In this document: piece by piece, positions 1 to 64,000 of the stretch
Layout of the letters: the number at the start of each line of letters is the position of its first letter
How positions within the stretch are numbered: the stretch's first letter is position 1
Assembly: GCA_017432005.1 (NCBI GenBank)
Contig: JAFRKA010000021.1
Coordinates: 124,001 to 188,000 of the forward strand
Reading direction: 5' to 3'
From: Erysipelotrichaceae bacterium
Lineage (GTDB): Bacteria; Bacillota_I; Bacilli_A; Erysipelotrichales; Erysipelotrichaceae
Length of the DNA stretch: 64,000 nucleotides
Notes under the pieces: model-generated
What the model was told of the DNA's origin: nothing
Databases searched by the model: none
What the model saw: only the letters and a program-made list of their open reading frames with translations
Made by a program: the position numbers and the translations under genes

Positions 1-1
1 C

Positions 2-133
2 TTCTTCGCCCTGTGGCAGAAGCCTGAAGGTCTATACCTGTATATAATCATCATTTCCGGTATCGCTTCAGCGATCTACGGATTCGTGAACCTGGCGATA
101 CTTATCTGTAAAAGAAAAATGGACAAAGAATGA
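2..133 (+). CDS. C-terminal fragment of a membrane protein (truncated by window edge)
   Basis: An open plus-strand frame enters from the left edge and ends at TGA 131-133, giving about 43 residues. The visible tail has a hydrophobic helix (YLYIIIISGIASAIYGFVNL) and a later short hydrophobic stretch followed by a basic end (CKRKMDKE), as in the last transmembrane segment of an integral membrane protein. An intrinsic terminator follows at once, which supports a real gene end. It is the only plus-strand gene and converges on yneF. The family cannot be named from this fragment. Confidence 0.6.
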   Translation, partial: FFALWQKPEGLYLYIIIISGIASAIYGFVNLAILICKRKMDKE

Positions 134-153
134 CCCGTCAATGACGGGTTTTC
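133..153 (+). terminator. Intrinsic terminator of the plus-strand membrane gene
   Basis: A 7-bp perfect stem (ACCCGTC / GACGGGT) with an AAT loop is followed by TTTT. It begins on the last base of the TGA stop. Confidence 0.8.
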
Positions 154-173
154 ATTTGCTCTGTCTGTATAAG

Positions 174-197
174 AAAAAAAGACCTTCTGGTCTTTTA
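174..197 (-). terminator. Terminator at the end of yneF, possibly bidirectional
   Basis: GACC-TTCT-GGTC is flanked by A-rich and T-rich runs, so the stem extends through A-T pairs and carries a U-tract in either direction. It overlaps the yneF stop codon. Confidence 0.65.
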
Positions 198-410
198 TTT
201 CTGTCCCATCGACTTCATGATCGCACGGACCTGTGCCTCAGATGGTTTTCTGCCCATCTGTGAATACATTGCGCGGATCATCTTTTCGTTGATAGGCGGA
301 TTTTCTTTAAGCTGCTTTTCAAAGTTCTTTCTCGTTACAAAATATGAGATCAGTGCTCCGACGACAGCTCCGCCGAGAAAATATAATAATGAGAACCAAA
401 AATTTTCCAT
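195..410 (-). CDS. yneF: UPF0154 / YneF family small membrane protein
   Basis: This 71-residue protein has one N-terminal transmembrane helix (about residues 5-24), then a charged segment holding the family signature: KENPPINEKMIRAMYSQMG followed by RKPSEAQVRAIMKSM. Length and layout match the YneF family of Bacillota, whose function is unknown. The ATG at 408-410 has a good ribosome-binding site (AAGGAAGG) upstream. It stands alone between a candidate small RNA and a terminator and converges on the plus-strand gene at the left edge. Confidence 0.9.
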   Translation of the reverse strand: MENFWFSLLYFLGGAVVGALISYFVTRKNFEKQLKENPPINEKMIRAMYSQMGRKPSEAQVRAIMKSMGQK

Positions 411-470
411 ACAACACCTTCCTTATTCCTAAAATATTTTATATAAATTACTTTTATTTGTCTATTAAGC

Positions 471-617
471 CCTAATGGGTGAGAAATTTCCCTTTTCTCA
501 AAAAGGTGGGCCGTCTATAACAACCTTCAGGATCCCTGTTTTAGGTCTTCAACACCGGTCGTTAATGTTCAACAGTCCGTAAATATCGTGTAGGAATTTC
601 ATATATTCCCATTAGGT
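471..617 (-). ncRNA. Candidate 6S-like structured RNA
   Basis: This non-coding stretch on the minus strand has a perfect 9-bp closing stem between its ends (CCTAATGGG at 608-616 with CCCATTAGG at 471-479). A second 7-bp hairpin (TGAGAAA / TTTCTCA, about 480-500) lies on the 3' side, and an 8-bp internal stem (TAACGACC / GGTTGTTA) encloses an apical part. A TATAAT -10 box at 624-629 puts the predicted start at about 617, exactly at the closing stem. A long rod with a closing stem, an open middle and a small 3'-side hairpin is the known plan of 6S RNA. It is somewhat short for one (about 147 nt), and I recognise structure rather than sequence. Confidence 0.45.
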
Positions 618-623
618 AATTTC

Positions 624-629
624 ATTATA
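624..629 (-). promoter_or_regulatory. -10 box of the candidate 6S-like RNA
   Basis: TATAAT on the minus strand, seven bases before the closing stem of the candidate RNA. No convincing -35 box is visible at 16-18 bases upstream. Confidence 0.45.
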
Positions 630-678
630 TTAATAAATATCAGTGAAAACCAGTCTTGACTTGAATACCGAAAATATG

Positions 679-1263
679 CTAAACAGGATCAGTTTTGCTG
701 CTGAACGGCTTCATGATCTCCCGATAAACATTCTTGAGCTTTTCAACCTGTTCTTTGGTCGGATCAGGATCTAGCTGAAGGTTGTCAAAGCAGATCTCAT
801 CTTTATAGAATTTCCCGTTTATGACCGAAAATAAATGAGGTGTCAGCAAAGTCTTATTTCCGTTTTCATCCTTGCCCAATATTTCGAAGAGATATTCAAA
901 CAGCTGATCCTGTACTTCCTTCTCAGTCAGCGGTTCGTTCTCGTTGTAGACATCGATATAATATACGGTCACATCCAGTTCTCTCGCAACTTCATCTATG
1001 TAGCGACAGACTCTCTGACAGCAGCCGCAGTTGGCGCGGCCAAGATAAAATATTCCGGATGATTCCTGATCGATCGTATTGAAAAGCTCTGATACAGTGA
1101 TCAGCCTGAAATTATGATTAGTTGAACTGACACCTTCATAAGCCGACATATCAACATTACTGGAGATGATATCGTAGGTGTAATTTACTTCTGTTACTTC
1201 TTCCTTGCCCTTGCATGAACAAAGCATAAACATAAGCAGGAGAATTATCAGAATCTTTTTCAT
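679..1263 (-). CDS. Thioredoxin-like lipoprotein with CxxC-type motif
   Basis: This 194-residue exported lipoprotein has a lipoprotein signal peptide: MKK, a hydrophobic run, then lipobox LCSC with Cys17 as the expected lipidation site. The mature part has the look of a thioredoxin-like domain: a beta strand (SGIFYLGRANC), then C79-G-C-C82 with a further Cys86, then VTVYYIDVYNE, as in bacteriocin-transport-accessory-type thioredoxin proteins of Gram-positives. The start codon overlaps the stop of the upstream sugar-kinase gene by one base (TGATG), so the two are probably translationally coupled. The redox partner is unknown. Confidence 0.7.
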   Translation of the reverse strand: MKKILIILLLMFMLCSCKGKEEVTEVNYTYDIISSNVDMSAYEGVSSTNHNFRLITVSELFNTIDQESSGIFYLGRANCGCCQRVCRYIDEVARELDVTVYYIDVYNENEPLTEKEVQDQLFEYLFEILGKDENGNKTLLTPHLFSVINGKFYKDEICFDNLQLDPDPTKEQVEKLKNVYREIMKPFSSKTDPV

Positions 1264-2147
1264 CAGATGGATCTGACCTCTGTATTGTTGAATACTTCCT
1301 CGATCTTTTCTTTCGAACCAAGATCATTGGACATGCATGTAGCCATAGATGCCGCATTGGCATACTTGAAGGACTCCATTGTATCTGCGCCTCTGATGAC
1401 ACCATAGATGAAGCCGGCAACCATCGAATCAGCTGATCCGGTGACATTTATCAGTGAATCAGGCTGATTATCACACATCAGTGTCTCTGATCCTGTAAAG
1501 ATATACGAAGGTTCATTAGGCGCACTGTAAAGGACGTTCTTTACTCCTTTTTCGATCAGTTCACATCCGACTTTCGAAATATCGCCGTTGACATTGCTTT
1601 TATTGAGTTTTACCGCAAAAAGTCCGGCATCCAGACATCTGTCTATTATTTCTCTGTCGCTGTCGATGACCACTTTGACACCGTCTAAGCACAGTTCATG
1701 AACCAGATCGATCATCTGATCCTTGATCTCATCTTCGATGTTTCCTGATAAGACGAAGATATCATCGGTATAGACAGAATTCAGTCTTGATTTGAAACGC
1801 TTGAACTCATCATCGGTTATATGCGGACCCTTGGCGTTGATCGATGTCTCATACGCGCTGTCCATCAGTTTGATGTTGATGCGGGTATTGTCATTGATTG
1901 TTGTAAACAAAGGCTGGATATTTGGGTAATGTGCGATGAATTCCAGATAGAAATCCTTTGTAAAACCGCCTAAAAAGCCAAGACAGACTGACGGGATACG
2001 GAAATTGTTCAAAACGATCGAAACATTGACGCCCTTGCCTCCGGCATCGAACATCTCCATATCACTGCGGTTGCTCTGTCCTCTCATTAGCTGAGGAAGA
2101 GTGATGTAATAATCTAACGATGGATTTGTTGTACAGGTATAGATCAT
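1263..2147 (-). CDS. PfkB-family sugar-phosphate kinase (1-phosphofructokinase / tagatose-6-phosphate kinase type)
   Basis: This 294-residue ribokinase-superfamily protein opens with IYTCTTNPSLDYYI, typical of FruK and LacC kinases, and has the substrate-site GGKGVN at 36-41. The C-terminal signature normally reads GxGDS but here is GSADS (237-240); the catalytic Asp240 is kept while the anion-hole Gly becomes Ala. Substrate is most likely fructose-1-phosphate or tagatose-6-phosphate, but no PTS gene lies nearby to decide. A TATAAT box sits exactly six bases before the ATG. The only purine-rich site (GGAG) is about 12 bases away, so a leaderless message is possible. It follows pheT closely. 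Confidence 0.8.
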   Translation of the reverse strand: MIYTCTTNPSLDYYITLPQLMRGQSNRSDMEMFDAGGKGVNVSIVLNNFRIPSVCLGFLGGFTKDFYLEFIAHYPNIQPLFTTINDNTRINIKLMDSAYETSINAKGPHITDDEFKRFKSRLNSVYTDDIFVLSGNIEDEIKDQMIDLVHELCLDGVKVVIDSDREIIDRCLDAGLFAVKLNKSNVNGDISKVGCELIEKGVKNVLYSAPNEPSYIFTGSETLMCDNQPDSLINVTGSADSMVAGFIYGVIRGADTMESFKYANAASMATCMSNDLGSKEKIEEVFNNTEVRSI

Positions 2148-2153
2148 ATTTCA

Positions 2154-2159
2154 ATTATA
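2154..2159 (-). promoter_or_regulatory. -10 box six bases before the PfkB-like start (leaderless type)
   Basis: TATAAT, then TGAAAT, then ATG. A partial -35 (AAGACA) lies 18 bases upstream inside the end of pheT. The transcript would start at or next to the start codon. Confidence 0.5.
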
Positions 2160-2170
2160 CTCCTGCTTTT

Positions 2171-4567
2171 CTATCTCTGTCTTGCCTCAAATTTTTCCAG
2201 CAGTTCATTCAGGATCTTTTCGTGTACCGCATTAACATCTTCACTCGTCATCGTCTTTTCCTTGTCTTCATAGACGATATTCAGAGATACGGACTTATAT
2301 CCTTCTTCGATGTGTTCACCCTGGTAGACATCGAAAACTTCTGCACTCTTGACGAGCTGTCTGCCGACTTTCCTGATCAGTGCAAGCATATCTCCGGCCT
2401 TCACATCATCTTTGAGCATCAGTGAGATATCTCTTGAAACTGAAGGATAGCGGCTGATAACAGGTGCTTTAACTTTGGCCGGATTGGCTTTATCAAGTAC
2501 ATCCAGCATAACTTCACCATATATGACATCCTGAAGTTTCAGCGGTTTCAGATAGTTAGGATGAAGTCTGCCGAATATCGCCAGTACTTGTGAATCCATC
2601 ATGAAGACAGCTGACTGATAAGGATGGAAATGCTTCGTATCCAGATCGTTCTGCTTGATCGTGATCCTGCCCATTTCAAATCCTAAAGAATCGAACAGTT
2701 CTTCAAGAAGACCCTTCAGCACATAGAAATCAGCTTTGAGATTAAGATGCTTTACTTTCTCGTCGATCAATGAGCCTTCCATGATGATGCCGAGTCTTTC
2801 TTCTTCAGTCACTTTTGTATATACCTTGGAGATCTCGTACAGATTAATATTTACGTTATTATGATCGATATTATATGAAAGAGCCTCGAGTAAGGAATTC
2901 ATCAGCGATGTCCTGATATATCTTCTGGCATCTGATAACGGAGAGATCATTTCAACTGCTTCACCAGACGGAAGGATCGCTTCATTGATATATTTTTCAT
3001 TTACCAGCGTATAGTTTACCGTGTCATAGAAGCCGCGATTACGCAGGAAATCCCTGATCACTCTGCGGATATGCTGGATATTTGAAAGCTTTCCGACAGT
3101 CTGAGGGATGAGCGGAAGAGTTGAGCGCAGATCATCAAAATCTGTCAGTCTTACGATCTCTTCATCGATATCTTCAGGTATCTTCAGATCGTTGGCTCTG
3201 TAAGAAGGTATTGAAGTGATGAAACTGTCACCTTCTACACGGCAATCAAGCGAAAGTCTCTTCATGACAGAGACGGCTTCATCCATCGTGTATTCTTTAC
3301 CTATCAGGGCATTAAGATGTGCCAGTGATTCTTTGATCTCATAAGGTTCATATTGAGCTTTGCCGTATTCGACCGTTTCTTCAAGATCTTCAGCATCAGC
3401 CAATTCCAGCAGCAGCTGAACAGCTCTGTCCATCGCTTTGTTCTGAGCTAGAGGTTCAAGACCTTTCGCAAAACGGGCAGCCGCTTCAGTCTGCAATCCC
3501 AGTCTGTTAGATGTCCTTCTGATCTGTGCATGATCAAAAAGTGCCGCCTCAATGATCAGACCTGTCGTATCATCAAGGATCTTGGTGTTATCTCCACCCA
3601 TGATACCGGCGATACCGATCGGCTTACCTTCAGATGTGATCATCAGATCGCCCTTTTCGATCTTGTATTCGATACCATCAAGAGCTGTATAGTTTCCTTC
3701 ATAGTCATCGACGACTGTTATCTCCTTGGCCGGGATACTGCGCAGATCATAGAAATGAAGAGGCTGACCTGTTTCCAGCATTACATAGTTGGAGATATCG
3801 ACCAGGTTGTTGATACATTTGACACCGTTGGCTTTCAGATGCTGTTTCAGCCATTCCGGAGATTCCTTGATTGTTACCTTATTTACGACTTTAGCCAGGA
3901 AATGCGGACAGTTTGCAGATCTGGAATCAAGTCTGAAGTCTGTTTTCTTTCCGACATCAGCTTTTCCGGCAAATTCAGGCAGTCTTACTTCACGGTTAAG
4001 AATAGCTCCCATTTCCTTAGCCATCGCGAACATTGAGAGACAGTCAGGCCTGTTGGCATAGATCGAGACATCGAGGATCGTATCATCATATCCCAGTTTT
4101 TCCAGGATATCCGTATCACCTACCTCAAAACGATCGTCAAGTTCTTCTATACCGTTATGGCTCGGTGAATCTTCAGGCAGCAGATTCTCATCGATACCCA
4201 GTTCTTTCAATGAACAAAGCATGCCGTTTGATACCTGTCCGCGGATCACACCGGCTTTTATCTCACCGCCCGGCAATTTGGCTCCGACCTGAGCAACGAT
4301 TACTTTAAGACCTTCACGGCAGTTCGGGGCTCCACAGACGATATCGAGAACTTCTTTACCGATATCGGTCTTTGTCAGATGCAGATGATCAGAATCAGGA
4401 TGATCCTTGCATTCAATAACCTTTCCGACGATCAGATCGGTGCCCTGAGACATATATTCGACAGATTCAACTTCGAATCCGCATTTTACCATCTGTCTGA
4501 TGATCTCATCACTGCCAAGACCTTCCAGATCGATGAAACTGCTTAACCATTTTAAACTTAATTTCAT
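2171..4567 (-). CDS. pheT: Phenylalanine--tRNA ligase beta subunit
   Basis: This 798-residue protein is the usual length for bacterial PheT. It has the N-terminal tRNA-binding OB fold (about 40-150, DLIVGKVIECKDHPDSDHL), the B3/B4 editing region in the middle, B5 and the class-II-like core, and the C-terminal ferredoxin-like anticodon-binding domain (from about 705, SRYPSVSRDISLMLKDD). With PheS it forms the alpha2-beta2 enzyme charging tRNA-Phe. It lies 12 bases downstream of pheS in one operon under the upstream T-box. The start is supported by the GGAGGA ribosome-binding site. Confidence 0.97.
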   Translation of the reverse strand: MKLSLKWLSSFIDLEGLGSDEIIRQMVKCGFEVESVEYMSQGTDLIVGKVIECKDHPDSDHLHLTKTDIGKEVLDIVCGAPNCREGLKVIVAQVGAKLPGGEIKAGVIRGQVSNGMLCSLKELGIDENLLPEDSPSHNGIEELDDRFEVGDTDILEKLGYDDTILDVSIYANRPDCLSMFAMAKEMGAILNREVRLPEFAGKADVGKKTDFRLDSRSANCPHFLAKVVNKVTIKESPEWLKQHLKANGVKCINNLVDISNYVMLETGQPLHFYDLRSIPAKEITVVDDYEGNYTALDGIEYKIEKGDLMITSEGKPIGIAGIMGGDNTKILDDTTGLIIEAALFDHAQIRRTSNRLGLQTEAAARFAKGLEPLAQNKAMDRAVQLLLELADAEDLEETVEYGKAQYEPYEIKESLAHLNALIGKEYTMDEAVSVMKRLSLDCRVEGDSFITSIPSYRANDLKIPEDIDEEIVRLTDFDDLRSTLPLIPQTVGKLSNIQHIRRVIRDFLRNRGFYDTVNYTLVNEKYINEAILPSGEAVEMISPLSDARRYIRTSLMNSLLEALSYNIDHNNVNINLYEISKVYTKVTEEERLGIIMEGSLIDEKVKHLNLKADFYVLKGLLEELFDSLGFEMGRITIKQNDLDTKHFHPYQSAVFMMDSQVLAIFGRLHPNYLKPLKLQDVIYGEVMLDVLDKANPAKVKAPVISRYPSVSRDISLMLKDDVKAGDMLALIRKVGRQLVKSAEVFDVYQGEHIEEGYKSVSLNIVYEDKEKTMTSEDVNAVHEKILNELLEKFEARQR

Positions 4568-4579
4568 TCCTGTATCCTC

Positions 4580-5605
4580 CTATCTCTTGAAACCATCCAG
4601 GAAACGGATATCATTCGTGTAAAGATCACGGATATCGGTGATGCCGTATTTCAGCATCGCTACCCTTTCCAGTCCGACACCGAAAGCAAAACCGGTATAC
4701 TTGCTGGAATCGATACCTGCCATTTCCAGAACGTTCGGATGGACCATGCCTGAACCCAGGATCTCGATCCAGCCTGTTCCCTTGCAGGTAGAACAGCCCT
4801 TTCCGCCACAGATATGACAGGTCATATCGACTTCAAAAGAAGGCTCAGTAAACGGGAAATAAGAAGGTCTGAATCTGATCTTGGCATCTTTTGAGAACAT
4901 CTCTCTGATCATCAGTTCAAGCGTGCCCTTCAGATCAGCTACGGTTATATGTTCACCGATGACGAGACCTTCACACTGCATGAATTGGTGTGAATGTGTC
5001 GCATCATCATCGTCTCGGCGATATACCTTGCCCGGACAGATGACCTTGATCGGAAGATGACCTGCTTCCGCTTCCAGAACTCTCATCTGGATAGCAGTCG
5101 TCTGAGATCTGAGCAGATGTGAAGGATCGACATAGAAAGTATCCTGCATATCGCGGGCAGGATGTCCTTCAGGTGTATTAGCTTTAGTGAAGTTGTATAT
5201 ATCGGATTCCAGTTCCGGACCCTCAGCGACGTTATATCCCATGCCGATGAAGACATCTTCAAGCTCCTGCTGTACCAGAGTCAGCGGATGCAGAGTACCA
5301 AGTTTAGGCCTGTAGGCATCGAGCGTGATATCGATCTTCTCGCTTGCCAGCCTGGCATTCATCATCGATTCTTCAAGTTCGTTCTTCTTGGCATCCATAG
5401 CCTCACTGATGGCCTTTTTCAGTACGTTAACTTTCTGACCGAACTGCGGTTTCTCTTCAGCAGAAAGCTCTCTCATCTGAGCCATAAGTGACTGGATCTT
5501 GCCTTTTTTGGAAAGATACTCGATACGCAGCTGTTCAAGTGCTGTGCTGTCAGCTTCGCTGATCGCATTCAGTGCTTCATTTTTGATTGTTTCTAGATCA
5601 AGCAT
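4580..5605 (-). CDS. pheS: Phenylalanine--tRNA ligase alpha subunit
   Basis: This 341-residue catalytic subunit charges tRNA-Phe. It has an N-terminal coiled-coil arm (about 1-80), then the class II core with motif 2 ([14 protein letters not shown]) and motif 3 ([14 protein letters not shown]). A C-x2-C-x4-C-x2-C zinc-type cluster ([12 protein letters not shown]) is present before motif 3, seen in some bacterial PheS. The longest open frame starts eleven codons earlier, inside the T-box terminator. I place the start at ATG 5603-5605, preceded by AGGGGGA and matching family N-termini ([11 protein letters not shown]). Confidence 0.96.
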
Positions 5606-5813
5606 ATTAATCCCCCTGAAAATAAAAAGGCGGCACAAAGGGCGCAGCAGCGCGGTACCACCTTATCTTTTAGCTTTTCTTCTTAACGCGAAGTCCACGT
5701 GGAGTATTGGTCCAACTAAAGAAGTGAATTCGATATTTATTTCATGAGGACCTTTCACCATAACGGTCCATTCTCTGACATGAAAACCATATTTACTGCT
5801 CTTCTTTACGTAC
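5606..5813 (-). promoter_or_regulatory. T-box riboswitch controlling pheS-pheT (Phe specifier UUC)
   Basis: The leader carries the invariant T-box sequence GGTGGTACCGCG (5651-5662), the stem I AGAGAATGG element, and a specifier-loop GAATTCAC holding a Phe codon TTC at 5726-5728. Uncharged tRNA-Phe would pair with the specifier and the T-box bulge and favour the antiterminator. The competing terminator pairs AAGGTGGTAC with GTGCCGCCTT and is followed by TTTTTATTTT. The specifier amino acid matches the downstream genes. Confidence 0.95.
5623..5664 (-). terminator. Regulated terminator of the pheS T-box
   Basis: A ten-pair stem (AAGGTGGTAC / GTGCCGCCTT, two G-U pairs) is capped by GCGC-TGCT-GCGC and followed by a T-run. 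It uses the T-box sequence itself as the 5' arm, so it is mutually exclusive with the antiterminator. Confidence 0.85.
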
Positions 5814-5819
5814 TACAAG

Positions 5820-5825
5820 ATTATA
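5820..5825 (-). promoter_or_regulatory. -10 box of the pheS T-box transcript
   Basis: TATAAT lies just upstream of the T-box leader. A weak -35 (TTCATA, 16 bases upstream) falls in the loop of the rplA terminator. Confidence 0.55.
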
Positions 5826-5829
5826 ACAT

Positions 5830-5856
5830 AAGAAAAAGAGGTATGAAACCTCTTTT
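5830..5856 (-). terminator. Intrinsic terminator after rplA
   Basis: Stem AAAGAGGT / ACCTCTTT with loop TTCAT, followed by TTCTT on the minus strand. A second copy of the left arm lies just upstream because of a 23-bp tandem duplication. Confidence 0.8.
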
Positions 5857-5890
5857 ACATGTTTTGTGAAACCTCTTTTACATGTTTGTA
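5845..5890. repeat. 23-bp tandem duplication spanning the rplA stop codon
   Basis: Two adjacent copies (5845-5867 and 5868-5890) share their first 20 bases exactly. Each copy contains AACATGTAA, the last two codons plus the stop of rplA, and the terminator left arm AAAGAGGTTTCA. Confidence 0.85.
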
Positions 5891-6561
5891 TCAACTTTGA
5901 TACCAGGACCCATGTTGCTGGAGATGGTGCATGATTTGATGAACACACCCTTGACAGCAGCCGGTCTGGCCTTGACGAGAATACCTAATAAAGTATTGAA
6001 GTTCTCAGCCAGTTTTTCGGCATCAAATGAAGACTTGCCGATAAGGCAGTTGATATTACCTTCCTTATCAACACGATACTGAACCTTACCTTTTTTGATC
6101 TCTTCTACAGCCTGAGCGATATTAGGAGTGACTGTTCCGGTCTTAGGGTTAGGCATGAGTCCCTTAGGACCTAAAAGCTTACCTAATTTACCGAGTTCAC
6201 CCATCATATCAGGAGTAGCAACGATGATATCGAAATCGAACCATCCGCCCTTGATCTTTTCAAGGATCTCCTTGTCACCGACATAGTCAGCACCGGCATT
6301 CTTGGCTTCTTCGATCTTAGGACCCTGAGTAACGACCAGAACTCTCTGACTGCGTCCTGTACCGTTTGGAAGAACGGTAGCACCACGGATCTGCTGATCA
6401 GCCTGACGCGGATCGACGTTCAGTGAGAATGATGCTCTGATAGATGCATCATATTTAACAGTAGTAGTCTTTTTAGCTAATTCACATGCTTCGAGCGGTG
6501 AATACTTCTTGCCGGCTTCGATGAGAGCCTTCGAGTTATTGTAGTTCTTTGAATGTTTCAT
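5878..6561 (-). CDS. rplA: 50S ribosomal protein L1
   Basis: This 227-residue protein has the usual length and the conserved L1 block ([16 protein letters not shown]). It binds 23S rRNA at the L1 stalk and, in many bacteria, represses its own operon mRNA. The start codon overlaps the rplK stop (TGATG), so it is coupled to L11. No rplJ-rplL follows; the operon ends at a terminator. The last codons and stop are tandemly duplicated downstream. Confidence 0.98.
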
Positions 6562-6974
6562 CAGTCAACTACCTCGATTCCCATGTTTCTTGCCGTGCCG
6601 GCGATGATCTTCATTGCTGCTTCAACATCGTTGGCATTGAGATCAGGCATCTTGTATTCTGCGATCTCCTTCAGCTGAGCTTTGGTGATCTTTCCTGCCT
6701 TGACAGTATTCGGTGTACCGGAAGCTTTCGCAACACCAGCAGCCTTCTTCAGTAAGAATGCAGCCGGAGTGGTCTTTAAGACGAAATCAAATGATTTGTC
6801 TTCATAAGCAGTGATGACTACAGGAACGATATCGCCCATTCTGTCTTTAGTCTGATCATTAAACTGTGTACAGAACTGAGGCATATTGATACCTGCAGAA
6901 GCCAGTGCCGGACCCGGTTTTGCCTGGCCGGCCATGAAGTTCAGTTTACAAACTTTTGCAACTTTTTTTGCCAT
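6561..6974 (-). CDS. rplK: 50S ribosomal protein L11
   Basis: This 137-residue protein has the L11 N-terminal domain ([20 protein letters not shown]) and the C-terminal rRNA-binding domain ([18 protein letters not shown]). It forms the GTPase-associated centre with 23S rRNA and is needed for ribosome-dependent RelA activation. A strong ribosome-binding site (AAGGAGG) precedes the ATG. Unlike many Bacillota, no secE-nusG precedes it; it has its own promoter and a structured leader. Confidence 0.97.
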
Positions 6975-6997
6975 AGATTCCTCCTTGTTATTGGCCC

Positions 6998-7030
6998 GTG
7001 GGTATAATGGAGCAGTTGCCCTCCTACCAC
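6998..7030 (-). promoter_or_regulatory. Candidate L1-binding leader of rplK-rplA
   Basis: The minus-strand leader folds as GTGG-TA-GGAG...CTCC...TACC-CAC: an interrupted stem in which GGTA pairs with TACC and GGAG with CTCC. Autoregulatory L1 sites mimicking the 23S L1 stem are known in this mRNA position in other bacteria. Assignment rests on position and fold only. Confidence 0.45.
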
Positions 7031-7039
7031 AGCTTTATA

Positions 7040-7069
7040 ATTATATTATAATCAAAAGGCTTATTTCAA
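7040..7069 (-). promoter_or_regulatory. Promoter of rplK-rplA
   Basis: TTGAAA (7064-7069), an 18-base spacer, and TATAAT (7040-7045); a second TATAAT overlaps at 7045-7050. The -35 box is in the loop of the yhaM terminator. Confidence 0.6.
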
Positions 7070-7078
7070 GCCTTTTTC
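7054..7078 (-). terminator. Intrinsic terminator of recX-yhaM
   Basis: Stem AAAAGGCTT / AAGCCTTTT with a five-base loop, followed by further T residues on the minus strand. It overlaps the -35 region of the rplK promoter. Confidence 0.75.
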
Positions 7079-7081
7079 TGC

Positions 7082-8017
7082 CTATTTATGCTTATAGAAG
7101 ATCCTGTTATCCAGAGCGAAGATCTTCTGTGTGAATTCACCTTCCTTGATCTCGGACAAAGCTTTGTCGATCGTATTTATCCTGGCATCGATATTGTCGA
7201 TGAGGTTCAGCAGTTCGGCTTCCATCGTCTCCGGTCTGACAGGCGAACCGTATTCAAACTGACCGTGATGTGAAAGCACCATGTGTCTTAAGATCATCAG
7301 TTCTTCCGAGTCCTCAAGACCTAATTCCTTGCCGATCTCCAGCAGTCTGGCATCCATGATAGATATATGACCAAGAAGTTTGCCCTGAGTCGTATATTCG
7401 GTTACGACCGGTGAAGAGAGTTCTTCGATCTTGCCAAGATCGTGGATGATGACTCCGGCCAGCAGATAATCTCTGCTTACTGAAGGATAGATCGAACATA
7501 TAGCTGTCGCGATCTTGATCATTCCGGCGGTATGTGTGGCCAGTCCGCCGATGAAATTATGATGGATCCTGGCAGCAGCCGGATATTCATAGACATCAGA
7601 AGCATAGTAATTGACGGCTCCGGAAACGATCTTGGCCAGATTTTCGTTATTGATCAGGCTGATCCCTTCCTGAATACTGTTTCGAAGTGTATCCTTGGAG
7701 ACAGGCGAACGGAATACGAAATCATCCATGTTTATATCGGACTGAGGCAAAGGAAGGACTTTCAGGACCTTGGCCTGCAGATTATTACGGTATTTTATGA
7801 TCTCCAGATCGAATTCATATACTTTGCCGACTTCCAGCTGTTTTTCCAGTTCTGGTTTGACATCCCAAAGCTTTGCTTCAATACTTTTGGAAGCATCCTG
7901 AAGCACTAGAGACAGATATGGTGCACCGGAATTAGTCGTTCCTCTAACGATCGAAGAAATAAGCAGATTGGTATCTACTCTTTCACCCTCAGAAAAATCT
8001 TTAACCTGTTTTGCCAT
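7082..8017 (-). CDS. yhaM: 3'-5' exoribonuclease YhaM family (OB fold + HD domain)
   Basis: This 311-residue protein has an N-terminal OB-fold nucleic-acid-binding domain (about 15-90, APYLSLVLQDASKSIEAKLWD) and a C-terminal HD phosphohydrolase domain (HTAG at 162, HD at 192-193 in GVIIHDLGK, and LSHHGQFEYGSP). Length and domain order match YhaM of Bacillus and Cbf1 of Staphylococcus, a Mn-dependent 3'-5' exonuclease trimming structured RNA and also acting on DNA. It starts two bases after the recX stop with its own GGAGG site. Confidence 0.92.
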   Translation of the reverse strand: MAKQVKDFSEGERVDTNLLISSIVRGTTNSGAPYLSLVLQDASKSIEAKLWDVKPELEKQLEVGKVYEFDLEIIKYRNNLQAKVLKVLPLPQSDINMDDFVFRSPVSKDTLRNSIQEGISLINNENLAKIVSGAVNYYASDVYEYPAAARIHHNFIGGLATHTAGMIKIATAICSIYPSVSRDYLLAGVIIHDLGKIEELSSPVVTEYTTQGKLLGHISIMDARLLEIGKELGLEDSEELMILRHMVLSHHGQFEYGSPVRPETMEAELLNLIDNIDARINTIDKALSEIKEGEFTQKIFALDNRIFYKHK

Positions 8018-8018
8018 A

Positions 8019-8834
8019 TCAAACCTCCAACACTTTCTTTATATCGTCAGAACAGAAACCTTTAGAAAGAAGTGAAGCATAGATCTTCTGTGAGAGTTCA
8101 TAATCTTCATATTTTCTCTCGTATTTCTTTTTGGTTTTCTGATATTCTTTTCTTAATAATTCTAACTCATTTTCATTCTCAATGCTAAGACTCTCGACAG
8201 CATATTTGGCACTATCATACGCAAACCCCGCTGACATCAGTCTCGAAATGATATACTGTTTCGCTGCATTCACCGATTTATTGCGGGTCGTCTTAAGATA
8301 CTTCTGAGCCAGCTGCAGGCATTTCTCATCTTCATTCTGTTCTTTGTCCAGGTATCTATCAATTAACTCATCGCTTATGCCCTCTTTTTTAAGTTTCTGA
8401 CGGATCTGCTTTTTTGATAATAAAGCATTTTCATAATAAGTGATCCTGCTCTGACAGTATTTCTCGTCATCAAGCAACCCGTAATCCTGCAGTCTTGAGA
8501 TTATATCACTACATTCTTTCTTATCAAGATCATAGCGGTACAGATAATCCCTGATCTGTTTTACAGTCCGATCTTTTTCCGCCAAACGGCGCAGACATCC
8601 TCTGTAGGCTTTGAGCCTTTTTTCATCTTCTTTAAGCTGAACATACAATTGTTCATCAAGACCTTTAAGACTGGCGACAGCGTATTTAAAATAGGCATCG
8701 ACTGAGATCATTATCTTCTCATTGTCGAGAAAGACCATCGCATAATCATCTTTCGTCTTCATTTTTTTGATGGGATAGCGTATCTCTTTATTCTCATCCT
8801 GTCTTTTTTTACTTAAAAGATCTTCAATATTCAT
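8019..8834 (-). CDS. recX: Regulatory protein RecX
   Basis: This 271-residue, highly charged, all-helical protein is built from the three-helix RecX repeats (RRLAEKDRTVKQIRDYLYRYDL; LQDYGLLDDEKYCQSRI; LKKEGISDELIDRYL). RecX binds and modulates RecA filaments. No recA is nearby. The gene follows the nifJ terminator region on its upstream side of transcription only by position. A TATACT -10 box ends six bases before the ATG with no Shine-Dalgarno site, so this may be a leaderless message shared with yhaM. Confidence 0.88.
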   Translation of the reverse strand: MNIEDLLSKKRQDENKEIRYPIKKMKTKDDYAMVFLDNEKIMISVDAYFKYAVASLKGLDEQLYVQLKEDEKRLKAYRGCLRRLAEKDRTVKQIRDYLYRYDLDKKECSDIISRLQDYGLLDDEKYCQSRITYYENALLSKKQIRQKLKKEGISDELIDRYLDKEQNEDEKCLQLAQKYLKTTRNKSVNAAKQYIISRLMSAGFAYDSAKYAVESLSIENENELELLRKEYQKTKKKYERKYEDYELSQKIYASLLSKGFCSDDIKKVLEV

Positions 8835-8840
8835 AAATAA

Positions 8841-8846
8841 AGTATA
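8841..8846 (-). promoter_or_regulatory. -10 box six bases before recX (leaderless type)
   Basis: TATACT, then TTATTT, then ATG. No clear -35 was found at 16-18 bases. No purine-rich ribosome-binding site is present. Confidence 0.45.
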
Positions 8847-8870
8847 AATGATTTAGCTGTTCATAACCAT

Positions 8871-8906
8871 AAAAAAGGACCGGTCATTTTATTAGACCGG
8901 CCCTTT
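8871..8906 (-). terminator. Strong intrinsic terminator of nifJ
   Basis: Stem AAAGGGCCGGTC / GACCGGTCCTTT (one G-T pair) with a nine-base loop and a T-run on the minus strand. Confidence 0.9.
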
Positions 8907-8920
8907 GATCCAGTTACTGT

Positions 8921-11900
8921 TTATTTAACTCTGGCTTCGAGATTCGCAAATCTTCTCTTTGCGTCATTCTTAGCCTTTTCATACAGTTCCTGAGCCTGTT
9001 CAGGATTGACCTTGACCAGGTTGTTGTATCTTGCTTCATCCATCAGGAAGTCCTGGAACTTGTCGAAATCAGGAGTCTTGTAATCGATTGTCAGAGGAGA
9101 TTCATTACGCGGATCATATCTGTACAGCGTTACGTAACCACATTCAACTGCCTGTTTCTGTACGAGCTGCTGTTTAGACAGACCACCCTTGATTCCGTGG
9201 AGTTCACATGGACAGTAAGCAATGATCAGAGACGGACCGTTGTAGCTTTCAGCTTCCTTGAGGGCTTTGATCGCCTGCATTCTGTTGGCACCCATACATA
9301 CTGAAGCGACATAGACATGTCCATAGCTCATTGCGATCTGACCGAGGTCTTTCTTGGCAACTGCCTTACCGCCAGCAGCGAACTGCGCGATCGAAGCAGC
9401 CTGAGAAGACTTGGATGACTGACCACCGGTATTGGAATATACTTCGGTATCGAGAACGAGGATATTGACGTTCAGGTTGTTGGCGATGACATGATCAAGT
9501 CCGCCGTAGCCGATATCATATGCCCATCCGTCACCACCGACGATCCATACTGAATTGGATACGAGATCTCTTGCTTCTTCAGCGAGGACATGTACAGCTT
9601 CACATGAAGATTTGCCAGCAAGCTCACCGATCTTTCCGGCGAGTTTCTTTTCTTCAACTCTGTTACCGTTGATCTTCAGATATTCTTCAAATAATGCTTT
9701 CAGATCAGGTTCGACATTTTCAAGATTGTCTTCCATGGTCTTGAGCAGAACAGCTTTCTTGTAGTTCTTGGCTAATGCCATACCATAGCCGTATTCAGCG
9801 TTATCTTCAAACAGTGAGTTGGCCCAGGCGATACCGTTACCGTTCTTATCTGTAACAAACGGAGTAGAAGGAGTAGAACCACAGTAGATCGATGAACAGC
9901 CTGTAGCGTTTGCTACGAGCATATCAGGACCAAAGAGCTGTGATACCAGTCTGTAGTAAGGAGCCTCACCACAGCCAGGGCATGATCCAGGAACCTCGAA
10001 GTAAGGTTTCAGGAACTGAGTTCCCTTTGGAGTATCGTTTACGAGATCTGACTTGTATTCAGTCTCATTGAACAGGTAATCAGCTAACGGAGCTTCATCC
10101 ATCATAGAGTGGACATCGACCATCTCCAGAGCCTTATTGCCGCCCTTACCCGGACATTCAGCAGCACACAGACCACAGCCTACACAGTTATCAGGTGAGA
10201 CCTGGATCCTGAACTTATAGTTTTCAGCACCCTTGCCCATAGCCTGGATGGTATCGAAAGCCATCGGAGCTTTAGCGATCTCATCTTCAGTGAGCGCAAA
10301 CTGTCTGATCGTAGCATGCGGACATACGAATGAACAGAATCCACACTGGATACAGTTATCAGGATTCCATTTAGGAACATATGAAGCGATATTTCTGTGT
10401 TCAGCATAAGAAACATTGTTTCTCATCGTTCCGTCGAGTACACCATGCTTGGTGAAGGCGGAAACAGGCATATCATAACCGGAAAGTGTATCGAATCCCT
10501 GAACGAATTCATCGAAATATGCATCACCGGTCTTTTCAACTTCAAACTTGGAAGGTAATTCAGCCCATTCAGGCTTGACAGGAACTTCTACCAGTCCGGC
10601 TTTACCGGCATCGATAGCTTTCCAGTTCATCTCGACGATATCATCGCCCTTCTTGCCGTAAGACTTCTTGGCAGCAGCTTTCATGAGCTCAAGAGCCTTG
10701 TCATATGGCATGATCTGTTCGTTGAGTGCGAAGAAGGCAGACTGTAAAGTCGTATTAGTTCTTCTGCCCATACCGATCTCAGTACAGATCTTTGTAGCGT
10801 TGATGATATAGAATTTAGCTTTCTTCTTAGCCAGCTGGACTTTCATCCTGTTAGGCAGATAGTCTTCGATCTTATCAGCATCGATGGTCGTATTCAGTAA
10901 GAATGTACCACCATCCTTCAGCCCGGAGAGCATATCATATTTCAGGACATATGAGTCAAGTGAACATGAAATGAAGTCGGCATTGTTGACATAATATGTA
11001 CTTCTGATCGGATCAGGTCCGAATCTCAGGTGAGATCTCGTGACACCTCCGGCTTTTCTGGAGTCATACTGGAAATAAGCCTGAGCATACTGGTCAGTAT
11101 TATCGCCGATGATCTTGACAGAGTTCTTGTTGGCACCGACAGTACCGTCAGAACCTAAGCCCCAGAACAGGCAAGAAGTATATGTGCCATCGATCTTGAA
11201 GTCAGGATCGACATCCAGTGACAGATGTGTAACATCATCATTGATACCGATCGTGAATTCCTCTTTCGGAGCATCCTTCTTCAGTTCATCAAAAACAGCT
11301 TTGATCTGGTTAGGAGCAGTATCCTTTGAAGCAATACCGTAACGGCCGCCGATGATCTTGATATCAGTGTCTTTAAGAACACTTAAGACATCGAGGTATA
11401 ACGGTTCTCTTGTACCGATCTCTTTGGTTCTGTCAAGGACAGCGACTTTCTTGACGCTCTTTGGCAGGACATTGAATAAGTATTTTGCAGAGAATGGTCT
11501 GTAAAGATGAACAGAAACGACACCGATCTTTTCACCTTTAGCAGTCAGTGCATCAACGACTTCCTTGGCAGTCTCAACGACAGAACCCATGGCAATGATG
11601 ACTCTTTCAGCATCAGCAGCACCGTAATAAGTGAACGGTTTGTATTCTCTGCCGGTATGCTCAGAGATCTTGGCCATGTATTCGTTGACGATATCAGGGA
11701 CCTTAGCGAAATGCTCATTCTGAGCTTCTCTGGTCTGGAAGACGATGTCATCGTTTTCAGCACCGCCTCTGGTAATGGCATTGCCATGCGGATTCAGAGC
11801 ATTGTTCTTGAATCTCTTGACGGCATCCATATCGAGTAATGATTTCAAATAGTCGTAATCCATGACTTCGACTTTCTGAATTTCGTGAGAAGTTCTGAAA

Positions 11901-12418
11901 CCGTCGAAGAAATGAACGAACGGAACACTGGCCTTGATCGCAGATAAGTGAGCGACACCAGCGAGGTCCATTGCTTCCTGTACGGAATTGGAGCAGAGCA
12001 TAGCACAGCCTGTCTGTCTGGCGGCATAGATATCTTCGTGGTCACCGAAAATTGACAATGCGCTGGTAGCAAGAGCTCTGGCAGCTACGTGTACAACGCC
12101 CGGAAGTAATTCACCGGCCCATTTGTACATATTCGGAATCATAAGCAGTAAGCCCTGTGATGCTGTAAAGGTCGTAGCCAAAGCACCACCCTGAAGTGTA
12201 CCGTGAACGGCACCAGCAGCACCTGCTTCTGATTGCATTTCGGCTACTTTTACGATATTTCCAAAAATATTCTGTCTTTTAGCAGTTGCCCAGGCATCTA
12301 CTACTTCGGCCATCGTTGAAGACGGAGTAATAGGATAAATAGCAGCTACATCAGTAAAAGCATACGCGCAATGAGCGGCAGCAGTGTTGCCATCCATTGA
12401 TTGGAATGTTTTTCCCAT
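8921..12418 (-). CDS. nifJ: Pyruvate:ferredoxin (flavodoxin) oxidoreductase
   Basis: This 1165-residue single-chain PFOR oxidises pyruvate with CoA to acetyl-CoA and CO2 and reduces ferredoxin. Domains in order: pyrimidine-binding domain I (TAAAHCAYAFTDVAAIYPITPSS), domain II/III gamma region, a bacterial ferredoxin insert with two [4Fe-4S] motifs (CIQCGFCSFVCPHA and CVGCGLCAAECPGK), then the TPP domain with CPGCGEAPYY and GDGWAYDIGYGGLDHV. The enzyme is oxygen-sensitive and marks an anaerobic fermentative lifestyle. The start is placed at 12418 (MGKTFQSMDG), after GGAGGAG; an upstream in-frame ATG adds ten unlikely residues. Confidence 0.97.
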   Translation of the reverse strand: MGKTFQSMDGNTAAAHCAYAFTDVAAIYPITPSSTMAEVVDAWATAKRQNIFGNIVKVAEMQSEAGAAGAVHGTLQGGALATTFTASQGLLLMIPNMYKWAGELLPGVVHVAARALATSALSIFGDHEDIYAARQTGCAMLCSNSVQEAMDLAGVAHLSAIKASVPFVHFFDGFRTSHEIQKVEVMDYDYLKSLLDMDAVKRFKNNALNPHGNAITRGGAENDDIVFQTREAQNEHFAKVPDIVNEYMAKISEHTGREYKPFTYYGAADAERVIIAMGSVVETAKEVVDALTAKGEKIGVVSVHLYRPFSAKYLFNVLPKSVKKVAVLDRTKEIGTREPLYLDVLSVLKDTDIKIIGGRYGIASKDTAPNQIKAVFDELKKDAPKEEFTIGINDDVTHLSLDVDPDFKIDGTYTSCLFWGLGSDGTVGANKNSVKIIGDNTDQYAQAYFQYDSRKAGGVTRSHLRFGPDPIRSTYYVNNADFISCSLDSYVLKYDMLSGLKDGGTFLLNTTIDADKIEDYLPNRMKVQLAKKKAKFYIINATKICTEIGMGRRTNTTLQSAFFALNEQIMPYDKALELMKAAAKKSYGKKGDDIVEMNWKAIDAGKAGLVEVPVKPEWAELPSKFEVEKTGDAYFDEFVQGFDTLSGYDMPVSAFTKHGVLDGTMRNNVSYAEHRNIASYVPKWNPDNCIQCGFCSFVCPHATIRQFALTEDEIAKAPMAFDTIQAMGKGAENYKFRIQVSPDNCVGCGLCAAECPGKGGNKALEMVDVHSMMDEAPLADYLFNETEYKSDLVNDTPKGTQFLKPYFEVPGSCPGCGEAPYYRLVSQLFGPDMLVANATGCSSIYCGSTPSTPFVTDKNGNGIAWANSLFEDNAEYGYGMALAKNYKKAVLLKTMEDNLENVEPDLKALFEEYLKINGNRVEEKKLAGKIGELAGKSSCEAVHVLAEEARDLVSNSVWIVGGDGWAYDIGYGGLDHVIANNLNVNILVLDTEVYSNTGGQSSKSSQAASIAQFAAGGKAVAKKDLGQIAMSYGHVYVASVCMGANRMQAIKALKEAESYNGPSLIIAYCPCELHGIKGGLSKQQLVQKQAVECGYVTLYRYDPRNESPLTIDYKTPDFDKFQDFLMDEARYNNLVKVNPEQAQELYEKAKNDAKRRFANLEARVK

Positions 12419-12446
12419 AATTAAAAATCTCCTCCTATGCGATTTC

Positions 12447-12474
12447 ATTATATCTCAAAGAAGGAGACTTTGAA
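12447..12474 (-). promoter_or_regulatory. Promoter of nifJ
   Basis: TTCAAA (12469-12474), a 16-base spacer, and TATAAT (12447-12452), giving a short leader that holds the GGAGGAG site. Confidence 0.55.
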
Positions 12475-12491
12475 TAAGATTTTGCTTAAAT

Positions 12492-14585
12492 TCAGTTGCC
12501 CTGTTTGGCTACGATATACACGACGATCGGCGTATCAGTACTATATGTACCGCCAGTATAACTCTCGTTTCCGTTGACCGTGATCTTCAGGATCTGACCG
12601 ACTGCTTCACCATGCGAAGAAGTAGCTTCAACGAACTGAACGTTCGTAAATGCAGATAAGGCTTCAGCAATCGTATTTTTGGTCGCATTGAATGTTTCTC
12701 CGGCCTGATAATACTGAGGTCTCATGACCGTAGCTTCCGTGACTTTCTTGCCTAAAGATACAGTATAAGACACGGTATCACCTGAATCATATTCCCCTGC
12801 TTTGTATGAGAGGATGCATCCTGACGCTACAGAATCGGAATAATCTTCGCCCGTCTTGCTTAATTTCAACCCCAGACCGCTGATATATGACTTGAACTCA
12901 CTTTCAGTTTTGCCAGTATATCCGCTGTCAACAGTAACTTTAGTGGTGGCAGGAGTGCTTTCTTTCTTGCCTAAAGACAATCCGTAATTGAAGTTTTCCT
13001 TATTCTCGTACCAGCCATAGCCGTGAGTGACGATACTTCCTTTTGCTACAGAATCGGAATAAGCGTCTCTGTCAGATAAATGTACGGGATTCAGACCAAG
13101 ATCAGTTGCGATCTTCTTGAATTCTGATTCAGTTTTTCCGACATACTTGTCTTTACTTATATAGAAATCCTCATCTGTAGAAGTGGAACTGCTGTCTTTT
13201 TTACCTAATGAGAGACCGTAATTGAAATCCTCATCCTTTTCATACTGACCGTAACCGTGGGTGACGATACTTCCCTTGGTTACCGTATCGGAATAGGCAT
13301 CTCTATCACTAAGATGGACAGGCTTAAGACCAAGATTGGTAGCGATCTTCTTGAATTCTTCCTCGGTCTTTCCAACATACTTGTCTTTACTTACATACAG
13401 ATCATCGGCTGATGTTCCGTCTTCTTTGCCTAAAGAAAGTCCGTAGTTGAAATTTTCGCCTTTTTCGTATTGTCCGTTACCGTGTGTTACGATACTTCCC
13501 TTCGCTACCGTATCAGAATAGGCATCCCTTTCAGTAAGATGGACAGGCTTGAGTCCCAGATCTGTGGCGATCTTCTTGAATTCCTCTTCGGTCTTGCCTA
13601 CATATTTGCCTCTGCTGATATTAAGATCTTCTTCAGTGACAGTTCCGTCTTCTTTGCCTAATGACAGACCGTAATTGAATGTTTCATCTTTTACATAAGT
13701 TCCTGAGCCATGCCAGACGATCTTGCCTTTTTCTACAGTCGTACTGTAAGCGTCCTTCTCAGTTTTGTGATTTGGTTTGAGTCCCAGATCTGTGGCGGCC
13801 TTTTTGAAGTCCTCTTCGGTCTTTCCTACATAAGTGCCGGAACTGACTACGATACCGTCAGTCTTTTCGGTGCAGACACCGTAGTTGATCTTCTCCCCTT
13901 TCTCATAAGTTCCTGAACCATGCCAGACTATATTGCCTTTAGTGACAGAATCACTTTTGGCGTCCTTCGATTCAAGATGGTTTGGTACAAGTCCGAGAGC
14001 TTTGACTTTAGTCTCAAACTCGCTGACACTCAGATTGGTATATGTTCCTGATTTGACTTCGATCTTGCCGTCACTGTCAGGTTTAACTTCTTTTGATCTG
14101 GCGATATAGACAGTAACCGGCGTATTCTTATAGATACCCTGAGCAGGTTCGATCCTGATGATCGATCCGTCAGGCTTGCTGTCGCTTTCTTCCTCGGTAA
14201 ATGATATATTCAATATTCCGTTTTCGGCAGCCCAGATCTCGATATCCGATTTTCTTGTGGTATCGCTGATCGCCGGAAAAGCGATCTCTTTGATCAATTC
14301 ACTGGAAACGGTGAATGTTATCTTGTCAGTAAGTTCATTTTCAGCTGAGACAGACTGATTGAAGATCTTGTCCTTATCGATGCTGGTGCTTTCTTCGTAA
14401 ACGAATTCACAGGCGTATTTTTCATCGAGTGCGCCGCACCATTCGATGGCTTCATTTATATCCCTGCCAAGAAAATCAGGGACGATTACTTTTCTGTTTC
14501 CCTGAATATAGGTATATCCGAGAAATCCTGCCAGGCCTAAGACGGCCAGCAGGATAAGTATAAGTAAGGCATTCAGTTTTTTCAT
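12492..14585 (-). CDS. Membrane-anchored PASTA-repeat surface protein
   Basis: This 697-residue protein has an uncleaved N-terminal anchor (about 5-27) and an extracytoplasmic region. Two PASTA-like domains come first (KVIVPDFLGRDINEAIEW and IKEIAFPAISDT). Six repeats of about 70-75 residues follow, each reading roughly S-x-G-x-Y-V-G-K-T-E-x-E-F-K-K-x-A-T-x-L-G-L-x-P, then a V-x-K-G-x-I-V-x-H-G block and F-N-Y-G-L-S-L-G-K. A last partial domain ends in PIVVYIVAKQ. There is no kinase or transpeptidase domain, so this is a stand-alone PASTA array, probably binding peptidoglycan or muropeptides. It follows the GH73 hydrolase gene with an AGGAGG-type site and may modulate it. Confidence 0.75.
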   Translation of the reverse strand: MKKLNALLILILLAVLGLAGFLGYTYIQGNRKVIVPDFLGRDINEAIEWCGALDEKYACEFVYEESTSIDKDKIFNQSVSAENELTDKITFTVSSELIKEIAFPAISDTTRKSDIEIWAAENGILNISFTEEESDSKPDGSIIRIEPAQGIYKNTPVTVYIARSKEVKPDSDGKIEVKSGTYTNLSVSEFETKVKALGLVPNHLESKDAKSDSVTKGNIVWHGSGTYEKGEKINYGVCTEKTDGIVVSSGTYVGKTEEDFKKAATDLGLKPNHKTEKDAYSTTVEKGKIVWHGSGTYVKDETFNYGLSLGKEDGTVTEEDLNISRGKYVGKTEEEFKKIATDLGLKPVHLTERDAYSDTVAKGSIVTHGNGQYEKGENFNYGLSLGKEDGTSADDLYVSKDKYVGKTEEEFKKIATNLGLKPVHLSDRDAYSDTVTKGSIVTHGYGQYEKDEDFNYGLSLGKKDSSSTSTDEDFYISKDKYVGKTESEFKKIATDLGLNPVHLSDRDAYSDSVAKGSIVTHGYGWYENKENFNYGLSLGKKESTPATTKVTVDSGYTGKTESEFKSYISGLGLKLSKTGEDYSDSVASGCILSYKAGEYDSGDTVSYTVSLGKKVTEATVMRPQYYQAGETFNATKNTIAEALSAFTNVQFVEATSSHGEAVGQILKITVNGNESYTGGTYSTDTPIVVYIVAKQGN
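12955..14062 (-). repeat. Six tandem PASTA-like coding repeats
   Basis: Repeats of about 210-235 bases within the PASTA gene. The middle four are most alike at DNA level (for example GAGGAATTCAAGAAGATCGC recurs), which suggests recent expansion by recombination. Outer repeats are more diverged. Confidence 0.75.
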
Positions 14586-14602
14586 GTTATTTCCTCCAAA
14601 AA

Positions 14603-17200
14603 TCAGTGGCTGATATTCATGATCATTCTGTATCTCACTGCTTCGATGCGGAATTCAGTCTTGAGTCCTTCCTTTTCAAGCAGCGTATATTTCGTATTGT
14701 AGCGGTTGTTCAGTTCGATCAGATCGCGGTATTCTCCGTTCTTGACTTCCAGCATGAGTCTGTAATCACCATTAAGATCATCAAGACCTACTTTCGCAGT
14801 GTAACAGATGTTATCCATGTTGTAGTCGGAATTGTAGAATGATCTGAAATCGATCTTGCAGGCATGAGTCGTCGTATCTGCTTTTACGACATTTCCTCCA
14901 TTAACAAGATAGAGATCGTGAGATATCTGATCATTGTTGTAATTGAGGTAATAGATCATGCCGACACCGTCAAAGACAGCATAGTTCTTTCCGTCTTCTT
15001 CGACATAGTTCACTTCATCAACAGTACCAAGAGAAGATCTTATAGAAGCTTTCTTTATTCCGGTATAATCTAGTGCGTTGTTTACGATATCAGTCTCGAT
15101 ACGGTATCCGTAAACATCGTTGGTCGACAATCTGTAGGCTTTATCAGATATGACATTGCTCAACAAAGCCAATGACTTCATCGAAGTTTTCAATGTATCG
15201 ACTTTCTCGATCGCTCCGGCATAAGAAGTCTTCAGACGGAAATAATAAGTTCCTTCAGGAAGATTCTTAAGATCATATGATCCATTGAATCCGCCATATG
15301 TATATTTATAACCGTCATTTATGCTGTACCAGCTCGTATCGTAATTTGAGCAGGCAAATTCCGTGACTTTGTTTCCGTCAGCCAGATTGTATATTTCGAC
15401 TTTATGAACAACAGCACTGTTGTCAGTCATATTCACTTTAGAGATGATCCCGATACCGTTGATACTCAAAACGCCATCATTCAGTTTAAGATCATCAACG
15501 ATCGTGATCGGATCATGACTAAGCTGAGGATCGACAACAGGAGGTTCAGGCGTGACTGTCTGTTCTTCTTCAGCGTTCAGCAGTCTGACTTCTTTCTTAT
15601 CGATATAAGCTACAGAATCGCCCCAGTCATATTTCAGTTTTCCGTCTTCCGTCACCAGCTGTCCGTCTTCGACCGGATTCGGACACTGTACTTTATAACG
15701 TCCATTCTCTTCCCCGATGATACCGACGATCATATCTTTCTGATAATGAGTTCCATATCTGCCGGTAAACAGGACATCATTACCTGTTGATTTCTTATAA
15801 AATTTCGCATCCCAGGAGATATTCGAATCATAGAGGACATCATTATAGTTACTGCTTACATACGCCATCTGAACGCTGTTATAATCGCTCAGAGAGCCGT
15901 TCTTGCTGTTAGCATACTTATCGATATTGTATGCAATAGCCGCAATACCCTGAGCCCAATATGGATCAGAAGCGTATTTGACATTGAATCCGGCTCCCTT
16001 GTTGCCTAAGAAGCAGCCGAAATAACGCCAGTTTGTATAATCCGCAAACCAGTTGAGATAACGACCCATCTGTGTCTTTACACAGCTTTCTACTGAAGAG
16101 AACGTTGCCGCATCATCCGGATTGTCATCATAAGCATTCCAGCCAAAAAGATTGTTTCTGTTGCGAGCATAGCCTGATGTGCCATAGGCAGATTCGTGGC
16201 AGGCCATCGCATAGATCATCAGTGCATTGAAGCCGTATTTGTTCTGCGCTTCGATAAAGCAGCTGCCTTCATTCTTCAAAACGGATCCGCTTCTGTCACT
16301 GACATAGCTGTCTAAGACACTGGCGCTGATATTCGTCTTGCTGCGTAAAGGCAGGAACTGATAGTAGTTATAGCACGTAGTGACTTTCTGAGTGCATTTC
16401 TGATCGCTGTAGAAGTTTATGCCGTCATTTGAATAGTATTTGACGTTTTCCTTCATCCCGGCTTTCAGATAGTTTGCGGCGTTGTCGACAGCTGTATTAT
16501 AGGTCACGAGCTTGTTGCCGTTGACTCCGTAGGCATAGTGATTGCAGAAGACCAGATCTTTATAATTACCGTTTTTGCTGATGATGTAGTAATTCTGTTC
16601 TATTCTGACCAAATATGGATTTTCACTGCCGTAAGAAACATAGCCGCCCTTATAGCCACCCAGATAGATCGGAATATCATTGTTTATGTACTTGAACGGG
16701 ACTAGATCGGTATATTCCAGATCAGCATAGCCTTCAAAACCATTGAGTTCAATCCTGATATAGCCTTTGCCGTCCTTGTTTGCTGAAGTAGTATCGTAAT
16801 AGAACATCTCATATCCCTTGGATACGAAAGTCGATTTGTATTTGGAATTACCGGACTGATTAGGATCCTGATAAAGATCCATCGTCGATGAACCTCTTCT
16901 GTTTGGATAAGTATAGGCCAAGCCTGAATTCATGGCTAATATCTTGGTAGCAGAATAAGAATTCTCCTGTCTTACCACGTAGTTCTCGTTCTTCTTCATG
17001 GCCTTCTTGGCATCATTGAAATTATCATGACATGAGACCTTGGAGAATGAGCCGTCATCATTGATGTAAGAGACTTCAAACTCATCAGCAGCACACGCCA
17101 TCGAATAGCTGTTATCGGCAGAGACAGTAAAATGCTCGCTGTATGGCAACAGGGTCGATATGATAACAGTGATAAGTAATGTCCCTAGTATCTTTTTCAT
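14603..17200 (-). CDS. Secreted GH73-type N-acetylglucosaminidase (peptidoglycan hydrolase)
   Basis: This 865-residue protein has a signal peptide (MKKILGTLLITVIISTLLPY). An N-terminal region with two SH3-like or unknown segments precedes a glucosaminidase domain (about 295-460) with the family's ACHESAYGTS, Glu336 being the likely catalytic acid, then NNLFGWNAYDDNP and YWAQGIAAIAYNID. An SH3-type segment (FTGRYGTHYQKDMIVGIIGEE) and a long C-terminal beta-rich region follow. It should cleave glycan strands of peptidoglycan outside the cell. The gene starts almost directly after the stop of the membrane-anchored protein gene. The C-terminal domain is not recognised. Confidence 0.8.
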   Translation of the reverse strand: MKKILGTLLITVIISTLLPYSEHFTVSADNSYSMACAADEFEVSYINDDGSFSKVSCHDNFNDAKKAMKKNENYVVRQENSYSATKILAMNSGLAYTYPNRRGSSTMDLYQDPNQSGNSKYKSTFVSKGYEMFYYDTTSANKDGKGYIRIELNGFEGYADLEYTDLVPFKYINNDIPIYLGGYKGGYVSYGSENPYLVRIEQNYYIISKNGNYKDLVFCNHYAYGVNGNKLVTYNTAVDNAANYLKAGMKENVKYYSNDGINFYSDQKCTQKVTTCYNYYQFLPLRSKTNISASVLDSYVSDRSGSVLKNEGSCFIEAQNKYGFNALMIYAMACHESAYGTSGYARNRNNLFGWNAYDDNPDDAATFSSVESCVKTQMGRYLNWFADYTNWRYFGCFLGNKGAGFNVKYASDPYWAQGIAAIAYNIDKYANSKNGSLSDYNSVQMAYVSSNYNDVLYDSNISWDAKFYKKSTGNDVLFTGRYGTHYQKDMIVGIIGEENGRYKVQCPNPVEDGQLVTEDGKLKYDWGDSVAYIDKKEVRLLNAEEEQTVTPEPPVVDPQLSHDPITIVDDLKLNDGVLSINGIGIISKVNMTDNSAVVHKVEIYNLADGNKVTEFACSNYDTSWYSINDGYKYTYGGFNGSYDLKNLPEGTYYFRLKTSYAGAIEKVDTLKTSMKSLALLSNVISDKAYRLSTNDVYGYRIETDIVNNALDYTGIKKASIRSSLGTVDEVNYVEEDGKNYAVFDGVGMIYYLNYNNDQISHDLYLVNGGNVVKADTTTHACKIDFRSFYNSDYNMDNICYTAKVGLDDLNGDYRLMLEVKNGEYRDLIELNNRYNTKYTLLEKEGLKTEFRIEAVRYRMIMNISH

Positions 17201-17203
17201 TTA

Positions 17204-18157
17204 TTACTCTAAAACAGTCGGTATCTTTACCCAGTCATTGGAATTGGAGAACATCAGCATCAGCGAACCGGAAAGATCAGGATTTTCTTCTCTTGTGAGC
17301 GCTTCAAAGAACAGAGCTCCGTTTTCGCCCTGAACAAGCTTCTTGCCCAGACAGTTTACATCCTGAACGGATTCGTATTCTTCAGACATGCAAGGGATAA
17401 CTTCCCCATTGCTATTGCGTACGAAATTCGCATCTGTGATCATTACATTGCCTTCAACTTTACTGACATTGATCTTGAATGTATAGACCGGAATAGCTGA
17501 TGAATAAGTTTCGCCGTTATGGATCATCATCGTAGAGACATATGAAGATGATACCGTAACATTTGTATTGCCGATCTCGATCTGCTGCTGCGTATCGAAT
17601 TTAAGCGTAGAAACATCTTTGATGTTCTGCTGCAGATCGAATTCGATCATCGAGGCATCGAGAGAATTTAGCAGTCTCAGAGAATAATTGTCAGTAGTAT
17701 ACGGAATGAAGACTTTGCAGATATATTCATTCTGTTTGGAAACAACTGTATTGACGATGCCTAGCTTGGAAACCTTATATGATTTTTCCTCAAGCAGATT
17801 TATATATTTTGATACATTGTTTAGATAGATCTTTTCCGAAGTCTGAAGATTGCCCAGATCGAATGATATCGGTTCATTTCCCTTGAAGCTCAATTCAGCC
17901 ACAATAAAATTAAAACCGATATTCTCGGAATCTCCTGTATAGACTTCATAATCGACCAGTTCAACTTTGATGTTTTCGTTGGTTTTGATCGGATCCGGGT
18001 CAACATTCGTACCCGGTTTATCGTTATTCTTATCCTCTTTAGACATGAAATAATCGACAGTCTTGTAGATGCCAAAACCGGCGATCCCTGTGATCAGGAT
18101 CCCCAGCAGAACAAGAATAATGATACGGTCAGCACGTACTTTGCGTTTTTTGGCCAT
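17204..18157 (-). CDS. Membrane-anchored extracytoplasmic protein of unknown function
   Basis: This 317-residue protein has a basic N-terminus (MAKKRKVRADR), one transmembrane helix (about 12-34), a short D/N/P-rich linker, then about 260 beta-rich residues. The chain seems to hold two similar halves, each moving from a FIVAELSFKGNEPISFDL-like strand pair to a polar end, as in DUF4352-like immunoglobulin folds, but this is weak. It has a good AAGGAG site and lies one base after the Phd-like gene stop, and directly before the glucosaminidase, pointing to a cell-envelope role. Confidence 0.65.
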   Translation of the reverse strand: MAKKRKVRADRIIILVLLGILITGIAGFGIYKTVDYFMSKEDKNNDKPGTNVDPDPIKTNENIKVELVDYEVYTGDSENIGFNFIVAELSFKGNEPISFDLGNLQTSEKIYLNNVSKYINLLEEKSYKVSKLGIVNTVVSKQNEYICKVFIPYTTDNYSLRLLNSLDASMIEFDLQQNIKDVSTLKFDTQQQIEIGNTNVTVSSSYVSTMMIHNGETYSSAIPVYTFKINVSKVEGNVMITDANFVRNSNGEVIPCMSEEYESVQDVNCLGKKLVQGENGALFFEALTREENPDLSGSLMLMFSNSNDWVKIPTVLE

Positions 18158-18158
18158 T

Positions 18159-18368
18159 CTATTTCTCCTTTATCCTTTCTTCTGCTTCGATCAGCTGTGA
18201 AAAACGGGAGATCGGTATGATAGCTGCCATAGGTTCATTGTTTTTAACGATGATCTTGACATCATCCGGACCGAGTGAACTTATTATCTTTGCCGCTTTC
18301 CCCTGGTTGAGCTGTGAAATTGGAACCAGTGAATTTAACATAGTCCCGAAACTCAATTTATTCGTCAT
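18159..18368 (-). CDS. Phd/YefM-like antitoxin-fold protein without a partner toxin
   Basis: This 69-residue protein resembles the N-terminal DNA-binding part of Phd/YefM antitoxins: a short strand, PISQLNQGKAAKIISSL, then VKIIVKNNEPMAAIIPISRFSQL and an acidic/basic tail. No RelE/Doc-like toxin gene is adjacent; instead a membrane protein follows one base later. I choose the ATG at 18366-18368 rather than the ATG two codons earlier, because a perfect promoter puts the transcript start exactly there. It may be a transcriptional regulator of the four-gene operon it heads. Confidence 0.65.
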   Translation of the reverse strand: MTNKLSFGTMLNSLVPISQLNQGKAAKIISSLGPDDVKIIVKNNEPMAAIIPISRFSQLIEAEERIKEK

Positions 18369-18374
18369 ACCCAT

Positions 18375-18403
18375 ATTATAAAAAGAAGCTATAAATTTGT
18401 CAA
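18375..18403 (-). promoter_or_regulatory. Perfect sigma-A promoter, leaderless with respect to the Phd-like gene
   Basis: TTGACA (18398-18403), a 17-base spacer, and TATAAT (18375-18380). Six bases on is the ATG at 18366-18368, so the predicted +1 is the A of the start codon. No Shine-Dalgarno sequence is possible. Confidence 0.85.
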
Positions 18404-18419
18404 TAACTTCTTTTATATA

Positions 18420-18455
18420 TTTATCGTATTATTTATCGATATATTTATCTATATC
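18420..18455. repeat. Three 12-bp direct repeats TTTATCNNNNNN
   Basis: TTTATC occurs at 18420, 18432 and 18444, exactly 12 bases apart, each followed by an AT-rich six-mer. The array lies between the galE stop and the Phd-like promoter, 17 bases upstream of its -35 box. Confidence 0.7.
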
Positions 18456-19460
18456 TTATTTATTCAATCCACAGGTGAACCTGTAGGAATCAGCACACAT
18501 CTCGTCGATATCATACTGAGCCTTGAAACCAAGCAGTTCTTCTGCTTTACTCGTATCGGCATAACAGACAGCTATATCGCCTGGTCTTCTTTCCATGATC
18601 TTATAAGGAATAGGTTTCCCACAGGCCTTTTCATAGGCTTTCAGGACTTCCAATACGGAATAGCCCTTCCCTGTACCGATATTGATCACTTCTGTGCCTT
18701 TATGCGATGCGGCATATTCAATGGCCTTGACATGAGCCTTGGCCAGATCGACGACATGGATATAGTCACGTACGCCTGTCCCGTCAGGCGTATCGTAATC
18801 GTCTCCCCAGACGCGCAGATAATCTCTTTGACCGGAAACGACCTGAGCGATATAAGGAACCAGGTTGTTGGGGATACCGTTAGGGATCTCTCCGATCAGT
18901 CCTGAAGAATGAGCTCCGATCGGATTAAAGTAACGCAGAAGAACGGAAGAATTCTCTTTTTCGGCCTGATCCATATCAGTGATGATCATTTCATTCATCT
19001 TCTTGGTCGTTCCATACGGATTGGTCGTTGTTCCCAGACCGTATTCTTCCTTGAAAGGAACTTCAAAATCATCGCCGTAGACGGTCGCACTTGAAGAGAA
19101 GACCAGATTCCTGACTTCATATTTCTTCATCAGCTGATAGAGATTGATCGAACCGGAGATATTGTTTTCATAATATGTCAGAGGAATACTTACAGATTCC
19201 CCTACAGCCTTATAGCCGGCAAAGTGGATCACCGCATCGAAATCATTCTCTTTAAAGACTTCTTCGAGTTTATCTTTGTCCAGGATATCGACTTCATAGA
19301 ATTTCGGTCTGACACCGCTGATCTTTTCGATCTTGTCGATCACATCAGCAGAAGAATTGTAAAGATTATCCAGGATGACGACTTCATGTCCGGAACTGAT
19401 TAGTTCCACACAGGTATGGGAACCGATGTAGCCGGTCCCTCCGGTAACGAGAATTTTCAT
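18456..19460 (-). CDS. galE: UDP-glucose 4-epimerase
   Basis: This 334-residue extended SDR enzyme interconverts UDP-glucose and UDP-galactose. It has the NAD-binding VTGGTGYIGSHT at the N-terminus, the YGTTKKMNE active-site Tyr/Lys (the motif is usually YGxTK), and SSSATVYG for the catalytic Ser/Thr. Length is typical. It starts one base after the rseP stop region with a GAGGT site, so it ends the rpsB-to-rseP transcription unit. No terminator is evident after it. Confidence 0.95.
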   Translation of the reverse strand: MKILVTGGTGYIGSHTCVELISSGHEVVILDNLYNSSADVIDKIEKISGVRPKFYEVDILDKDKLEEVFKENDFDAVIHFAGYKAVGESVSIPLTYYENNISGSINLYQLMKKYEVRNLVFSSSATVYGDDFEVPFKEEYGLGTTTNPYGTTKKMNEMIITDMDQAEKENSSVLLRYFNPIGAHSSGLIGEIPNGIPNNLVPYIAQVVSGQRDYLRVWGDDYDTPDGTGVRDYIHVVDLAKAHVKAIEYAASHKGTEVINIGTGKGYSVLEVLKAYEKACGKPIPYKIMERRPGDIAVCYADTSKAEELLGFKAQYDIDEMCADSYRFTCGLNK

Positions 19461-19461
19461 T

Positions 19462-20550
19462 TTAACCTCCGATCAGTCTGCTTATATCATTGTATGTAAC
19501 GAAGATCAGCAGCATGAGCAGCAGTGCAACTGAAGCTGTCATGATGATCTCCTGTGTCTTTCTTGGCAGTTCATGTCCGATCAGCATCTCGATCAGCAGG
19601 ATCAGGACTCTTCCGCCGTCAAATATCGGTAGAGGCAAGGCATTAAGGATACCGACATTGACTGAGATCAGAGCGATCAGCTGAGCGTAATAATACAGAC
19701 CCATGGCTGATACTTCAGAAACAGTCGTATAGATGCCCACCGGTCCGCTGAATGAAGAGATATTCATGGTGCGGAAGATGGAAACAAACTGCGTAAAAGT
19801 GAATTTTATGATGAAAACCAGATATTTGAAACCATAGTACCAGCAGTTTAAGATGTTGACGCTCTTAACTTCAGTTGCGATATTATCGAAACCGATACCG
19901 ATCACATAACGCTGTTCATCTTCCAGATACTCCGGAATAAGTTCAAAAGTGAGCTTTTCCCCATCTCTTTCAACTTCAACTGTCCATGAACCTTCACCGT
20001 TGTATGCCGAAGTAAAATCTATGATCTCAAAATAATCTTCCGGAGAGATGCTCATGTCGTTGAAACCGATCTTTGTGATGATATCACCGGTCTTCAGTCC
20101 TGCCTTTTCGGCCGGATAGTCTTCCATGATCGAAGAGATCTGCGGCTTGGAACCAACTGTATAGGAACCGTTATAAAGGATGATGAGCGAATAGATGATA
20201 AGAGCCAGGACCATATTCATAAAGATCCCTGCCAGCATGATTATGACTCTCTTCCAGCGGGCAATACCGTTGAGTGTCCTTTCAACTGGAATATCGGTCG
20301 TATCAACTTTAGTTTCCAGAGAGTTCTCATCATCACCGGCCATCGCTACGAATCCGCCGATCGGAAAAGCTCTGATACAGAATTCAGTCTCTTTTCCTTT
20401 ATGAGAATAGATCTTCGGACCCATGCCGATCGAATACTCTTTGCAATAGACACCGAAGATCTTTGCTGCGATAAGATGTCCCAGCTCATGAAGCGAGACG
20501 ATCAGTGTCAGCATGAATATGAACAGCAGGATATTTTTAATGACAATCAT
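19462..20550 (-). CDS. rseP: RIP metalloprotease RseP/RasP (site-2 protease)
   Basis: This 362-residue intramembrane zinc protease has the HExxH site in TM1 (SLHELGHLIAA), a PDZ domain (about 140-225, EDYPAEKAGLKTGDIITKIG), and the C-terminal NALPLPIFDGGRVL motif supplying the third ligand Asp. It cleaves anti-sigma factors and remnant signal peptides in the membrane. The longest frame begins 18 codons earlier within the dxr terminator; I take ATG 20548-20550 (MIVIKNILLF). A TATAAT box ends seven bases before this ATG. Confidence 0.93.
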   Translation of the reverse strand: MIVIKNILLFIFMLTLIVSLHELGHLIAAKIFGVYCKEYSIGMGPKIYSHKGKETEFCIRAFPIGGFVAMAGDDENSLETKVDTTDIPVERTLNGIARWKRVIIMLAGIFMNMVLALIIYSLIILYNGSYTVGSKPQISSIMEDYPAEKAGLKTGDIITKIGFNDMSISPEDYFEIIDFTSAYNGEGSWTVEVERDGEKLTFELIPEYLEDEQRYVIGIGFDNIATEVKSVNILNCWYYGFKYLVFIIKFTFTQFVSIFRTMNISSFSGPVGIYTTVSEVSAMGLYYYAQLIALISVNVGILNALPLPIFDGGRVLILLIEMLIGHELPRKTQEIIMTASVALLLMLLIFVTYNDISRLIGG

Positions 20551-20557
20551 CTTTAAA

Positions 20558-20563
20558 ATTATA
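20558..20563 (-). promoter_or_regulatory. -10 box seven bases before rseP (nearly leaderless)
   Basis: TATAAT, then TTTAAAG, then ATG, directly after the dxr terminator. No clear -35 and no Shine-Dalgarno site. Confidence 0.4.
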
Positions 20564-20573
20564 GCACCACCGA

Positions 20574-20598
20574 AAGAAAAACTCCTCTTCAGGAGTTT
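20574..20598 (-). terminator. Intrinsic terminator overlapping the dxr stop codon
   Basis: Stem AAACTCCT / AGGAGTTT with loop GAAG, then TTTTC on the minus strand. The dxr stop codon is in the loop. Confidence 0.8.
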
Positions 20599-21734
20599 GC
20601 CCACAGCTTGTCAACATATTCCTTGGCCCAGCGGTGTGATTCGATTATCTGATCGGCAGTAGGATCCTTGATGAAGTGTGCTGCCTTCAGAGTCTTGAAG
20701 ATATAACCCTCGATATCGACAAAATTGATCCGTTCTTTCAGGAAAAGAGCTACCGCTTCATCATTGGCTCCGATCAGCACAGCACCGAAGTTGCCTTCAA
20801 ACGAACCGACCTGTTTAGCCAGTTTGACCAGCGGATAACGCAGATAATCCATCTTGCGGAAATTAAGTGAAGTTATCTCATCAAAATCAAGATAATTGCT
20901 GATACGGTCCCATTTATGATACGGATACAGCAATGCATATTTGATCATCAGACGCATATCCGGGCAGCCCAGCTGTGCAATGATCGATCCGTCGTTGTAT
21001 TCGACCATCGAATGTACAGTCGCTTCCTTATGGAGCAAAACATCGATCTGATCATAAGGCAGATCGAACAGATAGTGAGCTTCAATGATCTCAAAGCCCT
21101 TGTTCATCATCGTAGCAGAATCGATCGTGATCTTGGCACCCATATTCCACACCGGATGATTCAGTGCCTGGGAAAGAGATGCATCGAGAAGCTGATCACG
21201 GTCCAGATTGCGGAAAGCACCGCCTGATGCGGTAAGGATGAGACGGCGGATGTCTTTTTTCTTGTGCCCCTGCATGCATTGCCAGATGGCCACATGTTCA
21301 GAGTCGATCGGATAAAGATTTACTCCGTATTCAGCCAGAGCTTCATTGATGATCTTACCTCCGGCTACAAGCGTCTCCTTGTTGGCAAGAGCGATATCCT
21401 TGTGATTTTTGATCGCTTCAAGTGTCGGCTTGAAACCGACGAAACCGACCAGGGCATTCACCAGCATATCATAGTCTTCGAGTCTGGCCATCTCCACAAG
21501 ACCGTCTTCGCCATGATAGAACTTCACTTGCGGATACTGTCTTTCCAGTTCAGTATTTTCATCTATCGTATAAGCATACGATAAACTGAACTGCTTAAGC
21601 AGCTCAGCAAGATAGTCTGTATTATGGCCAACAGAAACACCGACGAGCGTCAGCTCGTCTTCGTGTTGTTTTATTACATCTATCGTCTGGGTGCCGATCG
21701 AACCTGAAGCACCCATCAGTATCAGTCTTTTCAT
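20589..21734 (-). CDS. dxr: 1-deoxy-D-xylulose 5-phosphate reductoisomerase
   Basis: This 381-residue enzyme makes 2-C-methyl-D-erythritol 4-phosphate, the committed step of the MEP isoprenoid route, with NADPH. It has GASGSIGTQTIDVI at the N-terminus, LANKETLVAGG, the metal-site DSEHVAIWQC, and the GGAFR and MNKGFEIIEAHYLF motifs. I place the start at ATG 21732-21734, which overlaps the cdsA stop (TGATG); the longer frame adds 13 unsupported residues. Its product feeds UppS (encoded nearby) for undecaprenyl carrier synthesis. Confidence 0.96.
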   Translation of the reverse strand: MKRLILMGASGSIGTQTIDVIKQHEDELTLVGVSVGHNTDYLAELLKQFSLSYAYTIDENTELERQYPQVKFYHGEDGLVEMARLEDYDMLVNALVGFVGFKPTLEAIKNHKDIALANKETLVAGGKIINEALAEYGVNLYPIDSEHVAIWQCMQGHKKKDIRRLILTASGGAFRNLDRDQLLDASLSQALNHPVWNMGAKITIDSATMMNKGFEIIEAHYLFDLPYDQIDVLLHKEATVHSMVEYNDGSIIAQLGCPDMRLMIKYALLYPYHKWDRISNYLDFDEITSLNFRKMDYLRYPLVKLAKQVGSFEGNFGAVLIGANDEAVALFLKERINFVDIEGYIFKTLKAAHFIKDPTADQIIESHRWAKEYVDKLWANS

Positions 21735-22495
21735 CAGAATAAGCTTATCAGAACTCCAAAGAGTATTATACAAAACAAATGAGAATCAAGTCTATCAAGA
21801 ATACCTCCGTGTCCCGGGATCAAATCAGAGAAGTCTTTGACACCGTAGTGACGCTTGATAAGCGAGAAAGCCAGATCGCCGATCTCAGATACGAGCGGCA
21901 GGAAAGCTGAAGAAATTGCTATCTGGAATGCGGAATAGCCGAAGAAATCAAATATCGAAGCCCACAGGAAGGAAGTCGCGAAACCGAAGAACCAGCCTCC
22001 GAGCGATCCTTCGATCGTCTTTTTCGGAGAAACACGCGGATTGAGCTTATGCTTTCCGAACTTGATGCCGACAAAGAACGCAAATACATCAGTCAGATAA
22101 GAAATGATCAGTACATATCCCAGCATGAACTTGTCGAGCTCACGGATATAGAGGATGAAATAAAGGCTGTATCCCAGCAGTATCGACATGAGATAGGTCG
22201 AACACACTTCATCAAACGACTCTTTCTCATCAAAAACAGCGATCGTCATAAGGACGATGAGTTCGATCAGGATGATCGGCATCGAATATTTATTCAGATA
22301 GATCAGACAAAGCACAGCTGTCGCCATGATCGCGTAAAGGATATAGTTGAACTCGTCTTTTCTGATCTTAATGAATTCATAGGAACCGTACAGTGCAATA
22401 AATGTCACGACAGCCTTCAGAACTGGTCCGCCCAGAAGAACTGATATGACTGTTATCGCAGCAATGAAGATCCCGCTAATTACTCTCTGTTTCAT
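21734..22495 (-). CDS. cdsA: Phosphatidate cytidylyltransferase
   Basis: This 253-residue integral membrane enzyme makes CDP-diacylglycerol from phosphatidate and CTP. It has about seven hydrophobic helices and the C-terminal CdsA signature SLIKRHYGVKDFSDLIPGHGGILDRLDS. The ATG at 22493-22495 has GGAGG five bases before it; a GTG one codon earlier is possible. The gene overlaps the end of uppS. Confidence 0.95.
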   Translation of the reverse strand: MKQRVISGIFIAAITVISVLLGGPVLKAVVTFIALYGSYEFIKIRKDEFNYILYAIMATAVLCLIYLNKYSMPIILIELIVLMTIAVFDEKESFDEVCSTYLMSILLGYSLYFILYIRELDKFMLGYVLIISYLTDVFAFFVGIKFGKHKLNPRVSPKKTIEGSLGGWFFGFATSFLWASIFDFFGYSAFQIAISSAFLPLVSEIGDLAFSLIKRHYGVKDFSDLIPGHGGILDRLDSHLFCIILFGVLISLF

Positions 22496-23186
22496 CACGA
22501 CCTCCGAAATTACGCTTACGTTTCTGATATATCTCTATACACTCATCAAGTACTTCATTGTTGAAATCAGGCCATAATGTATCGATCACGACAAATTCCG
22601 AATAAGCCAGCTGATAAAGCAGGAAGTTGGAAAGACGCATCTCAGATCCCGTTCTGATCAGCAGATCCACATCAGGAAGACCGGCAGTATAAAGATAATC
22701 ATTGAATGATTCCTCATCTAGATCATCGACTTTACCGTCCTTATAATCCTGAGCATATTTCTTTGCTGCTCTGACGATCTCATCCCGTGCGCCATAGTTG
22801 AACGCAAAATTCAGGATAAGACCTGTATTGTTTTTGGTCGTTTCGATCGCCTCATCGATAACTTTCATCGTTTCAGCCGGGATCTTCTCACGATCACCGA
22901 TGATCATGATCTGGACATTGTTGTCCATCAGTTCCTTGATATATGCCGAAAAGAAGATCTTCGGCAGCGACATGATATATCCGACTTCTTCAGCCGAACG
23001 TTTCCAGTTTTCAGTAGAAAACGCATAAACGGTCAGACATTTGATGCCTAACCTGTTTGCGTATATCGTTATGCTTCGTAAGACTTCTACACCTTTATAG
23101 TGGCCGGCCGTACGTGGAAGTTTATTCTTTTTAGCCCAGCGGCCATTGCCGTCCATAATGATCGCCAGATGATTTAAAGTATTCAT
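22476..23186 (-). CDS. uppS: Isoprenyl transferase (undecaprenyl diphosphate synthase)
   Basis: This 236-residue cis-prenyltransferase has HLAIIMDGNGRWAK (the Asp is catalytic), GHYKGVEVLR, YAFSTENWKRSAEEV and the C-terminal DLLIRTGSEMRLSNFLLYQLAYSEF block. It extends farnesyl-PP with isopentenyl-PP to the C55 lipid carrier of peptidoglycan and teichoic acid synthesis. Start overlaps the frr stop by one base. Confidence 0.97.
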   Translation of the reverse strand: MNTLNHLAIIMDGNGRWAKKNKLPRTAGHYKGVEVLRSITIYANRLGIKCLTVYAFSTENWKRSAEEVGYIMSLPKIFFSAYIKELMDNNVQIMIIGDREKIPAETMKVIDEAIETTKNNTGLILNFAFNYGARDEIVRAAKKYAQDYKDGKVDDLDEESFNDYLYTAGLPDVDLLIRTGSEMRLSNFLLYQLAYSEFVVIDTLWPDFNNEVLDECIEIYQKRKRNFGGRDETESN

Positions 23187-23734
23187 TAAAGCGTCATTAT
23201 CTCTTTTTGTTTAGCTTTAGCGAGTTCTTCGATCTTTTCGATGGCTTTATCCGTTGCTTCCTGGATATCATCAAGATAAGACTTGGAAATATCCTCAGGG
23301 ATAGTCTTGTCCTTCTTGATGTCTTCATTTACTTCTCTGCGGATATTGCGGATATGGATCTTGCCTTCTTCGGCCATCTTATCGACATCCTTGCAGAAAC
23401 CTTTTCTGGTCTCTTCTGTAAGGGCTGGTACAGTGACTCTCAGAACATCGCCGTTGTTCTGAACAGGAAGTCCCAGATCAGAAACGTTGATCGCTCTTTC
23501 GCAATCCTTTACGGAGTTGCGGTCAAACGGCTTGATGACAAGCGTTTTACCTTCCTGGATGGAGATTGAGGCGATCTGATTCAGCGGTGTCGGTGAACCA
23601 TAGTAATCGACCATGATACCGTCCAGCATCGTCGGGTTAGCTCTTCCGGTCCTTACCTTGGCAAGACCTGCTTCAAAAGCCTTGATTGCACCTTCCATTT
23701 TTTCATCAGCGATTTCCAAAAATAAATTATCCAT
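23186..23734 (-). CDS. frr: Ribosome recycling factor
   Basis: This 182-residue protein has the conserved segments KVRTGRANPTMLDGIMVDYYG and KAINxSDLGLPVQNNGD-type (here ERAINVSDLGLPVQNNGD) and the C-terminal helical bundle. With EF-G it splits post-termination ribosomes. It has an AAGGAGA site and lies 11 bases after pyrH. Confidence 0.97.
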   Translation of the reverse strand: MDNLFLEIADEKMEGAIKAFEAGLAKVRTGRANPTMLDGIMVDYYGSPTPLNQIASISIQEGKTLVIKPFDRNSVKDCERAINVSDLGLPVQNNGDVLRVTVPALTEETRKGFCKDVDKMAEEGKIHIRNIRREVNEDIKKDKTIPEDISKSYLDDIQEATDKAIEKIEELAKAKQKEIMTL

Positions 23735-23745
23735 ACTTTTCTCCT

Positions 23746-24447
23746 TCAGAATCTTATTACTGTTCCAACAGCTTCGCCCTTGACTGCCTTTACGATATTA
23801 TCCTCATCAGCCATATTGAAGACGAAGGCCTCGATCTTGGCTTCTTGACATAATTCAGCAGCCTGAGAATCGATTACTTTCAGATCTAGATTCAGTATAT
23901 CATTAAACGTAAGCTCATCAAAACGCTTGGCATCCGGGTTATCATCCGGATCTGAATCATAGACTCCGTCCACTCCGGATTTGGCCATCAGTATGACATC
24001 AGCACCGATATCCTTAGCTCTTTGAGCAGAACCGGTATCGGTCGAATAATAAGGCTTACCGAAACCACCACCGAAAACGATGACATAACCATCAGCCATC
24101 AGTCTGTTTGCTTCATCCTTATCAAAATCCAGGACATTCTGAGCGGTTACTGCTGACATCGGTACAGATTTAACACCGACTTTATTCAGTTCTGCGGAAA
24201 ACATGATCGCATTGATGATTGTCGCCAGCATGCCTGCATAGTCAGCCTGAACACGATCAAAACCCAGATCCTCAAAGATACGTCCGCGGCAGATATTGCC
24301 TCCGCCGACAACGATGCCGACATCGACGCCCATTTCTCTGATCTTCTTGACCTGCAGAGCGATCTTTTCCAGTACATCCGTTGAAAACGGGAAATCAGGT
24401 GCTGATAAAGCTTCACCGGATAATTTCAATAAGACTCTTTTATACAT
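23746..24447 (-). CDS. pyrH: UMP kinase
   Basis: This 233-residue hexameric UMP kinase of the amino-acid-kinase fold phosphorylates UMP to UDP. It has VLLKLSGEAL at the N-terminus, GIVVGGGNICRG, and the TGSAQRAKDIGADVILMAKSGVDGVYDSDP block. A TGAGGT site precedes the ATG. A terminator separates it from tsf, so it probably has its own promoter within 24448-24490. Confidence 0.97.
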   Translation of the reverse strand: MYKRVLLKLSGEALSAPDFPFSTDVLEKIALQVKKIREMGVDVGIVVGGGNICRGRIFEDLGFDRVQADYAGMLATIINAIMFSAELNKVGVKSVPMSAVTAQNVLDFDKDEANRLMADGYVIVFGGGFGKPYYSTDTGSAQRAKDIGADVILMAKSGVDGVYDSDPDDNPDAKRFDELTFNDILNLDLKVIDSQAAELCQEAKIEAFVFNMADEDNIVKAVKGEAVGTVIRF

Positions 24448-24488
24448 ATTTATTTACCTCAGAATATATTTTATCAGACTTAAAAGCA

Positions 24489-24524
24489 TAAAAAAATGCT
24501 TCCTTGAGCTAAGGAAGCATTTCT
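24489..24524 (-). terminator. Strong intrinsic terminator after tsf
   Basis: Stem AAATGCTTCCTT / AAGGAAGCATTT with loop AGCTC and a following T-run on the minus strand. Confidence 0.9.
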
Positions 24525-24533
24525 TTTTAGATT

Positions 24534-25421
24534 TTAAGCGTTCATCTGCTTTGCGACTTCTTCCGCAAAGTTTTCTTCACGTTTTTCAATGCCTTCACCT
24601 ACAGCATATCTGACGAAAGCTGTAACTTCAGCATTGTTTTCCTTCAGGACAGCAGAAACTTTCTTGGCTGTATCCATGAAGTATTCCTGATCGACCAGGC
24701 ACATTTCTTTTAAAGCCTTGGAGACCTTGCCTTCGATCGCGCCGTTGATGACGTTTTCCGGTTTGCCGGCAAACTTTTCATCATTCTTGACAATCTCAGT
24801 CTGGACTTTTCTTTCATGTTCAACTACATCAGCCGGCATATCAGCAGCACTGACATAAGTCGGAGACATGGAAGCGACCTGCATAGCCATGTAATGTGCA
24901 AGTTCAGGATTTCCGCCCTTCATGACGACGATCGCAGTCTTGGCACCACCCATGTGTGAGTAGTCACCGAAGATCTCATCATCGTTCTTGTTCAGGATCT
25001 CGAATCTTCTTAAGACGATCTTTTCACCGATCGTAGCTGTGGCATTGATGAAAGCATCATTCAGAGTACCGTTATCAAGCGGTAAAGCGAGTGCTTCTTC
25101 AACATTTGCCGGAGCAGCAGTCAGGATCTTGTTGGTAGCATCATCGAGAAGCTTCAGGAACTGTTCGTTCTTGGCAACGAAGTCAGTTTCAGAGTTGATC
25201 TCAACTACACAGGCTTTGTTTCCGTCGATCGCTACTTTGGATAAACCTTCAGCTGCGATCCTGGAAGCCTTCTTGATGGATTTGGCAATACCCTTTTCTC
25301 TGAGCCAGTCAATGGCCTTTTCCATATCGCCGTCAGACTCAGCAAGAGCATTCTTGCAGTCGAGCATTCCGGCACCGGTCTTGTCTCTTAATTCTTTAAC
25401 TTGAGCAGCAGTAACAGCCAT
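24534..25421 (-). CDS. tsf: Elongation factor Ts
   Basis: This 295-residue protein has the N-terminal UBA-like motif (VKELRDKTGAGMLDCKNALAESDGDMEKAIDWLREKG), and EF-Tu contact segments (NSETDFVAKN, and HYMAMQVASMSPTYV). It recharges EF-Tu with GTP. Start overlaps the rpsB stop (TAATG), with GGAGG inside the rpsB end. Confidence 0.98.
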   Translation of the reverse strand: MAVTAAQVKELRDKTGAGMLDCKNALAESDGDMEKAIDWLREKGIAKSIKKASRIAAEGLSKVAIDGNKACVVEINSETDFVAKNEQFLKLLDDATNKILTAAPANVEEALALPLDNGTLNDAFINATATIGEKIVLRRFEILNKNDDEIFGDYSHMGGAKTAIVVMKGGNPELAHYMAMQVASMSPTYVSAADMPADVVEHERKVQTEIVKNDEKFAGKPENVINGAIEGKVSKALKEMCLVDQEYFMDTAKKVSAVLKENNAEVTAFVRYAVGEGIEKREENFAEEVAKQMNA

Positions 25422-26404
25422 TATTCAGCAGCCTCCTTTGTTTCTTCGACAACAGGTTCTGCCTGAACTTCTTCCTTGACTTCTTCAGTTGCAGGAGCAG
25501 CAGTCTCAGCAGCCTGAGCATTAGCGGTTTCGTCTTTCTTTCCGATATATCTCTTTTCAGAGTTGAATCTTCTCGGACCTCTGTTGTTGAAACGGTTTCT
25601 CTCTTCGTTTCTGGCTTTTCTTCTCTTTTCCTGTTCTTCAGCGTGCTTTTCAACGTTGATGATAACATCTTCCATCGTGATATCATCCGTGATCTCGCCT
25701 TCCTGGTAAGCATCCTGAAGGATACCGCCCTTGGATTCAACGATCGCATCAGCCAGCAGAGACATCATGAGTTTGATAGACTTGATGGCATCATCGTTTG
25801 CCGGAACAGCATAATCGACCAGAGCCGGGTCACAGTTCGTATCAGCAAGACCGAATACAGGGATACCGAGTTTCTTTGCTTCTGAAACAGCGTTGTGGTC
25901 TTCCTTCGGATCGACTACGACGACAGCATCCGGAAGTTTCTTCATTTCCTTGATACCGCCTAAGAAGTTCTCCAGACGAGCAGCTTCCTTGTGGATAAGG
26001 ACCTGTTCCTTCTTCGGATAGACAGAGATCGTTCCGTCTGCTTCCATCTGTTCGATCTCGATCAGACGCTTGATCCTCTTCTGGATCGTACGGAAGTTGG
26101 TAAGTGTACCACCCAGCCATCTCTGATTGATGTAGAAACTTCCAGATCTGGTAGCTTCATCAAGGATGATCTGCTGAGCCTGTTTCTTGGTACCGACAAA
26201 CAGGACTTTTCCGCCTTCTTCTGAGATCTGTTTCATCTTCTCATAAGCTACATCCAGAGCTTCCTGAGTCTTGTTCAGGTCGATGATGTAGATGCCGTTC
26301 TTGGCAGTGTAGATGAACGGTTTGCACTTCGGATCCCATCTTCTGGTCTGGTGACCGAAATGTACACCGTTTTCCAGAAGTTTTCTCATTGAAACTAATT
26401 GCAT
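25421..26404 (-). CDS. rpsB: 30S ribosomal protein S2 with a long acidic C-terminal extension
   Basis: The first about 250 residues are canonical S2 ([78 protein letters not shown]). The protein continues to 327 residues with a basic stretch ([20 protein letters not shown]) and an Ala/Glu-rich tail ([22 protein letters not shown]). Such tails occur in some Bacillota. It is the first gene of rpsB-tsf and has a structured leader. Confidence 0.98.
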
Positions 26405-26506
26405 TTAAATATTTCCTCTCTTTCCGTTACGCCTCCACTATTTCAGACACTGCTAACCTTTACAGGCACGGAACAGTGAATCCATAGTGTGTGTATGCAT
26501 AAATGC
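26405..26506 (-). promoter_or_regulatory. Structured leader of rpsB, candidate S2 autoregulatory RNA
   Basis: The roughly 100-base leader has an outer stem CACTAT (26484-26489 on the minus strand) with ATAGTG (26436-26441) and an inner stem CACTG (26474-26478) with CAGTG (26448-26452). Leader RNAs controlling rpsB are known in several bacterial groups. The assignment is by position and fold. Confidence 0.4.
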
Positions 26507-26512
26507 TCAATG

Positions 26513-26518
26513 ATTATA
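26513..26518 (-). promoter_or_regulatory. -10 box of rpsB-tsf
   Basis: TATAAT on the minus strand just after the murE terminator. The -35 is not clear. Confidence 0.45.
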
Positions 26519-26530
26519 ACATACCCATAT

Positions 26531-26557
26531 ATAAAATAAAAGGGTTTTCTTACCCTT
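26531..26557 (-). terminator. Terminator at the end of murE
   Basis: Stem AAGGGT / ACCCTT with a six-base A-rich loop and the tail TTATTTTAT. It overlaps the murE stop codon. Confidence 0.7.
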
Positions 26558-28010
26558 CTATCTTTTCTGCAAGTTTTTTGCTTATCGCCTCTTTGACAGC
26601 GACCTCATCCGATATGTAAGGGACTCTGCCGTTGGCACACAGGAAGAACTTATCGTTTCCTTTTCCTAACAGCAGCAGCGTGTCACCTTCCTCACACAGA
26701 CTGACAGCCTTGTTTATGGCTTCGATGCGATCGAGGATTATCTCCGGATCGAGTCGGCTGAAATAAGATTTCAGATCGATCAGGATCTCCATCATATCTT
26801 CAGTAGAAGGATCATCGAATGACAGGATGACAGTATCAGCTCTGACATCGGCGATCTTAGCCGTGCCTGGTCTTCTTAAGTGATCTCTATCACCGGAAGC
26901 GCCGAAGACAGCGATGATCTTGTGACCTTTTTCAGTGATCGATTCCGCAAAGGAAAAGACCTTATCGAAAGAATTCGGTGTGAAGGCATAATCGACGACG
27001 ACATTGAAATCCTGTCCAGCCTTGATCAGCTGGCATCTTCCCGGTGTCAATTCAACATTTTCAAGATAAGGCATGATCTTTTCGATGCCGTATCCGTTCT
27101 CATTGAGGACGGCAATGACTGCCAGCAGATTGTAGATATTGAATCTGGCTGACATATTGGTATTTATATGATATGAATTTCCTCTGTAAAGCAGATCGAA
27201 TTCGGAATGATCGGGATACAGTTTAACATTGACGGCCTGATAATCAGCTTCCTTGTCCAATGCATAGGTCACTTTAGCAGACTTACAGATATCCATAAGT
27301 CTGAGCCCGTATTCATCATCGATATTGATGATCGCCTTTCCACCATCACGGAGTTTATCAAAAAGCAGGCATTTAGCTTCGAAATAATTCTCCATCGTGC
27401 CGTGGATATCGAAATGATCGCCTGTCAGATTATTGAAGACAGCTGTGGAAAAACTTACCTGATCTAGACGGTGAGTCAGAAGACCTTCAGATGAAGCCTC
27501 CAGCACCAGAGCTTTGCATCCATGATCCAGCATCTCTCTGGCGATCCTGAAGAGTTCATCTGATTTAGGAGAAGTCAGATTCATATTCGAATCCTTCACT
27601 TCGCCATCATAGCTGTAACCCATCGTGCCGATATAGCCGCACTTGTCGAAACGGGAAATGATATCTCTGATGATCCAGGCGATCGTCGTCTTGCCGTTGG
27701 TACCGGTTATGCCGATCATGTTAAGTTTATCAGTCGGATAATCGTAATACGCATTGCAGAAAGAAACATAAGCATCCGTCACGTCTTCACACCTGATATA
27801 GACGACGCCATCTTTCTTGTCCGCTATCTCATCACTGTGAACGATACAGACTGCTCCGTTTCTGATCGCCATATCGATGAATTTATGTCCGTCATTGATC
27901 TTGCCTTTCATCGCAAAAAAGATCGACTCAGGACATTCTTTGCGGGAATCGAACATGATCGTCTTGATATCGATATCAGATGCTGTATCAAATACTTTAT
28001 TAAGTTTCAT
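26550..28010 (-). CDS. murE: UDP-N-acetylmuramyl-tripeptide synthetase (probably L-lysine-adding MurE)
   Basis: This 486-residue Mur ligase has the ATP-binding ITGTNGKTT (102-109) and the acyl-phosphate region (NLTSPKSDELF). In DAP-adding enzymes a DNPR motif grips meso-diaminopimelate through the Arg. Here the site reads D399-D-P-S402, without the Arg, as in lysine-adding enzymes of Gram-positives. I infer addition of L-Lys (or another diamine other than DAP). It starts on the last base of the LTA-synthase-like gene's stop and is the last gene of the dprA-topA-xerC side of the block. Confidence 0.88.
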   Translation of the reverse strand: MKLNKVFDTASDIDIKTIMFDSRKECPESIFFAMKGKINDGHKFIDMAIRNGAVCIVHSDEIADKKDGVVYIRCEDVTDAYVSFCNAYYDYPTDKLNMIGITGTNGKTTIAWIIRDIISRFDKCGYIGTMGYSYDGEVKDSNMNLTSPKSDELFRIAREMLDHGCKALVLEASSEGLLTHRLDQVSFSTAVFNNLTGDHFDIHGTMENYFEAKCLLFDKLRDGGKAIINIDDEYGLRLMDICKSAKVTYALDKEADYQAVNVKLYPDHSEFDLLYRGNSYHINTNMSARFNIYNLLAVIAVLNENGYGIEKIMPYLENVELTPGRCQLIKAGQDFNVVVDYAFTPNSFDKVFSFAESITEKGHKIIAVFGASGDRDHLRRPGTAKIADVRADTVILSFDDPSTEDMMEILIDLKSYFSRLDPEIILDRIEAINKAVSLCEEGDTLLLLGKGNDKFFLCANGRVPYISDEVAVKEAISKKLAEKIEG

Positions 28011-29974
28011 TACTTGCTTTTAGGGTAACAGATCGAACGTCTGTTCTGATAATAGTCTTCGTCCAGGACAAGATAAGAGATCTTGATCGTATTCTGAACG
28101 GAATTGTTGGTCCTGGAGATGTAATTCTCATCCGGGACCTGTTTGCCTTCGGCTGCCATAAACTGCTCGCTGGTCGCGTCATAATAGCCGTATTCGCTGA
28201 TCCAGTTGCCATTGGCCAGGATAACCGTATTGTTTCCGTTATAGATATCCGTACCTAGATAAAGTCTCGGATCATAATTGAGATCGAAAAGATTGGCGAT
28301 CGTCGGTACATGATCGAGCGTCGAACAGTAATTGTAGTTTACAGTAGGATTAAGATTCTTGTTGTAGATGATGAACGGTGAACGGTATATGCCGTTTTCA
28401 CCTACTCTGTCCTTATTGATCCATCTGGTCAAAGACATGACTGTATCATAGTCCATCCAATACGGACGGTGGTCAGGATAGATGCAGATTACGGTATTGT
28501 CAGCCAGACCTGCTGATTCAAGATATTCAAGAAGGATCTTCAGTCCGTTATCAAAATCCATGCATTTGGACATGTAGCGCTTGTAATCGATGCCCCAGTC
28601 AGGATGTACTTCATTGATCTGATCGAGATAATAATCGCCCCAGTAAGAAGACTCCTCATATGGGAAATGCATGACCGAAGTGATGATATTGCAGAAGAAA
28701 TTGCCGTTGGTCTCTTCGATATGCTTGATGGCCTGTTCGATCAGCATCGAATCGGCCTGCCAGCCGTTAGTATGCTGGATGGATGTATCAGTCCAGATAT
28801 CATCGATATCATAATAGGCATCAAAACCGACTGCCGGAAGGATCACCTTGCGCTCATAGAATTCATCACGCCAGTTATGCAGAGCAAAAGTCGAATAACC
28901 CTTGTTCTTGAACAGATAAGGCAAGGCTTCATAGAATTTGATGCCTGCGACATAGTTAGGCGTACAGGTATTCACATACGGGAATACCGAAGTATATGAA
29001 ACGAATTCTGATTCGCCTGTAGCACAGGAATACAACGGTGTGTAGTGATTGTAATAGCTGTAGCCCTGAGTATACATCTTGTATAAAGTAGGCGTCAGAT
29101 CCTTGTCGATCGCCAGATAGTCCATGGCTTCGACCATGAAATAGATGAAATTATATCCTTCGAACTTGCCGGTCATCTCATTCGGCTGAGTGATACGGCG
29201 GCTCATGAAATATTTGTCGATCGTCTGCATGTTGCTGTTTTCTTCCTGCTCAGCGATCGCCTTCCATTCTGTATCATCAAATTCACGTTTGCGAACTGTG
29301 ACAGGGTTATCAACCACATCATCCTGTCCGTCATCGTCGATGACGATCTTTTCCGGTGCTTTATATACCAATGCCGTCAGATCACGGAAAAAGAAGTGTT
29401 CGATACCCATCTTGTCGATGATGATCGTCTTATTGGAAAAAGTATCATAGACTTCAAAGATCGAATTGACTCCTGATCCAAGATTAAGACAAGGGATCAG
29501 CAGCAAAAATGACAGTATGCAGATGATCAGCGGCAGCTGAAACGGACCGTGATCGTTGAACTTAACAAAACGGTGCAGCAGCAGATAGGATATGATTCCG
29601 ATAAAGCACAGATAATATGAAGGCTTGGCTGCAGCTAGGAAGATCAGTGCATACTGGGCGATCCTTCCTGCTCCATCAGAAACAGTTCCGAAAGAGTAGA
29701 AATCACCCATGAAGTTCTTGAAGATCAGTTCAACAAAACTGTAAGCCGAAAACCAGATCATCACGATCAGTCCCACGATGAAGTAGACCTTCTTTGACTT
29801 GAAACGGCTGCATATGAACCAGATAAAGGTCGATAGGAACAACGTAAACAGTACGATCCTCAAAACCGTAAAGATATCGATGCCTTTAAACTGGACAAAA
29901 TGAAAAGAGAATTCCAGAAGCAGCATCGGAATAAATAAGTACAGAAAACTGAGATCAAATTTTATCTTCTTCAT
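28010..29974 (-). CDS. LTA-synthase-family membrane phosphoglycerol transferase
   Basis: This 654-residue protein has five hydrophobic segments within the first 165 residues and an extracellular alkaline-phosphatase-fold domain. Features of the LtaS family are visible: the metal-site FMVEAMDYL (Glu283), the catalytic Thr319 in SCATGESEF, HNWRDEFYERKVILPAVGFD, and the late ICIYPDHRPYW. It should polymerise or transfer glycerol-phosphate from phosphatidylglycerol onto a lipid or cell-wall acceptor. Sequence detail differs enough from Staphylococcus LtaS that the exact product is open. It overlaps xerC (ATGA) and murE. Confidence 0.85.
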   Translation of the reverse strand: MKKIKFDLSFLYLFIPMLLLEFSFHFVQFKGIDIFTVLRIVLFTLFLSTFIWFICSRFKSKKVYFIVGLIVMIWFSAYSFVELIFKNFMGDFYSFGTVSDGAGRIAQYALIFLAAAKPSYYLCFIGIISYLLLHRFVKFNDHGPFQLPLIICILSFLLLIPCLNLGSGVNSIFEVYDTFSNKTIIIDKMGIEHFFFRDLTALVYKAPEKIVIDDDGQDDVVDNPVTVRKREFDDTEWKAIAEQEENSNMQTIDKYFMSRRITQPNEMTGKFEGYNFIYFMVEAMDYLAIDKDLTPTLYKMYTQGYSYYNHYTPLYSCATGESEFVSYTSVFPYVNTCTPNYVAGIKFYEALPYLFKNKGYSTFALHNWRDEFYERKVILPAVGFDAYYDIDDIWTDTSIQHTNGWQADSMLIEQAIKHIEETNGNFFCNIITSVMHFPYEESSYWGDYYLDQINEVHPDWGIDYKRYMSKCMDFDNGLKILLEYLESAGLADNTVICIYPDHRPYWMDYDTVMSLTRWINKDRVGENGIYRSPFIIYNKNLNPTVNYNYCSTLDHVPTIANLFDLNYDPRLYLGTDIYNGNNTVILANGNWISEYGYYDATSEQFMAAEGKQVPDENYISRTNNSVQNTIKISYLVLDEDYYQNRRSICYPKSK

Positions 29975-30882
29975 TTGGCGTGTGGATGGGCGGAATTAAC
30001 GGCCTTTTTCAGCCGGTCATAAGTCAGATGTGTATAGAGCTGCGTCGTAGAAAGATTCTCATGGCCAAGCAGTTCCTGCACCGTTCTCAGATCTGCTCCG
30101 TTGTCCAGCAGATGCGTTGCAAAGGAGTGTCTGAGCATATGCGGATGCACATCGATATCAAGCCCAGCCATTATTTTAACATCTTTGAGCAATAATTGAA
30201 CACTTCGCGGTGATATTTTTCCTTTTCGTGTAGATACAAAGAGATAAGGAAAACCCGGATCAGCATATTCATTGCGATAGACTCTGATATAAAGATCGAT
30301 CAGTTCCAGCAGGCGCGGATAGAAAGGCACCATCCTTTCCTTGTTGCCCTTACCTATGACTCTGATCACACCCTGCTGTCTGTCGATGTTTCTGATGAGA
30401 AGGTCGCAACATTCTGAGATACGAAGTCCGCAGGCATAGATAGTCTCCAGTATGCATCTGTTCCTCACCTGCAGAGGATCTTTAAGATCGAAACAGTCGA
30501 GGATCCTCTCGACCTGATCGATGGTCAGCACATCAGGAAGATGCTTCTCCACATGGACTTTATTGAAAAGCAGAAACGGATTGTCATCAGCGAGATGCCT
30601 CTCACACAGATAACGGTAGAACGATCTTAAAGCGCTCAGATTGCGGGCATAGGTCGTATTGGAGATCTTGCCTCTGCTGATCTTTCCTGAACGCAGTTCG
30701 CTGATATAGTCATATACGATATCTCTGTCCACTTTTTTCAATGAATCGATATCATGATCCTCAAGATAAGTGATAAAACGGCTGATATCACGATAATAAG
30801 AATCAGATGTTGCTTCTGATCCGCTGCGTTTATCATACATGTAGGCGATGAAATCATCGAGCGTCTTATACATATCGCGCAT
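29971..30882 (-). CDS. xerC: Tyrosine recombinase XerC-type
   Basis: This 303-residue tyrosine recombinase has the core-binding SAM-like domain (about 5-95) and the catalytic domain with R154 (CGLRISE), K178 (GKGNKE), H248-x-x-R251 (HMLRHSFATH), H274 (LGHENLSTTQLYTH) and nucleophile Y283. All six catalytic residues are present. The position after topA-trmFO matches codV/xerC in Bacillus, so it is the chromosome-dimer-resolving Xer rather than a mobile-element integrase. The start may also be the ATG three codons later. Confidence 0.9.
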   Translation of the reverse strand: MRDMYKTLDDFIAYMYDKRSGSEATSDSYYRDISRFITYLEDHDIDSLKKVDRDIVYDYISELRSGKISRGKISNTTYARNLSALRSFYRYLCERHLADDNPFLLFNKVHVEKHLPDVLTIDQVERILDCFDLKDPLQVRNRCILETIYACGLRISECCDLLIRNIDRQQGVIRVIGKGNKERMVPFYPRLLELIDLYIRVYRNEYADPGFPYLFVSTRKGKISPRSVQLLLKDVKIMAGLDIDVHPHMLRHSFATHLLDNGADLRTVQELLGHENLSTTQLYTHLTYDRLKKAVNSAHPHAK

Positions 30883-32158
30883 ATTCTTCTACCGTTTTTA
30901 GTGCATGTTCGACAAAATACTTTTTCTTTTCCGCTTTCGGTCCGCTGTATTCCAGACGAAAGATACCGAAATTGGCATTCATCGGTTCCAGCTTACTGAT
31001 ACGTGTATCAGATATGTAGTTTGCCATAGCACCCATCATCGTATCCGCACCGAGTTCGTATCTGATCCCGTCTTTCAGATACTGATACATATTTATGGCA
31101 GCATAAAGACCGCTGGCAGCTGATTCCACATATCCTTCAACTCCGGAGATCTGTCCGGCCACGAATACATTAGGATAATGTATAAACTGATAGCGGTTAT
31201 TGACGATATTCGGTGAATTGATATATGTATTCCTGTGCATGACGCCGTATCTGACGATCTTCACATCCTTCAAAGCCGGAACTTTCTTCAGGACATTTTC
31301 CTGAGCTTTGAAAGTCAGATGAGTCTGAAAACCGACGACATTGTATAGTGTATCTATCGCATTATCTTTTCTGAGCTGAACGACGGCATATGGTCTTTTG
31401 CCTTCATGTTCCAGACCGACCGGTTTCATCGGACCGAAAAGCAGTGTCTTATAACCTCTTCTGGCCATCTCTTCAAAAGGCATGCAACCTTCAAAGTATT
31501 TCTCATCATCGATCTCATGAACATCGATCTTTTGCGCTGTAATGATCTCCTGATAGAACTCTTCAAATTCTTCTCTGCTTAAAGGACAGTTGATGTAATC
31601 GCCGGGATTCTCATCGTCATAGCGCGATTTATAGTAGGCACTGCCAAAATCGATCGAATCCTTCTCAACGATCGGCGAGACAGCATCATAAAAGTGCAGA
31701 AAATCATTTCCACACAGTTCTGCGATCCTGTCGGCCAGTTTCCCTTCACATAAAGGACCGGCACAGATGATGACAGGTTCTTCAGTATTGATATCAGTTA
31801 TCTCTTCATTGATCACTTCAATGAGATGATTGTTTCTGATGGTTTCTGTTATATGACGGGAAAACCCGTTGCGGTCGACAGCCAGTGATTTACCTGCCGG
31901 GATCCTGTAAAGATCAGCTGCTTTCATGATCAGTGAATCAAGCAGTCTCATCTCCTGTTTCAGAAGTCCGACCGCATTGTAAAGATCATCACTGCGCAAC
32001 GAATTGGAGCAGATCAGTTCAGCGAAATCATCGGTCTTGAAAGCACTGTGTCTTCTGATGCCCTTCTGTTCATAAAGTTTCACTTTAATGCCTCTGGATG
32101 CCAGCTGATAGGCAGCTTCGCATCCGGCCAGTCCGGCACCGATAACTTTTACTGTCAT
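30866..32158 (-). CDS. trmFO: Methylenetetrahydrofolate--tRNA-(uracil-5-)-methyltransferase
   Basis: This 430-residue flavoprotein forms m5U54 in tRNA with methylene-THF. It has the FAD-binding VIGAGLAGCEAAYQLA, the family stretch CSNSLRSDDLYNAVGLLKQEM, and the late VAGQISGVEGYVESAASGLYA. Length matches the family (formerly Gid). It overlaps topA and xerC in an operon seen across Bacillota. Confidence 0.97.
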   Translation of the reverse strand: MTVKVIGAGLAGCEAAYQLASRGIKVKLYEQKGIRRHSAFKTDDFAELICSNSLRSDDLYNAVGLLKQEMRLLDSLIMKAADLYRIPAGKSLAVDRNGFSRHITETIRNNHLIEVINEEITDINTEEPVIICAGPLCEGKLADRIAELCGNDFLHFYDAVSPIVEKDSIDFGSAYYKSRYDDENPGDYINCPLSREEFEEFYQEIITAQKIDVHEIDDEKYFEGCMPFEEMARRGYKTLLFGPMKPVGLEHEGKRPYAVVQLRKDNAIDTLYNVVGFQTHLTFKAQENVLKKVPALKDVKIVRYGVMHRNTYINSPNIVNNRYQFIHYPNVFVAGQISGVEGYVESAASGLYAAINMYQYLKDGIRYELGADTMMGAMANYISDTRISKLEPMNANFGIFRLEYSGPKAEKKKYFVEHALKTVEEYARYV

Positions 32159-34158
32159 TATTTTTTCTTTCTCTTATAGAAACGCTTAGGTTCTTCACCT
32201 TCGATCGCTTCCAGATAACGGCATTTCGGATAAGCCGAACAGCCGATGAAATAGTTTCCGTAACGAGATTTACGTTTAACGAGCGGTTTACCGCATTCAG
32301 GGCAACTTCTTCCCACGTCTTCCGGTTCTTCTTTTTTGACCAGTGATTCATGCCACTTGCATTCCGGATAGTTGATGCAGGATTTGAATTTGCCGAAACG
32401 TCCGTTGCGGATGACGACATCGCCACCACATTCCGGGCAGATCTCACCGGTCTTCTCCGGCTGGACTTTCTCCATCTGTTCATAAGCTGAATCTACCAGC
32501 GGCTGGAACTGATCATAGAAATCTCTAAGGGCACTGATGTTATCAAGTTTGTTTTCAGCGATCTCATCGAGCTCCGCTTCCATATCAGCCGTATAACGCA
32601 CATTGATGACAGACTGGAAATACTCTCTGAGCTTTTCGTCAGTCAGGATGCCCTGTTCAGTCGGGAAGAAATACTTGATCTTTCCCGAATCTGTAGCTTT
32701 CTTCAGTTCAACATAATTACGCTTAACGATCGTATCGATGATCGTGGCATATGTCGAAGGCCTTCCGACACCTTCCTCTTCCAGAGCCTTTATCAATTTA
32801 GCTTCAGTGTAACGTGCCGGTGGTTCGGTAAAGTGCTGATTCTTTTCAACAGCACTAGCCTTGAATACTTCACCTTTATTCAGTTTAGGCAGAACGATAT
32901 CCTTGGAAGAGTCATAATCGCCGTATACTTTCAGGAAACCGTCGAACTCCTGCTTGGAACCGCTGATCGTGAATTCATAACCGTTATTGTCAAAGGTATA
33001 GACGACCGATTTGAAGACAGCTTCGCTCATCAGTGAAGCCAGAGCACGATAATAGATGAATTTATACAGTTTATACTGATCGTTGCTCAGATACGGCTTG
33101 ATCTTATCAGGTTCATTGGCAAGACTCGTCGGTCTGATAGCCTCATGAGCGTCTTGCGAAGTTTCATCATTCTTGACGCGGTAAAATCCTTTATATTCTT
33201 TTCCGTATTCTTTTTCGATCTTGTCAAAAGCTCCCGCAACGAATTCCTTGGAAAGTCTGGTCGAATCGGTACGCATATACGTGATAAGACCCTGAGCTCC
33301 CTCAGGCAACTCAACGCCTTCATAAAGGCTCTGAGCGATCATCATCGTCTTCTTGGAGCCGAAGCCCAGTTTAGTGGAAGCTTCCTGCTGCATGGTTGAA
33401 GTGATGAATGGCAGGAAAGCAGAACGCTTCTTGGCTTTTTCCGTGATGTCCGTAAGCGTAAAATCTTCACCGAGAGCCTTGAGGATCTCATCAGCTTCCG
33501 CTTCATTGTTTATTTCGATCTTTTTTCCCTGATAACGGCACAGTTCGGTCTCCAGTTTCTTCCCGAGTTTGGCGATGATCTTCCAGTATTCTTTCGGAAC
33601 GAAAGCATTGATCTCTTTTTCCTTATCACAAATCATTCTCAAAGCGATCGACTGGACACGCCCTGCCGACTTTGAACCGATCTTCTTCTGAAGGAGCTTG
33701 GAGAGCTTGAAACCGATGATCCTGTCCAGGATCCTTCTGGTCTCCTGTGAACGCACGAGCGCCATATCGATGGTGCGCGGATTCTCCAGGGCATTCAGTA
33801 CGGCATTCTTTGTGATCTCGTTGAATACGATACGGTTGTTGTCATTGAGATCAAGGCCGAGTTCTCTGGCCAGATGCCAGGAGATAGCTTCTCCTTCACG
33901 GTCAGGGTCGGTCGCAAGGTAAACGAAATCAGAACCTTCAACGAGTTTCTTGAGTTCCTTAACGACATCCTTCTTGTCTGCCGAGACAGTGTAAGTAGGC
34001 TTGAAATCGTCTTCGATATCGACTCCCAGTCCTTCCTTGCCCTTGGTGGCCAGATCACAGATATGACCCTTGGATGAGGTCACTTTGTAGTCTTTGCCCA
34101 GATATTTTTCAATCGTCTTTGATTTAGACGGTGATTCCACAATAACGAGTTTTTTCAT
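32158..34158 (-). CDS. topA: DNA topoisomerase I
   Basis: This 666-residue type IA enzyme relaxes negative supercoils. It has the Toprim domain (VIVESPSKSKTIEKYLG; DPDREGEAISWHLA), the active-site Tyr in GLITYMRTDSTRLS, and two C-terminal zinc ribbons (CPECGGDVVIRNGRFGKFKSC and CPECGKPLVKRKSRYGNYFIGC). The start is ATG 34156-34158 (MKKLVIVESP) after AAGGAGC. Confidence 0.97.
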   Translation of the reverse strand: MKKLVIVESPSKSKTIEKYLGKDYKVTSSKGHICDLATKGKEGLGVDIEDDFKPTYTVSADKKDVVKELKKLVEGSDFVYLATDPDREGEAISWHLARELGLDLNDNNRIVFNEITKNAVLNALENPRTIDMALVRSQETRRILDRIIGFKLSKLLQKKIGSKSAGRVQSIALRMICDKEKEINAFVPKEYWKIIAKLGKKLETELCRYQGKKIEINNEAEADEILKALGEDFTLTDITEKAKKRSAFLPFITSTMQQEASTKLGFGSKKTMMIAQSLYEGVELPEGAQGLITYMRTDSTRLSKEFVAGAFDKIEKEYGKEYKGFYRVKNDETSQDAHEAIRPTSLANEPDKIKPYLSNDQYKLYKFIYYRALASLMSEAVFKSVVYTFDNNGYEFTISGSKQEFDGFLKVYGDYDSSKDIVLPKLNKGEVFKASAVEKNQHFTEPPARYTEAKLIKALEEEGVGRPSTYATIIDTIVKRNYVELKKATDSGKIKYFFPTEQGILTDEKLREYFQSVINVRYTADMEAELDEIAENKLDNISALRDFYDQFQPLVDSAYEQMEKVQPEKTGEICPECGGDVVIRNGRFGKFKSCINYPECKWHESLVKKEEPEDVGRSCPECGKPLVKRKSRYGNYFIGCSAYPKCRYLEAIEGEEPKRFYKRKKK

Positions 34159-34189
34159 ATTAGCTCCTTGTAACAATTATTTATGATAC

Positions 34190-34220
34190 ATAAAAAAAAT
34201 CAAAATGCAATTTCATTGCA
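34190..34220 (-). terminator. Terminator built into the 3' end of dprA
   Basis: Stem TGCAAT / ATTGCA with loop GAA, then TTTTGATTTTTTTT on the minus strand. The hairpin encodes the last residues of DprA and the stop lies in the T-rich tail. Confidence 0.6.
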
Positions 34221-34913
34221 GCTGATCGGCTGTGCGCCTTCATAGATCAGTGTGTTGTTCTGACGGCCATTCTCATCGAACAGCTCATAAGGCAAAACAG
34301 CGATCTCCTTGCCCAGTTCCAGTGCTTCATTTACCGTAGTCATCGTACCGGATCGGATCGCTGACTGCATGATATAGACCTTGTCAGCCAGAGCGGCAAT
34401 AAGCCGGTTGCGGAACGGAAAATGACTGGCCAACGGTTTGCTCAGAGTCGGATATTCCGAGATCACCAGGCCTTCTCTTTCGATCTTTCTGATCAGTTCG
34501 TAGTTGCAGCGGGGATAAATATAATCGATCCCGCAGCCAAGGATCCCGATCGTATCTGAAGCATTCTCATGAGCACAGGCATCGATTCCTTTGGCCAGTC
34601 CTGAGATGATCACCTTGTCACTTTGTGCTCTGGCCAGAGCAGCTGTAGCCTTTACGGCATAGGAACAGGGCTGCCTGGATCCGACGATCGCGATCGCTTT
34701 CCTTTTAAGCAGTGACAGATCGCCTTTATAGTAAAGCACCAGTGGCGGATATTTAAGATCCAGCAGTCTGACAGGATAATCCCTGTCAAAGATCGTCAGA
34801 GCGTTGGCGATCTTTACGGGAGGAATCTCGATGTTATGTTCGATGGCATTGATGATCCGGTCATATTCACCGGCAAAATAAAAAGAATAAGCAATAAGTT
34901 TTTCTCTGTTCAT
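34200..34913 (-). CDS. dprA: DNA-processing protein DprA/Smf, short form
   Basis: This 237-residue protein consists of the Rossmann-like DprA core: AIVGSRQPCSYAV, ISGLAKGIDACAHENA, GILGCGIDYIYPRCN, ISEYP, FPFRNRLIAALADKVYIM, and SGTMTTVNEALELGKEIAVLP. The usual N-terminal helical domain is reduced and the C-terminal winged helix is absent. DprA loads RecA onto incoming single-stranded DNA in competent bacteria; in others its role is less clear. A GATAAT box ends seven bases before the ATG. Confidence 0.9.
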   Translation of the reverse strand: MNREKLIAYSFYFAGEYDRIINAIEHNIEIPPVKIANALTIFDRDYPVRLLDLKYPPLVLYYKGDLSLLKRKAIAIVGSRQPCSYAVKATAALARAQSDKVIISGLAKGIDACAHENASDTIGILGCGIDYIYPRCNYELIRKIEREGLVISEYPTLSKPLASHFPFRNRLIAALADKVYIMQSAIRSGTMTTVNEALELGKEIAVLPYELFDENGRQNNTLIYEGAQPISCNEIAF

Positions 34914-34920
34914 CTAATAC

Positions 34921-34926
34921 ATTATC
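34921..34926 (-). promoter_or_regulatory. -10 box seven bases before dprA (nearly leaderless)
   Basis: GATAAT, then GTATTAG, then ATG. A poor -35 (GTGATA) lies 15 bases upstream. No Shine-Dalgarno site. Confidence 0.35.
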
Positions 34927-34958
34927 TGCAGGAAAAAGGCTTATCACCTACCCCTTTA

Positions 34959-35561
34959 TTAAAAAAGTTTAATTTCTTTCATTCGGCAGGGCTTAAACGA
35001 CATCCGGTAGAGCTCATTCAGGCCATACTCATCCATCAGTTCCAGATGTCTCTTCGTTCCATAACCCTTATGGTTGCGGTATTCGTATTGCGGATACAGG
35101 ACATCATAACCCATCATGATGTGATCTCTCACTACCTTGGCCAGAATACTGGCAGCAGCGATCGATATCGATTTCGCATCACCTTTTACGATATCGATGG
35201 TATCAGCTCTGTTTAAAGGCATCGCATCAGTGATCGTCAGTGAATGAATCCGGCTCGAACGGCTGAGTTCATCCATGGCCTTCTGGGTCGAATGATAGAT
35301 ATCCAGTCTGTCGATCTCTTTAGGCGATACGATCCTGAAACTGAAATGATGAGCGTCTCTTATGATCTGCTTGAACAGCAGCTCTCTTTTCTTCGCACTG
35401 AGTTTCTTGGAATCGTCAATCAGCTCATTCTCATAGTTTATCGGTAAGATACAGCACGCCACGACACATGGCCCGCATAAAGGACCACGTCCGGCTTCAT
35501 CGATACCCATCACATATCTGTCGTGAGACCAATATTCTTTTTCATATCTGTTCTCTAACAT
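34959..35561 (-). CDS. rnhB: Ribonuclease HII
   Basis: This 200-residue enzyme removes ribonucleotides from RNA-DNA hybrids. It has the first catalytic pair in GIDEAGRGPLCGPVVA-type sequence (here GIDEAGRGPLCGPCVVA), LNRADTIDIVKGDAKSISIAAASILAKVVRD with the third Asp, and the C-terminal YPQYEYRNHKGYGTKRHLE. Start overlaps rbgA by about 20 bases. Confidence 0.97.
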   Translation of the reverse strand: MLENRYEKEYWSHDRYVMGIDEAGRGPLCGPCVVACCILPINYENELIDDSKKLSAKKRELLFKQIIRDAHHFSFRIVSPKEIDRLDIYHSTQKAMDELSRSSRIHSLTITDAMPLNRADTIDIVKGDAKSISIAAASILAKVVRDHIMMGYDVLYPQYEYRNHKGYGTKRHLELMDEYGLNELYRMSFKPCRMKEIKLF

Positions 35562-36390
35562 CTTGCCAGGTAATCCTCCCTATCTTGTTGCTGCGGATAT
35601 CCTTGAGGATGGCATCGACAGCCTTAACGTAGTTTACATTGTTGTCTGCTGAAAGCCACAGTTTCTCTCTGGCTATCTTTTCCAGCAGATCATCACCGCT
35701 CTCATCGACACCGTAGCGTCTCTCTATCACACCGGGATAAACCTTCCTTAAGTAATCAAGTCCGAAAAACACCAGTTCCTGTTTATCAAGGATATCATCA
35801 TTGATCGATCCCATCAGCGCCAGCAGGCGTGCCGCATCCTGATCTTCGATCTTGGGCCACAGGACCCCGGGCGTATCAAGCAGTTCAACATCCTCATTTA
35901 TCCTTATCCACTGTAAAGATTTGGTTACACCAGGACGGTTTTCTGCTTTAGCTACTTTCTTTTTGACGATATTATTGATGAAAGTCGATTTCCCGACATT
36001 CGGGATACCTACGACCATTGCGCGCAATACTTTTTTTCTGATCCCTCTGGCTTTGGCTCTTTCAAGCTTGTCCTTCAGTATTTCCTTGACTTCATTTACG
36101 ACTGTCTTGGTCAGATTGGCACCTGTCGAATCAGCGATGATGCAGTGCTCAAATGTCTCTTTCCATAATCGGTTCTTCTCTTCATCGGCCAGATCTGCTT
36201 TATTCAGAACGATCAGGACCGGTTTATTGCGTGAAAGTTCCTGAAGCAGCGGATTGGCAGAAGCCTCCGGGATCCTGGCATCACGCAGTTCGATAATGAT
36301 ATCGACCAGTTTAAGCTGTTCTTCCATCTGCCGGCGGGCTTTTGCCATATGCCCGGGATACCAGTTTATCTTGTTCATGTTTTCGGTCAT
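35542..36390 (-). CDS. rbgA: Ribosome biogenesis GTPase A
   Basis: This 282-residue circularly permuted GTPase (YlqF) is needed for late 50S assembly. Motifs appear in permuted order: G4 NKADL, then G1 GIPNVGKST, then G3 DTPG, after the N-terminal WYPGHMAKARRQM. The C-terminal helical domain binds the ribosome. It starts one base after the MBL-fold gene region in the operon. Confidence 0.96.
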   Translation of the reverse strand: MTENMNKINWYPGHMAKARRQMEEQLKLVDIIIELRDARIPEASANPLLQELSRNKPVLIVLNKADLADEEKNRLWKETFEHCIIADSTGANLTKTVVNEVKEILKDKLERAKARGIRKKVLRAMVVGIPNVGKSTFINNIVKKKVAKAENRPGVTKSLQWIRINEDVELLDTPGVLWPKIEDQDAARLLALMGSINDDILDKQELVFFGLDYLRKVYPGVIERRYGVDESGDDLLEKIAREKLWLSADNNVNYVKAVDAILKDIRSNKIGRITWQDVREQI

Positions 36391-36391
36391 A

Positions 36392-37198
36392 TCATTCGAC
36401 CTCCAGTCTCATCCCGACGCCAACTTCATGGATAGGCAGCTTTTCAGCTATGGCTATCTTGGCTTCCAGCGAAACACAGTGGCAGGGATACAGTTCACTT
36501 ATACCGTTATCCCTGAAATACCCGATGGTCCTTTTCAGGCGTTCATCATTTCTGAACAGATGAAAACCGCCGATGACGCCACTGATCCTGTTATCACCAC
36601 AGACTTTCTTGGCATATTCGATGATGTTGCAGATACCGCTGTGTGAACACCCGCTTATCACAAACAGTCCGTCTTTTCCTTTATAGACCAGTGCTGAATC
36701 ATCTTCGAGATGATCCGGTCTGATAACATCCTTATAACGGCAGGTGCCGATCGCATAACGCGGTTCAAAATCCTGAGTGACCGGTATCTGTCCGAGGAAA
36801 ATCAGATCCTCAGTGATCGAAACAGGCTTTTCGCTCAATGTCAGTTTACATCTTTCACTCAGTTCTTCCTGCAGTAAAGGTGAACTTATACACAGTCCGT
36901 TTTCATCTTCCTTATACATGAAAGAGAGCGGATGGCTTATGACTTCGATATCATCTCTGTCTTTGAGAAGGTATTCCAGTCCTCCGGTATGATCATTATG
37001 GCCGTGTGATATGACTACTTTTTTTACCTTTGAAAGATCGATATCCATTTTTCCGGCATTGGAAATGAAGACATTGGAATATCCAGTATCAAAAAGGATC
37101 TTCTCTTCGCCGTCTTCAATATAAAAACTGAGCGCCGGTTCGCCCAGATAGTACATATCGATATAAGTATAATTATCTGCCAGAACTGTCAGTTTCAT
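36392..37198 (-). CDS. Metallo-beta-lactamase-fold hydrolase
   Basis: This 268-residue protein has the metal-binding VVISHGHNDHTGGLEYL, a second His in the GCSHSGICNIIEYAKK block, and LFDTGYSNVFISNA near the N-terminus. The overall form resembles the subfamily labelled 7,8-dihydropterin-6-yl-methyl-4-aminobenzene phosphate synthase-like hydrolases, but the substrate is not known. It lies between lepB and rbgA, a place where Bacillus has no such gene, so it is an insertion in the conserved block. Confidence 0.8.
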   Translation of the reverse strand: MKLTVLADNYTYIDMYYLGEPALSFYIEDGEEKILFDTGYSNVFISNAGKMDIDLSKVKKVVISHGHNDHTGGLEYLLKDRDDIEVISHPLSFMYKEDENGLCISSPLLQEELSERCKLTLSEKPVSITEDLIFLGQIPVTQDFEPRYAIGTCRYKDVIRPDHLEDDSALVYKGKDGLFVISGCSHSGICNIIEYAKKVCGDNRISGVIGGFHLFRNDERLKRTIGYFRDNGISELYPCHCVSLEAKIAIAEKLPIHEVGVGMRLEVE

Positions 37199-37218
37199 GG
37201 TATCTCTCAGTTAAATGA

Positions 37219-37728
37219 TCATCTGAATCCGATCCGGTTGAACGGATAGATGATGAATAGATGTGAAGAGCGGATCATCTTGCTTTCAAATGGTCCGTAG
37301 AAACGGGAATCACGGGATACGGCCCTGTTGTCGCCCATGCAGAAATACTCATCGGAACCGAGCTTTTCAGTAAAGTCGGAAGTATATGCGTCGACCAAAA
37401 ATGGCTCTTCGATGTATTCTCCGTTTATATACAGACAGTTATCTATGTATTCGACTGTCTCATTGGGCAGCCCGATAACTCTTTTGACGATCAGCTTTGA
37501 TGAAGAATCTGAAGTCTTGATCACGACGACATCAAAACGTTTAAGACCCAGATTTTTGGTCAGGATAAAAGAATAGCCGAAATCACCTGCCTCAAGATTC
37601 GGATACATGCTGCTGCCTTCAACGACACAGGGAATGAGTACGAAATTGATGAGTATCAGTACGATCGCTCCGGCCTGCAACAGCAGGATCAGCAGTTCAA
37701 CAAGCAGACTCCTTTGTTTCTTTTCCAT
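37219..37728 (-). CDS. lepB: Signal peptidase I
   Basis: This 169-residue membrane serine protease has an N-terminal helix (about 8-33), the nucleophile Ser40 in EGSSMYP, the general base Lys82 in IVKRVIGLP, and the GDNRAVSRDSRFYGPF box. It removes Sec signal peptides. The start is ATG 37726-37728; the longer frame runs through the rplS terminator and is rejected. No good Shine-Dalgarno site is present, and a TATAAT lies ten bases before the ATG. Confidence 0.93.
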   Translation of the reverse strand: MEKKQRSLLVELLILLLQAGAIVLILINFVLIPCVVEGSSMYPNLEAGDFGYSFILTKNLGLKRFDVVVIKTSDSSSKLIVKRVIGLPNETVEYIDNCLYINGEYIEEPFLVDAYTSDFTEKLGSDEYFCMGDNRAVSRDSRFYGPFESKMIRSSHLFIIYPFNRIGFR

Positions 37729-37738
37729 CCTAAATACT

Positions 37739-37744
37739 ATTATA
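37739..37744 (-). promoter_or_regulatory. -10 box ten bases before lepB
   Basis: TATAAT, then AGTATTTAGG, then ATG; predicted 5' leader only about three bases. It follows directly on the rplS terminator. Confidence 0.4.
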
Positions 37745-37747
37745 CTC

Positions 37748-37776
37748 AAAAGAAAAGCCGTTATACTTAACGGCTT
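37748..37776 (-). terminator. Intrinsic terminator after rplS
   Basis: Stem AAGCCGTTA / TAACGGCTT and tail TTCTTTT on the minus strand. Confidence 0.85.
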
Positions 37777-37783
37777 CATGAAA

Positions 37784-38131
37784 TTATCTGATCTCTTTGA
37801 TCTTGGCAGATTTACCGGCACGATCTCTCAGATAGAACAGTTTCGCTCTTCTGACTTTACCGCGTCTGATGACAGTGATCTTGTCGATGACAGGTGAATG
37901 AACAGGGAAAGTTCTTTCAACACCGACACCTGAAGACACTTTTCTGACAGTGAATGTCCTGCCGATACCGGAACCCTGTACCTTTACTACAGTACCTTCG
38001 TAAGCCTGAATACGGGACTTGTCGCCTTCCTTGATTCTGACGTCTACACGAACAGTCTGTCCAGGTGCGAGTTCAGGAAGATCATTCTTCATCTGGTCTT
38101 TAGTAATTTCATTAACTAAACCTAAATTCAT
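37784..38131 (-). CDS. rplS: 50S ribosomal protein L19
   Basis: This 115-residue protein has the L19 core ([58 protein letters not shown]) and a basic C-terminus. It sits at the 30S-50S interface. A strong AAGGAGA site precedes the ATG. It follows a HAD gene instead of lying directly after trmD. Confidence 0.98.
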
Positions 38132-38220
38132 CTTTTTTCTCCTTTAACAAATATAGACATCTGTTCATAATCGTAACGAAAAGCGGAACAGCGCTTAATT
38201 ACTTTATCATAAATAAACTA
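38132..38220 (-). promoter_or_regulatory. Leader of rplS, possible L19 autoregulatory RNA
   Basis: An 89-base untranslated stretch includes a hairpin AAGCG-CTGTTC-CGCTT and a possible -10 TATGAT at 38206-38211. L19 leaders are known regulators in Bacillota; the match here is by location only. Confidence 0.3.
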
Positions 38221-39036
38221 TTAAATCAAACCATTTTTATGCAGAAAATCATAAACACCCAGTTCGTTGACGCTGGAAGTATGAAGTTCAAACTGCGGTT
38301 TGAGATAATCCGGTGCATTCTCCATCAGCACGCCGGTCGTCGCTTTCAGCATCTCCACATCATTGCCATTGTCACCAAAGCTCAGGATCTGCGTCATATC
38401 GCATCCCAGTATCTCTGATAATACTTCGCATGATTTTGCCTTGCTTATGCCTTTCGGAGCGATCTCAAAACAGTACGGTGATGAGAAATTGCCATTGAAG
38501 GCGGAAAGATCGACTGAACTGATGAACTCCTCTTCCCGAGACCGGTCTTTCTTCGTATTCAATACAAGAAGTTTGCTGCGCGGAATATCATTCTTCTGAA
38601 AATCGTAAACGGTCGGCTCCAGCCAGCGAGCTGCCAGCCATTGCTTAAGTTCATCAGATTCGATCTTTCTGTTGATCAGAGATTTATCTCCGTCATACAT
38701 GATCAGATGTAGGTAATCCTTGTCCAATACTCTGGCCAGGTATCTTATCTCTTCAACTTCTAGAGGAAACATGATCTTCGTTTCATCTTTCTTCACATCC
38801 ATGATCTCTGAACCGTTGCAGCCAAAGACATAATCGAGTTCGATATCGTCAAAGACACTTCTGAAAGCCTTCAGGCCTAGAAAACACGGACGTCCAGAAG
38901 CCAGACATATGATGTAGCCGTTTTCCTTCAGTTTTCTCAAAGCTGTTCTTGTATATTCAGTGACTGAATAATCAAAATCGATCAGTGTCCCGTCAAAATC
39001 AAATGCGACAGCCTTTATATGATCACGGTAGTTCAC
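38221..39036 (-). CDS. Cof-type HAD-superfamily phosphatase
   Basis: This 271-residue HAD hydrolase has motif I AFDFDGTLIDFDYSVTEYT (nucleophile first Asp), motif II (CLASGRP), motif III Lys region (PKGISKAK) and motif IV (LSFGDNGNDVEML), with a Cof-type C2 cap between motifs II and III. Such enzymes dephosphorylate sugar phosphates or flavin-type metabolites. The start overlaps trmD by 14 bases. It is inserted between trmD and rplS. Confidence 0.88.
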   Translation of the reverse strand: MNYRDHIKAVAFDFDGTLIDFDYSVTEYTRTALRKLKENGYIICLASGRPCFLGLKAFRSVFDDIELDYVFGCNGSEIMDVKKDETKIMFPLEVEEIRYLARVLDKDYLHLIMYDGDKSLINRKIESDELKQWLAARWLEPTVYDFQKNDIPRSKLLVLNTKKDRSREEEFISSVDLSAFNGNFSSPYCFEIAPKGISKAKSCEVLSEILGCDMTQILSFGDNGNDVEMLKATTGVLMENAPDYLKPQFELHTSSVNELGVYDFLHKNGLI

Positions 39037-39748
39037 TGACTATCTCTCCCAGTAGTTCTCTTTCCTCTTGAGTATACTCATGATTATCCAGCAGATCAGG
39101 ACGATTAAGCAGCGTCTCCTTCAGAGCCATCTTCAGATTGTATCTTCTGATCTCCTTGTGATTGCCGTTCTGCAAGACGTCAGGGACCCGATCGCCGTTG
39201 TATTCGACAGGCCGGGTATATTGCGGATATTCAAGCAGTCCTTCATTGAATGATTCCTCTTTCAGAGAATCGGCAGAAATGCCTTCATCAAGAAGTCTCA
39301 GGATCCCGTCGATCAAAACCATTGAGGGAAGTTCTCCTCCGGTCAGTACATAATCACCGATACTGACTTTTTCATCGACATAGCGTTCAAAACGATGATC
39401 GATACCTTCATAGTGACCGCAGACGATCACGAGTTCATCCATCTTTGAAAAACGGATGAGATCATCCTGTTTAAGCGGTCTGGCTTTTGGTGAAGTCAGA
39501 ACCGTATATGTATAGTCATTGCTTATATTGTCCAAAAGTGCTCTGTGCAGTACATCGACCTTCATCAGCATCCCTGCTCCGCCGCCATAAGGCGTGTCAT
39601 CGACGTGATGATGTTTGTCCAGAGAATAGTCACGGATATTGACGATCTTTATCTGCGCAAGTCCTCTATCGATGATGCGGCTGATGATCGATGTATGCAG
39701 AAAACCTTCATACATCTCCGGAAAGATGGTCAGAACGGTTATCTTCAT
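39023..39748 (-). CDS. trmD: tRNA (guanine-N1)-methyltransferase
   Basis: This 241-residue SPOUT enzyme makes m1G37, which prevents frameshifting. It has LTIFPEMYEGFL, DDTPYGGGAGMLM, VCGHYEGIDHRF, and the trefoil-knot IGDYVLTGGELPSMVLID. It overlaps rimM by four bases (ATGA). Confidence 0.98.
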   Translation of the reverse strand: MKITVLTIFPEMYEGFLHTSIISRIIDRGLAQIKIVNIRDYSLDKHHHVDDTPYGGGAGMLMKVDVLHRALLDNISNDYTYTVLTSPKARPLKQDDLIRFSKMDELVIVCGHYEGIDHRFERYVDEKVSIGDYVLTGGELPSMVLIDGILRLLDEGISADSLKEESFNEGLLEYPQYTRPVEYNGDRVPDVLQNGNHKEIRRYNLKMALKETLLNRPDLLDNHEYTQEERELLGEIVSELP

Positions 39749-40245
39749 AAAAGACCTTCCATCTTTCTGATATCGATACGTTTCTTTTCAAGATCGACAT
39801 TCTCGATGAACACTTCAAGAAAAGGAACCAGATATTCTTTCTGATCTTCTTCTTTGCGTATGCGCAGATTATTGTTGCGGATGCCTTCCTCGACTCTCAA
39901 GACTTTGCCTACAAGTTCACCTTCGACATAGACATCGAGATCACGCAGATCGGAAAAATAGTATTCGCCCTGCTTCAAAGGAGGGATATCCTTCTTGGCC
40001 TTGTAGATAAACATATTCTTGTATTTCTCGACCAGATTGATGTCTTCATGATCCTTGAATGAGACCAGCAGGAATCCTTTATGACTGCGGCAGCTGTTCA
40101 CGGTAAAAGGAAGATATTCTTCTCCGACATAGACGGTCGAATCTTTCGCAAATCTTTCCTTGACGAAATCCGTACAGGAAGCGATCTTAAGTTCTCCTTT
40201 GATCCCGAAAGTGTTGATGATCTTGCCTATAATTACGTAATCCAT
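39745..40245 (-). CDS. rimM: Ribosome maturation factor RimM
   Basis: This 166-residue protein has the N-terminal RimM beta-barrel (IGKIINTFGIKGELKI) and the C-terminal PRC-barrel (GEYYFSDLRDLDVYVEGELVGKV and YLVPFLEVFIENVDLEKKRI). It aids 30S head assembly by binding S19. A TATAAT ends exactly six bases before the ATG with no Shine-Dalgarno site; the terminator of the KH gene abuts it. It is thus probably the first, leaderless gene of rimM-trmD. Confidence 0.96.
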   Translation of the reverse strand: MDYVIIGKIINTFGIKGELKIASCTDFVKERFAKDSTVYVGEEYLPFTVNSCRSHKGFLLVSFKDHEDINLVEKYKNMFIYKAKKDIPPLKQGEYYFSDLRDLDVYVEGELVGKVLRVEEGIRNNNLRIRKEEDQKEYLVPFLEVFIENVDLEKKRIDIRKMEGLL

Positions 40246-40251
40246 GAAATT

Positions 40252-40280
40252 ATTATATTAAAAAAGAGATGAATTATCAT
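40252..40280 (-). promoter_or_regulatory. Leaderless-type promoter of rimM-trmD inside the preceding terminator
   Basis: ATGATA (40275-40280), a 17-base spacer, and TATAAT (40252-40257), then AATTTC and ATG. The -35 hexamer lies within the hairpin of the KH-gene terminator. Confidence 0.6.
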
Positions 40281-40286
40281 CTCTTA
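40258..40286 (-). terminator. Intrinsic terminator after the KH-domain gene
   Basis: Stem AAGAGATGA / TCATCTCTT followed by a T-run on the minus strand. Confidence 0.85.
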
Positions 40287-40532
40287 TAGAGCCTCAAATT
40301 TGATCGAAATCCTCTTGTTTTCGATTTTCGAAGCAACCTGCAACATTTGACGAATCGAATTGGCCATTGAACCCTTCTTGCCGATAAGTCTCGCGATGTC
40401 CTCACTAGGTGCATAGACATACAGCAGAAGCTCATTTTCATTCAGACTTTCCATCTGTTTGACCATGACTGATTCTGTGTCAGAACATAAAGGCTTGACG
40501 ATGTTCAACAGTACTTTTTCCAGATCGATCAT
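40284..40532 (-). CDS. khpA: KH-domain RNA-binding protein (KhpA/YlqC)
   Basis: This 82-residue protein carries a single KH domain with APSEDIARLIGKKGSMANSIRQML, matching YlqC/KhpA. In streptococci KhpA pairs with KhpB to bind many RNAs and influence cell elongation. It begins directly after the rpsP stop, as in Bacillus. Confidence 0.93.
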   Translation of the reverse strand: MIDLEKVLLNIVKPLCSDTESVMVKQMESLNENELLLYVYAPSEDIARLIGKKGSMANSIRQMLQVASKIENKRISIKFEAL

Positions 40533-40802
40533 TTACTTGCTTTTCTTTGCGTCGTTGAATTTCTTCATGATGCCGTTCTTAGCCAGAATGCTGCGAACTG
40601 TATCAGAAGGAACAGCGCCTTTATTTAACCAGTTTAATGCTTTTTCTTCGTCAACGTTGATGATTGCGGGATTCTTTGTCGGATCATAAGTTCCGATCGT
40701 TTCGATATCTCTTCCGTCTCTAGGAGCTCTGGAATCAGCAGCTACGATACGGTAGAAAGGAACTTTTTTGGCACCCATTCTCTTTAATCTTAACTTAACC
40801 AT
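40533..40802 (-). CDS. rpsP: 30S ribosomal protein S16
   Basis: This 89-residue protein matches S16 ([29 protein letters not shown] and [13 protein letters not shown]). The start at 40802 has a GGAGGAAATT site; the longer frame adds 25 non-family residues. Confidence 0.98.
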
Positions 40803-40839
40803 AATTTCCTCCTTTTTTACTGCTCTACTATAATTGCAT

Positions 40840-40875
40840 AAAAAAACAATAGAGTCAAGTATTTTTACTTGACTC
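40840..40875 (-). terminator. Intrinsic terminator of ffh-SRAP
   Basis: Ten-pair stem GAGTCAAGTA / TACTTGACTC with a short T/A loop and tail TATTGTTTTTTTA. The 3' arm contains TTGACT (40853-40858), a possible -35 for rpsP with a -10-like TATAGT at 40827-40832. Confidence 0.85.
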
Positions 40876-40876
40876 A

Positions 40877-41419
40877 TTAAAACAGTTTTATCTCATTATC
40901 TTCCCTGCGGAAGCTGAGTTTCTTATTGCTGAAGATCATATCTTCGTTATGTACATATTTAAGCATCTCTTCCTGATTCATGATCAACGGCTTGCGGTCA
41001 TGTACTTTTGCGAACTCTTCATCAGCAGCTTCAGTGATGATCAGCAGTTCATTCTTGTCATTGAAGATACAGGCCAGATAGATGTATTCTTCATCGGTTG
41101 AGACATAATACTTGTTTTTGTCTTTATCCCATTCATAGAAACCGTTGCAGATGACGGCACAGCGACGATTGCGCATTTCCCTGTATGAAGGTCTGTCCGC
41201 CAGCGATTCGCTTCTGGCATTGATCTGCAGATTTTTGTTTTTTATGCCCCATTTCATGACACTTAGATCGATCTTTGCCTCGACAGGTATGATGCACAGT
41301 ACTTTGTCATCAGGAAAAATCTCGCCTTCCTTATAGACGAGATTCAGTCTTTCCGCTCTTTCTCTTATCTGCCTCCCCTTTTTACCGGGCAGGATCCCGA
41401 AATGATATCTTCCGCACAT
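40877..41419 (-). CDS. SOS-response-associated peptidase (SRAP/HMCES family)
   Basis: This 180-residue protein begins MCGRY, in which Cys2 is the residue that links to abasic sites in single-stranded DNA. The family's other active residues are present: Asn in NARSES, Glu in GFYEWDK, and His in KVHDRKP. It is shorter than typical YedK (about 220). SRAP proteins shield abasic sites in ssDNA. The gene begins one base after the ffh stop and is thus part of the ffh transcript, an unusual place. Confidence 0.9.
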
Positions 41420-41420
41420 A

Positions 41421-42734
41421 TCACATTCTGAACAGTGACTTCATCGAAGACATGTTCTTGAACAGTTTCTTCATTTTATCGTATTGATTGCACAGTTTAT
41501 TGACCTGATCGACAGTCGTACCGGATCCTTTGGCTATCCTTCTTTTATGTGATGAACGCATGATCGAAGGATCGTTACGTTCTTCCGGTGTCATGGACTG
41601 GATGATGGCTCTGATCCTTTTCAGTTCGGCATCGGCATCCGCGTCATTTATCGCGTTCGCCATATCGGACATGCCCGGCATCATCTTTATGATCGAAGAA
41701 AGAGGACCGATCTTGCGGGACTGTTCGATGGAGTTGAGCAGATCATCCATCGTGAACTTTCCATCCATGAGATGACTGGCAGTCTCTTCGGCCTTTTTCA
41801 TATCCATCTCTTCCTGAGCTTTCTCGACGAAAGAGACGATATCGCCCATACCCAGGATCCTCTGAGCGAGCCTTTCCGGATGGAAGGTCTCGATATCAGA
41901 GATCTTTTCACCGACACCAGTAAACTTGATTGGCACACCGGTCACGGCTTTGACTGACAGAGCTGCACCGCCCTTGGAATCACCGTCGAATTTGGTAAGG
42001 ATCAGTCCCGTCACCTGCAGCAGTTCATTGAAAGCATTGGCGACATTCACGATATCCTGACCTGTCAGGGCATCGACTGTCAGCAGGATCTCCTGAGGCT
42101 CAATCATATCCTTGATATCCTTGAGTTCCTGCATCAGTTCTTCATCTATCTGCAGACGGCCAGCCGTATCGATCAGTGCCGTATCATAGCCGTTCTTTTT
42201 GGCGTATTCGATACCGTTACTGATCTGAGTCAGTACCGGAACATCTGTTCCTTCGGAATAGACTTCCGTATCGATCTGTTTTCCAAGCGTCTGTAACTGC
42301 TCAATGGCAGCCGGTCTGATGATATCACCGGCAATCATGATCGGTTTGCGTCCCTGTTTCTTCAGCAGATTGGCAAGTTTGGCGACCTGTGTGGTCTTAC
42401 CTGTACCCTGAAGACCGACGACCATTATCGAAGTCAGACCTTCATCCGCAAAGTTGAGACTGTTGTCTTCATCTCCCAGCAGGTTGATGATCTCATCATG
42501 AACGATCTTTACGAGCAGCTGGCCAGGTTCAACGGCGTTCAGAACATCATGACCGATCGATTCCTGACGGATCTTTTCCAGAAAATCTTTGACGACCTTG
42601 TAGTTGACATCGGATTCCAGTAAAGCGACTCTTATCTCTTTAAGAGTCTCTTCCATATTACGTTCAGACAGTTTACCCTTGCCCTGAACATTGCGCAGTG
42701 TCTTTGTCAGTTTTTCCTGTAATGAATCAAACAT
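41421..42734 (-). CDS. ffh: Signal recognition particle protein Ffh
   Basis: This 437-residue SRP GTPase has the N helical domain, G domain with VGLQGTGKTTQVAKLA, DTAGRLQIDEELMQEL and TKFDGDSKGGAALS, and the methionine-rich M domain (MKKLFKNMSSMKSLFRM at the end). It targets nascent membrane proteins to FtsY (not in this window). A TATAAT box ends exactly six bases before the ATG and no Shine-Dalgarno site exists, so this essential gene may have a leaderless mRNA. Confidence 0.98.
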   Translation of the reverse strand: MFDSLQEKLTKTLRNVQGKGKLSERNMEETLKEIRVALLESDVNYKVVKDFLEKIRQESIGHDVLNAVEPGQLLVKIVHDEIINLLGDEDNSLNFADEGLTSIMVVGLQGTGKTTQVAKLANLLKKQGRKPIMIAGDIIRPAAIEQLQTLGKQIDTEVYSEGTDVPVLTQISNGIEYAKKNGYDTALIDTAGRLQIDEELMQELKDIKDMIEPQEILLTVDALTGQDIVNVANAFNELLQVTGLILTKFDGDSKGGAALSVKAVTGVPIKFTGVGEKISDIETFHPERLAQRILGMGDIVSFVEKAQEEMDMKKAEETASHLMDGKFTMDDLLNSIEQSRKIGPLSSIIKMMPGMSDMANAINDADADAELKRIRAIIQSMTPEERNDPSIMRSSHKRRIAKGSGTTVDQVNKLCNQYDKMKKLFKNMSSMKSLFRM

Positions 42735-42740
42735 GCTTCT

Positions 42741-42746
42741 ATTATA
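42741..42746 (-). promoter_or_regulatory. -10 box six bases before ffh (leaderless type)
   Basis: TATAAT, then AGAAGC, then ATG. The T-run of the preceding terminator is at the -35 distance (TTTTTA, 16 bases). Confidence 0.5.
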
Positions 42747-42761
42747 TTACAATTGCAGGAC

Positions 42762-42785
42762 TTAAAAAGAGCTTTTCAGCTCTTT
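42762..42785 (-). terminator. Intrinsic terminator after the SSB-like gene
   Basis: Stem AAAGAGCT / AGCTCTTT with a four-base loop and T-tail on the minus strand. Confidence 0.8.
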
Positions 42786-42788
42786 CTT

Positions 42789-43079
42789 CTAGACGAAACT
42801 TACAGTGTTGCCCAATAATCTGACATTGCAGTACTGGACACCGTCTTTTTCGTAATTGTTGGCCTGAAGCTTGCCGCAGACGCCGATATTCTGATCGATC
42901 TTATACTCGTTTTCAGCAAGATTTCTGAATACGGCGATCTCGTATATCTCAGAAGTTTCTTCCTGATCTCTGGCATTCTTATCGACCGATATCTTCAAAC
43001 GGCAATATCTGGTCCCGTTGGCTGTTTCGCCTCTTTCCGGTTCGCTGATGATGCGACCCATGAGGTAAAAACCGTTCAT
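42789..43079 (-). CDS. Single-stranded-DNA-binding-like OB-fold protein
   Basis: This 96-residue OB-fold protein has the SSB pattern GRIISEPERGETANGTRYCRLKISVDK, IYEIAVFRNLAE, and VCGKLQANNYEKDGVQYCNVRLLG. It lacks the acidic C-terminal tip of the main Ssb (it ends TVSFV), so it is an accessory SSB or a PriB-like protein. I favour ATG 43077-43079, which has AAGGAGG but only three bases of spacing; GTG or ATG starts 8-10 codons upstream are possible. Confidence 0.75.
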   Translation of the reverse strand: MNGFYLMGRIISEPERGETANGTRYCRLKISVDKNARDQEETSEIYEIAVFRNLAENEYKIDQNIGVCGKLQANNYEKDGVQYCNVRLLGNTVSFV

Positions 43080-43183
43080 ATACCTCCTTTCCGTTACTTG
43101 CATACTCACTGTAACATCTTTGAAGGCTTATTCATTCTCATAATCCTCTCATTTTCCTATCAAAATACTCTCATTCTTCAGAA

Positions 43184-43210
43184 AACAAAAGATCGGAATG
43201 TTCCGATCTT
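43184..43210 (-). terminator. Intrinsic terminator after ftsK
   Basis: Stem AAGATCGGA / TCCGATCTT with a four-base loop, tail TTGTTTTC. The ftsK stop is in the 5' arm. Confidence 0.8.
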
Positions 43211-45635
43211 ATTCATCTTCATCTTCTTTAAGATACACTTCCCGCGGTTTTGAACCGTTGGCCGGACCGATGATACCGCGGTCCTCAAGCGTATCGATCA
43301 GTCTTGCCGCTCTGTTATAGCCTATTCCAAAGCGGCGCTGCAGCAAAGATGTCGAAGCTTTCTGCTGAGCTCTTACGAACTCTACGACATCATCATACAG
43401 CGAATCCTGAGAATCCGCATTGACACTATTGGCTGACATGACGGTCGTTCCGTTCATATTGGTCAGGAATTCAAAATATGAGTCTTCATAATCAGGTTTA
43501 GCCTGTGCTTTGATATATTTGGTGATCTTGTTGATCTCTCTGTCAGTCACATAGACGCCCTGCATACGGATCGGCGCTGTCTCTCCCTGCGGATAATACA
43601 GCATATCGCCGTTGCCCAGAAGTCTTTCTGCACCGGTCTGATCAAGGATCGTCCTGGAATCGATCGATGAAGCGACAGCGAAAGAGATACGTGAAGGTAT
43701 ATTGGATTTGATCAGTCCGGTGATGACATCTGTAGAAGGACGCTGAGTCGCAACGATCAGATGGATACCGGAAGCACGTGCCAGTTGGGTGATACGCTGG
43801 ATGGAAAGTTCGACATCCTTGCCGGCAATGGCCATCAGATCAGCCAGCTCATCGATGATGACGACCATGTATGGAAGTCTTTTCATCGGTTCTTCACCTT
43901 CTTTGAGGTTCTGATTGTATTCCTCGACAAAACTGTTGAAGCCATCGATATTCCTTACTCCGGCTGTCGCAAAAGCATCATATCTTTCTTCCATCAGCAC
44001 GACGATCTTCTTGAGCATGTTTGAAGCCATCTGAGCATCGTCGATGATCGGCCACAGAAGATGCGGTATATCCTTGTATGACGTGAATTCGACTTTTTTA
44101 GGATCGACCAGTACCAGTTTGACATTATCAGGATTGGTCCTGAGCAGGAATGAGATGATGATACTGTTGATACATACCGATTTACCAGAACCGGTAGCAC
44201 CAGCGATCAGAAGATGCGGCATCTTAGTCAGATCACAATAGACAGGCTTACCCATAAGATCCTTGCCCAGAGCAAAAAGAAGTTCGATCTTGCGCTTGTC
44301 TGCCGGGATCGCTTTCATCAGATCCAGCATCCTTACCGGTATCGGTTCAACGTTTGGTATCTCGATACCGACAGCGCTTCGGCCTGGTATCGGTGCTTCG
44401 ATTCGAATATCCTTGGCTGCCAGTTCCATCTTGATATTGTCAGAGATATTCATGATCTTGTTTATCTTGACGGAAGAATCCGGTTTGATCTCGAATTTGG
44501 TGACGGAAGGACCGATGTATGTATTCAGCAAAGTAGCTTCGATACCGAAGTTGCTCAGGATCTCGATCACTTTTTCACCCTTGACTGCCGCTGAAGTCTT
44601 GTTCACAGTGGATGTACTTGATGTAGAAGCATCCAGAAAATCTTCATATGGTTTAGGCAGATGGTAATGCGAATTGCCTTTCTTAGCTCTTAAAGTACGC
44701 GGTTTATCTTCGCTTACGATCTCGTCTTTTACCTGTTCCGGCGTCTGTTCGACGCTGTTTTTTTTGACTTTCTTCTTGCGCTTACGTGTCCCGTAGATCT
44801 CTTTATCATTAAGATTTATGAAGGTCGGAGATTTCGATAAAACATAGTCATGTTCATGAGGAACGGTGATCGGCTCTTCGACTTCGATCTCGATATATTC
44901 TTCTTCCTGCGCTTTCTTCGCTGCTTCAAGCTCTTCCTGTTTCTTGCGCTGAGCCTCTTCCTCTTCAGCTAATCTGGCTATCTCTTCAGCCAGACGGGCT
45001 CTTCTTTCTTCCTCGGCTCTGGCGGCAGCTGCCTTTTCTTCAGCCCGGCGTTTCTTAAACTCTTCACGTTTTGAAGAGATGCCGTTTCTGGTATCGTCAT
45101 AGATGCTCCTGTAAACTCCTCCCGGAATGATGAGGATCGCCGCAATGATCATCGCTACGATGATGATGATCAGTGTGCCCTGTCTAGAAGTCAGCGTTGA
45201 AAAGACGACATAGAGGAAATAACCCAATACGCCGCCTGATTTCGGCAGGATCTCTTTAGAGAAAACAGCTTTGAAATTATCACTGATATAGGCTGAGAGT
45301 CTGGCAAAATTAACTACATCATTAAGGATATAGGCATAAAGCAGGATCACTGTGATATTCAAAACGACAAGACCGATGACAATCCTGATCGAAGCAGGAT
45401 AGCGGTCCTTGAAAAACAGTGCATAGATGCCATAGGAAAACAGTGTCAGGATCGGCACTGTATATAATGAACCCAATATATATGTCAGGATATTGCTGGA
45501 GATGACTCCAAACAGACCCATCTTTGTGATTGTAAAGAAGATCAGAACAGCCAGCAGAATCGAGGCGATGAGCCACCCCACTCTGCTGGAATCAGAAACT
45601 GTTTCTTTTGTTTCCTTCTTAGCTTTCTTTGCCAC
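43209..45635 (-). CDS. ftsK: DNA translocase FtsK/SpoIIIE
   Basis: This 808-residue septal DNA pump has four or five N-terminal membrane helices (to about 170), a highly charged coiled-coil linker (about 185-250, K/R/E/A-rich), the motor with Walker A in LLIAGATGSGKSVCIN, Walker B in VVIIDELADLMA, and the gamma winged helix (STSLLQRRFGIGYNRAARLIDTLEDRGIIG) that reads KOPS-type sites. GTG start at 45633-45635 after GAGAGGAA; it overlaps the RNase J gene by 17 bases. Confidence 0.96.
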   Translation of the reverse strand: MAKKAKKETKETVSDSSRVGWLIASILLAVLIFFTITKMGLFGVISSNILTYILGSLYTVPILTLFSYGIYALFFKDRYPASIRIVIGLVVLNITVILLYAYILNDVVNFARLSAYISDNFKAVFSKEILPKSGGVLGYFLYVVFSTLTSRQGTLIIIIVAMIIAAILIIPGGVYRSIYDDTRNGISSKREEFKKRRAEEKAAAARAEEERRARLAEEIARLAEEEEAQRKKQEELEAAKKAQEEEYIEIEVEEPITVPHEHDYVLSKSPTFINLNDKEIYGTRKRKKKVKKNSVEQTPEQVKDEIVSEDKPRTLRAKKGNSHYHLPKPYEDFLDASTSSTSTVNKTSAAVKGEKVIEILSNFGIEATLLNTYIGPSVTKFEIKPDSSVKINKIMNISDNIKMELAAKDIRIEAPIPGRSAVGIEIPNVEPIPVRMLDLMKAIPADKRKIELLFALGKDLMGKPVYCDLTKMPHLLIAGATGSGKSVCINSIIISFLLRTNPDNVKLVLVDPKKVEFTSYKDIPHLLWPIIDDAQMASNMLKKIVVLMEERYDAFATAGVRNIDGFNSFVEEYNQNLKEGEEPMKRLPYMVVIIDELADLMAIAGKDVELSIQRITQLARASGIHLIVATQRPSTDVITGLIKSNIPSRISFAVASSIDSRTILDQTGAERLLGNGDMLYYPQGETAPIRMQGVYVTDREINKITKYIKAQAKPDYEDSYFEFLTNMNGTTVMSANSVNADSQDSLYDDVVEFVRAQQKASTSLLQRRFGIGYNRAARLIDTLEDRGIIGPANGSKPREVYLKEDEDE

Positions 45636-47304
45636 TTTCCTCTCCCATATCGATTTCTACGATAGCTGGCAGGATCATCGGAGCTTTACCCGTTGATTTC
45701 AGTACATAACGGGAGATCAGTTCCCTTGCTTCCATCCTTACCGGCATATTCTCGTAGGTATTCTCTTCGACATTCTTTTCGATCGTTGAGATCAGTATAT
45801 TGCCGATCTCATTAAGGATATGATCGGCATCTTTCAGGTAGATGACACCCCTTGACTGGATATCCGGTCCGCCGATCACCTTCTTGGTCTTGAAATCAAG
45901 GACCACACCACAGATTATAGCACCATCTGTGGATAGTTTCTCCCTGTCTCTGAGAACCATACCGGAAACATTGCGCATATCTGAAGAATCGATGGCTCTG
46001 TCTTCCAGTTCGATGAAGTCGCTGGTCGATGCGAGTCGGCCGTTTTCAAACGAAGCAAACTGACCGTTGTCCAGGATGATGATCTTATCAGGAGTATAAC
46101 CCATTTCAACAGCGATGTCTGCATTATTGATCAGATCAGAGTACTCGCCTTTGATCGGCAGATAATACTTCGGTTTGATCATGTACAGCATCATTTTGAG
46201 ATCCTCGATCGAAGCATGCATGGAAAGGACTTCCTTGGCATTTAACTTTACGATATCGACACCGGCTTTATAGAGATCGTTCTCCATCGCGGTCGCATCT
46301 TTTTCCGTACCCGGAACGACCGGTGAAGCGATGACGGTGATATCGTTCTTCTGCAGTTCGATGATATCATCTTCACCGATGGCGATATTGTTCATCAGTT
46401 TAAAGACATCCGTTCCGGAACCGGATACGATACAGACGACATCTTTCATGTCGTTGCGGAATTCTTCCCTGGTGATGATGACATTCTTCGGCAGCTTGTA
46501 GTAGTCGAGTTCATCGACAGTCTTGAGCATCCTCACATGTCCTTCATTGTAGAAGAAGACCTTCTTCTTGTATTTGGCAGCCAGTTCCAGGATCTCCATG
46601 ATCCTGAAAAGATTCTGTCTGTATAAAGTTACGATGATCCTGTTGCCTGTCTCTTCGAACAGATGTTCGATGTGATCGGTGATGCGGTGTTTCGGTGCCG
46701 TATAGCCGTCACGGTTGGCTCCGGTCGATTCCGACATCAGCACGAGGACATTGTGCTGTCCGATATTGGAGAGCGTATTCAGATCCATCGAGAAAGCTTT
46801 GTTCAGCAGATCATAGTCAAAAACGAATTCTGAAGTATAGACGATCAGGCCGGAATCGGTCTCAAACGCAAATCCGACACCGTCAGCGATCGACTGCATG
46901 ACCGGGAAAGTCCTGATGGAATGCCCGGCTATCTTCAGTTCTTCCTTTCTTTTTATGATATGGATATGTTTGTTTTTGAGTTTATGGCGCTTGAATTCCT
47001 CTTCAAGCAGTCTGGCCGTAAGTGCTGTCGCATAAACATCAGCATCTATCTGCATCAAAAGGTGCGGAAGTGCACTCATGACGTCATCATGGCCATGCGA
47101 AATGAAAATGCCTTTGATCCTGTCCTTGTGTTCGATAAGGTAGGTAAAATCCGGAATTATATATTCAATACCCAGCTGTTCACTTTCACTGGGATATTTC
47201 AGGCCTGCATCGACCACGAAAATATCGCCATCAATCTCCACCAGGTACATGTTCTTGCCATCTTCGTCAAGACCGCCAAGTGCCATTAAACGTATTTTCT
47301 GCAC
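45619..47304 (-). CDS. Ribonuclease J paralogue with a degraded active site (RNase J2-like)
   Basis: This 561-residue protein aligns over its full length with RNase J (MBL core, beta-CASP insert, C-terminal domain). The active site is changed. HxHxDH reads H70-G-H-D-D-V75; the THSIPD block reads MQSIAD (Gln137); TGDFKFD reads TSEFVFD (Glu159); PVHGE reads PIKGE (Lys385). Only the first His pair and H363 in SMHAS survive. I infer weak or no catalysis, perhaps a partner or scaffold for an active RNase J elsewhere. GTG start at 47302-47304, with GGAGG nine bases before it. Confidence 0.85.
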   Translation of the reverse strand: MQKIRLMALGGLDEDGKNMYLVEIDGDIFVVDAGLKYPSESEQLGIEYIIPDFTYLIEHKDRIKGIFISHGHDDVMSALPHLLMQIDADVYATALTARLLEEEFKRHKLKNKHIHIIKRKEELKIAGHSIRTFPVMQSIADGVGFAFETDSGLIVYTSEFVFDYDLLNKAFSMDLNTLSNIGQHNVLVLMSESTGANRDGYTAPKHRITDHIEHLFEETGNRIIVTLYRQNLFRIMEILELAAKYKKKVFFYNEGHVRMLKTVDELDYYKLPKNVIITREEFRNDMKDVVCIVSGSGTDVFKLMNNIAIGEDDIIELQKNDITVIASPVVPGTEKDATAMENDLYKAGVDIVKLNAKEVLSMHASIEDLKMMLYMIKPKYYLPIKGEYSDLINNADIAVEMGYTPDKIIILDNGQFASFENGRLASTSDFIELEDRAIDSSDMRNVSGMVLRDREKLSTDGAIICGVVLDFKTKKVIGGPDIQSRGVIYLKDADHILNEIGNILISTIEKNVEENTYENMPVRMEARELISRYVLKSTGKAPMILPAIVEIDMGEESGKES

Positions 47305-47418
47305 AGATTATATCCTCCAAAACTTTAATGTAATTATATGTTATACAGTATTTATTTTCAATTAGTGAAAGCGTGTTTATACTGCCTGATCTGCTGCTCA
47401 AACAATAAATGTAAAATG

Positions 47419-47447
47419 AATAAAAAGATCAGAAAATATCTGATCTT
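47419..47447 (-). terminator. Intrinsic terminator after the ABC-F gene
   Basis: Stem AAGATCAGA / TCTGATCTT and tail TTTATTC on the minus strand. Confidence 0.85.
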
Positions 47448-47456
47448 CAGCGTATG

Positions 47457-48959
47457 TCAGTCGATCTTCACAAGGCCATCCGTACTGAGACGGTAAAGCG
47501 TTTCCGCTACTTCTTCGATGAATTTACGGTCATGGGAAACAGAGATGATACAGCCTTTGAATTCATTCAGTATCTGTCTGACTTTCGGTCCTGATAAAGG
47601 TGAAAGATTGCGTGTCGGCTCATCAAGGAGCAGCACATCGCAATGGCCTATGATCAGTTTCATCAGAAGCACCTTGCATTTCTGACCGTCAGAGAGTTCT
47701 CTGATAGGATGTTCCATCTCTTCTGTTGTAAAACGAAGAGCACCGAGATAGGAACGGATCATACTCAGATCATCCTTTTTCCGACCATCCCAGAGATAGG
47801 CGATCACATCGGAATCATAATCCAGGACTTCATCGTAATTCTGGGGCATATAGCCGAGCTTTATATCATTTCTTTCTTTCAGAAGATCACGGATGATCTT
47901 TATCAGGGTCGATTTACCTGTGCCGTTATCGCCAATGATACAGATCTTGTCTTTACCGGAAACATAGAGATCTATATCATGTGAGAGTGTTTTTCCTGAA
48001 ACACACAGTTCATCAATATGCAGATCAAGGATCACCTTGTTAGGATTGATATCGATCTGGTCAAAGAATATATTGATAGCCTCTTCAGCTTCGTATTTTT
48101 CCGTCAGATCCTTTTTCTTTTCTTCAAGCTGTCTTTCCTGAGCCTTGACCGTATTCATCTTCTTTTTCAGCATCTTGCCGCCATGCGGATCCTGCCTGGT
48201 TATGGTTCTTTGCTGATGTTCTACTTTCTGATAGATCCTCCGCCATTTTTCCAGCTGTTTCCTGAACTGAGCTTTCTCTTTGGAAGCGATCATGTTGTTT
48301 CTGTCGATGAAAGCATTACGGCTTTCGATATATTCACGGTAATTCTGTCCGCTGTAGGTCAGATGTGCCTCGGTCTTGCGTTTCAGCTGCTCGATGTGTA
48401 AGATCCCGTTGGCACAGTTTTCCAGCAAGGTCTCATCATGAGAAACGAAGATGAGCGGAAGATCGCAGTTGAGGATGAATTCTTCTAGCCAGATCAGCGT
48501 CTTCAGATCGAGATCGTTGGTCGGCTCATCCATCAGGATGATATCCGGATCGTGATATAGGATCCTCAGAAGCGAGATCTTTACTCTTTCTCCTCCTGAC
48601 AGCGTTGCCATCTTGCGGCCTTCGTAAATCTCATAGCTGATCAGTGCTCTGTTAAAAGCCTGATATAAGAGATTGTAATCGATCTCTGTTGAGATGAAAT
48701 CTTCAACATTCATCTCCAGCTGTTCATCCGAAAGATGCTGTGGAAGATATCCGACTGTTCCTTTCCGTTCTACTTTTCCCGTATATGATGCATAGGAACT
48801 GACATCGATACCGGCCATGATCTTCAGCAGTGTCGATTTGCCGTTGCCCTCTTCACCGATCAGGGCGATCTTGTCACCTTTGTTCAAGACAAAAGAAAAA
48901 TCCCGGACGAGGATCCTTCCTTTATTGTCAGTAACAGTCAGATTTTTTATTTTCAGCAT
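47457..48959 (-). CDS. ABC-F family ATPase
   Basis: This 500-residue cytosolic protein has two ABC domains and no membrane segment. Domain 1 has Walker A GEEGNGKST, signature LSGGERVKISLLRIL and Walker B IILMDEPTNDLD. A charged linker (about 215-300) follows, then domain 2 with GDNGTGKST, a degenerate signature LSDGQKCKV and VLLLDEPTRNLSP. ABC-F proteins act at the ribosomal E site, either in translation regulation or antibiotic protection; which one cannot be told here. It begins ten bases after miaB with no clear Shine-Dalgarno site. Confidence 0.9.
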   Translation of the reverse strand: MLKIKNLTVTDNKGRILVRDFSFVLNKGDKIALIGEEGNGKSTLLKIMAGIDVSSYASYTGKVERKGTVGYLPQHLSDEQLEMNVEDFISTEIDYNLLYQAFNRALISYEIYEGRKMATLSGGERVKISLLRILYHDPDIILMDEPTNDLDLKTLIWLEEFILNCDLPLIFVSHDETLLENCANGILHIEQLKRKTEAHLTYSGQNYREYIESRNAFIDRNNMIASKEKAQFRKQLEKWRRIYQKVEHQQRTITRQDPHGGKMLKKKMNTVKAQERQLEEKKKDLTEKYEAEEAINIFFDQIDINPNKVILDLHIDELCVSGKTLSHDIDLYVSGKDKICIIGDNGTGKSTLIKIIRDLLKERNDIKLGYMPQNYDEVLDYDSDVIAYLWDGRKKDDLSMIRSYLGALRFTTEEMEHPIRELSDGQKCKVLLMKLIIGHCDVLLLDEPTRNLSPLSGPKVRQILNEFKGCIISVSHDRKFIEEVAETLYRLSTDGLVKID

Positions 48960-48968
48960 TATTTATCT

Positions 48969-50405
48969 TTAATGATCCTTGTCGATCATAACACCGTTTA
49001 GTGAGAAAGACATGACTTCCGTGATCTTCACCTTTACGAGATCTCCGGTCTTCACATCTGATGCGCTGAAATTCACGAGCTTGTTTTCCGGTGTGTATCC
49101 GGAATAGATATTTGAATTGCGCTTGCTTATGCCGTCGACCAGGACTTCGACGATCTGATCCTTGAAGCGCTGATTATTCTTGTTGGCATAGTAAGCGACC
49201 TTTTCATTTAGTCTTTGGAGTCTTTCTTCCTTTACGGATCTTTCGATGTAATCTTCCATCATGGCAGCCGGTGTACCTTCTCTTTTTGAATAGATGAAAG
49301 TGAAGGCGTTGTCATACTGGCAGTGATCGACAGCGCTAAGAGTATCCTCAAAGGCTTCATCGGATTCATTCGGGAATCCGACGATGATATCAGTCGTGAA
49401 CGCAAAACCGGGCAGCTGCTGTTTCAGCTTGTCGAAAAGAGCCAGATACTCTTCTCTTGTATAACGCCGATTCATTTTTCTAAGGATCTCACTGTTTCCG
49501 GACTGCAGCGGCAGATGGATATACGGCATGATGTTGGCGTTGTTTCTAATGGCCTCGATCATCGTATCATCAAAATCCCAGGGGTGAGAGGTCATGAATC
49601 TGATCCTCGCTATTCCGGTCTTAGCTACATCATTTAAAAGATCACCGAAAGTATAATCGATACCAAGATCCTTGCCATAGGCATTGACGTTCTGGCCAAG
49701 AAGACAGATCTCTTTATATCCCTGTAACTTCAGCTGCTCTACTTCCGCTATGATATCGTTTTTGTCTCTTGATCTTTCCTTGCCTCTGGTATAAGGAACG
49801 ATGCAGTAGGTGCAGAATTTATCACAGCCGTACATGATGTTCACCCAGGCTTTATGGCTCATGAAACGTGTGACCGGGACATTCTCGATGATCTCACCCA
49901 TCTTGGAAAAGACTTCCACTTTACGTTTCCTTGAAGTATAGACATCATAAAGCAGTTTCGGCAAGGAAGTGATATTGTGCGTACCGAAGATGATGTCGAC
50001 CTGACGGTATTTTTCCATGATCGTCTCAACAGTCTTTTCTTCCTGAGCCATGCAGCCGCCTAAAGCGATCACGAGTTCAGGATTTTTCATCTTGAGCCGC
50101 TTCAGAGCTCCGATCTCACCCAGGACCTTCTCTTCAGCGCCCTGTCTGACGGCACAGGTATTGATGATGATCACATCAGCGTCTTTTTCATCATTACATG
50201 AAGTATACCCCAATGAATCAAGGATGCCGGCCATCGTTTCCGAATCACGCTGATTGGCCTGACAGCCGTGAGTGATGATGAAGTATCTCTTTCCTTCTCC
50301 AAGCTGCTTATATTTTTCGTCAAGTGAAAAAAGCAGTTTCTGAGAAACTTCTTTATTTCTTTTGCGGGCATCATTCAAAGACGGCATGATGTAGTCTTTT
50401 TTCAT
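48969..50405 (-). CDS. miaB: tRNA-2-methylthio-N6-dimethylallyladenosine synthase
   Basis: This 478-residue radical-SAM methylthiotransferase has the N-terminal domain Cys residues (THGCQANQRDSE, CAVRQGAEEKV, LGGCMAQEE), the SAM cluster C-x3-C-x2-C in GCDKFCTYCIVP, and a C-terminal TRAM domain (VEVLVDGISKRNSNIYSGYTPENKLVNF). It modifies A37 in tRNAs reading UNN codons. A CATAAT box ends eight bases before the ATG and no Shine-Dalgarno site is apparent. Confidence 0.94.
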   Translation of the reverse strand: MKKDYIMPSLNDARKRNKEVSQKLLFSLDEKYKQLGEGKRYFIITHGCQANQRDSETMAGILDSLGYTSCNDEKDADVIIINTCAVRQGAEEKVLGEIGALKRLKMKNPELVIALGGCMAQEEKTVETIMEKYRQVDIIFGTHNITSLPKLLYDVYTSRKRKVEVFSKMGEIIENVPVTRFMSHKAWVNIMYGCDKFCTYCIVPYTRGKERSRDKNDIIAEVEQLKLQGYKEICLLGQNVNAYGKDLGIDYTFGDLLNDVAKTGIARIRFMTSHPWDFDDTMIEAIRNNANIMPYIHLPLQSGNSEILRKMNRRYTREEYLALFDKLKQQLPGFAFTTDIIVGFPNESDEAFEDTLSAVDHCQYDNAFTFIYSKREGTPAAMMEDYIERSVKEERLQRLNEKVAYYANKNNQRFKDQIVEVLVDGISKRNSNIYSGYTPENKLVNFSASDVKTGDLVKVKITEVMSFSLNGVMIDKDH

Positions 50406-50413
50406 ACCCTATT

Positions 50414-50419
50414 ATTATG
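50414..50419 (-). promoter_or_regulatory. -10-like box eight bases before miaB
   Basis: CATAAT, then AATAGGGT, then ATG, directly after the ferredoxin terminator. No clear -35. Confidence 0.3.
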
Positions 50420-50422
50420 ACA

Positions 50423-50450
50423 TAAAAAAACCAAGTATTAATACTTGGTT
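50423..50450 (-). terminator. Intrinsic terminator after the ferredoxin gene
   Basis: Near-perfect palindrome AACCAAGTAT-TA-ATACTTGGTT and a run of seven T on the minus strand. Confidence 0.85.
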
Positions 50451-50623
50451 TATTGAGATAATGCTGATACCGGGCATGTTGCAACGCAAGCACCGCAATC
50501 AATGCAGGTCTCTTCGTTACAAGTTGTCTTACCTTCTTCATCCAGTTCAAGGGATGTAGTCGGGCATACACCTGTACATGCGCCACAGCCGATACATAAA
50601 TCGCGATCAACTTTTACTGGCAT
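50450..50623 (-). CDS. 2x[4Fe-4S] ferredoxin
   Basis: This 57-residue ferredoxin has two cluster motifs, C10-I-G-C-G-A-C-T-G-V-C20-P and C40-I-D-C-G-A-C-V-A-T-C50-P, in the clostridial type arrangement, with an extra Cys35. It has its own AGGAGG site and a terminator, so it is probably a single-gene unit. It is a natural electron acceptor of the pyruvate:ferredoxin oxidoreductase encoded 38 kb away. Confidence 0.95.
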   Translation of the reverse strand: MPVKVDRDLCIGCGACTGVCPTTSLELDEEGKTTCNEETCIDCGACVATCPVSALSQ

Positions 50624-50678
50624 TTACAACAACCTCCTACATAAAAATTATAAATTAAACTGCCGTTACAAGTAAATA

Positions 50679-52421
50679 CTAGTCCTTTTTTATCTCGAGT
50701 GACAGGAAATCAAGCTGATCCTGATCGACGGTGTTAGGTGCATCTGACATCAGGCAGTACGCACTGGCCGTCTTCGGGAAAGCTACGACATCCTTGATGT
50801 TGTCAGTCCCTGACAGGATCATGGTCAGTCTCTCCAGACCGATACCGACACCACAATGTGGTGGAGCACCGTAATCGAAAGCTTCAATGAAGAAACCGAA
50901 CTTGTTTCTGATCTGTTCTTCAGTCAGACCTAATGCATCAAAGACTTTTTTCTGCATCATAGAGTCATGGATCCTGACTGATCCGGAAAGCAGTTCATAT
51001 CCGTTGATTACGAGGTCATATGCTCTGGAATAACAGTTGGCCTGATCATTGCTAAGTTTATCGACATCCTCATCTCTTGGAGCCGTGAACGGATGATGAG
51101 CACTTACCCAGCGGTTCTCTTCTTCCGAGAATTCATACATCGGGAATTCCGTGATCCAGGCAAAACGGTAAGCGTTTTTGTCGATCAGTTCCAGTTCTTC
51201 ACCAAGTTTCTTTCTGAGCGCACCCAGAGCCGTCTCAGCGATGTTTTTCCTGTCGGCGACCAGGAATACCACGTCACCGTTTTTCAGGCTGAGGAACTGT
51301 TTTAAAGCCTCTTTCTCTTCAGCCGGTAATGCATTGTTGAGCGATCCGGTGAATTCATCGTTATCGTATTTCAGATAAGCCAGACCTTTGGCTTTATAGA
51401 TCTTGACGAATTCATTCAGTTCATCGAATTTCTTTCTCGAGATCTTTTCAGCAGCGTTATGGAAAACGACAGCCTTGATGATCCCGCCCTCTTTGACACA
51501 GTTACTGAAAACAGCGAAAGCCGATCCTTTGAACAAATCGCTCACTGTCACCATCTCATTGCCGAAACGCAGATCCGGTTTGTCCGAACCATAGCGATCC
51601 ATCGCATCGACATACCTGATCCGCGGGAACTCCAGATCATTGATACCTTTTACTTCCTTGAAGATCGCCTTCATGACCTTTTCAACTTCTGTGAAGATGT
51701 CTTCCTCATCCGCAAAAGACATCTCGATATCGATCTGTGTGAATTCCGGCTGACGGTCAGCTCTGAGATCTTCATCACGGAAACATCTGGCGATCTGGAA
51801 ATAACGGTCCATTCCACCGATCATCAGCAGCTGTTTGTACTGCTGAGGTGATTGCGGCAAAGCATAGAACTTGCCCTTATAAAGACGTGAAGGGACCAGA
51901 TAGTCTCTGGCACCTTCCGGTGTCGACTTGGAAAGGATCGGCGTCTCGACTTCCACAAAATCATCATCGTGAAGCACTTTTCTGACGATGGTCGCGATCT
52001 TGTCCCTGAGGATCAGTTTATCCTTGATCGGATTCCTTCTGATATCCAGATAACGGTATTTGAGTCTGAGCTCTTCCAGAGCATCAGTCTCATCCGCAAT
52101 GATCATCGGTGTCGTCTTGGCACTGGAAAGGATCTTGCAGGAATCGCACAATACTTCGATCTCTCCGGTCTCCAGTTTCGGATTGGCTGTCTGCTTGACA
52201 GCTACTGTTCCTTCAACTTCGATAACATATTCGTTACGGACATCCTTGACCAGTTCCGAATGATTCTCATCGAAAGTTATCTGCGTTATTCCATAGCGGT
52301 CACGCAGGTCGATGAAAACGATGGAACCGAGATTACGTCTCTTGGCCACCCATCCGCAGAGCCGTACATGTTTTCCCTCATCGGTTTTTCTTAATTCACC
52401 ACAGGTATGATCTCTATTCAT
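50679..52421 (-). CDS. aspS: Aspartate--tRNA ligase
   Basis: This 580-residue class II ligase is of bacterial type: N-terminal OB anticodon-binding domain (VRLCGWVAKRRNLGSIVFIDLRDRYG), motif 2 (FRDEDLRADRQPEFTQIDIEMSF), the GAD insert (about 280-420), and motif 3 (GVGIGLERLTMIL). The start overlaps hisS by eight bases, forming a hisS-aspS operon. Confidence 0.97.
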   Translation of the reverse strand: MNRDHTCGELRKTDEGKHVRLCGWVAKRRNLGSIVFIDLRDRYGITQITFDENHSELVKDVRNEYVIEVEGTVAVKQTANPKLETGEIEVLCDSCKILSSAKTTPMIIADETDALEELRLKYRYLDIRRNPIKDKLILRDKIATIVRKVLHDDDFVEVETPILSKSTPEGARDYLVPSRLYKGKFYALPQSPQQYKQLLMIGGMDRYFQIARCFRDEDLRADRQPEFTQIDIEMSFADEEDIFTEVEKVMKAIFKEVKGINDLEFPRIRYVDAMDRYGSDKPDLRFGNEMVTVSDLFKGSAFAVFSNCVKEGGIIKAVVFHNAAEKISRKKFDELNEFVKIYKAKGLAYLKYDNDEFTGSLNNALPAEEKEALKQFLSLKNGDVVFLVADRKNIAETALGALRKKLGEELELIDKNAYRFAWITEFPMYEFSEEENRWVSAHHPFTAPRDEDVDKLSNDQANCYSRAYDLVINGYELLSGSVRIHDSMMQKKVFDALGLTEEQIRNKFGFFIEAFDYGAPPHCGVGIGLERLTMILSGTDNIKDVVAFPKTASAYCLMSDAPNTVDQDQLDFLSLEIKKD

Positions 52422-53682
52422 AATAATCCTCCATCAGCTGATCCAATCTATCAGCCAGTTCTTCTTTTTTGACTGTTTCCTGAGCTTTGGTCAGGGTATC
52501 TTTCAGGGTCACGGTATTATCTTTTACTTCATCTTCACCGATGATGATCACGAAACGGGCTTTCTTACGGTCACTTGACTTAAATTGTGCCTTTAGCGAA
52601 CGGCCGTAGTAATCCATCTCCGTCATGAAAGAATTGCTGCGCAGCTGTTCGGCGACATTCAAGGCATAATCCGGATCCTTGTTCAGATTGATCACATAAC
52701 AGTCGATGCCTTTTTCATAATCAAAGATATCTTCAGCTTCCGCCAGGATCAAAAGTCTTTCCACACCGATCGCAAAACCGATACCGCTGATATCCGGTCC
52801 GCCCATCTCTTTGACGAGATTATCATAGCGTCCGCCGCCGAAGATCGTCGCCTGCGAACCTGAAGCTTCATTGGTGCTGACGACTTCAAAGACCGTATCC
52901 GTATAATAATCAAGCCCTCTGACGAGTCTGTCATCGACCTCATAAGGTATCTCCATGAGATCGAGATAATGTCTTACTTTGGCGAAATATTCCGCACTTT
53001 CATCCGTGAGCTTCATCTTTGGAGCGTTTCTCACAAAATCTTTATCGCGGTCGATCTTACAGTCAAGGATCCTCAACGGATTCTTGTCCAGACGGTTCTG
53101 ACAGTCAGTACACAGTTCATCTTTATATTCAGCGAAATACTGTTTAAGTTCTTCTTTGTATCTTAACCTTGACTCATTGTCACCGAGTGAGTTCAGCAAT
53201 ACTTTTATGGAAGTCAGACCGAGTATACGGATATAAAAATAACCGAAAGCGATGACTTCCGCATCGATGAGCGGATCCTTGTCGCCGATACATTCAATGC
53301 CCATCTGGGTAAACTGACGCTGACGGCCCTTCTGCGGTCTTTCATGACGGAACATCTCTTCGATATATCCCAGCTTGACCGGCATATCTTCACTGCCGTA
53401 CATCTTGTTTTCCACGAAGGATCTGATCACGCCGGCCGTACCTTCCGGTCTCAGGGTCAGTGAATCTTTGCCGTTAGGCGAGAATGTGTACATCTCTTTG
53501 GTGACCATGTCCGATGTATCGTTCTCCTTCTGGAAGACACCCGTATATTCAAAGACCGGCGTCCTGATCTCACTGTAACCGTAGAGATCGAGATAATGCC
53601 TGAACAGCTGTGCCACCATATTGAATCTGATCATCTGATCCGGAAGCAGATCATATGTTCCCTTTACTGTCTGATATGGCAT
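52414..53682 (-). CDS. hisS: Histidine--tRNA ligase
   Basis: This 422-residue class II ligase has motif 1/2 segments (YGYSEIRTPVFEYTGVF; LGYIEEMFRHERPQKGRQRQFTQMGIE), the histidine-site LVRGLDYYTDTVFE, motif 3 (GIGFAIGVERLLIL) and the C-terminal anticodon-binding domain. An AAAGGAGGT site precedes the ATG. It is under T-box control. Confidence 0.97.
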   Translation of the reverse strand: MPYQTVKGTYDLLPDQMIRFNMVAQLFRHYLDLYGYSEIRTPVFEYTGVFQKENDTSDMVTKEMYTFSPNGKDSLTLRPEGTAGVIRSFVENKMYGSEDMPVKLGYIEEMFRHERPQKGRQRQFTQMGIECIGDKDPLIDAEVIAFGYFYIRILGLTSIKVLLNSLGDNESRLRYKEELKQYFAEYKDELCTDCQNRLDKNPLRILDCKIDRDKDFVRNAPKMKLTDESAEYFAKVRHYLDLMEIPYEVDDRLVRGLDYYTDTVFEVVSTNEASGSQATIFGGGRYDNLVKEMGGPDISGIGFAIGVERLLILAEAEDIFDYEKGIDCYVINLNKDPDYALNVAEQLRSNSFMTEMDYYGRSLKAQFKSSDRKKARFVIIIGEDEVKDNTVTLKDTLTKAQETVKKEELADRLDQLMEDYYE

Positions 53683-53902
53683 ATTTACCTCCTTTTCAAT
53701 AAAATAAAACGTCCTTGTCTAAGGACGTTATTAACGCGGTACCACCTTAGTTCATATCAATGATATGCCCTTTAAGACTTTAACGCAGTCCTGCGACCTG
53801 CTTTCACAGGTATCAAGGAAGTGTCCCTCGCATCTCCTCATGAAGTCTTTCACCGTACACTTCTCGCTGGGAATCGTCAATACGATTGGTTTCCTTATCG
53901 AT
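53683..53902 (-). promoter_or_regulatory. T-box riboswitch of hisS-aspS with overlapping His/Asp specifier
   Basis: The leader has the invariant GGTGGTACCGCG (53735-53746), stem I elements (GCGAGAAG, GGTGAAAGAC) and a specifier-side GGGACACTTCC. At 53821-53825 the five bases GACAC contain both GAC (Asp) and CAC (His). The downstream operon encodes both ligases. The position of the specifier within stem I is my reading and needs an alignment. Confidence 0.9.
53701..53730 (-). terminator. Regulated terminator of the hisS T-box
   Basis: Stem ACGTCCTT / AAGGACGT with a four-base loop and tail TTTATTTTATT on the minus strand. Confidence 0.85.
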
Positions 53903-53908
53903 ATCTGA

Positions 53909-53937
53909 ATTCTATCATTATTTGATAGCTCTTTCAA
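53909..53937 (-). promoter_or_regulatory. Promoter of the hisS-aspS T-box transcript
   Basis: TTGAAA (53932-53937), a 17-base spacer, and TAGAAT (53909-53914). The -35 lies in the last codons of relA. Confidence 0.7.
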
Positions 53938-56089
53938 CCGAGATCACGCTCTCTACTTTGCGCAGATTGGTCATGATCATTTCGAGATGTTCGAGATCAC
54001 TGACCATGAAAGACATGGAAGTCGTAGCCGTGAGATCTTCACTGTTGGCTTGCGAATTTACAGCCGTCAGATTGGCCTTGTACTGAGCTACGACCGTTAC
54101 CAGATCGGTAAGCAGATATGAGCGGTCCTTCGAGTAGATCTTTATCGATGCTTCGTAGCGGATATCCGGTTTGTTCGGATCCCATTCGACATCGATGACC
54201 CTGCGCTCCTTGACGATATTCGGACAGTCGGCCCTGTGGACCTTGATGCCCTGGCCTTTGGATACGAAGCCTTTGATCTCATCGCCGTACACCGGTGAAC
54301 AGCACGGTGATAGTGCGATCTTCATGGAAGAGACGCCTCTGACCATGATGCCGGTCTTGGAGATGATGTGATTCCTCTCCGAATTCTTCCTGGCGATCTT
54401 TTCGATATAGGACATATCGACTTCTTTTTTGCCGAGCTTGGTCAGTTTTTCAATGACAGCCATCGGCGTCATCGACTTGCAGCCCATCGCATAAAGCAGA
54501 TCGTTGCCGTTATTGAACTGGAAGGCACTTGCGACTTTATCCAGCTTCTTCGCATCAAAGAATTCGTTCACATCAAGATCGTGTTTCCTGAGCTCTTCCT
54601 TGAGCATCTGTTCGCCCTGTTTGATGGCCTCAGCTTTATCTTCCATCTCCTTCTTCTGGAAATAAGCCTTGATCTTGTTGCGGGCATGGGCGGTCTTGAC
54701 GATCTTCAGCCAGTCTTCAGACGGCGTAGAGTTCTTGTTGGTCCTGAGTTCGACGACATCGCCGGTCTTTAAAGGCGTGTTCAAAGGAACCAGAACACCG
54801 TTGACCAGAGCACCGACGGTCTGATTGCCTACTTCCGTATGGATGCGGTAGGCAAAATCGATCGGTGTCGCACCGGCTGCCAGGTCGATGATCCTGCCAC
54901 GCGGAGTCATACAGTAGATATTCGCATTGAAGATATCGTGAGTGATATCGTTCATGTATTCTTTCGCATCGACTTCGGAGTTGTCTTCAAAAGCCTTGAG
55001 CCAGTTCAGTTCTTCGACCAGTTTCTTCTGGGAGTATGACTTGCCTTCCTTGTATGACCAGTGAGCGGCAATACCTCTTTCAGCGATCTCATCCATCTCC
55101 TCAGTACGGATCTGGACCTCATATATCCTGCCGTCCGGTCCGACGATCGTGGTATGCAAAGACTGATACATGTTCATCTTCGGCATGGCGATGTAGTCCT
55201 TGAGACGTCCCGGGATCGGACGATAGACCGCATGGATATAGCCGAGTATCTCATAACAGTTGGTCTCGGTCTTGGTGACGATCCTGATCGCCAGAAGATC
55301 CAGGATCTCATCAAAACGCTTGTTTTTGGTGACCATCTTCTTGTTGATGGAATAAAGATGCTTTGAACGTCCGAAGATCCTGAACGGAATATTGTGCATC
55401 TCCAGTACGATGGAGATATCCTTCATCATCAGTTCGATCTGATTGTCACGCTCGGATTTCTTTGATTCGACAAGTCTGGCGATCTCGCGGTATTTCTCAT
55501 TATCGAGATAGTAAAAAGAAAGATCTTCCAGTTCGTTCTTGATCTCGGCGATACCGAGACGGTGTGCGATCGGTGCATAGACGTCGAGCGTCTCTCTGGC
55601 GATCCGTTTCTGTTTTTCCTCAGGCAGATATTCCAGCGTCCGCATGTTGTGAAGACGGTCCACGAGCTTGACCAGGATGACACGTACGTCCTTGGCCATC
55701 GCGATCAGGATCTTGCGGTGATTGGTCGCCTGATATTCCTTCTCATCCGTGAATTTCAGATTGGAGATCTTGGTTACTGCTTCAACGATCTGATAGATCT
55801 CTTCACCGAAAAGTTCGATGAATTCTTCTTTTGTGACATCGCAGTCTTCCAGGACATCATGAAGAAGACCGGCACAGAGCGTCGACGGATCGACTTTCAG
55901 TTTCGCCAGTTCATAAGCCACATTCAAAACATGCACAAAGTAAGGTTCACCTGATCGGCGTTTCTGATCCTTGTGCTTTTCATAGGCATAATCATAGACC
56001 TTGTCGATGAGCTCTAACGATTCAGGATTCTTGATATACGAATTGATCTGATCGTAAAGCTCTTCACGTGTATTTATAAGTTTGACCAT
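53918..56089 (-). CDS. relA: Bifunctional (p)ppGpp synthetase/hydrolase RelA/SpoT
   Basis: This 723-residue Rel protein has the HD hydrolase domain (YFVHVLNVAYELA, HDVLEDCDVT, LVKLVDRLHNMRTLEYL), synthetase domain (RFDEILDLLAIRIVT; YQSLHTTIVGPDGRIYEVQIRT), TGS (TPRGRIIDLAAGATPIDFAYRIHTEVG) and a C-terminal ACT domain. Both activities look intact. It makes and degrades the stringent alarmone; with rplK also in the window, the L11-dependent response is likely. A weak TCTAAT lies ten bases before the ATG after the apt terminator; no good Shine-Dalgarno site. Confidence 0.97.
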   Translation of the reverse strand: MVKLINTREELYDQINSYIKNPESLELIDKVYDYAYEKHKDQKRRSGEPYFVHVLNVAYELAKLKVDPSTLCAGLLHDVLEDCDVTKEEFIELFGEEIYQIVEAVTKISNLKFTDEKEYQATNHRKILIAMAKDVRVILVKLVDRLHNMRTLEYLPEEKQKRIARETLDVYAPIAHRLGIAEIKNELEDLSFYYLDNEKYREIARLVESKKSERDNQIELMMKDISIVLEMHNIPFRIFGRSKHLYSINKKMVTKNKRFDEILDLLAIRIVTKTETNCYEILGYIHAVYRPIPGRLKDYIAMPKMNMYQSLHTTIVGPDGRIYEVQIRTEEMDEIAERGIAAHWSYKEGKSYSQKKLVEELNWLKAFEDNSEVDAKEYMNDITHDIFNANIYCMTPRGRIIDLAAGATPIDFAYRIHTEVGNQTVGALVNGVLVPLNTPLKTGDVVELRTNKNSTPSEDWLKIVKTAHARNKIKAYFQKKEMEDKAEAIKQGEQMLKEELRKHDLDVNEFFDAKKLDKVASAFQFNNGNDLLYAMGCKSMTPMAVIEKLTKLGKKEVDMSYIEKIARKNSERNHIISKTGIMVRGVSSMKIALSPCCSPVYGDEIKGFVSKGQGIKVHRADCPNIVKERRVIDVEWDPNKPDIRYEASIKIYSKDRSYLLTDLVTVVAQYKANLTAVNSQANSEDLTATTSMSFMVSDLEHLEMIMTNLRKVESVISVERAIK

Positions 56090-56099
56090 GGCTCAATTA

Positions 56100-56127
56100 A
56101 TTAGAAAACCGAAGCCAGGCTTCGATT
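56100..56127 (-). terminator. Intrinsic terminator after apt
   Basis: Stem CGAAGC / GCTTCG with a three-base loop and tail GGTTTTCT on the minus strand. Confidence 0.7.
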
Positions 56128-56640
56128 TTAATATTTCATTAGAGTGAATACATCATAACCTTTAAGAGCTTCTCTGCCCTTGAGGTCTTCCAGTTCGATA
56201 AGGAAGGCACAGCCGATAACTATACCGCCGAGCTGCTCTACCAGTTTGATGGATGCGTTGGTCGTACCGCCTGTTGCCAACAGGTCATCGACGATCAGAA
56301 CTTTCTGTCCCGGTTTGATCGCATCTTCATGGACATGAAGTTCATTTGTACCGTACTCGAGGTCGTACTTGTAAGAGATCGTCTTGCGCGGCAGTTTATC
56401 CGGTTTTCTGATCGGTACGAAACCGATATTGAGATTATAAGCTATCGGACATCCGAAAATGAATCCGCGTGCTTCCGGTCCGGCAACGAGTTCAGCACCG
56501 ATCTCACGCGCATGTTCAGTCAGCAGATCACAGGCATAATGATAAGCCTCACCGTCTGACCACAGCGGAGTGATATCTCTGTACAGGATACCCTTCTGCG
56601 GGAAATCAGGAATGGTAGCTATATAATCATAAAGGTTCAT
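56128..56640 (-). CDS. apt: Adenine phosphoribosyltransferase
   Basis: This 170-residue enzyme converts adenine and PRPP to AMP. It has [32 protein letters not shown] and the PRPP loop [16 protein letters not shown]. An AAGGAGA site precedes the ATG, and a TATAAT about 20 bases upstream gives an ordinary short leader, in contrast to the leaderless-type genes in the window. Confidence 0.97.
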
Positions 56641-56678
56641 AGTGGTTCTCCTTTACATACCTATTAATTATAGTAAAA

Positions 56679-58193
56679 CTACAGTAAATCTTCAATTACG
56701 AAAGACAGCTTCCCCCGATGATAATCGTCCTTTTTAAGATGCCCGATCATCGTTGAAAAATCTTTATCCGCAAAGCCAGGATTGAAACTGATCGCTTCCG
56801 TATTCTCATTGAGGACGAACTTCGGATAAGACTTCGAAATCAGATACTTCCGGCTGTATTCGACGTTCTCAAGACAAAGAAGCGGTTCAGCGAAACCACT
56901 GCCGAAAGGCTTGAGTTCATCAAGCTCCTTAAGCAATTCCACATCCAGATCATCCTTGGTGATACACAATACCTCACAGTACTGTTCCTCGAACTTCAGA
57001 TCATTGTTTATGATGTATTCTTTCAGCTTTTCATAATCATCGCCCTTCATCGATAATCCGACAGCCTGCTGATGACCGCCATAAGCTGTAAAGATCTTAG
57101 AGATTCCTTTAAGATAAGCGTAAAGATCGCAACCCTGCGGAGCTCTTCCTGAGCCCTTGAGCTCACCGTCATTTTCCGCAAAGACCAGGATTGGTCTGCC
57201 GCATTCATTCATCAGCCGGTTGGCGATCAGACCGCATAATCCTTCTTTGAAAGCCTGTGATCTGACGATGAACACTCCGTTGACATCTTCTCTGATCCTT
57301 GAAGCCAGTGCTGCCATCTGTTTTGACAGGTCTTTTCTTTCTGTATTGATCATTTCGATCTTGTTGAGATAAGCCATGCAGCCGCTGCTGTTATCCAGGA
57401 GATAACGGACGACATAGTTGACATTCAGCTGTTCATCCAGCCTTGAGACTGCATTGATCTTGGGAATGACATTAAAAGCCAGCGAATCATATGTGACATC
57501 CGATCTGGACAGCAGATAATGGATCGGATAGATCTTCTCCCGGTTAAGTATCTCCAGCATCTTTCCCAGCATATAGCGGTTGTATCCAAAGACTGAGACC
57601 ATATCGGCCAGAGTCGCCAGACCGCCGTAGACTTCAGTGAGTTCATCTTCCCTGATCGAATTCGACAATAGAGCACACAGACCTCCGGCACACATATCCG
57701 CATAGTCTTCTTCAAAAAGATCCGGATGCAGGAAAGCATCAACCTCCGGTTTCCTTGAATATTCATGATGATCGATGACGAAAGTCTTCAATCCCAGCTC
57801 AGCTGCATATTCCAGCTGCTCAGTTGCAGCCACACCATTATCGACACACAGCAGACAGTCGAAATCGTTCTCGGCTGCGGTATCGACGATCCTTGAATTG
57901 AGGCCATATCCGTCCTTGCTGCGGGACGGGATATAGTAATTGGCTCTGATCTTCAGATCAGCGAAAAGACGCATCATGATCGTGGTCGCACAGATTCCGT
58001 CACAATCATAGTCCCCGACAATAAAAAAACGCTTATCCTTTTCAGCTAAGAGTTTTTCTTTGAATTCCTTCAGTATCTCATTATCATAATCAGGCCTGAA
58101 TCCTGATACATCAAGTTGTTCAGGTCTCACACCGTTGATCCGGCAGACTCTTTCTTTGATCGTACCCGGATCTTTATTGAACAGATATTTCAT
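56679..58193 (-). CDS. recJ: Single-stranded-DNA exonuclease RecJ family (short form)
   Basis: This 504-residue DHH-family protein has FIVGDYDCDGICATTIMMRL, VDNGVAATEQ, the DHH motif in TFVIDHHEYSR, and the DHHA1 GSGRAPQGCDLYAYL region with AYGGHQQAVGLSM. It is shorter than typical Bacillota RecJ (about 570-790), mainly in the N-terminal and C-terminal parts. The start overlaps the mraY stop (TGATG). Confidence 0.88.
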   Translation of the reverse strand: MKYLFNKDPGTIKERVCRINGVRPEQLDVSGFRPDYDNEILKEFKEKLLAEKDKRFFIVGDYDCDGICATTIMMRLFADLKIRANYYIPSRSKDGYGLNSRIVDTAAENDFDCLLCVDNGVAATEQLEYAAELGLKTFVIDHHEYSRKPEVDAFLHPDLFEEDYADMCAGGLCALLSNSIREDELTEVYGGLATLADMVSVFGYNRYMLGKMLEILNREKIYPIHYLLSRSDVTYDSLAFNVIPKINAVSRLDEQLNVNYVVRYLLDNSSGCMAYLNKIEMINTERKDLSKQMAALASRIREDVNGVFIVRSQAFKEGLCGLIANRLMNECGRPILVFAENDGELKGSGRAPQGCDLYAYLKGISKIFTAYGGHQQAVGLSMKGDDYEKLKEYIINNDLKFEEQYCEVLCITKDDLDVELLKELDELKPFGSGFAEPLLCLENVEYSRKYLISKSYPKFVLNENTEAISFNPGFADKDFSTMIGHLKKDDYHRGKLSFVIEDLL

Positions 58194-59164
58194 CAGGTGT
58201 TCAGTCCTATGAACAGACCGATAAGTGCCAGTATCGCTTCAACCATGTAGAAAGCGAAGACGATCTTTGTCTCACTGTGACCCTTGATCACAAAAGCATA
58301 GTGGATCGGAGTATAGGAGAAGATGCGCCGGTGGATGGTCCTTACCGCGATCTGCTGGACACAGACACAGAACATTTCAGCCACGAACACTCCGCCGATC
58401 ACAAACAGTGCAACCGTGAGATCGAGGATTATGCCTAAAGAGGCAAAAAGAGCACCCAGAGCCAGCGAACCGCTGTCACCCATAAAGATCTTTGCCGGGT
58501 GAAAATTGAACTTCAGATAGCCTAAAAGGCCTGCCAGGATGCAGATGAGGAAAAAGACGATATTGTATTCATTTTTGACATACGCCAGAACGACAAAAGG
58601 CAGTAAGGCGATGAACGATACACCGGCACACAGACCGTCCATACCGTCAGTGAAATTGACCGCATTGGCTTCAGCCATGTAAAGCAGGATCATGAACGGA
58701 ATGAAGATGATCCAGCTCAGTCTGACCGTAACACCTGTAAACGGAATACTTACCTGGATCGGAATGACTCTGTTGAACAGGATGAACAGTGCCAGTGAAT
58801 ATACAAATTCCATGATCAGTCTGGTCTTCGGAGACAGACCGTCATTCTTGTGCGAGATTATGATGAGATAATCATCTATGAAACCTACAGAACAGAGAAG
58901 CAGATAAGACAGCAGGACAAAAAGCAGTCTGGGGTCAGAAATCCCCTTGAAATTAAGAATTATATAAACCAGGATCGGGATGACCACAAAAAGCAGTCCG
59001 CCCATGATCGGAGTCTTTTCTTTCTTCTTGAATTCTTCCAGTGCATATTCTGAAGTGACCTGACTGATGTTCCTTTTTTTCAGATAGGAAATGAAATGCG
59101 GCATGATGATTATCATCAGGGCCAGCGTCAGAATAAACGCGATCACACACATGGTCAGATTCAT
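58193..59164 (-). CDS. mraY: Phospho-N-acetylmuramoyl-pentapeptide-transferase
   Basis: This 323-residue membrane enzyme makes lipid I from UDP-MurNAc-pentapeptide and undecaprenyl phosphate. It has about ten helices, KEKTPIMGGLLFV-like (here KKKEKTPIMGGLLFVVIP), the catalytic NAVNFTDGMDGLCAG, FNFHPAKIFMGDSGSLALGA and a C-terminal His-containing FVIKGHSETKIVFAF. A TATAAT box ends eight bases before the ATG, just after the transpeptidase stop; no Shine-Dalgarno site is clear. Confidence 0.95.
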   Translation of the reverse strand: MNLTMCVIAFILTLALMIIIMPHFISYLKKRNISQVTSEYALEEFKKKEKTPIMGGLLFVVIPILVYIILNFKGISDPRLLFVLLSYLLLCSVGFIDDYLIIISHKNDGLSPKTRLIMEFVYSLALFILFNRVIPIQVSIPFTGVTVRLSWIIFIPFMILLYMAEANAVNFTDGMDGLCAGVSFIALLPFVVLAYVKNEYNIVFFLICILAGLLGYLKFNFHPAKIFMGDSGSLALGALFASLGIILDLTVALFVIGGVFVAEMFCVCVQQIAVRTIHRRIFSYTPIHYAFVIKGHSETKIVFAFYMVEAILALIGLFIGLNT

Positions 59165-59172
59165 ACCCGAAT

Positions 59173-59178
59173 ATTATA
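59173..59178 (-). promoter_or_regulatory. -10 box eight bases before mraY
   Basis: TATAAT, then ATTCGGGT, then ATG. The -35 (TTCCGA at 17 bases) is weak and lies within the upstream gene. Confidence 0.35.
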
Positions 59179-59183
59179 CACCA

Positions 59184-61412
59184 TTATCCTTCTTCTTCGG
59201 AAGCAGTGACATCATCCGTTATCTCTTCAATCTTTTCCGGTTCCGTGTAATTGATGTTGCGGAATCTGATCGTAATCTGCTCAGAACTGTCGACGGTCGT
59301 ACCTGGTGAGACTGACTGTTCATAGGCGACACCATATCCATCCAGGGCAAACGACAGTTTCGACATGTTCCAGTAACCGATGACTTCCTTTCTGGTCCAG
59401 CCGTTAAAATCAGGCAGGACGATCGTGTTGCCGTCAGTAAGCAGGAAGATCTTCTGGAACGTATAGATGTTTTCACCTGCTTCAGGATATTGTCCTATGA
59501 CATTATCCCCTTCACCGATATTGAATACTTCCATATCTATAGCTTCCAGTTTCTCTTTGCATTCATCAAAGTCAGCTGAAAGCAAATCAGGCATCTCATA
59601 GCGCTGCGTATACTTCTCAGCTTTTTCGATATCATCGGCTATCGTCACACTTTCAAGTAATGCGATCCGATCGACCAGATCAGGGATCGGCTTCTTGTCA
59701 TAGTTGTAATAGACCGTTTCCGGCGATACATAGGCAAAATACAGTTCATACTGCGGATCACCGTACGGGAATCCCAGCATGCAGGAGATGATATTATCGT
59801 TTTCATCGTATGTACCGTCGATCGGTATCTCAGATGTTCCGGTCTTGCCCATGACCTCAACGCTCTGAGCCGCATAGTGTCTGCAGGTCCCTTCAGGATC
59901 AGAGACGACTCTTCTGAGCAGATCCTGCATCTGTTTCGCAGTATCTTCACTGATCGGTCTGGATACGACGTTTCTTCTGCCCTTATAGACAGTCGTATTC
60001 GTATTGGGATCGACGATCTTGTCGATGAAATAAGGCTTGATCATCTCGCCGTTGCCAAACATGGCTGTATAGGCCTGTAAAAGCTGCAGCATCGTCGTCG
60101 AAGAACCCTGACCATAGGTAGCGGTTATATCGTCGACCGGAGAAAGACCGTAGTTTGTATAACCTGAGATCTCACTGATACCGTCAGAATTGACCGTCTG
60201 ATACAGATGATAACGGTTCAGGTATTCTTCATAATTGCTTTTTCCGACATATTGTGAAAGCAAGGTCGCAGTAGCGACGTTACTCGAGTAGATCAGACCG
60301 TAGTCCAGAGGGATATAGCCCCATTCACGGCGGGAGACATTGTAGATACAGCCCAGCTGATTGCCGCTGTAGGTCCTGCCGCTGGTCTCCGTATAACAGT
60401 AAGGAGATGAATCGAATGAAGCGTCACCGTCATAGACACCGAGGTCCATCGCCGCCGAGTAGATGACGGCTTTCATGACGGAACCAGGTTCATATGCCAG
60501 CTGGGAGCCATAGTTGACCTGAACATCATCAGATTGGGGTCGGTTTGGGTTGAAGGAAGGAGTCTGTCCCCAGGCCAGGATCTTGCCGGTCTTAACTTCA
60601 ACTACAGCTCCCCATGCACGGCTGGCATTCTTATATTCCATCGTTTCCTGCAAAGCGGTATTAAGTGCTTCCTGAATGGAAACATCAAGTGTTAAATAAA
60701 CATCATATCCGTTTACAGCTTCGACTGTCTGATCGTACATTCCCGGCAGGATATATCCGTATTTATCGCGCTGATAGGAATGATATCCGTCAGTGCCTGA
60801 CAGTTCATCGTCGAGATAGGCTTCTATGCCCAGTTTACCGACCAGTTTTCCCGTATTATCGGACTGGGCAAAACCGACCAACTGCGGACAGAAGTCTTCA
60901 CCGTAGGGATAGAAGCGCTTATACGAATTACGGAATTCGATACCGTGCAGGCCTTCGATCGCCTCTATAGCTTCTTTCTGTTCCTTCGACAGATTGCGGC
61001 CACTTGATCCAAGTTCGATCTGATACAGACCCTGATTGGAGATGAGGATATCATAGATATCCGCTGCTTCCATCTCCAGGATCGGCGCAAGCGCTTCAGC
61101 CGTAAAACGCGGATTGTCGACATAGGCGATCTGATCGGAACTGGAAAGACGTTCCGGATCAAGGAAACAGATGATGTCATAAGTCTGAACATCCTGAGCT
61201 ACGATCTCTCCTGCTGAATCATAGATGTTTCCTCTTGAGGCAAAGATCTTCTCATCGACATTGGATACTGAACTGACATAGTTCACCAAGGATGTCCTGG
61301 AACGGATATGCAGCTTGCCGATCGTAACGACAAAAACGTTGACTATCACGATAAACGCTGCAGTCAACATCAAAATATAGAGAAAACGAAGTCTTGCATT
61401 ACTTCGTTTCAT
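59184..61412 (-). CDS. Penicillin-binding protein 2 / FtsI-type transpeptidase with PASTA domains
   Basis: This 742-residue class B PBP has an N-terminal anchor (about 12-32), a dimerisation or pedestal domain, and the transpeptidase domain with S311-V-M-K314, S376-S-N378 and K523-T-G525. Two PASTA domains follow (from about 620: YEMPDLLSADFDECKEKLEAI and NTIVLPDFNGWTRKEVIGYW). It cross-links septal peptidoglycan. Its place right after ftsL in the dcw cluster supports the division-specific PBP role. Confidence 0.95.
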   Translation of the reverse strand: MKRSNARLRFLYILMLTAAFIVIVNVFVVTIGKLHIRSRTSLVNYVSSVSNVDEKIFASRGNIYDSAGEIVAQDVQTYDIICFLDPERLSSSDQIAYVDNPRFTAEALAPILEMEAADIYDILISNQGLYQIELGSSGRNLSKEQKEAIEAIEGLHGIEFRNSYKRFYPYGEDFCPQLVGFAQSDNTGKLVGKLGIEAYLDDELSGTDGYHSYQRDKYGYILPGMYDQTVEAVNGYDVYLTLDVSIQEALNTALQETMEYKNASRAWGAVVEVKTGKILAWGQTPSFNPNRPQSDDVQVNYGSQLAYEPGSVMKAVIYSAAMDLGVYDGDASFDSSPYCYTETSGRTYSGNQLGCIYNVSRREWGYIPLDYGLIYSSNVATATLLSQYVGKSNYEEYLNRYHLYQTVNSDGISEISGYTNYGLSPVDDITATYGQGSSTTMLQLLQAYTAMFGNGEMIKPYFIDKIVDPNTNTTVYKGRRNVVSRPISEDTAKQMQDLLRRVVSDPEGTCRHYAAQSVEVMGKTGTSEIPIDGTYDENDNIISCMLGFPYGDPQYELYFAYVSPETVYYNYDKKPIPDLVDRIALLESVTIADDIEKAEKYTQRYEMPDLLSADFDECKEKLEAIDMEVFNIGEGDNVIGQYPEAGENIYTFQKIFLLTDGNTIVLPDFNGWTRKEVIGYWNMSKLSFALDGYGVAYEQSVSPGTTVDSSEQITIRFRNINYTEPEKIEEITDDVTASEEEG

Positions 61413-61414
61413 TA

Positions 61415-61714
61415 TTATTCACCTGCGACAGAGATTATATTGTCAGATACCTGATCAAGATTGGCAGCTGCAGCAGCTGCATAGATCCTGTCTTTGTTTT
61501 CCAGATTATTGATCTCGTAACTTAAAGTTTGATTCTCAGCCTTAAGCAGAGCCAGTTCCTCATTCATGGACTGGATCCTCATCGCCAGCGAAGCATTGAC
61601 CGTATTGACCAGCAGGCTGGTCGCAAGCCATGATATCAGGGCAAAAGTAAAGATGATGATCGCAAAACCATTCATGCTCAATCTTCTTCTTTTCTTTTTA
61701 ACTATCTTAGCCAT
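61415..61714 (-). CDS. ftsL: FtsL-like septum protein
   Basis: This 99-residue bitopic protein has a basic N-terminus (KIVKKKRRR), a transmembrane helix (about 15-38) and an extracytoplasmic heptad-type coiled coil (MRIQSMNEELALLKAENQTLSYEINNLENK). Sequence is poorly conserved in this family; size, topology and the position between rsmH and the PBP make the call. It overlaps rsmH by eight bases. Confidence 0.85.
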   Translation of the reverse strand: MAKIVKKKRRRLSMNGFAIIIFTFALISWLATSLLVNTVNASLAMRIQSMNEELALLKAENQTLSYEINNLENKDRIYAAAAAANLDQVSDNIISVAGE

Positions 61715-62612
61715 TTCTCTTCTTTATTCCCCTGATAATCGCGCTCTTGGCACGTCGGTTGTTTTCGATCTCCTCATCATCGGCCTTGTCACCGTGATTG
61801 AGGAGTATATAATCGGCCTGTTTCACCTCTTCAGGCCTTAAAGCGATCCGCTTGTCATCTTCCACAGTGGAAAGCCTTTTGAAATAGTACTTCACGAGTT
61901 TGTCTTCCAGTGAATGGAAAGTGATGATCACCACTCTGCCATCCGGTTTCAGGATAGGATCGAAACTGTTCAGGAAGCTCTTCAGTGATTCAAGTTCATG
62001 GTTCACTTCGATCCTGATCGCCTGGAAAGTCTGTTTGGCAGGATGCCCTTTTTTGGAAAGAACCTTTGCCGGCAAAGCTGATCTGATCACCTCTACCAGT
62101 TCCAATGTTGTAGTAATCGGACGGCTTTCAACTATCCTGGCAGCGATCTTTCGCGCATACCTTTCTTCGCCATATTCCCACAGAACTTCAGCCAGCCTCT
62201 CTTCACTGTATCCGTTCACGACATCATAGGCACTGAGTTCATCTTTCCTGTTCATCCGCATATCCAGCGGACCGTCATAGCGGTAGGAAAAGCCTCTCTT
62301 CGCTTCATCGAACTGCGGAGAAGAAACACCCAGATCGAGCAGTATACCATCGACCTGATCGACATATCTGTTCATATTCATGTAATTGTCATGGATATAA
62401 ACGACGTTGTCATGATCCTTCAGCACCTTACTGGATTCTTCTATCGCCTCTTCATCCAGATCGAAGCAGTACAGTTTCCCCTTATTCAGTTTTTCTAAGA
62501 TCAGTTTTGAATGACCCCCTCTTCCCAGAGTTCCATCCACATATATGCCGTCCTCTTTGACATCGAGCAGTTCAATGGCTCTTTCAGGCATTACCGAGAT
62601 ATGTTCAGCCAT
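61707..62612 (-). CDS. rsmH: 16S rRNA (cytosine1402-N4)-methyltransferase
   Basis: This 301-residue SAM enzyme has the SAM loop YVDGTLGRGGHSKLILEKL, LLDLGVSSPQFDEAKRGFSYRYDGPLDMRMNR, and VNHELESLKSFL. It methylates C1402 in the 16S decoding centre. It overlaps mraZ by eight bases. Confidence 0.98.
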   Translation of the reverse strand: MAEHISVMPERAIELLDVKEDGIYVDGTLGRGGHSKLILEKLNKGKLYCFDLDEEAIEESSKVLKDHDNVVYIHDNYMNMNRYVDQVDGILLDLGVSSPQFDEAKRGFSYRYDGPLDMRMNRKDELSAYDVVNGYSEERLAEVLWEYGEERYARKIAARIVESRPITTTLELVEVIRSALPAKVLSKKGHPAKQTFQAIRIEVNHELESLKSFLNSFDPILKPDGRVVIITFHSLEDKLVKYYFKRLSTVEDDKRIALRPEEVKQADYILLNHGDKADDEEIENNRRAKSAIIRGIKKRNG

Positions 62613-63042
62613 TGTTCAGCAGCTCACTCAGATTTTCGGCAACTTCCTCAAAGTTATTGGAAGCATCGACATAGTAGTTCTCCCAGGTAGCCTTATCCCA
62701 GATCTCGATATGATCGTTGGCACCGATGACTACACATTCCTTGGTGATGTTCACCGGCTTGGACAGAAATGACGGGATCTGGATCCTGCCCTGGTTGTCC
62801 AGCGTACACTCGGTAGCCGTACTCGTCAGCATCCTGATGTACTGTCTGGCAGCTTTCTTGGTGGTCGGCAGCTTATTGACTTCCTCAAACAGTTTTTCCC
62901 ACTGTTTCAGCGAATAGATCGTCAGACAGCCGTCCAATCCTCTGGTCAGTATAAAGGTGGTATGAAGTTCTTCACGAAATTTACTGGGGACAATAATCCT
63001 CCCCTTGGCATCAAGATTATGCTGATACTCGCCAATGAACAT
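62605..63042 (-). CDS. mraZ: Transcriptional regulator MraZ
   Basis: This 145-residue protein has two SpoVT/AbrB-type repeats (MFIGEYQHNLDAKGRIIVPSKFRE and ATECTLDNQGRIQIPSFL). MraZ forms a ring and binds short direct repeats upstream of its own operon, repressing dcw genes. Ten-base-spaced GTGG repeats lie immediately upstream of the ATG. Confidence 0.97.
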   Translation of the reverse strand: MFIGEYQHNLDAKGRIIVPSKFREELHTTFILTRGLDGCLTIYSLKQWEKLFEEVNKLPTTKKAARQYIRMLTSTATECTLDNQGRIQIPSFLSKPVNITKECVVIGANDHIEIWDKATWENYYVDASNNFEEVAENLSELLNNG

Positions 63043-63085
63043 TTCCCACTTTTACCCACTATATACCACTTTCTACCACTATTAT
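63043..63085 (-). promoter_or_regulatory. MraZ boxes: four GTGG repeats with 10-bp period
   Basis: On the minus strand GTGG occurs four times at exact 10-base steps (GTGGTAGAAA, GTGGTATATA, GTGGGTAAAA, GTGGGAA), ending at the start codon. MraZ boxes are TGGGN direct repeats at 10-bp spacing; here the two distal units read TGGT. They cover the predicted transcript start and the place of the ribosome-binding site. Confidence 0.85.
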
Positions 63086-63109
63086 TCCATTTAAAACCAC
63101 TTTTGTAAA
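63081..63109 (-). promoter_or_regulatory. Promoter of the mraZ operon
   Basis: TTTACA (63104-63109), a 17-base spacer, and AATAAT (63081-63086), each one mismatch from consensus. Confidence 0.7.
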
Positions 63110-63111
63110 TA

Positions 63112-63138
63112 AAAAAGTGCAATTTTTTTGCACTTTTT
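63112..63138 (-). terminator. Hairpin with T-runs just upstream of the mraZ promoter
   Basis: Stem AAAAAGTGCAA / TTGCACTTTTT with a five-base A-rich loop. It can act as a terminator in either direction and abuts the mraZ -35. Confidence 0.7.
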
Positions 63139-63238
63139 ATGCATTTTTTGTTCATATAGGATATCCGGATCACTGACGATATGCTGTTTTTATACAAATA
63201 AGGATTTCCGTCGCTTTATCAGAAATGCTGTTTCAGGC
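63139..63238. other. 100-base gap between terminators
   Basis: This AT-rich stretch lies between the rpmF terminator and the hairpin before mraZ. No gene, clear promoter or stable fold was found on either strand. Confidence 0.5.
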
Positions 63239-63266
63239 ACAAAAAAATCCGGTCAATACCGGACAT
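63239..63266 (-). terminator. Second terminator after rpmF
   Basis: Stem TCCGGT / ACCGGA with loop ATTG and seven T residues on the minus strand. Confidence 0.9.
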
Positions 63267-63285
63267 CGTATGTTCTGGATGGTAT

Positions 63286-63309
63286 TAAAAAAGAAGAATT
63301 GCTTCTTCC
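63286..63309 (-). terminator. First terminator after rpmF
   Basis: Stem GAAGAA..TTCTTC with a short loop and six T residues on the minus strand; weaker than the one 25 bases on. Confidence 0.6.
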
Positions 63310-63322
63310 GTTTTAATGAAAC

Positions 63323-63472
63323 TTATTTTGCACCGCAGTTAGGGCAAGCGCGATGAGCCAGTTTGTATTCACCGCAAGAAGGGCATTTAACCATAGCAGG
63401 TGCCATTAATTTATAATGAGTTCTTCTTTTTGCCTTACGTGTTTTAGAGTTTCTTCTCTGCTGAACAGCCAT
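63323..63472 (-). CDS. rpmF: 50S ribosomal protein L32
   Basis: This 49-residue protein begins [20 protein letters not shown] and has the zinc-type pairs C30-P-S-C33 and C43-P-N-C46. It is the zinc-binding form of L32. The ATG is at 63470-63472, with AGGAGG in the end of yceD. Pairing with yceD is conserved in bacteria. Confidence 0.97.
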
Positions 63473-63474
63473 TG

Positions 63475-63969
63475 CTAATCATCCTCCTCAAACTTCCAGT
63501 CTTTAAGCTTCTGTAAACGCGGATCTATTTCATCTTTTGAAGATGAATTGAAGTCTTCCTCAGATACAAAAGTCCAACCATCCCTTCTAGAATACTCTAT
63601 TTTTTCCTTTTTTACAACTTTTATCGGAACTTCCGGAAGTACTATATATAATACCATATTTTCGATATCTTTGTTTTCATTCAGATAAAATCCCTCTTCA
63701 TCTTCTTTGGCTACCACTTTTTCATCTTCGCTCAGGTCAAACGGTACATAGACATCTTCCAGTGATATGGCACACGGACAGACCATGTTTCCCGTGATGT
63801 GATAGTTGATCCGCAGTTCATCGGAAGCATCATAATAGAACGAGATATCGCCCTTCACATCTTCCAGTCTCCTCAGAAAAACATTATCCTCAACAGGATA
63901 GTTTTCAATCTCGACCGGATAGACTTTCTCATCGGCGATATTGGCCAGATCTTTAAGAAATATTTTCAC
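63475..63969 (-). CDS. yceD: YceD / DUF177 family 23S rRNA accumulation protein
   Basis: This 164-residue acidic protein has the DUF177 core ([25 protein letters not shown]) and ends [12 protein letters not shown], typical of YceD. Members are needed for normal 23S rRNA levels and are almost always next to rpmF, as here (two bases apart). The start is GTG 63967-63969; a TATAAT ends exactly six bases before it. A GAGG lies close to the GTG, but with too little spacing to be a normal Shine-Dalgarno site. Confidence 0.92.
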
Positions 63970-63975
63970 AGCCTC

Positions 63976-63981
63976 ATTATA
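63976..63981 (-). promoter_or_regulatory. -10 box six bases before yceD (leaderless type)
   Basis: TATAAT, then GAGGCT, then GTG. The -35 region falls at or beyond the window edge. Confidence 0.5.
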
Positions 63982-64000
63982 TAATAGTCTTATGAAAACT

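Follow-up and report, generated by a model that had tools for sequence, protein, structure and literature searches.

Phd/YefM-type proteins normally neutralize a paired toxin. In the genome of an Erysipelotrichaceae bacterium (assembly GCA_017432005.1), we analyzed a window, the whole of a 64,000-nucleotide stretch of contig JAFRKA010000021.1, in which the gene for a small Phd-like protein (phd) is followed by genes for a membrane-anchored protein (mem), a GH73 glucosaminidase, and a PASTA-array protein. What does a protein of the antitoxin family do at the head of a cell wall operon? The original prediction, made from the letters of the window, held that the four genes form a head-to-tail unit with gaps of about 1 to 17 bases behind one perfect promoter, and suggested that the antitoxin fold serves here as a regulator of wall remodeling. 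The layout was borne out by the coordinates (Table 1). All four genes run head to tail with intergenic gaps of 1, 3, and 17 bases, and a TTGACA-N17-TATAAT promoter (18403-18375) lies ahead of them; perfect promoters of this form, with a 17-base spacer, number only seven in the 2.2-Mb genome. We took the ATG at 18368 as the better start of phd, because an additional ATG in the same frame, at 18374, lacks conservation and directly adjoins the -10 box. Pfam matches support the GH73 (E = 3.5e-15) and PASTA (E = 2e-37, seven stretches) assignments. A pyruvate:ferredoxin oxidoreductase gene, here called nifJ, lies downstream of the PASTA gene and has its own Shine-Dalgarno site.

Table 1. Features of the phd locus, in window coordinates
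Feature	Position	Strand	Description
phd-like gene	18159..18368	-	69 aa; Phd/YefM N-terminal domain, without C-terminal toxin-binding tail
mem	17204..18157	-	Membrane-anchored; one TM helix and two predicted beta-sandwich domains resembling YjhA/YxkC (DUF4352-like)
GH73 glucosaminidase gene	14603..17200	-	Secreted, 865 aa; Pfam
PASTA-array protein gene	12492..14585	-	Membrane-anchored, 697 aa, without kinase domain; Pfam
galE	18456..19460	-	Upstream neighbor, conserved
-35 element TTGACA	18398..18403	-	
-10 element TATAAT	18375..18380	-	Ends 6 bases before the ATG at 18368
Three tandem 12-bp units, GATAAATATATC GATAAATAATAC GATAAATATATA	18414..18449	-	Proposed operator array
Inverted repeat, 12-bp stem	18381..18414	-	-35 hexamer in loop; T run to -10; galE-terminator-like

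The same arrangement recurs well beyond the window. Orthologues of phd were found in 31 of 35 genomes of the same genus, and the order dxr-rseP-galE-phd-mem-GH73-PASTA-nifJ was constant in the 30 same-genus loci that we fetched, as far as their contigs extend. Given this frequency and constancy, the four-gene unit is not a product of chance. The arrangement galE-phd-mem-GH73-PASTA is also present in two further genera, g82 and g70, so the search for a shared gene order that had been proposed as a check found it kept across the genus and two more genera. Among the four same-genus genomes without phd, three had no galE and the fourth only a distant match to it, and the absence of phd in them may thus reflect missing sequence. 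Named records with the phd unit belong to the Erysipelotrichaceae and come mainly from the guts of ruminants and other animals.

Against the Phd/YefM family (PF02604), the protein encoded in the window scores 15.9 bits, below the cut-off of 29.8. Some of its distant homologues from the same taxonomic order reach 30.1 and 34.0 bits, and in an alignment the Phd-like protein matches these above-cut-off relatives over the whole domain, with S-x-[LF]-N-x-G-x-A-x-K-I and K-N-N-x-P in common. Because these aligned relatives reach the Pfam cut-off, we regard the Phd assignment as settled. The structure model is of low confidence (pLDDT 68), and a fold search with it gave weak matches only, to RelB2, YefM, and related antitoxins. 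A second Phd protein in the window's genome (L061, 73 aa, 36 bits) is a different and more typical Phd.

We then compared the true orthologues with 16 distant homologues and their neighbors. The distant homologues are 96 to 120 aa long (mostly 101 to 107) and possess a C-terminal tail, and in 15 of the 16 a toxin gene overlaps the homologue's end (RelE-like in 10, PIN in 5). These toxins were assigned by eye from sequence, apart from four on which Pfam was run, yielding two PIN and one ParE match above the cut-off and one ParE-like match below it. True orthologues, in contrast, are only about 69 to 75 aa long and end approximately 10 to 15 residues past the domain; the tail, about 35 to 40 residues in the toxin-paired relatives, is missing from every one of them. 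No adjacent cognate toxin gene was present in the 30 same-genus phd loci or in the two further genera. The claim that the Phd-like protein stands without a toxin partner therefore holds at all of these loci, and toxins of the RelE or Doc kind, which had been suggested as the sign of an ordinary antitoxin, are never found beside true orthologues; only the distant, longer, tailed homologues are toxin-paired. On these sequence comparisons, the Phd-like protein belongs to a Phd/YefM subfamily in which the other members are paired with RelE or PIN toxins, but is itself an orphan that lacks the tail.

Such an orphan might be a stand-alone antitoxin directed against a toxin encoded elsewhere, with its position among wall genes being incidental. 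Solo antitoxins that act in trans have been discussed in the literature (PMC2701414), and several genomes of the window's genus do carry RelE-type toxins. However, we found no PF05016 (RelE/ParE) toxin in the window's own genome, which is 94% complete, nor in 19 of the 35 other members of the genus that were searched; the part of the protein that the toxin-paired relatives carry at the C terminus is gone from every orthologue, and the neighborhood is fixed. This explanation is thus very improbable. We also rejected the idea that phd is a pseudogene or a dying antitoxin, given the strong purifying selection on it and its fixed place in the gene order. Over the same genome pairs, phd is more conserved than mem in both identity (81 to 88% versus 57 to 74%) and dN (0.07 to 0.15 versus 0.19 to 0.36). 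One phd gene (L094, G021:C49) has a foreign or odd N terminus. An assembly join is the most likely cause, since contig C102 of that genome ends in a normal phd start (L197).

The gene that takes the toxin's usual place is mem, which commonly overlaps the phd stop codon as toxin genes do, and phd and mem could accordingly be a new toxin-antitoxin pair with the membrane protein as the toxin. The structure prediction for mem (pLDDT 84) shows one membrane helix and two beta-sandwich domains. Its fold matches are local, covering one domain with weak E-values, and comprise CD630_09570, YjhA, and YxkC, the last of which was modeled together with DacA. Such a membrane-anchored architecture, similar to that of YjhA and YxkC, argues against a toxin, and we ruled mem out as one because it is present without phd in 10 genera (a lower bound of at least 10), usually before the same GH73 gene. 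We therefore give the pairing of phd with a mem toxin hardly any credence.

The distribution of mem also bears on how phd reached its present position. A profile search found mem in 25 of the 59 genera of the family, and we fetched 20 mem loci from outside the window's genus. Sixteen of them, from 10 genera, have no phd; mem is there usually followed by GH73, contig permitting, and often lies directly after galE. The remaining four (g70 and g82) have phd. On the galE and mem trees the phd label is clustered, changing twice compared with about eight times when labels were shuffled, and it may have arisen from one origin. Since mem-GH73 occurs without phd in at least 10 other genera, often after galE, the simplest reading of these gene neighborhoods is that an already existing mem-GH73 wall operon probably gained at its head an antitoxin gene that had lost its toxin, with a later loss of phd in genus g18 being possible. 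In several phd-less genera (L246, L248, L251, L258, and L259) the nearest PASTA gene is on the opposite strand, suggesting that PASTA either became part of the mem-GH73 unit at a later stage or dropped out of it.

The region that the original prediction had named for binding by the Phd-like protein, 18375-18455, contains a tandem array of 12-bp units of the GATAAATATATC type, located between galE and the -35 element, upstream of the promoter. The exact array pattern occurs once in the 2.2-Mb genome; a search for an array-based regulon elsewhere in this genome returned no other exact array, and matches with two mismatches were scattered, save an overlapping one within the array itself. TAAAT pairs 12 bp apart were observed 35 times, versus 0.4 expected from dinucleotide shuffles, and in 25 of 29 loci. 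The excess of matches upstream of phd orthologues peaks at a lag of 12 (z = +12.7), as it does upstream of the toxin-paired relatives (z = +7.2), although these z-scores are indicative only, as a nifJ-upstream control gave z = +4.2 and related sequences inflate the scores. Tested one by one, only 5 of the 16 toxin-paired loci had a 12-bp repeat (p < 0.02), and some toxin-paired relatives show clear tandem units (for example, ACGCAAAATTTA ACGCAAAAATTG ACGCAAAAATAT).

In Escherichia coli, the YefM operator consists of two palindromes 12 bp apart, centre to centre, a spacing that matters for cooperative binding (PMC4803016). Like this YefM-YoeB operator, the array lies near the promoter and its neighboring units are 12 bp apart from center to center (PMC4803016); it differs in being AT-rich, of GATAAAT type, and upstream of the -35 element, whereas the YefM-YoeB operator has a TGTACA core and two palindromes, one of them over the -10 element. 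Because the spacing matches that of the YefM operator and recurs before toxin-paired relatives, we favor autoregulation by the Phd-like protein, which most likely acts as a dedicated autorepressor. The array could instead be an UP element or the site of another factor, with the Phd-like protein being an activator or acting elsewhere: it is AT-rich and sits directly upstream of the -35 element, where UP elements lie, and the direction of control is unreadable from sequence. Yet its units are spaced by 12 bp and not by the helical 10 to 11 bp, it is unique in the genome, related units precede the toxin-paired relatives, and no such array precedes mem in the intergenic regions that we read from phd-less genera. 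We consider this alternative fairly unlikely. The promoter region also contains a hairpin (18381-18414), with z = -3.7 in the window and z below -2 in 16 of 30 loci. This hairpin, which resembles a galE terminator, encloses the -35 element, and the T run after it extends as far as the -10 element, so that the terminator of the galE operon and the phd promoter overlap.

Leaderless genes are uncommon in Bacillota. Because the -10 element sits 6 bases before the ATG, we predict from the promoter sequence that the phd mRNA is leaderless, with the message beginning at the start codon. The gap is exactly 6 bases in 28 of 31 phd promoters (4, 7, and 8 bases in the other three), which places the first T of the -10 element 12 bases (6 plus 6) before the start codon in those 28. 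A strict search for TTGACA-N16-18-TATAAT-N5-7-ATG over 36 genomes returned 30 matches, 16 of which were the phd locus, in 16 different genomes. Bacterial leaderless genes are recognized by the distance of about 12 bases that separates the first T of the -10 element from the start codon, and in Firmicutes they have been reported mainly for Lactobacillales and Mycoplasma (PMC3160421). The phd genes share with these Firmicutes genes a TATAAT whose first T is 12 bases before the start codon, but the present case concerns a single locus, kept throughout one Erysipelotrichaceae genus and in a second one. In front of its likely start, each of the 16 toxin-paired relatives carries a Shine-Dalgarno-like motif (GAGG, GGAG, or AAGG). 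In g70 and two related genomes phd itself is preceded by a GGAG leader, which limits the predicted leaderless arrangement to g1 and g82. A predicted leaderless start in two genera versus a Shine-Dalgarno site in a third provides a natural comparison for studying what drives a regulator gene to become leaderless. At three loci with a GGAG leader (L193, L194, and L245), the -10 element is followed by ATGGAG and a frame of 4 to 6 codons, and the stop codon of this frame adjoins or overlaps the start of phd. The element could be a leaderless minigene or simply a Shine-Dalgarno site.

With the RelE- and PIN-paired Phd/YefM antitoxins (PF02604), the Phd-like protein shares the N-terminal signature, a small gene in first place in the operon, an overlap of that gene with its downstream neighbor at most loci, and 12-bp tandem operator-like repeats. 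It differs from them in having no toxin and no tail (about 69 to 75 versus mostly 101 to 107 aa), in its predicted leaderless start, and in heading a wall operon. Solo antitoxins as regulators are an accepted idea, and antitoxins of the Xre and RHH types have become dedicated transcription factors (PMC2701414, PMC8987985). The Phd-like protein would have followed the same route as these, in which the toxin is lost and the DNA-binding antitoxin is retained and recruited, but its fold is Phd, its insertion can be traced, and its operon is fixed. In the open-access literature that we searched, we found no Phd-fold regulator of a wall operon, nor one with a traced insertion and a fixed operon. What is new here is thus the Phd fold of the presumed regulator, together with a traced insertion, an intact array, and a putative leaderless start, solo-antitoxin regulators as such being already known. 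Toxin-paired relatives, the regulator-less operon, and the combined locus all occur in one bacterial family, making this a traceable recruitment of an antitoxin whose steps can be tested.

Taken as a whole, we think it probable that phd encodes an exapted antitoxin, inserted before an older mem-GH73 operon, that acts as a dedicated autorepressor through the 12-bp array and is made from a leaderless mRNA. In the ancestor of three Erysipelotrichaceae genera, phd would have been inserted, along with its row of putative binding sites, once or very few times between galE and mem-GH73. Dimers of the Phd-like protein would bind the tandem array upstream of the -35 element, possibly reaching into it, and would thereby determine how strongly a near-perfect sigma-A promoter is used, so that expression of the wall hydrolase and its membrane partners stays at a fixed level; mem would be translated via a Shine-Dalgarno site at the end of phd. 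A leaderless regulator might also sense the translational state of the cell, in that the repressor would still be made when Shine-Dalgarno initiation falters, turning the wall-hydrolase operon off. We hold this further role to be decidedly unlikely; if true, an antitoxin-derived repressor would couple ribosome status to cell wall lysis.

The conserved order, the insertion pattern, the missing tail and toxin, the spacing from promoter to ATG, and the array with its uniqueness were established computationally; DNA binding by the proposed autorepressor, repression rather than activation, the signal, the leaderless start, and the homeostatic role are inferred. A homeostatic set-point appears more likely than wall sensing, because no partner has a cytosolic domain able to signal to the regulator. 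The idea of an antitoxin fold regulating a wall unit is supported: the conserved order, the absence of a toxin, and the operator-like array speak for it, but the accompanying role of the PASTA protein as a wall sensor is a guess, because only about 6 of its residues are in the cytosol and the genome's full PASTA kinase is encoded elsewhere (G000:C16:14933-16546). Without a kinase domain, the PASTA protein does not have the architecture of the PASTA Ser/Thr kinases (PknB/PrkC). Besides the kinase, the same genome encodes several further PASTA-type proteins (L199-L203; G000:C6:107938, C29:50668-51939, and C24:100113).

Follow-up and report, generated by a model that had tools for sequence, protein, structure and literature searches.

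On the minus strand of the window, the whole 64,000-nucleotide stretch of Erysipelotrichaceae DNA that was analysed, the overlapping genes for histidine-tRNA ligase (hisS) and aspartate-tRNA ligase (aspS) are preceded by a promoter-like site, a T-box leader and a terminator. The features, in 5' to 3' order on that strand, are:

53909 to 53937, minus strand: sigma-70-like promoter, TTGAAA-17-TAGAAT with TG ahead of the second hexamer (consensus scan)
53718 to 53907, minus strand: T-box leader (RF00230), covariance-model match to the full model (1 to 219), 79.9 bits, E 7.3e-18
53891 to 53896, minus strand: AAGGAA, 5' strand of the helix below the specifier loop, pairing with UUCCUU
53823 to 53825, minus strand: specifier GAC (Asp), predicted partner of the tRNA-Asp anticodon GUC
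53821 to 53822, minus strand: A (the purine after the specifier) and C (the helix-adjoining base), which vary among relatives
53815 to 53820, minus strand: UUCCUU, 3' strand of the helix below the specifier loop, pairing with AAGGAA
53741 to 53744, minus strand: UGGU of the antiterminator bulge (N = U), predicted wobble partner of G73 of tRNA-Asp (sequence and Rfam alignment)
53708 to 53729, minus strand: intrinsic terminator hairpin AACGTCC..GGACGTT with a T-rich tail (sequence)
52414 to 53682, minus strand: hisS, 422 aa (open reading frame, named from its sequence and annotated homologues)
50679 to 52421, minus strand: aspS, 580 aa, its start overlapping the end of hisS (open reading frame, name recognised from its sequence)

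The minus strand reads GACAC from 53825 to 53821, so that the Asp codon GAC (53825 to 53823) and the His codon CAC (53823 to 53821) share the C at 53823. The initial annotation had placed these five bases in the specifier region of a T-box before hisS and aspS; its coordinates were exact, and the RF00230 match confirmed the leader. The hallmarks of a T-box, UGGU and a competing terminator, both lie upstream of the hisS start at 53682. At the RF00230 gathering score of 93 bits Rfam gave no T-box match across the window; the leader appeared at a lower threshold, nonetheless matching the model over its full length. The promoter scan gave two sites in the region against a mean of 0.8 in shuffled sequences. 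Matches to hisS were found in 141 of 145 family genomes, each of the 90 family loci read had an aspS homologue 3' of hisS, and in Listeria an annotated aspS follows hisS. The specifier GAC therefore matches a downstream ligase gene, aspS.

This genome has 14 T-box leaders, that of hisS-aspS among them. A second one in the window precedes pheS (5635 to 5817, minus strand), has TTCAC in its specifier region and scores 65.4 bits, below Rfam gathering. At locus L002 (1501 to 1733) a T-box precedes a gene for a substrate-binding protein that by eye resembles TrpX; its specifier region reads GGTATTCATTACTGAG, with no obvious TGG.

Both the GACAC observation and the hypothesis of dual Asp and His sensing by hisS-aspS T-boxes are already known, and the initial annotation was right that overlapping specifiers had been proposed earlier. 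The relevant parts of PMC5313534 call GACAC characteristic of these T-boxes and credit Gutierrez-Preciado 2009 with suggesting a mainly aspartyl-tRNA interaction; the passage of PMC4342826 that cites the same study has the element suggested to adopt two structures, sensing both tRNAs. As described in those passages, the earlier T-boxes have the operon, five bases and leader architecture of the window, from which nothing essential differs, except that the window's genus has partly lost CAC.

Conservation of the specifier region

The family sample comprised 90 hisS loci, the 30 best matches and 60 picked for genus coverage, out of the 141 matching genomes. A T-box motif lay ahead of hisS in 75 of them. 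The other 15 (L023, L026, L027, L028, L030, L037, L038, L039, L046, L049, L053, L077, L082, L088 and L098) stayed outside the alignment; at least L030 and L037 show no motif because the available stretch ends early. Four of the 15, L023, L026, L027 and L028, belong to one genus (g18) in which hisS lies close behind the upstream gene, and there the T-box seems to have been lost.

The five aligned bases in the 75 leaders were GACAC (61), GACGC (6), GACAT (3), GACAA (2), GACGT (1), GACCC (1) and GACAG (1). As 61 of the 75 related leaders have GACAC at the same aligned position, its presence in the window is no chance match. GAC was kept in 75 of 75 leaders, whereas CAC was absent from 14. The leaders were aligned by sequence (MAFFT), which may favour lining up GAC; no gaps fell between GAC and the GGAG-like bases after it. 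The HisS protein tree of these 75 loci required at least 10 changes of the CAC state, seven of them forced by well-supported branches. Within the window's own genus (six genomes) GACAC occurred in three, and the remaining three had GACGT, GACAA and GACAT. Selection on both overlapping codons, as in a two-codon T-box, would have held CAC as well as GAC; here the former was lost repeatedly and the latter never.

Beyond the family, a phylum-level hisS search returned the same class only, and named loci were added separately. Among 122 further hisS loci, partly from genomes sampled before, 40 fitted the T-box pattern, one of which (L248) looks false. Examples read by eye were Oceanobacillus (GACGT and GACAT), Listeria (GACAC) and an Oscillospiraceae MAG (GACGC), and three species of Paenibacillus had GACTT, which contains no His codon. 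Bacillaceae had the motif in 29 of 30 loci and GAC in all 29, as GACAT in 26 (L391 scored by eye) and GACAC in three. GACAT retains CAT, a His codon by wobble; at the level of sequence the Bacillaceae set taken alone leaves His reading possible, and the Paenibacillus and family data exclude it.

The Staphylococcaceae sample consisted of 48 loci, 25 of the genus (L344 to L368, with L351 and L360 read by eye) and 23 further ones of the family (L399 to L421). Where other Bacilli have GAC, all 48 had AAC, an Asn codon (AACAC 32, AACAA 14, AACAG 1, AACGC 1), and GAC stood at the specifier position in none of them.

CAC in other leaders and the helix below the specifier loop

Retention of CAC for the sake of His would make it more frequent here than beside specifiers unrelated to His. 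In our reading of ileS leaders, where the T-box motif was present in 28 of 30 loci, the specifier region was ATCAC in 27 and ATCCC in one. All five motif-bearing pheS loci had TTCAC, a thin control, as the searched stretch lacked a T-box motif at 25 of 30 loci. CAC was thus not commoner in hisS-aspS leaders than in these; the nominal Fisher p of 0.035 lay in the opposite direction, and the rows are related. Read by eye, the ileS (ATCAC), pheS (TTCAC) and alaS (GCCAC) leaders of the window's own genome likewise contain CAC. The part of PMC7583486 concerned with this region reports that a conserved purine after the T-box specifier stacks on it. CAC looks like a by-product of how a T-box is built, the last base of an NNC specifier being followed by the conserved purine, A, and by a base with which the next helix usually begins; in the window, A and C at 53822 to 53821 complete CAC with the last C of GAC. 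The overlap of Asp and His codons noted in the initial annotation is real, and shared with most relatives, but its CAC part is not special, because Ile and Phe leaders have it equally. The pitfall is a general one: wherever an NNC specifier precedes the usual A and C, a CAC results, and unless conservation data back it, an overlapping His codon in a T-box carries little meaning.

Of the 61 GACAC leaders, 49 had the base after A paired with G in the best helix identified; this is the only figure used from the automatic helix finder, which gave doubtful helices for L018, L021, L022 and others. Matching changes occurred in the helix of other leaders, for example CGGA with TCCG in L057. The helix of the window, like that of its two nearest relatives, does not include the second base after GAC, so that CAC is sterically freer here than elsewhere. 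Five of the six AAGGAA/UUCCUU pairs recur in the minimum-energy fold predicted for stem I of the window, in which the G of GAC is paired with a C and ACAC is open. This fold, too, speaks for more freedom in the window, but L016 and L017 lack the C in question. In L015 to L022, which comprise the window's genus and loci near it, this helix seems to sit one base away from its place in other family leaders, so that the second base after GAC is able to vary in several of these loci.

Choice of tRNA

We infer tRNA binding, antitermination and the choice of tRNA from the sequence, the leader anatomy and the comparative pattern. The leader is very probably an Asp-specific transcriptional T-box with specifier GAC that controls both hisS and aspS. 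In stem I, GAC would pair with the anticodon GUC of uncharged tRNA-Asp, and in the antiterminator UGGU would pair with GCCA at the 3' end of that tRNA; the terminator would then fail to form, so that hisS and aspS would be co-transcribed. CAC would be no second specifier, consisting only of the last base of GAC, the stacking purine and the helix-edge base.

The acceptor end is consistent with this. A tRNA scan of the window found none, and both tRNAs were taken from a whole-genome scan, in which tRNA-Asp ends G73-CCA and tRNA-His C73-CCA. N of UGGN was U in 59 and C in 16 of the 75 family leaders, and C in all 48 Staphylococcaceae leaders. U or C can pair with G73 (U by wobble), and neither with C73. 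N = U or C fits tRNA-Asp; as an argument against His it is weak, because the TBDB authors, in the part of PMC7778990 on this rule, leave His T-boxes out of it and because one His-type leader has N = A. That leader, ahead of hisS in the histamine gene cluster of Tetragenococcus pHDC (L327), resembles the window's in having CAC; unlike it, CAC is followed by A, there is no GAC, and no aspS is annotated downstream in the stretch fetched. It was one distinct sequence across nine plasmid records, and a search for further His-type leaders on plasmids returned this sequence only. By eye, no clear T-box was apparent in the L. reuteri hisS leaders L329 and L333, and a scan of L329 gave no Rfam match.

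The initial annotation had proposed that one leader might respond to either tRNA-Asp or tRNA-His by a shift of register between GAC and CAC. In its favour, neither codon is disrupted, the operon encodes both ligases, the predicted fold leaves the CAC bases unpaired, and the idea stands in print for hisS-aspS leaders (PMC4342826, in its citation of Gutierrez-Preciado 2009). There is also a precedent in C. acetobutylicum, where a two-codon T-box (Saad et al. 2013, as related in part of PMC4052509) likewise has two overlapping codons in one specifier loop and is reported to bind both tRNAs; the window's leader, known from sequence, differs in that its second codon is not conserved. We nevertheless consider this proposal unlikely and did not uphold it: GAC is invariant while CAC decays repeatedly across the HisS tree, Ile and Phe leaders carry CAC equally, the last base of CAC is usually paired in the helix, the base after CAC is U rather than the usual purine, and UGGU cannot pair with C73 of the organism's own tRNA-His. 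A narrower version, a lineage-specific switch with normal tRNA-Asp binding and a weak affinity for tRNA-His through the CAC register, which would let histidine starvation elicit some response, appears slightly more doubtful still; weak binding of tRNA-His is conceivable here because the specifier loop is predicted to be freer than in most relatives.

That the leader is degenerate and exerts little regulation in this organism is improbable. Its score falls under the Rfam cut-off, but low scores are usual here: seven other T-boxes of the genome are also under it, and the genes behind six of these were identified by eye as encoding ligases. The leader also retains an intact terminator, T-box sequence and promoter-like site. 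Least probable of all is a His-specific T-box, with CAC as the sole working specifier and GAC accidental. Although hisS is the first gene and PMC7927825, in the part that treats it, names the S. aureus hisS-aspS leader a histidine T-box, the invariant triplet of the family is GAC, no His codon occurs in Paenibacillus (GACTT) or in several members of the family, and the Tetragenococcus leader shows that a His-type leader can have CAC followed by A without GAC.

The lack of GAC in Staphylococcaceae leaders is a point against the Asp-specific reading. Their AAC suggests that the T-box tracks AspRS, not HisRS, and it is possible that these leaders switched from sensing tRNA-Asp to sensing tRNA-Asn, matching the S. 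aureus AspRS, which the relevant part of PMC4206432 reports as relaxed. A reading of the AACAC leaders as GAA-CAC-A, and so as His, is also possible. Our search found no paper on an Asp to Asn specifier shift in Staphylococcaceae; it did not extend to the main T-box surveys and so says little about novelty.

Dual Asp and His sensing thus stood in print as a suggestion, and the comparative test favours Asp only. From the comparison we predict that the hisS-aspS T-box would respond to Asp only, and the shift from GAC to AAC, if confirmed, would mean that the switch follows whichever tRNA AspRS serves.
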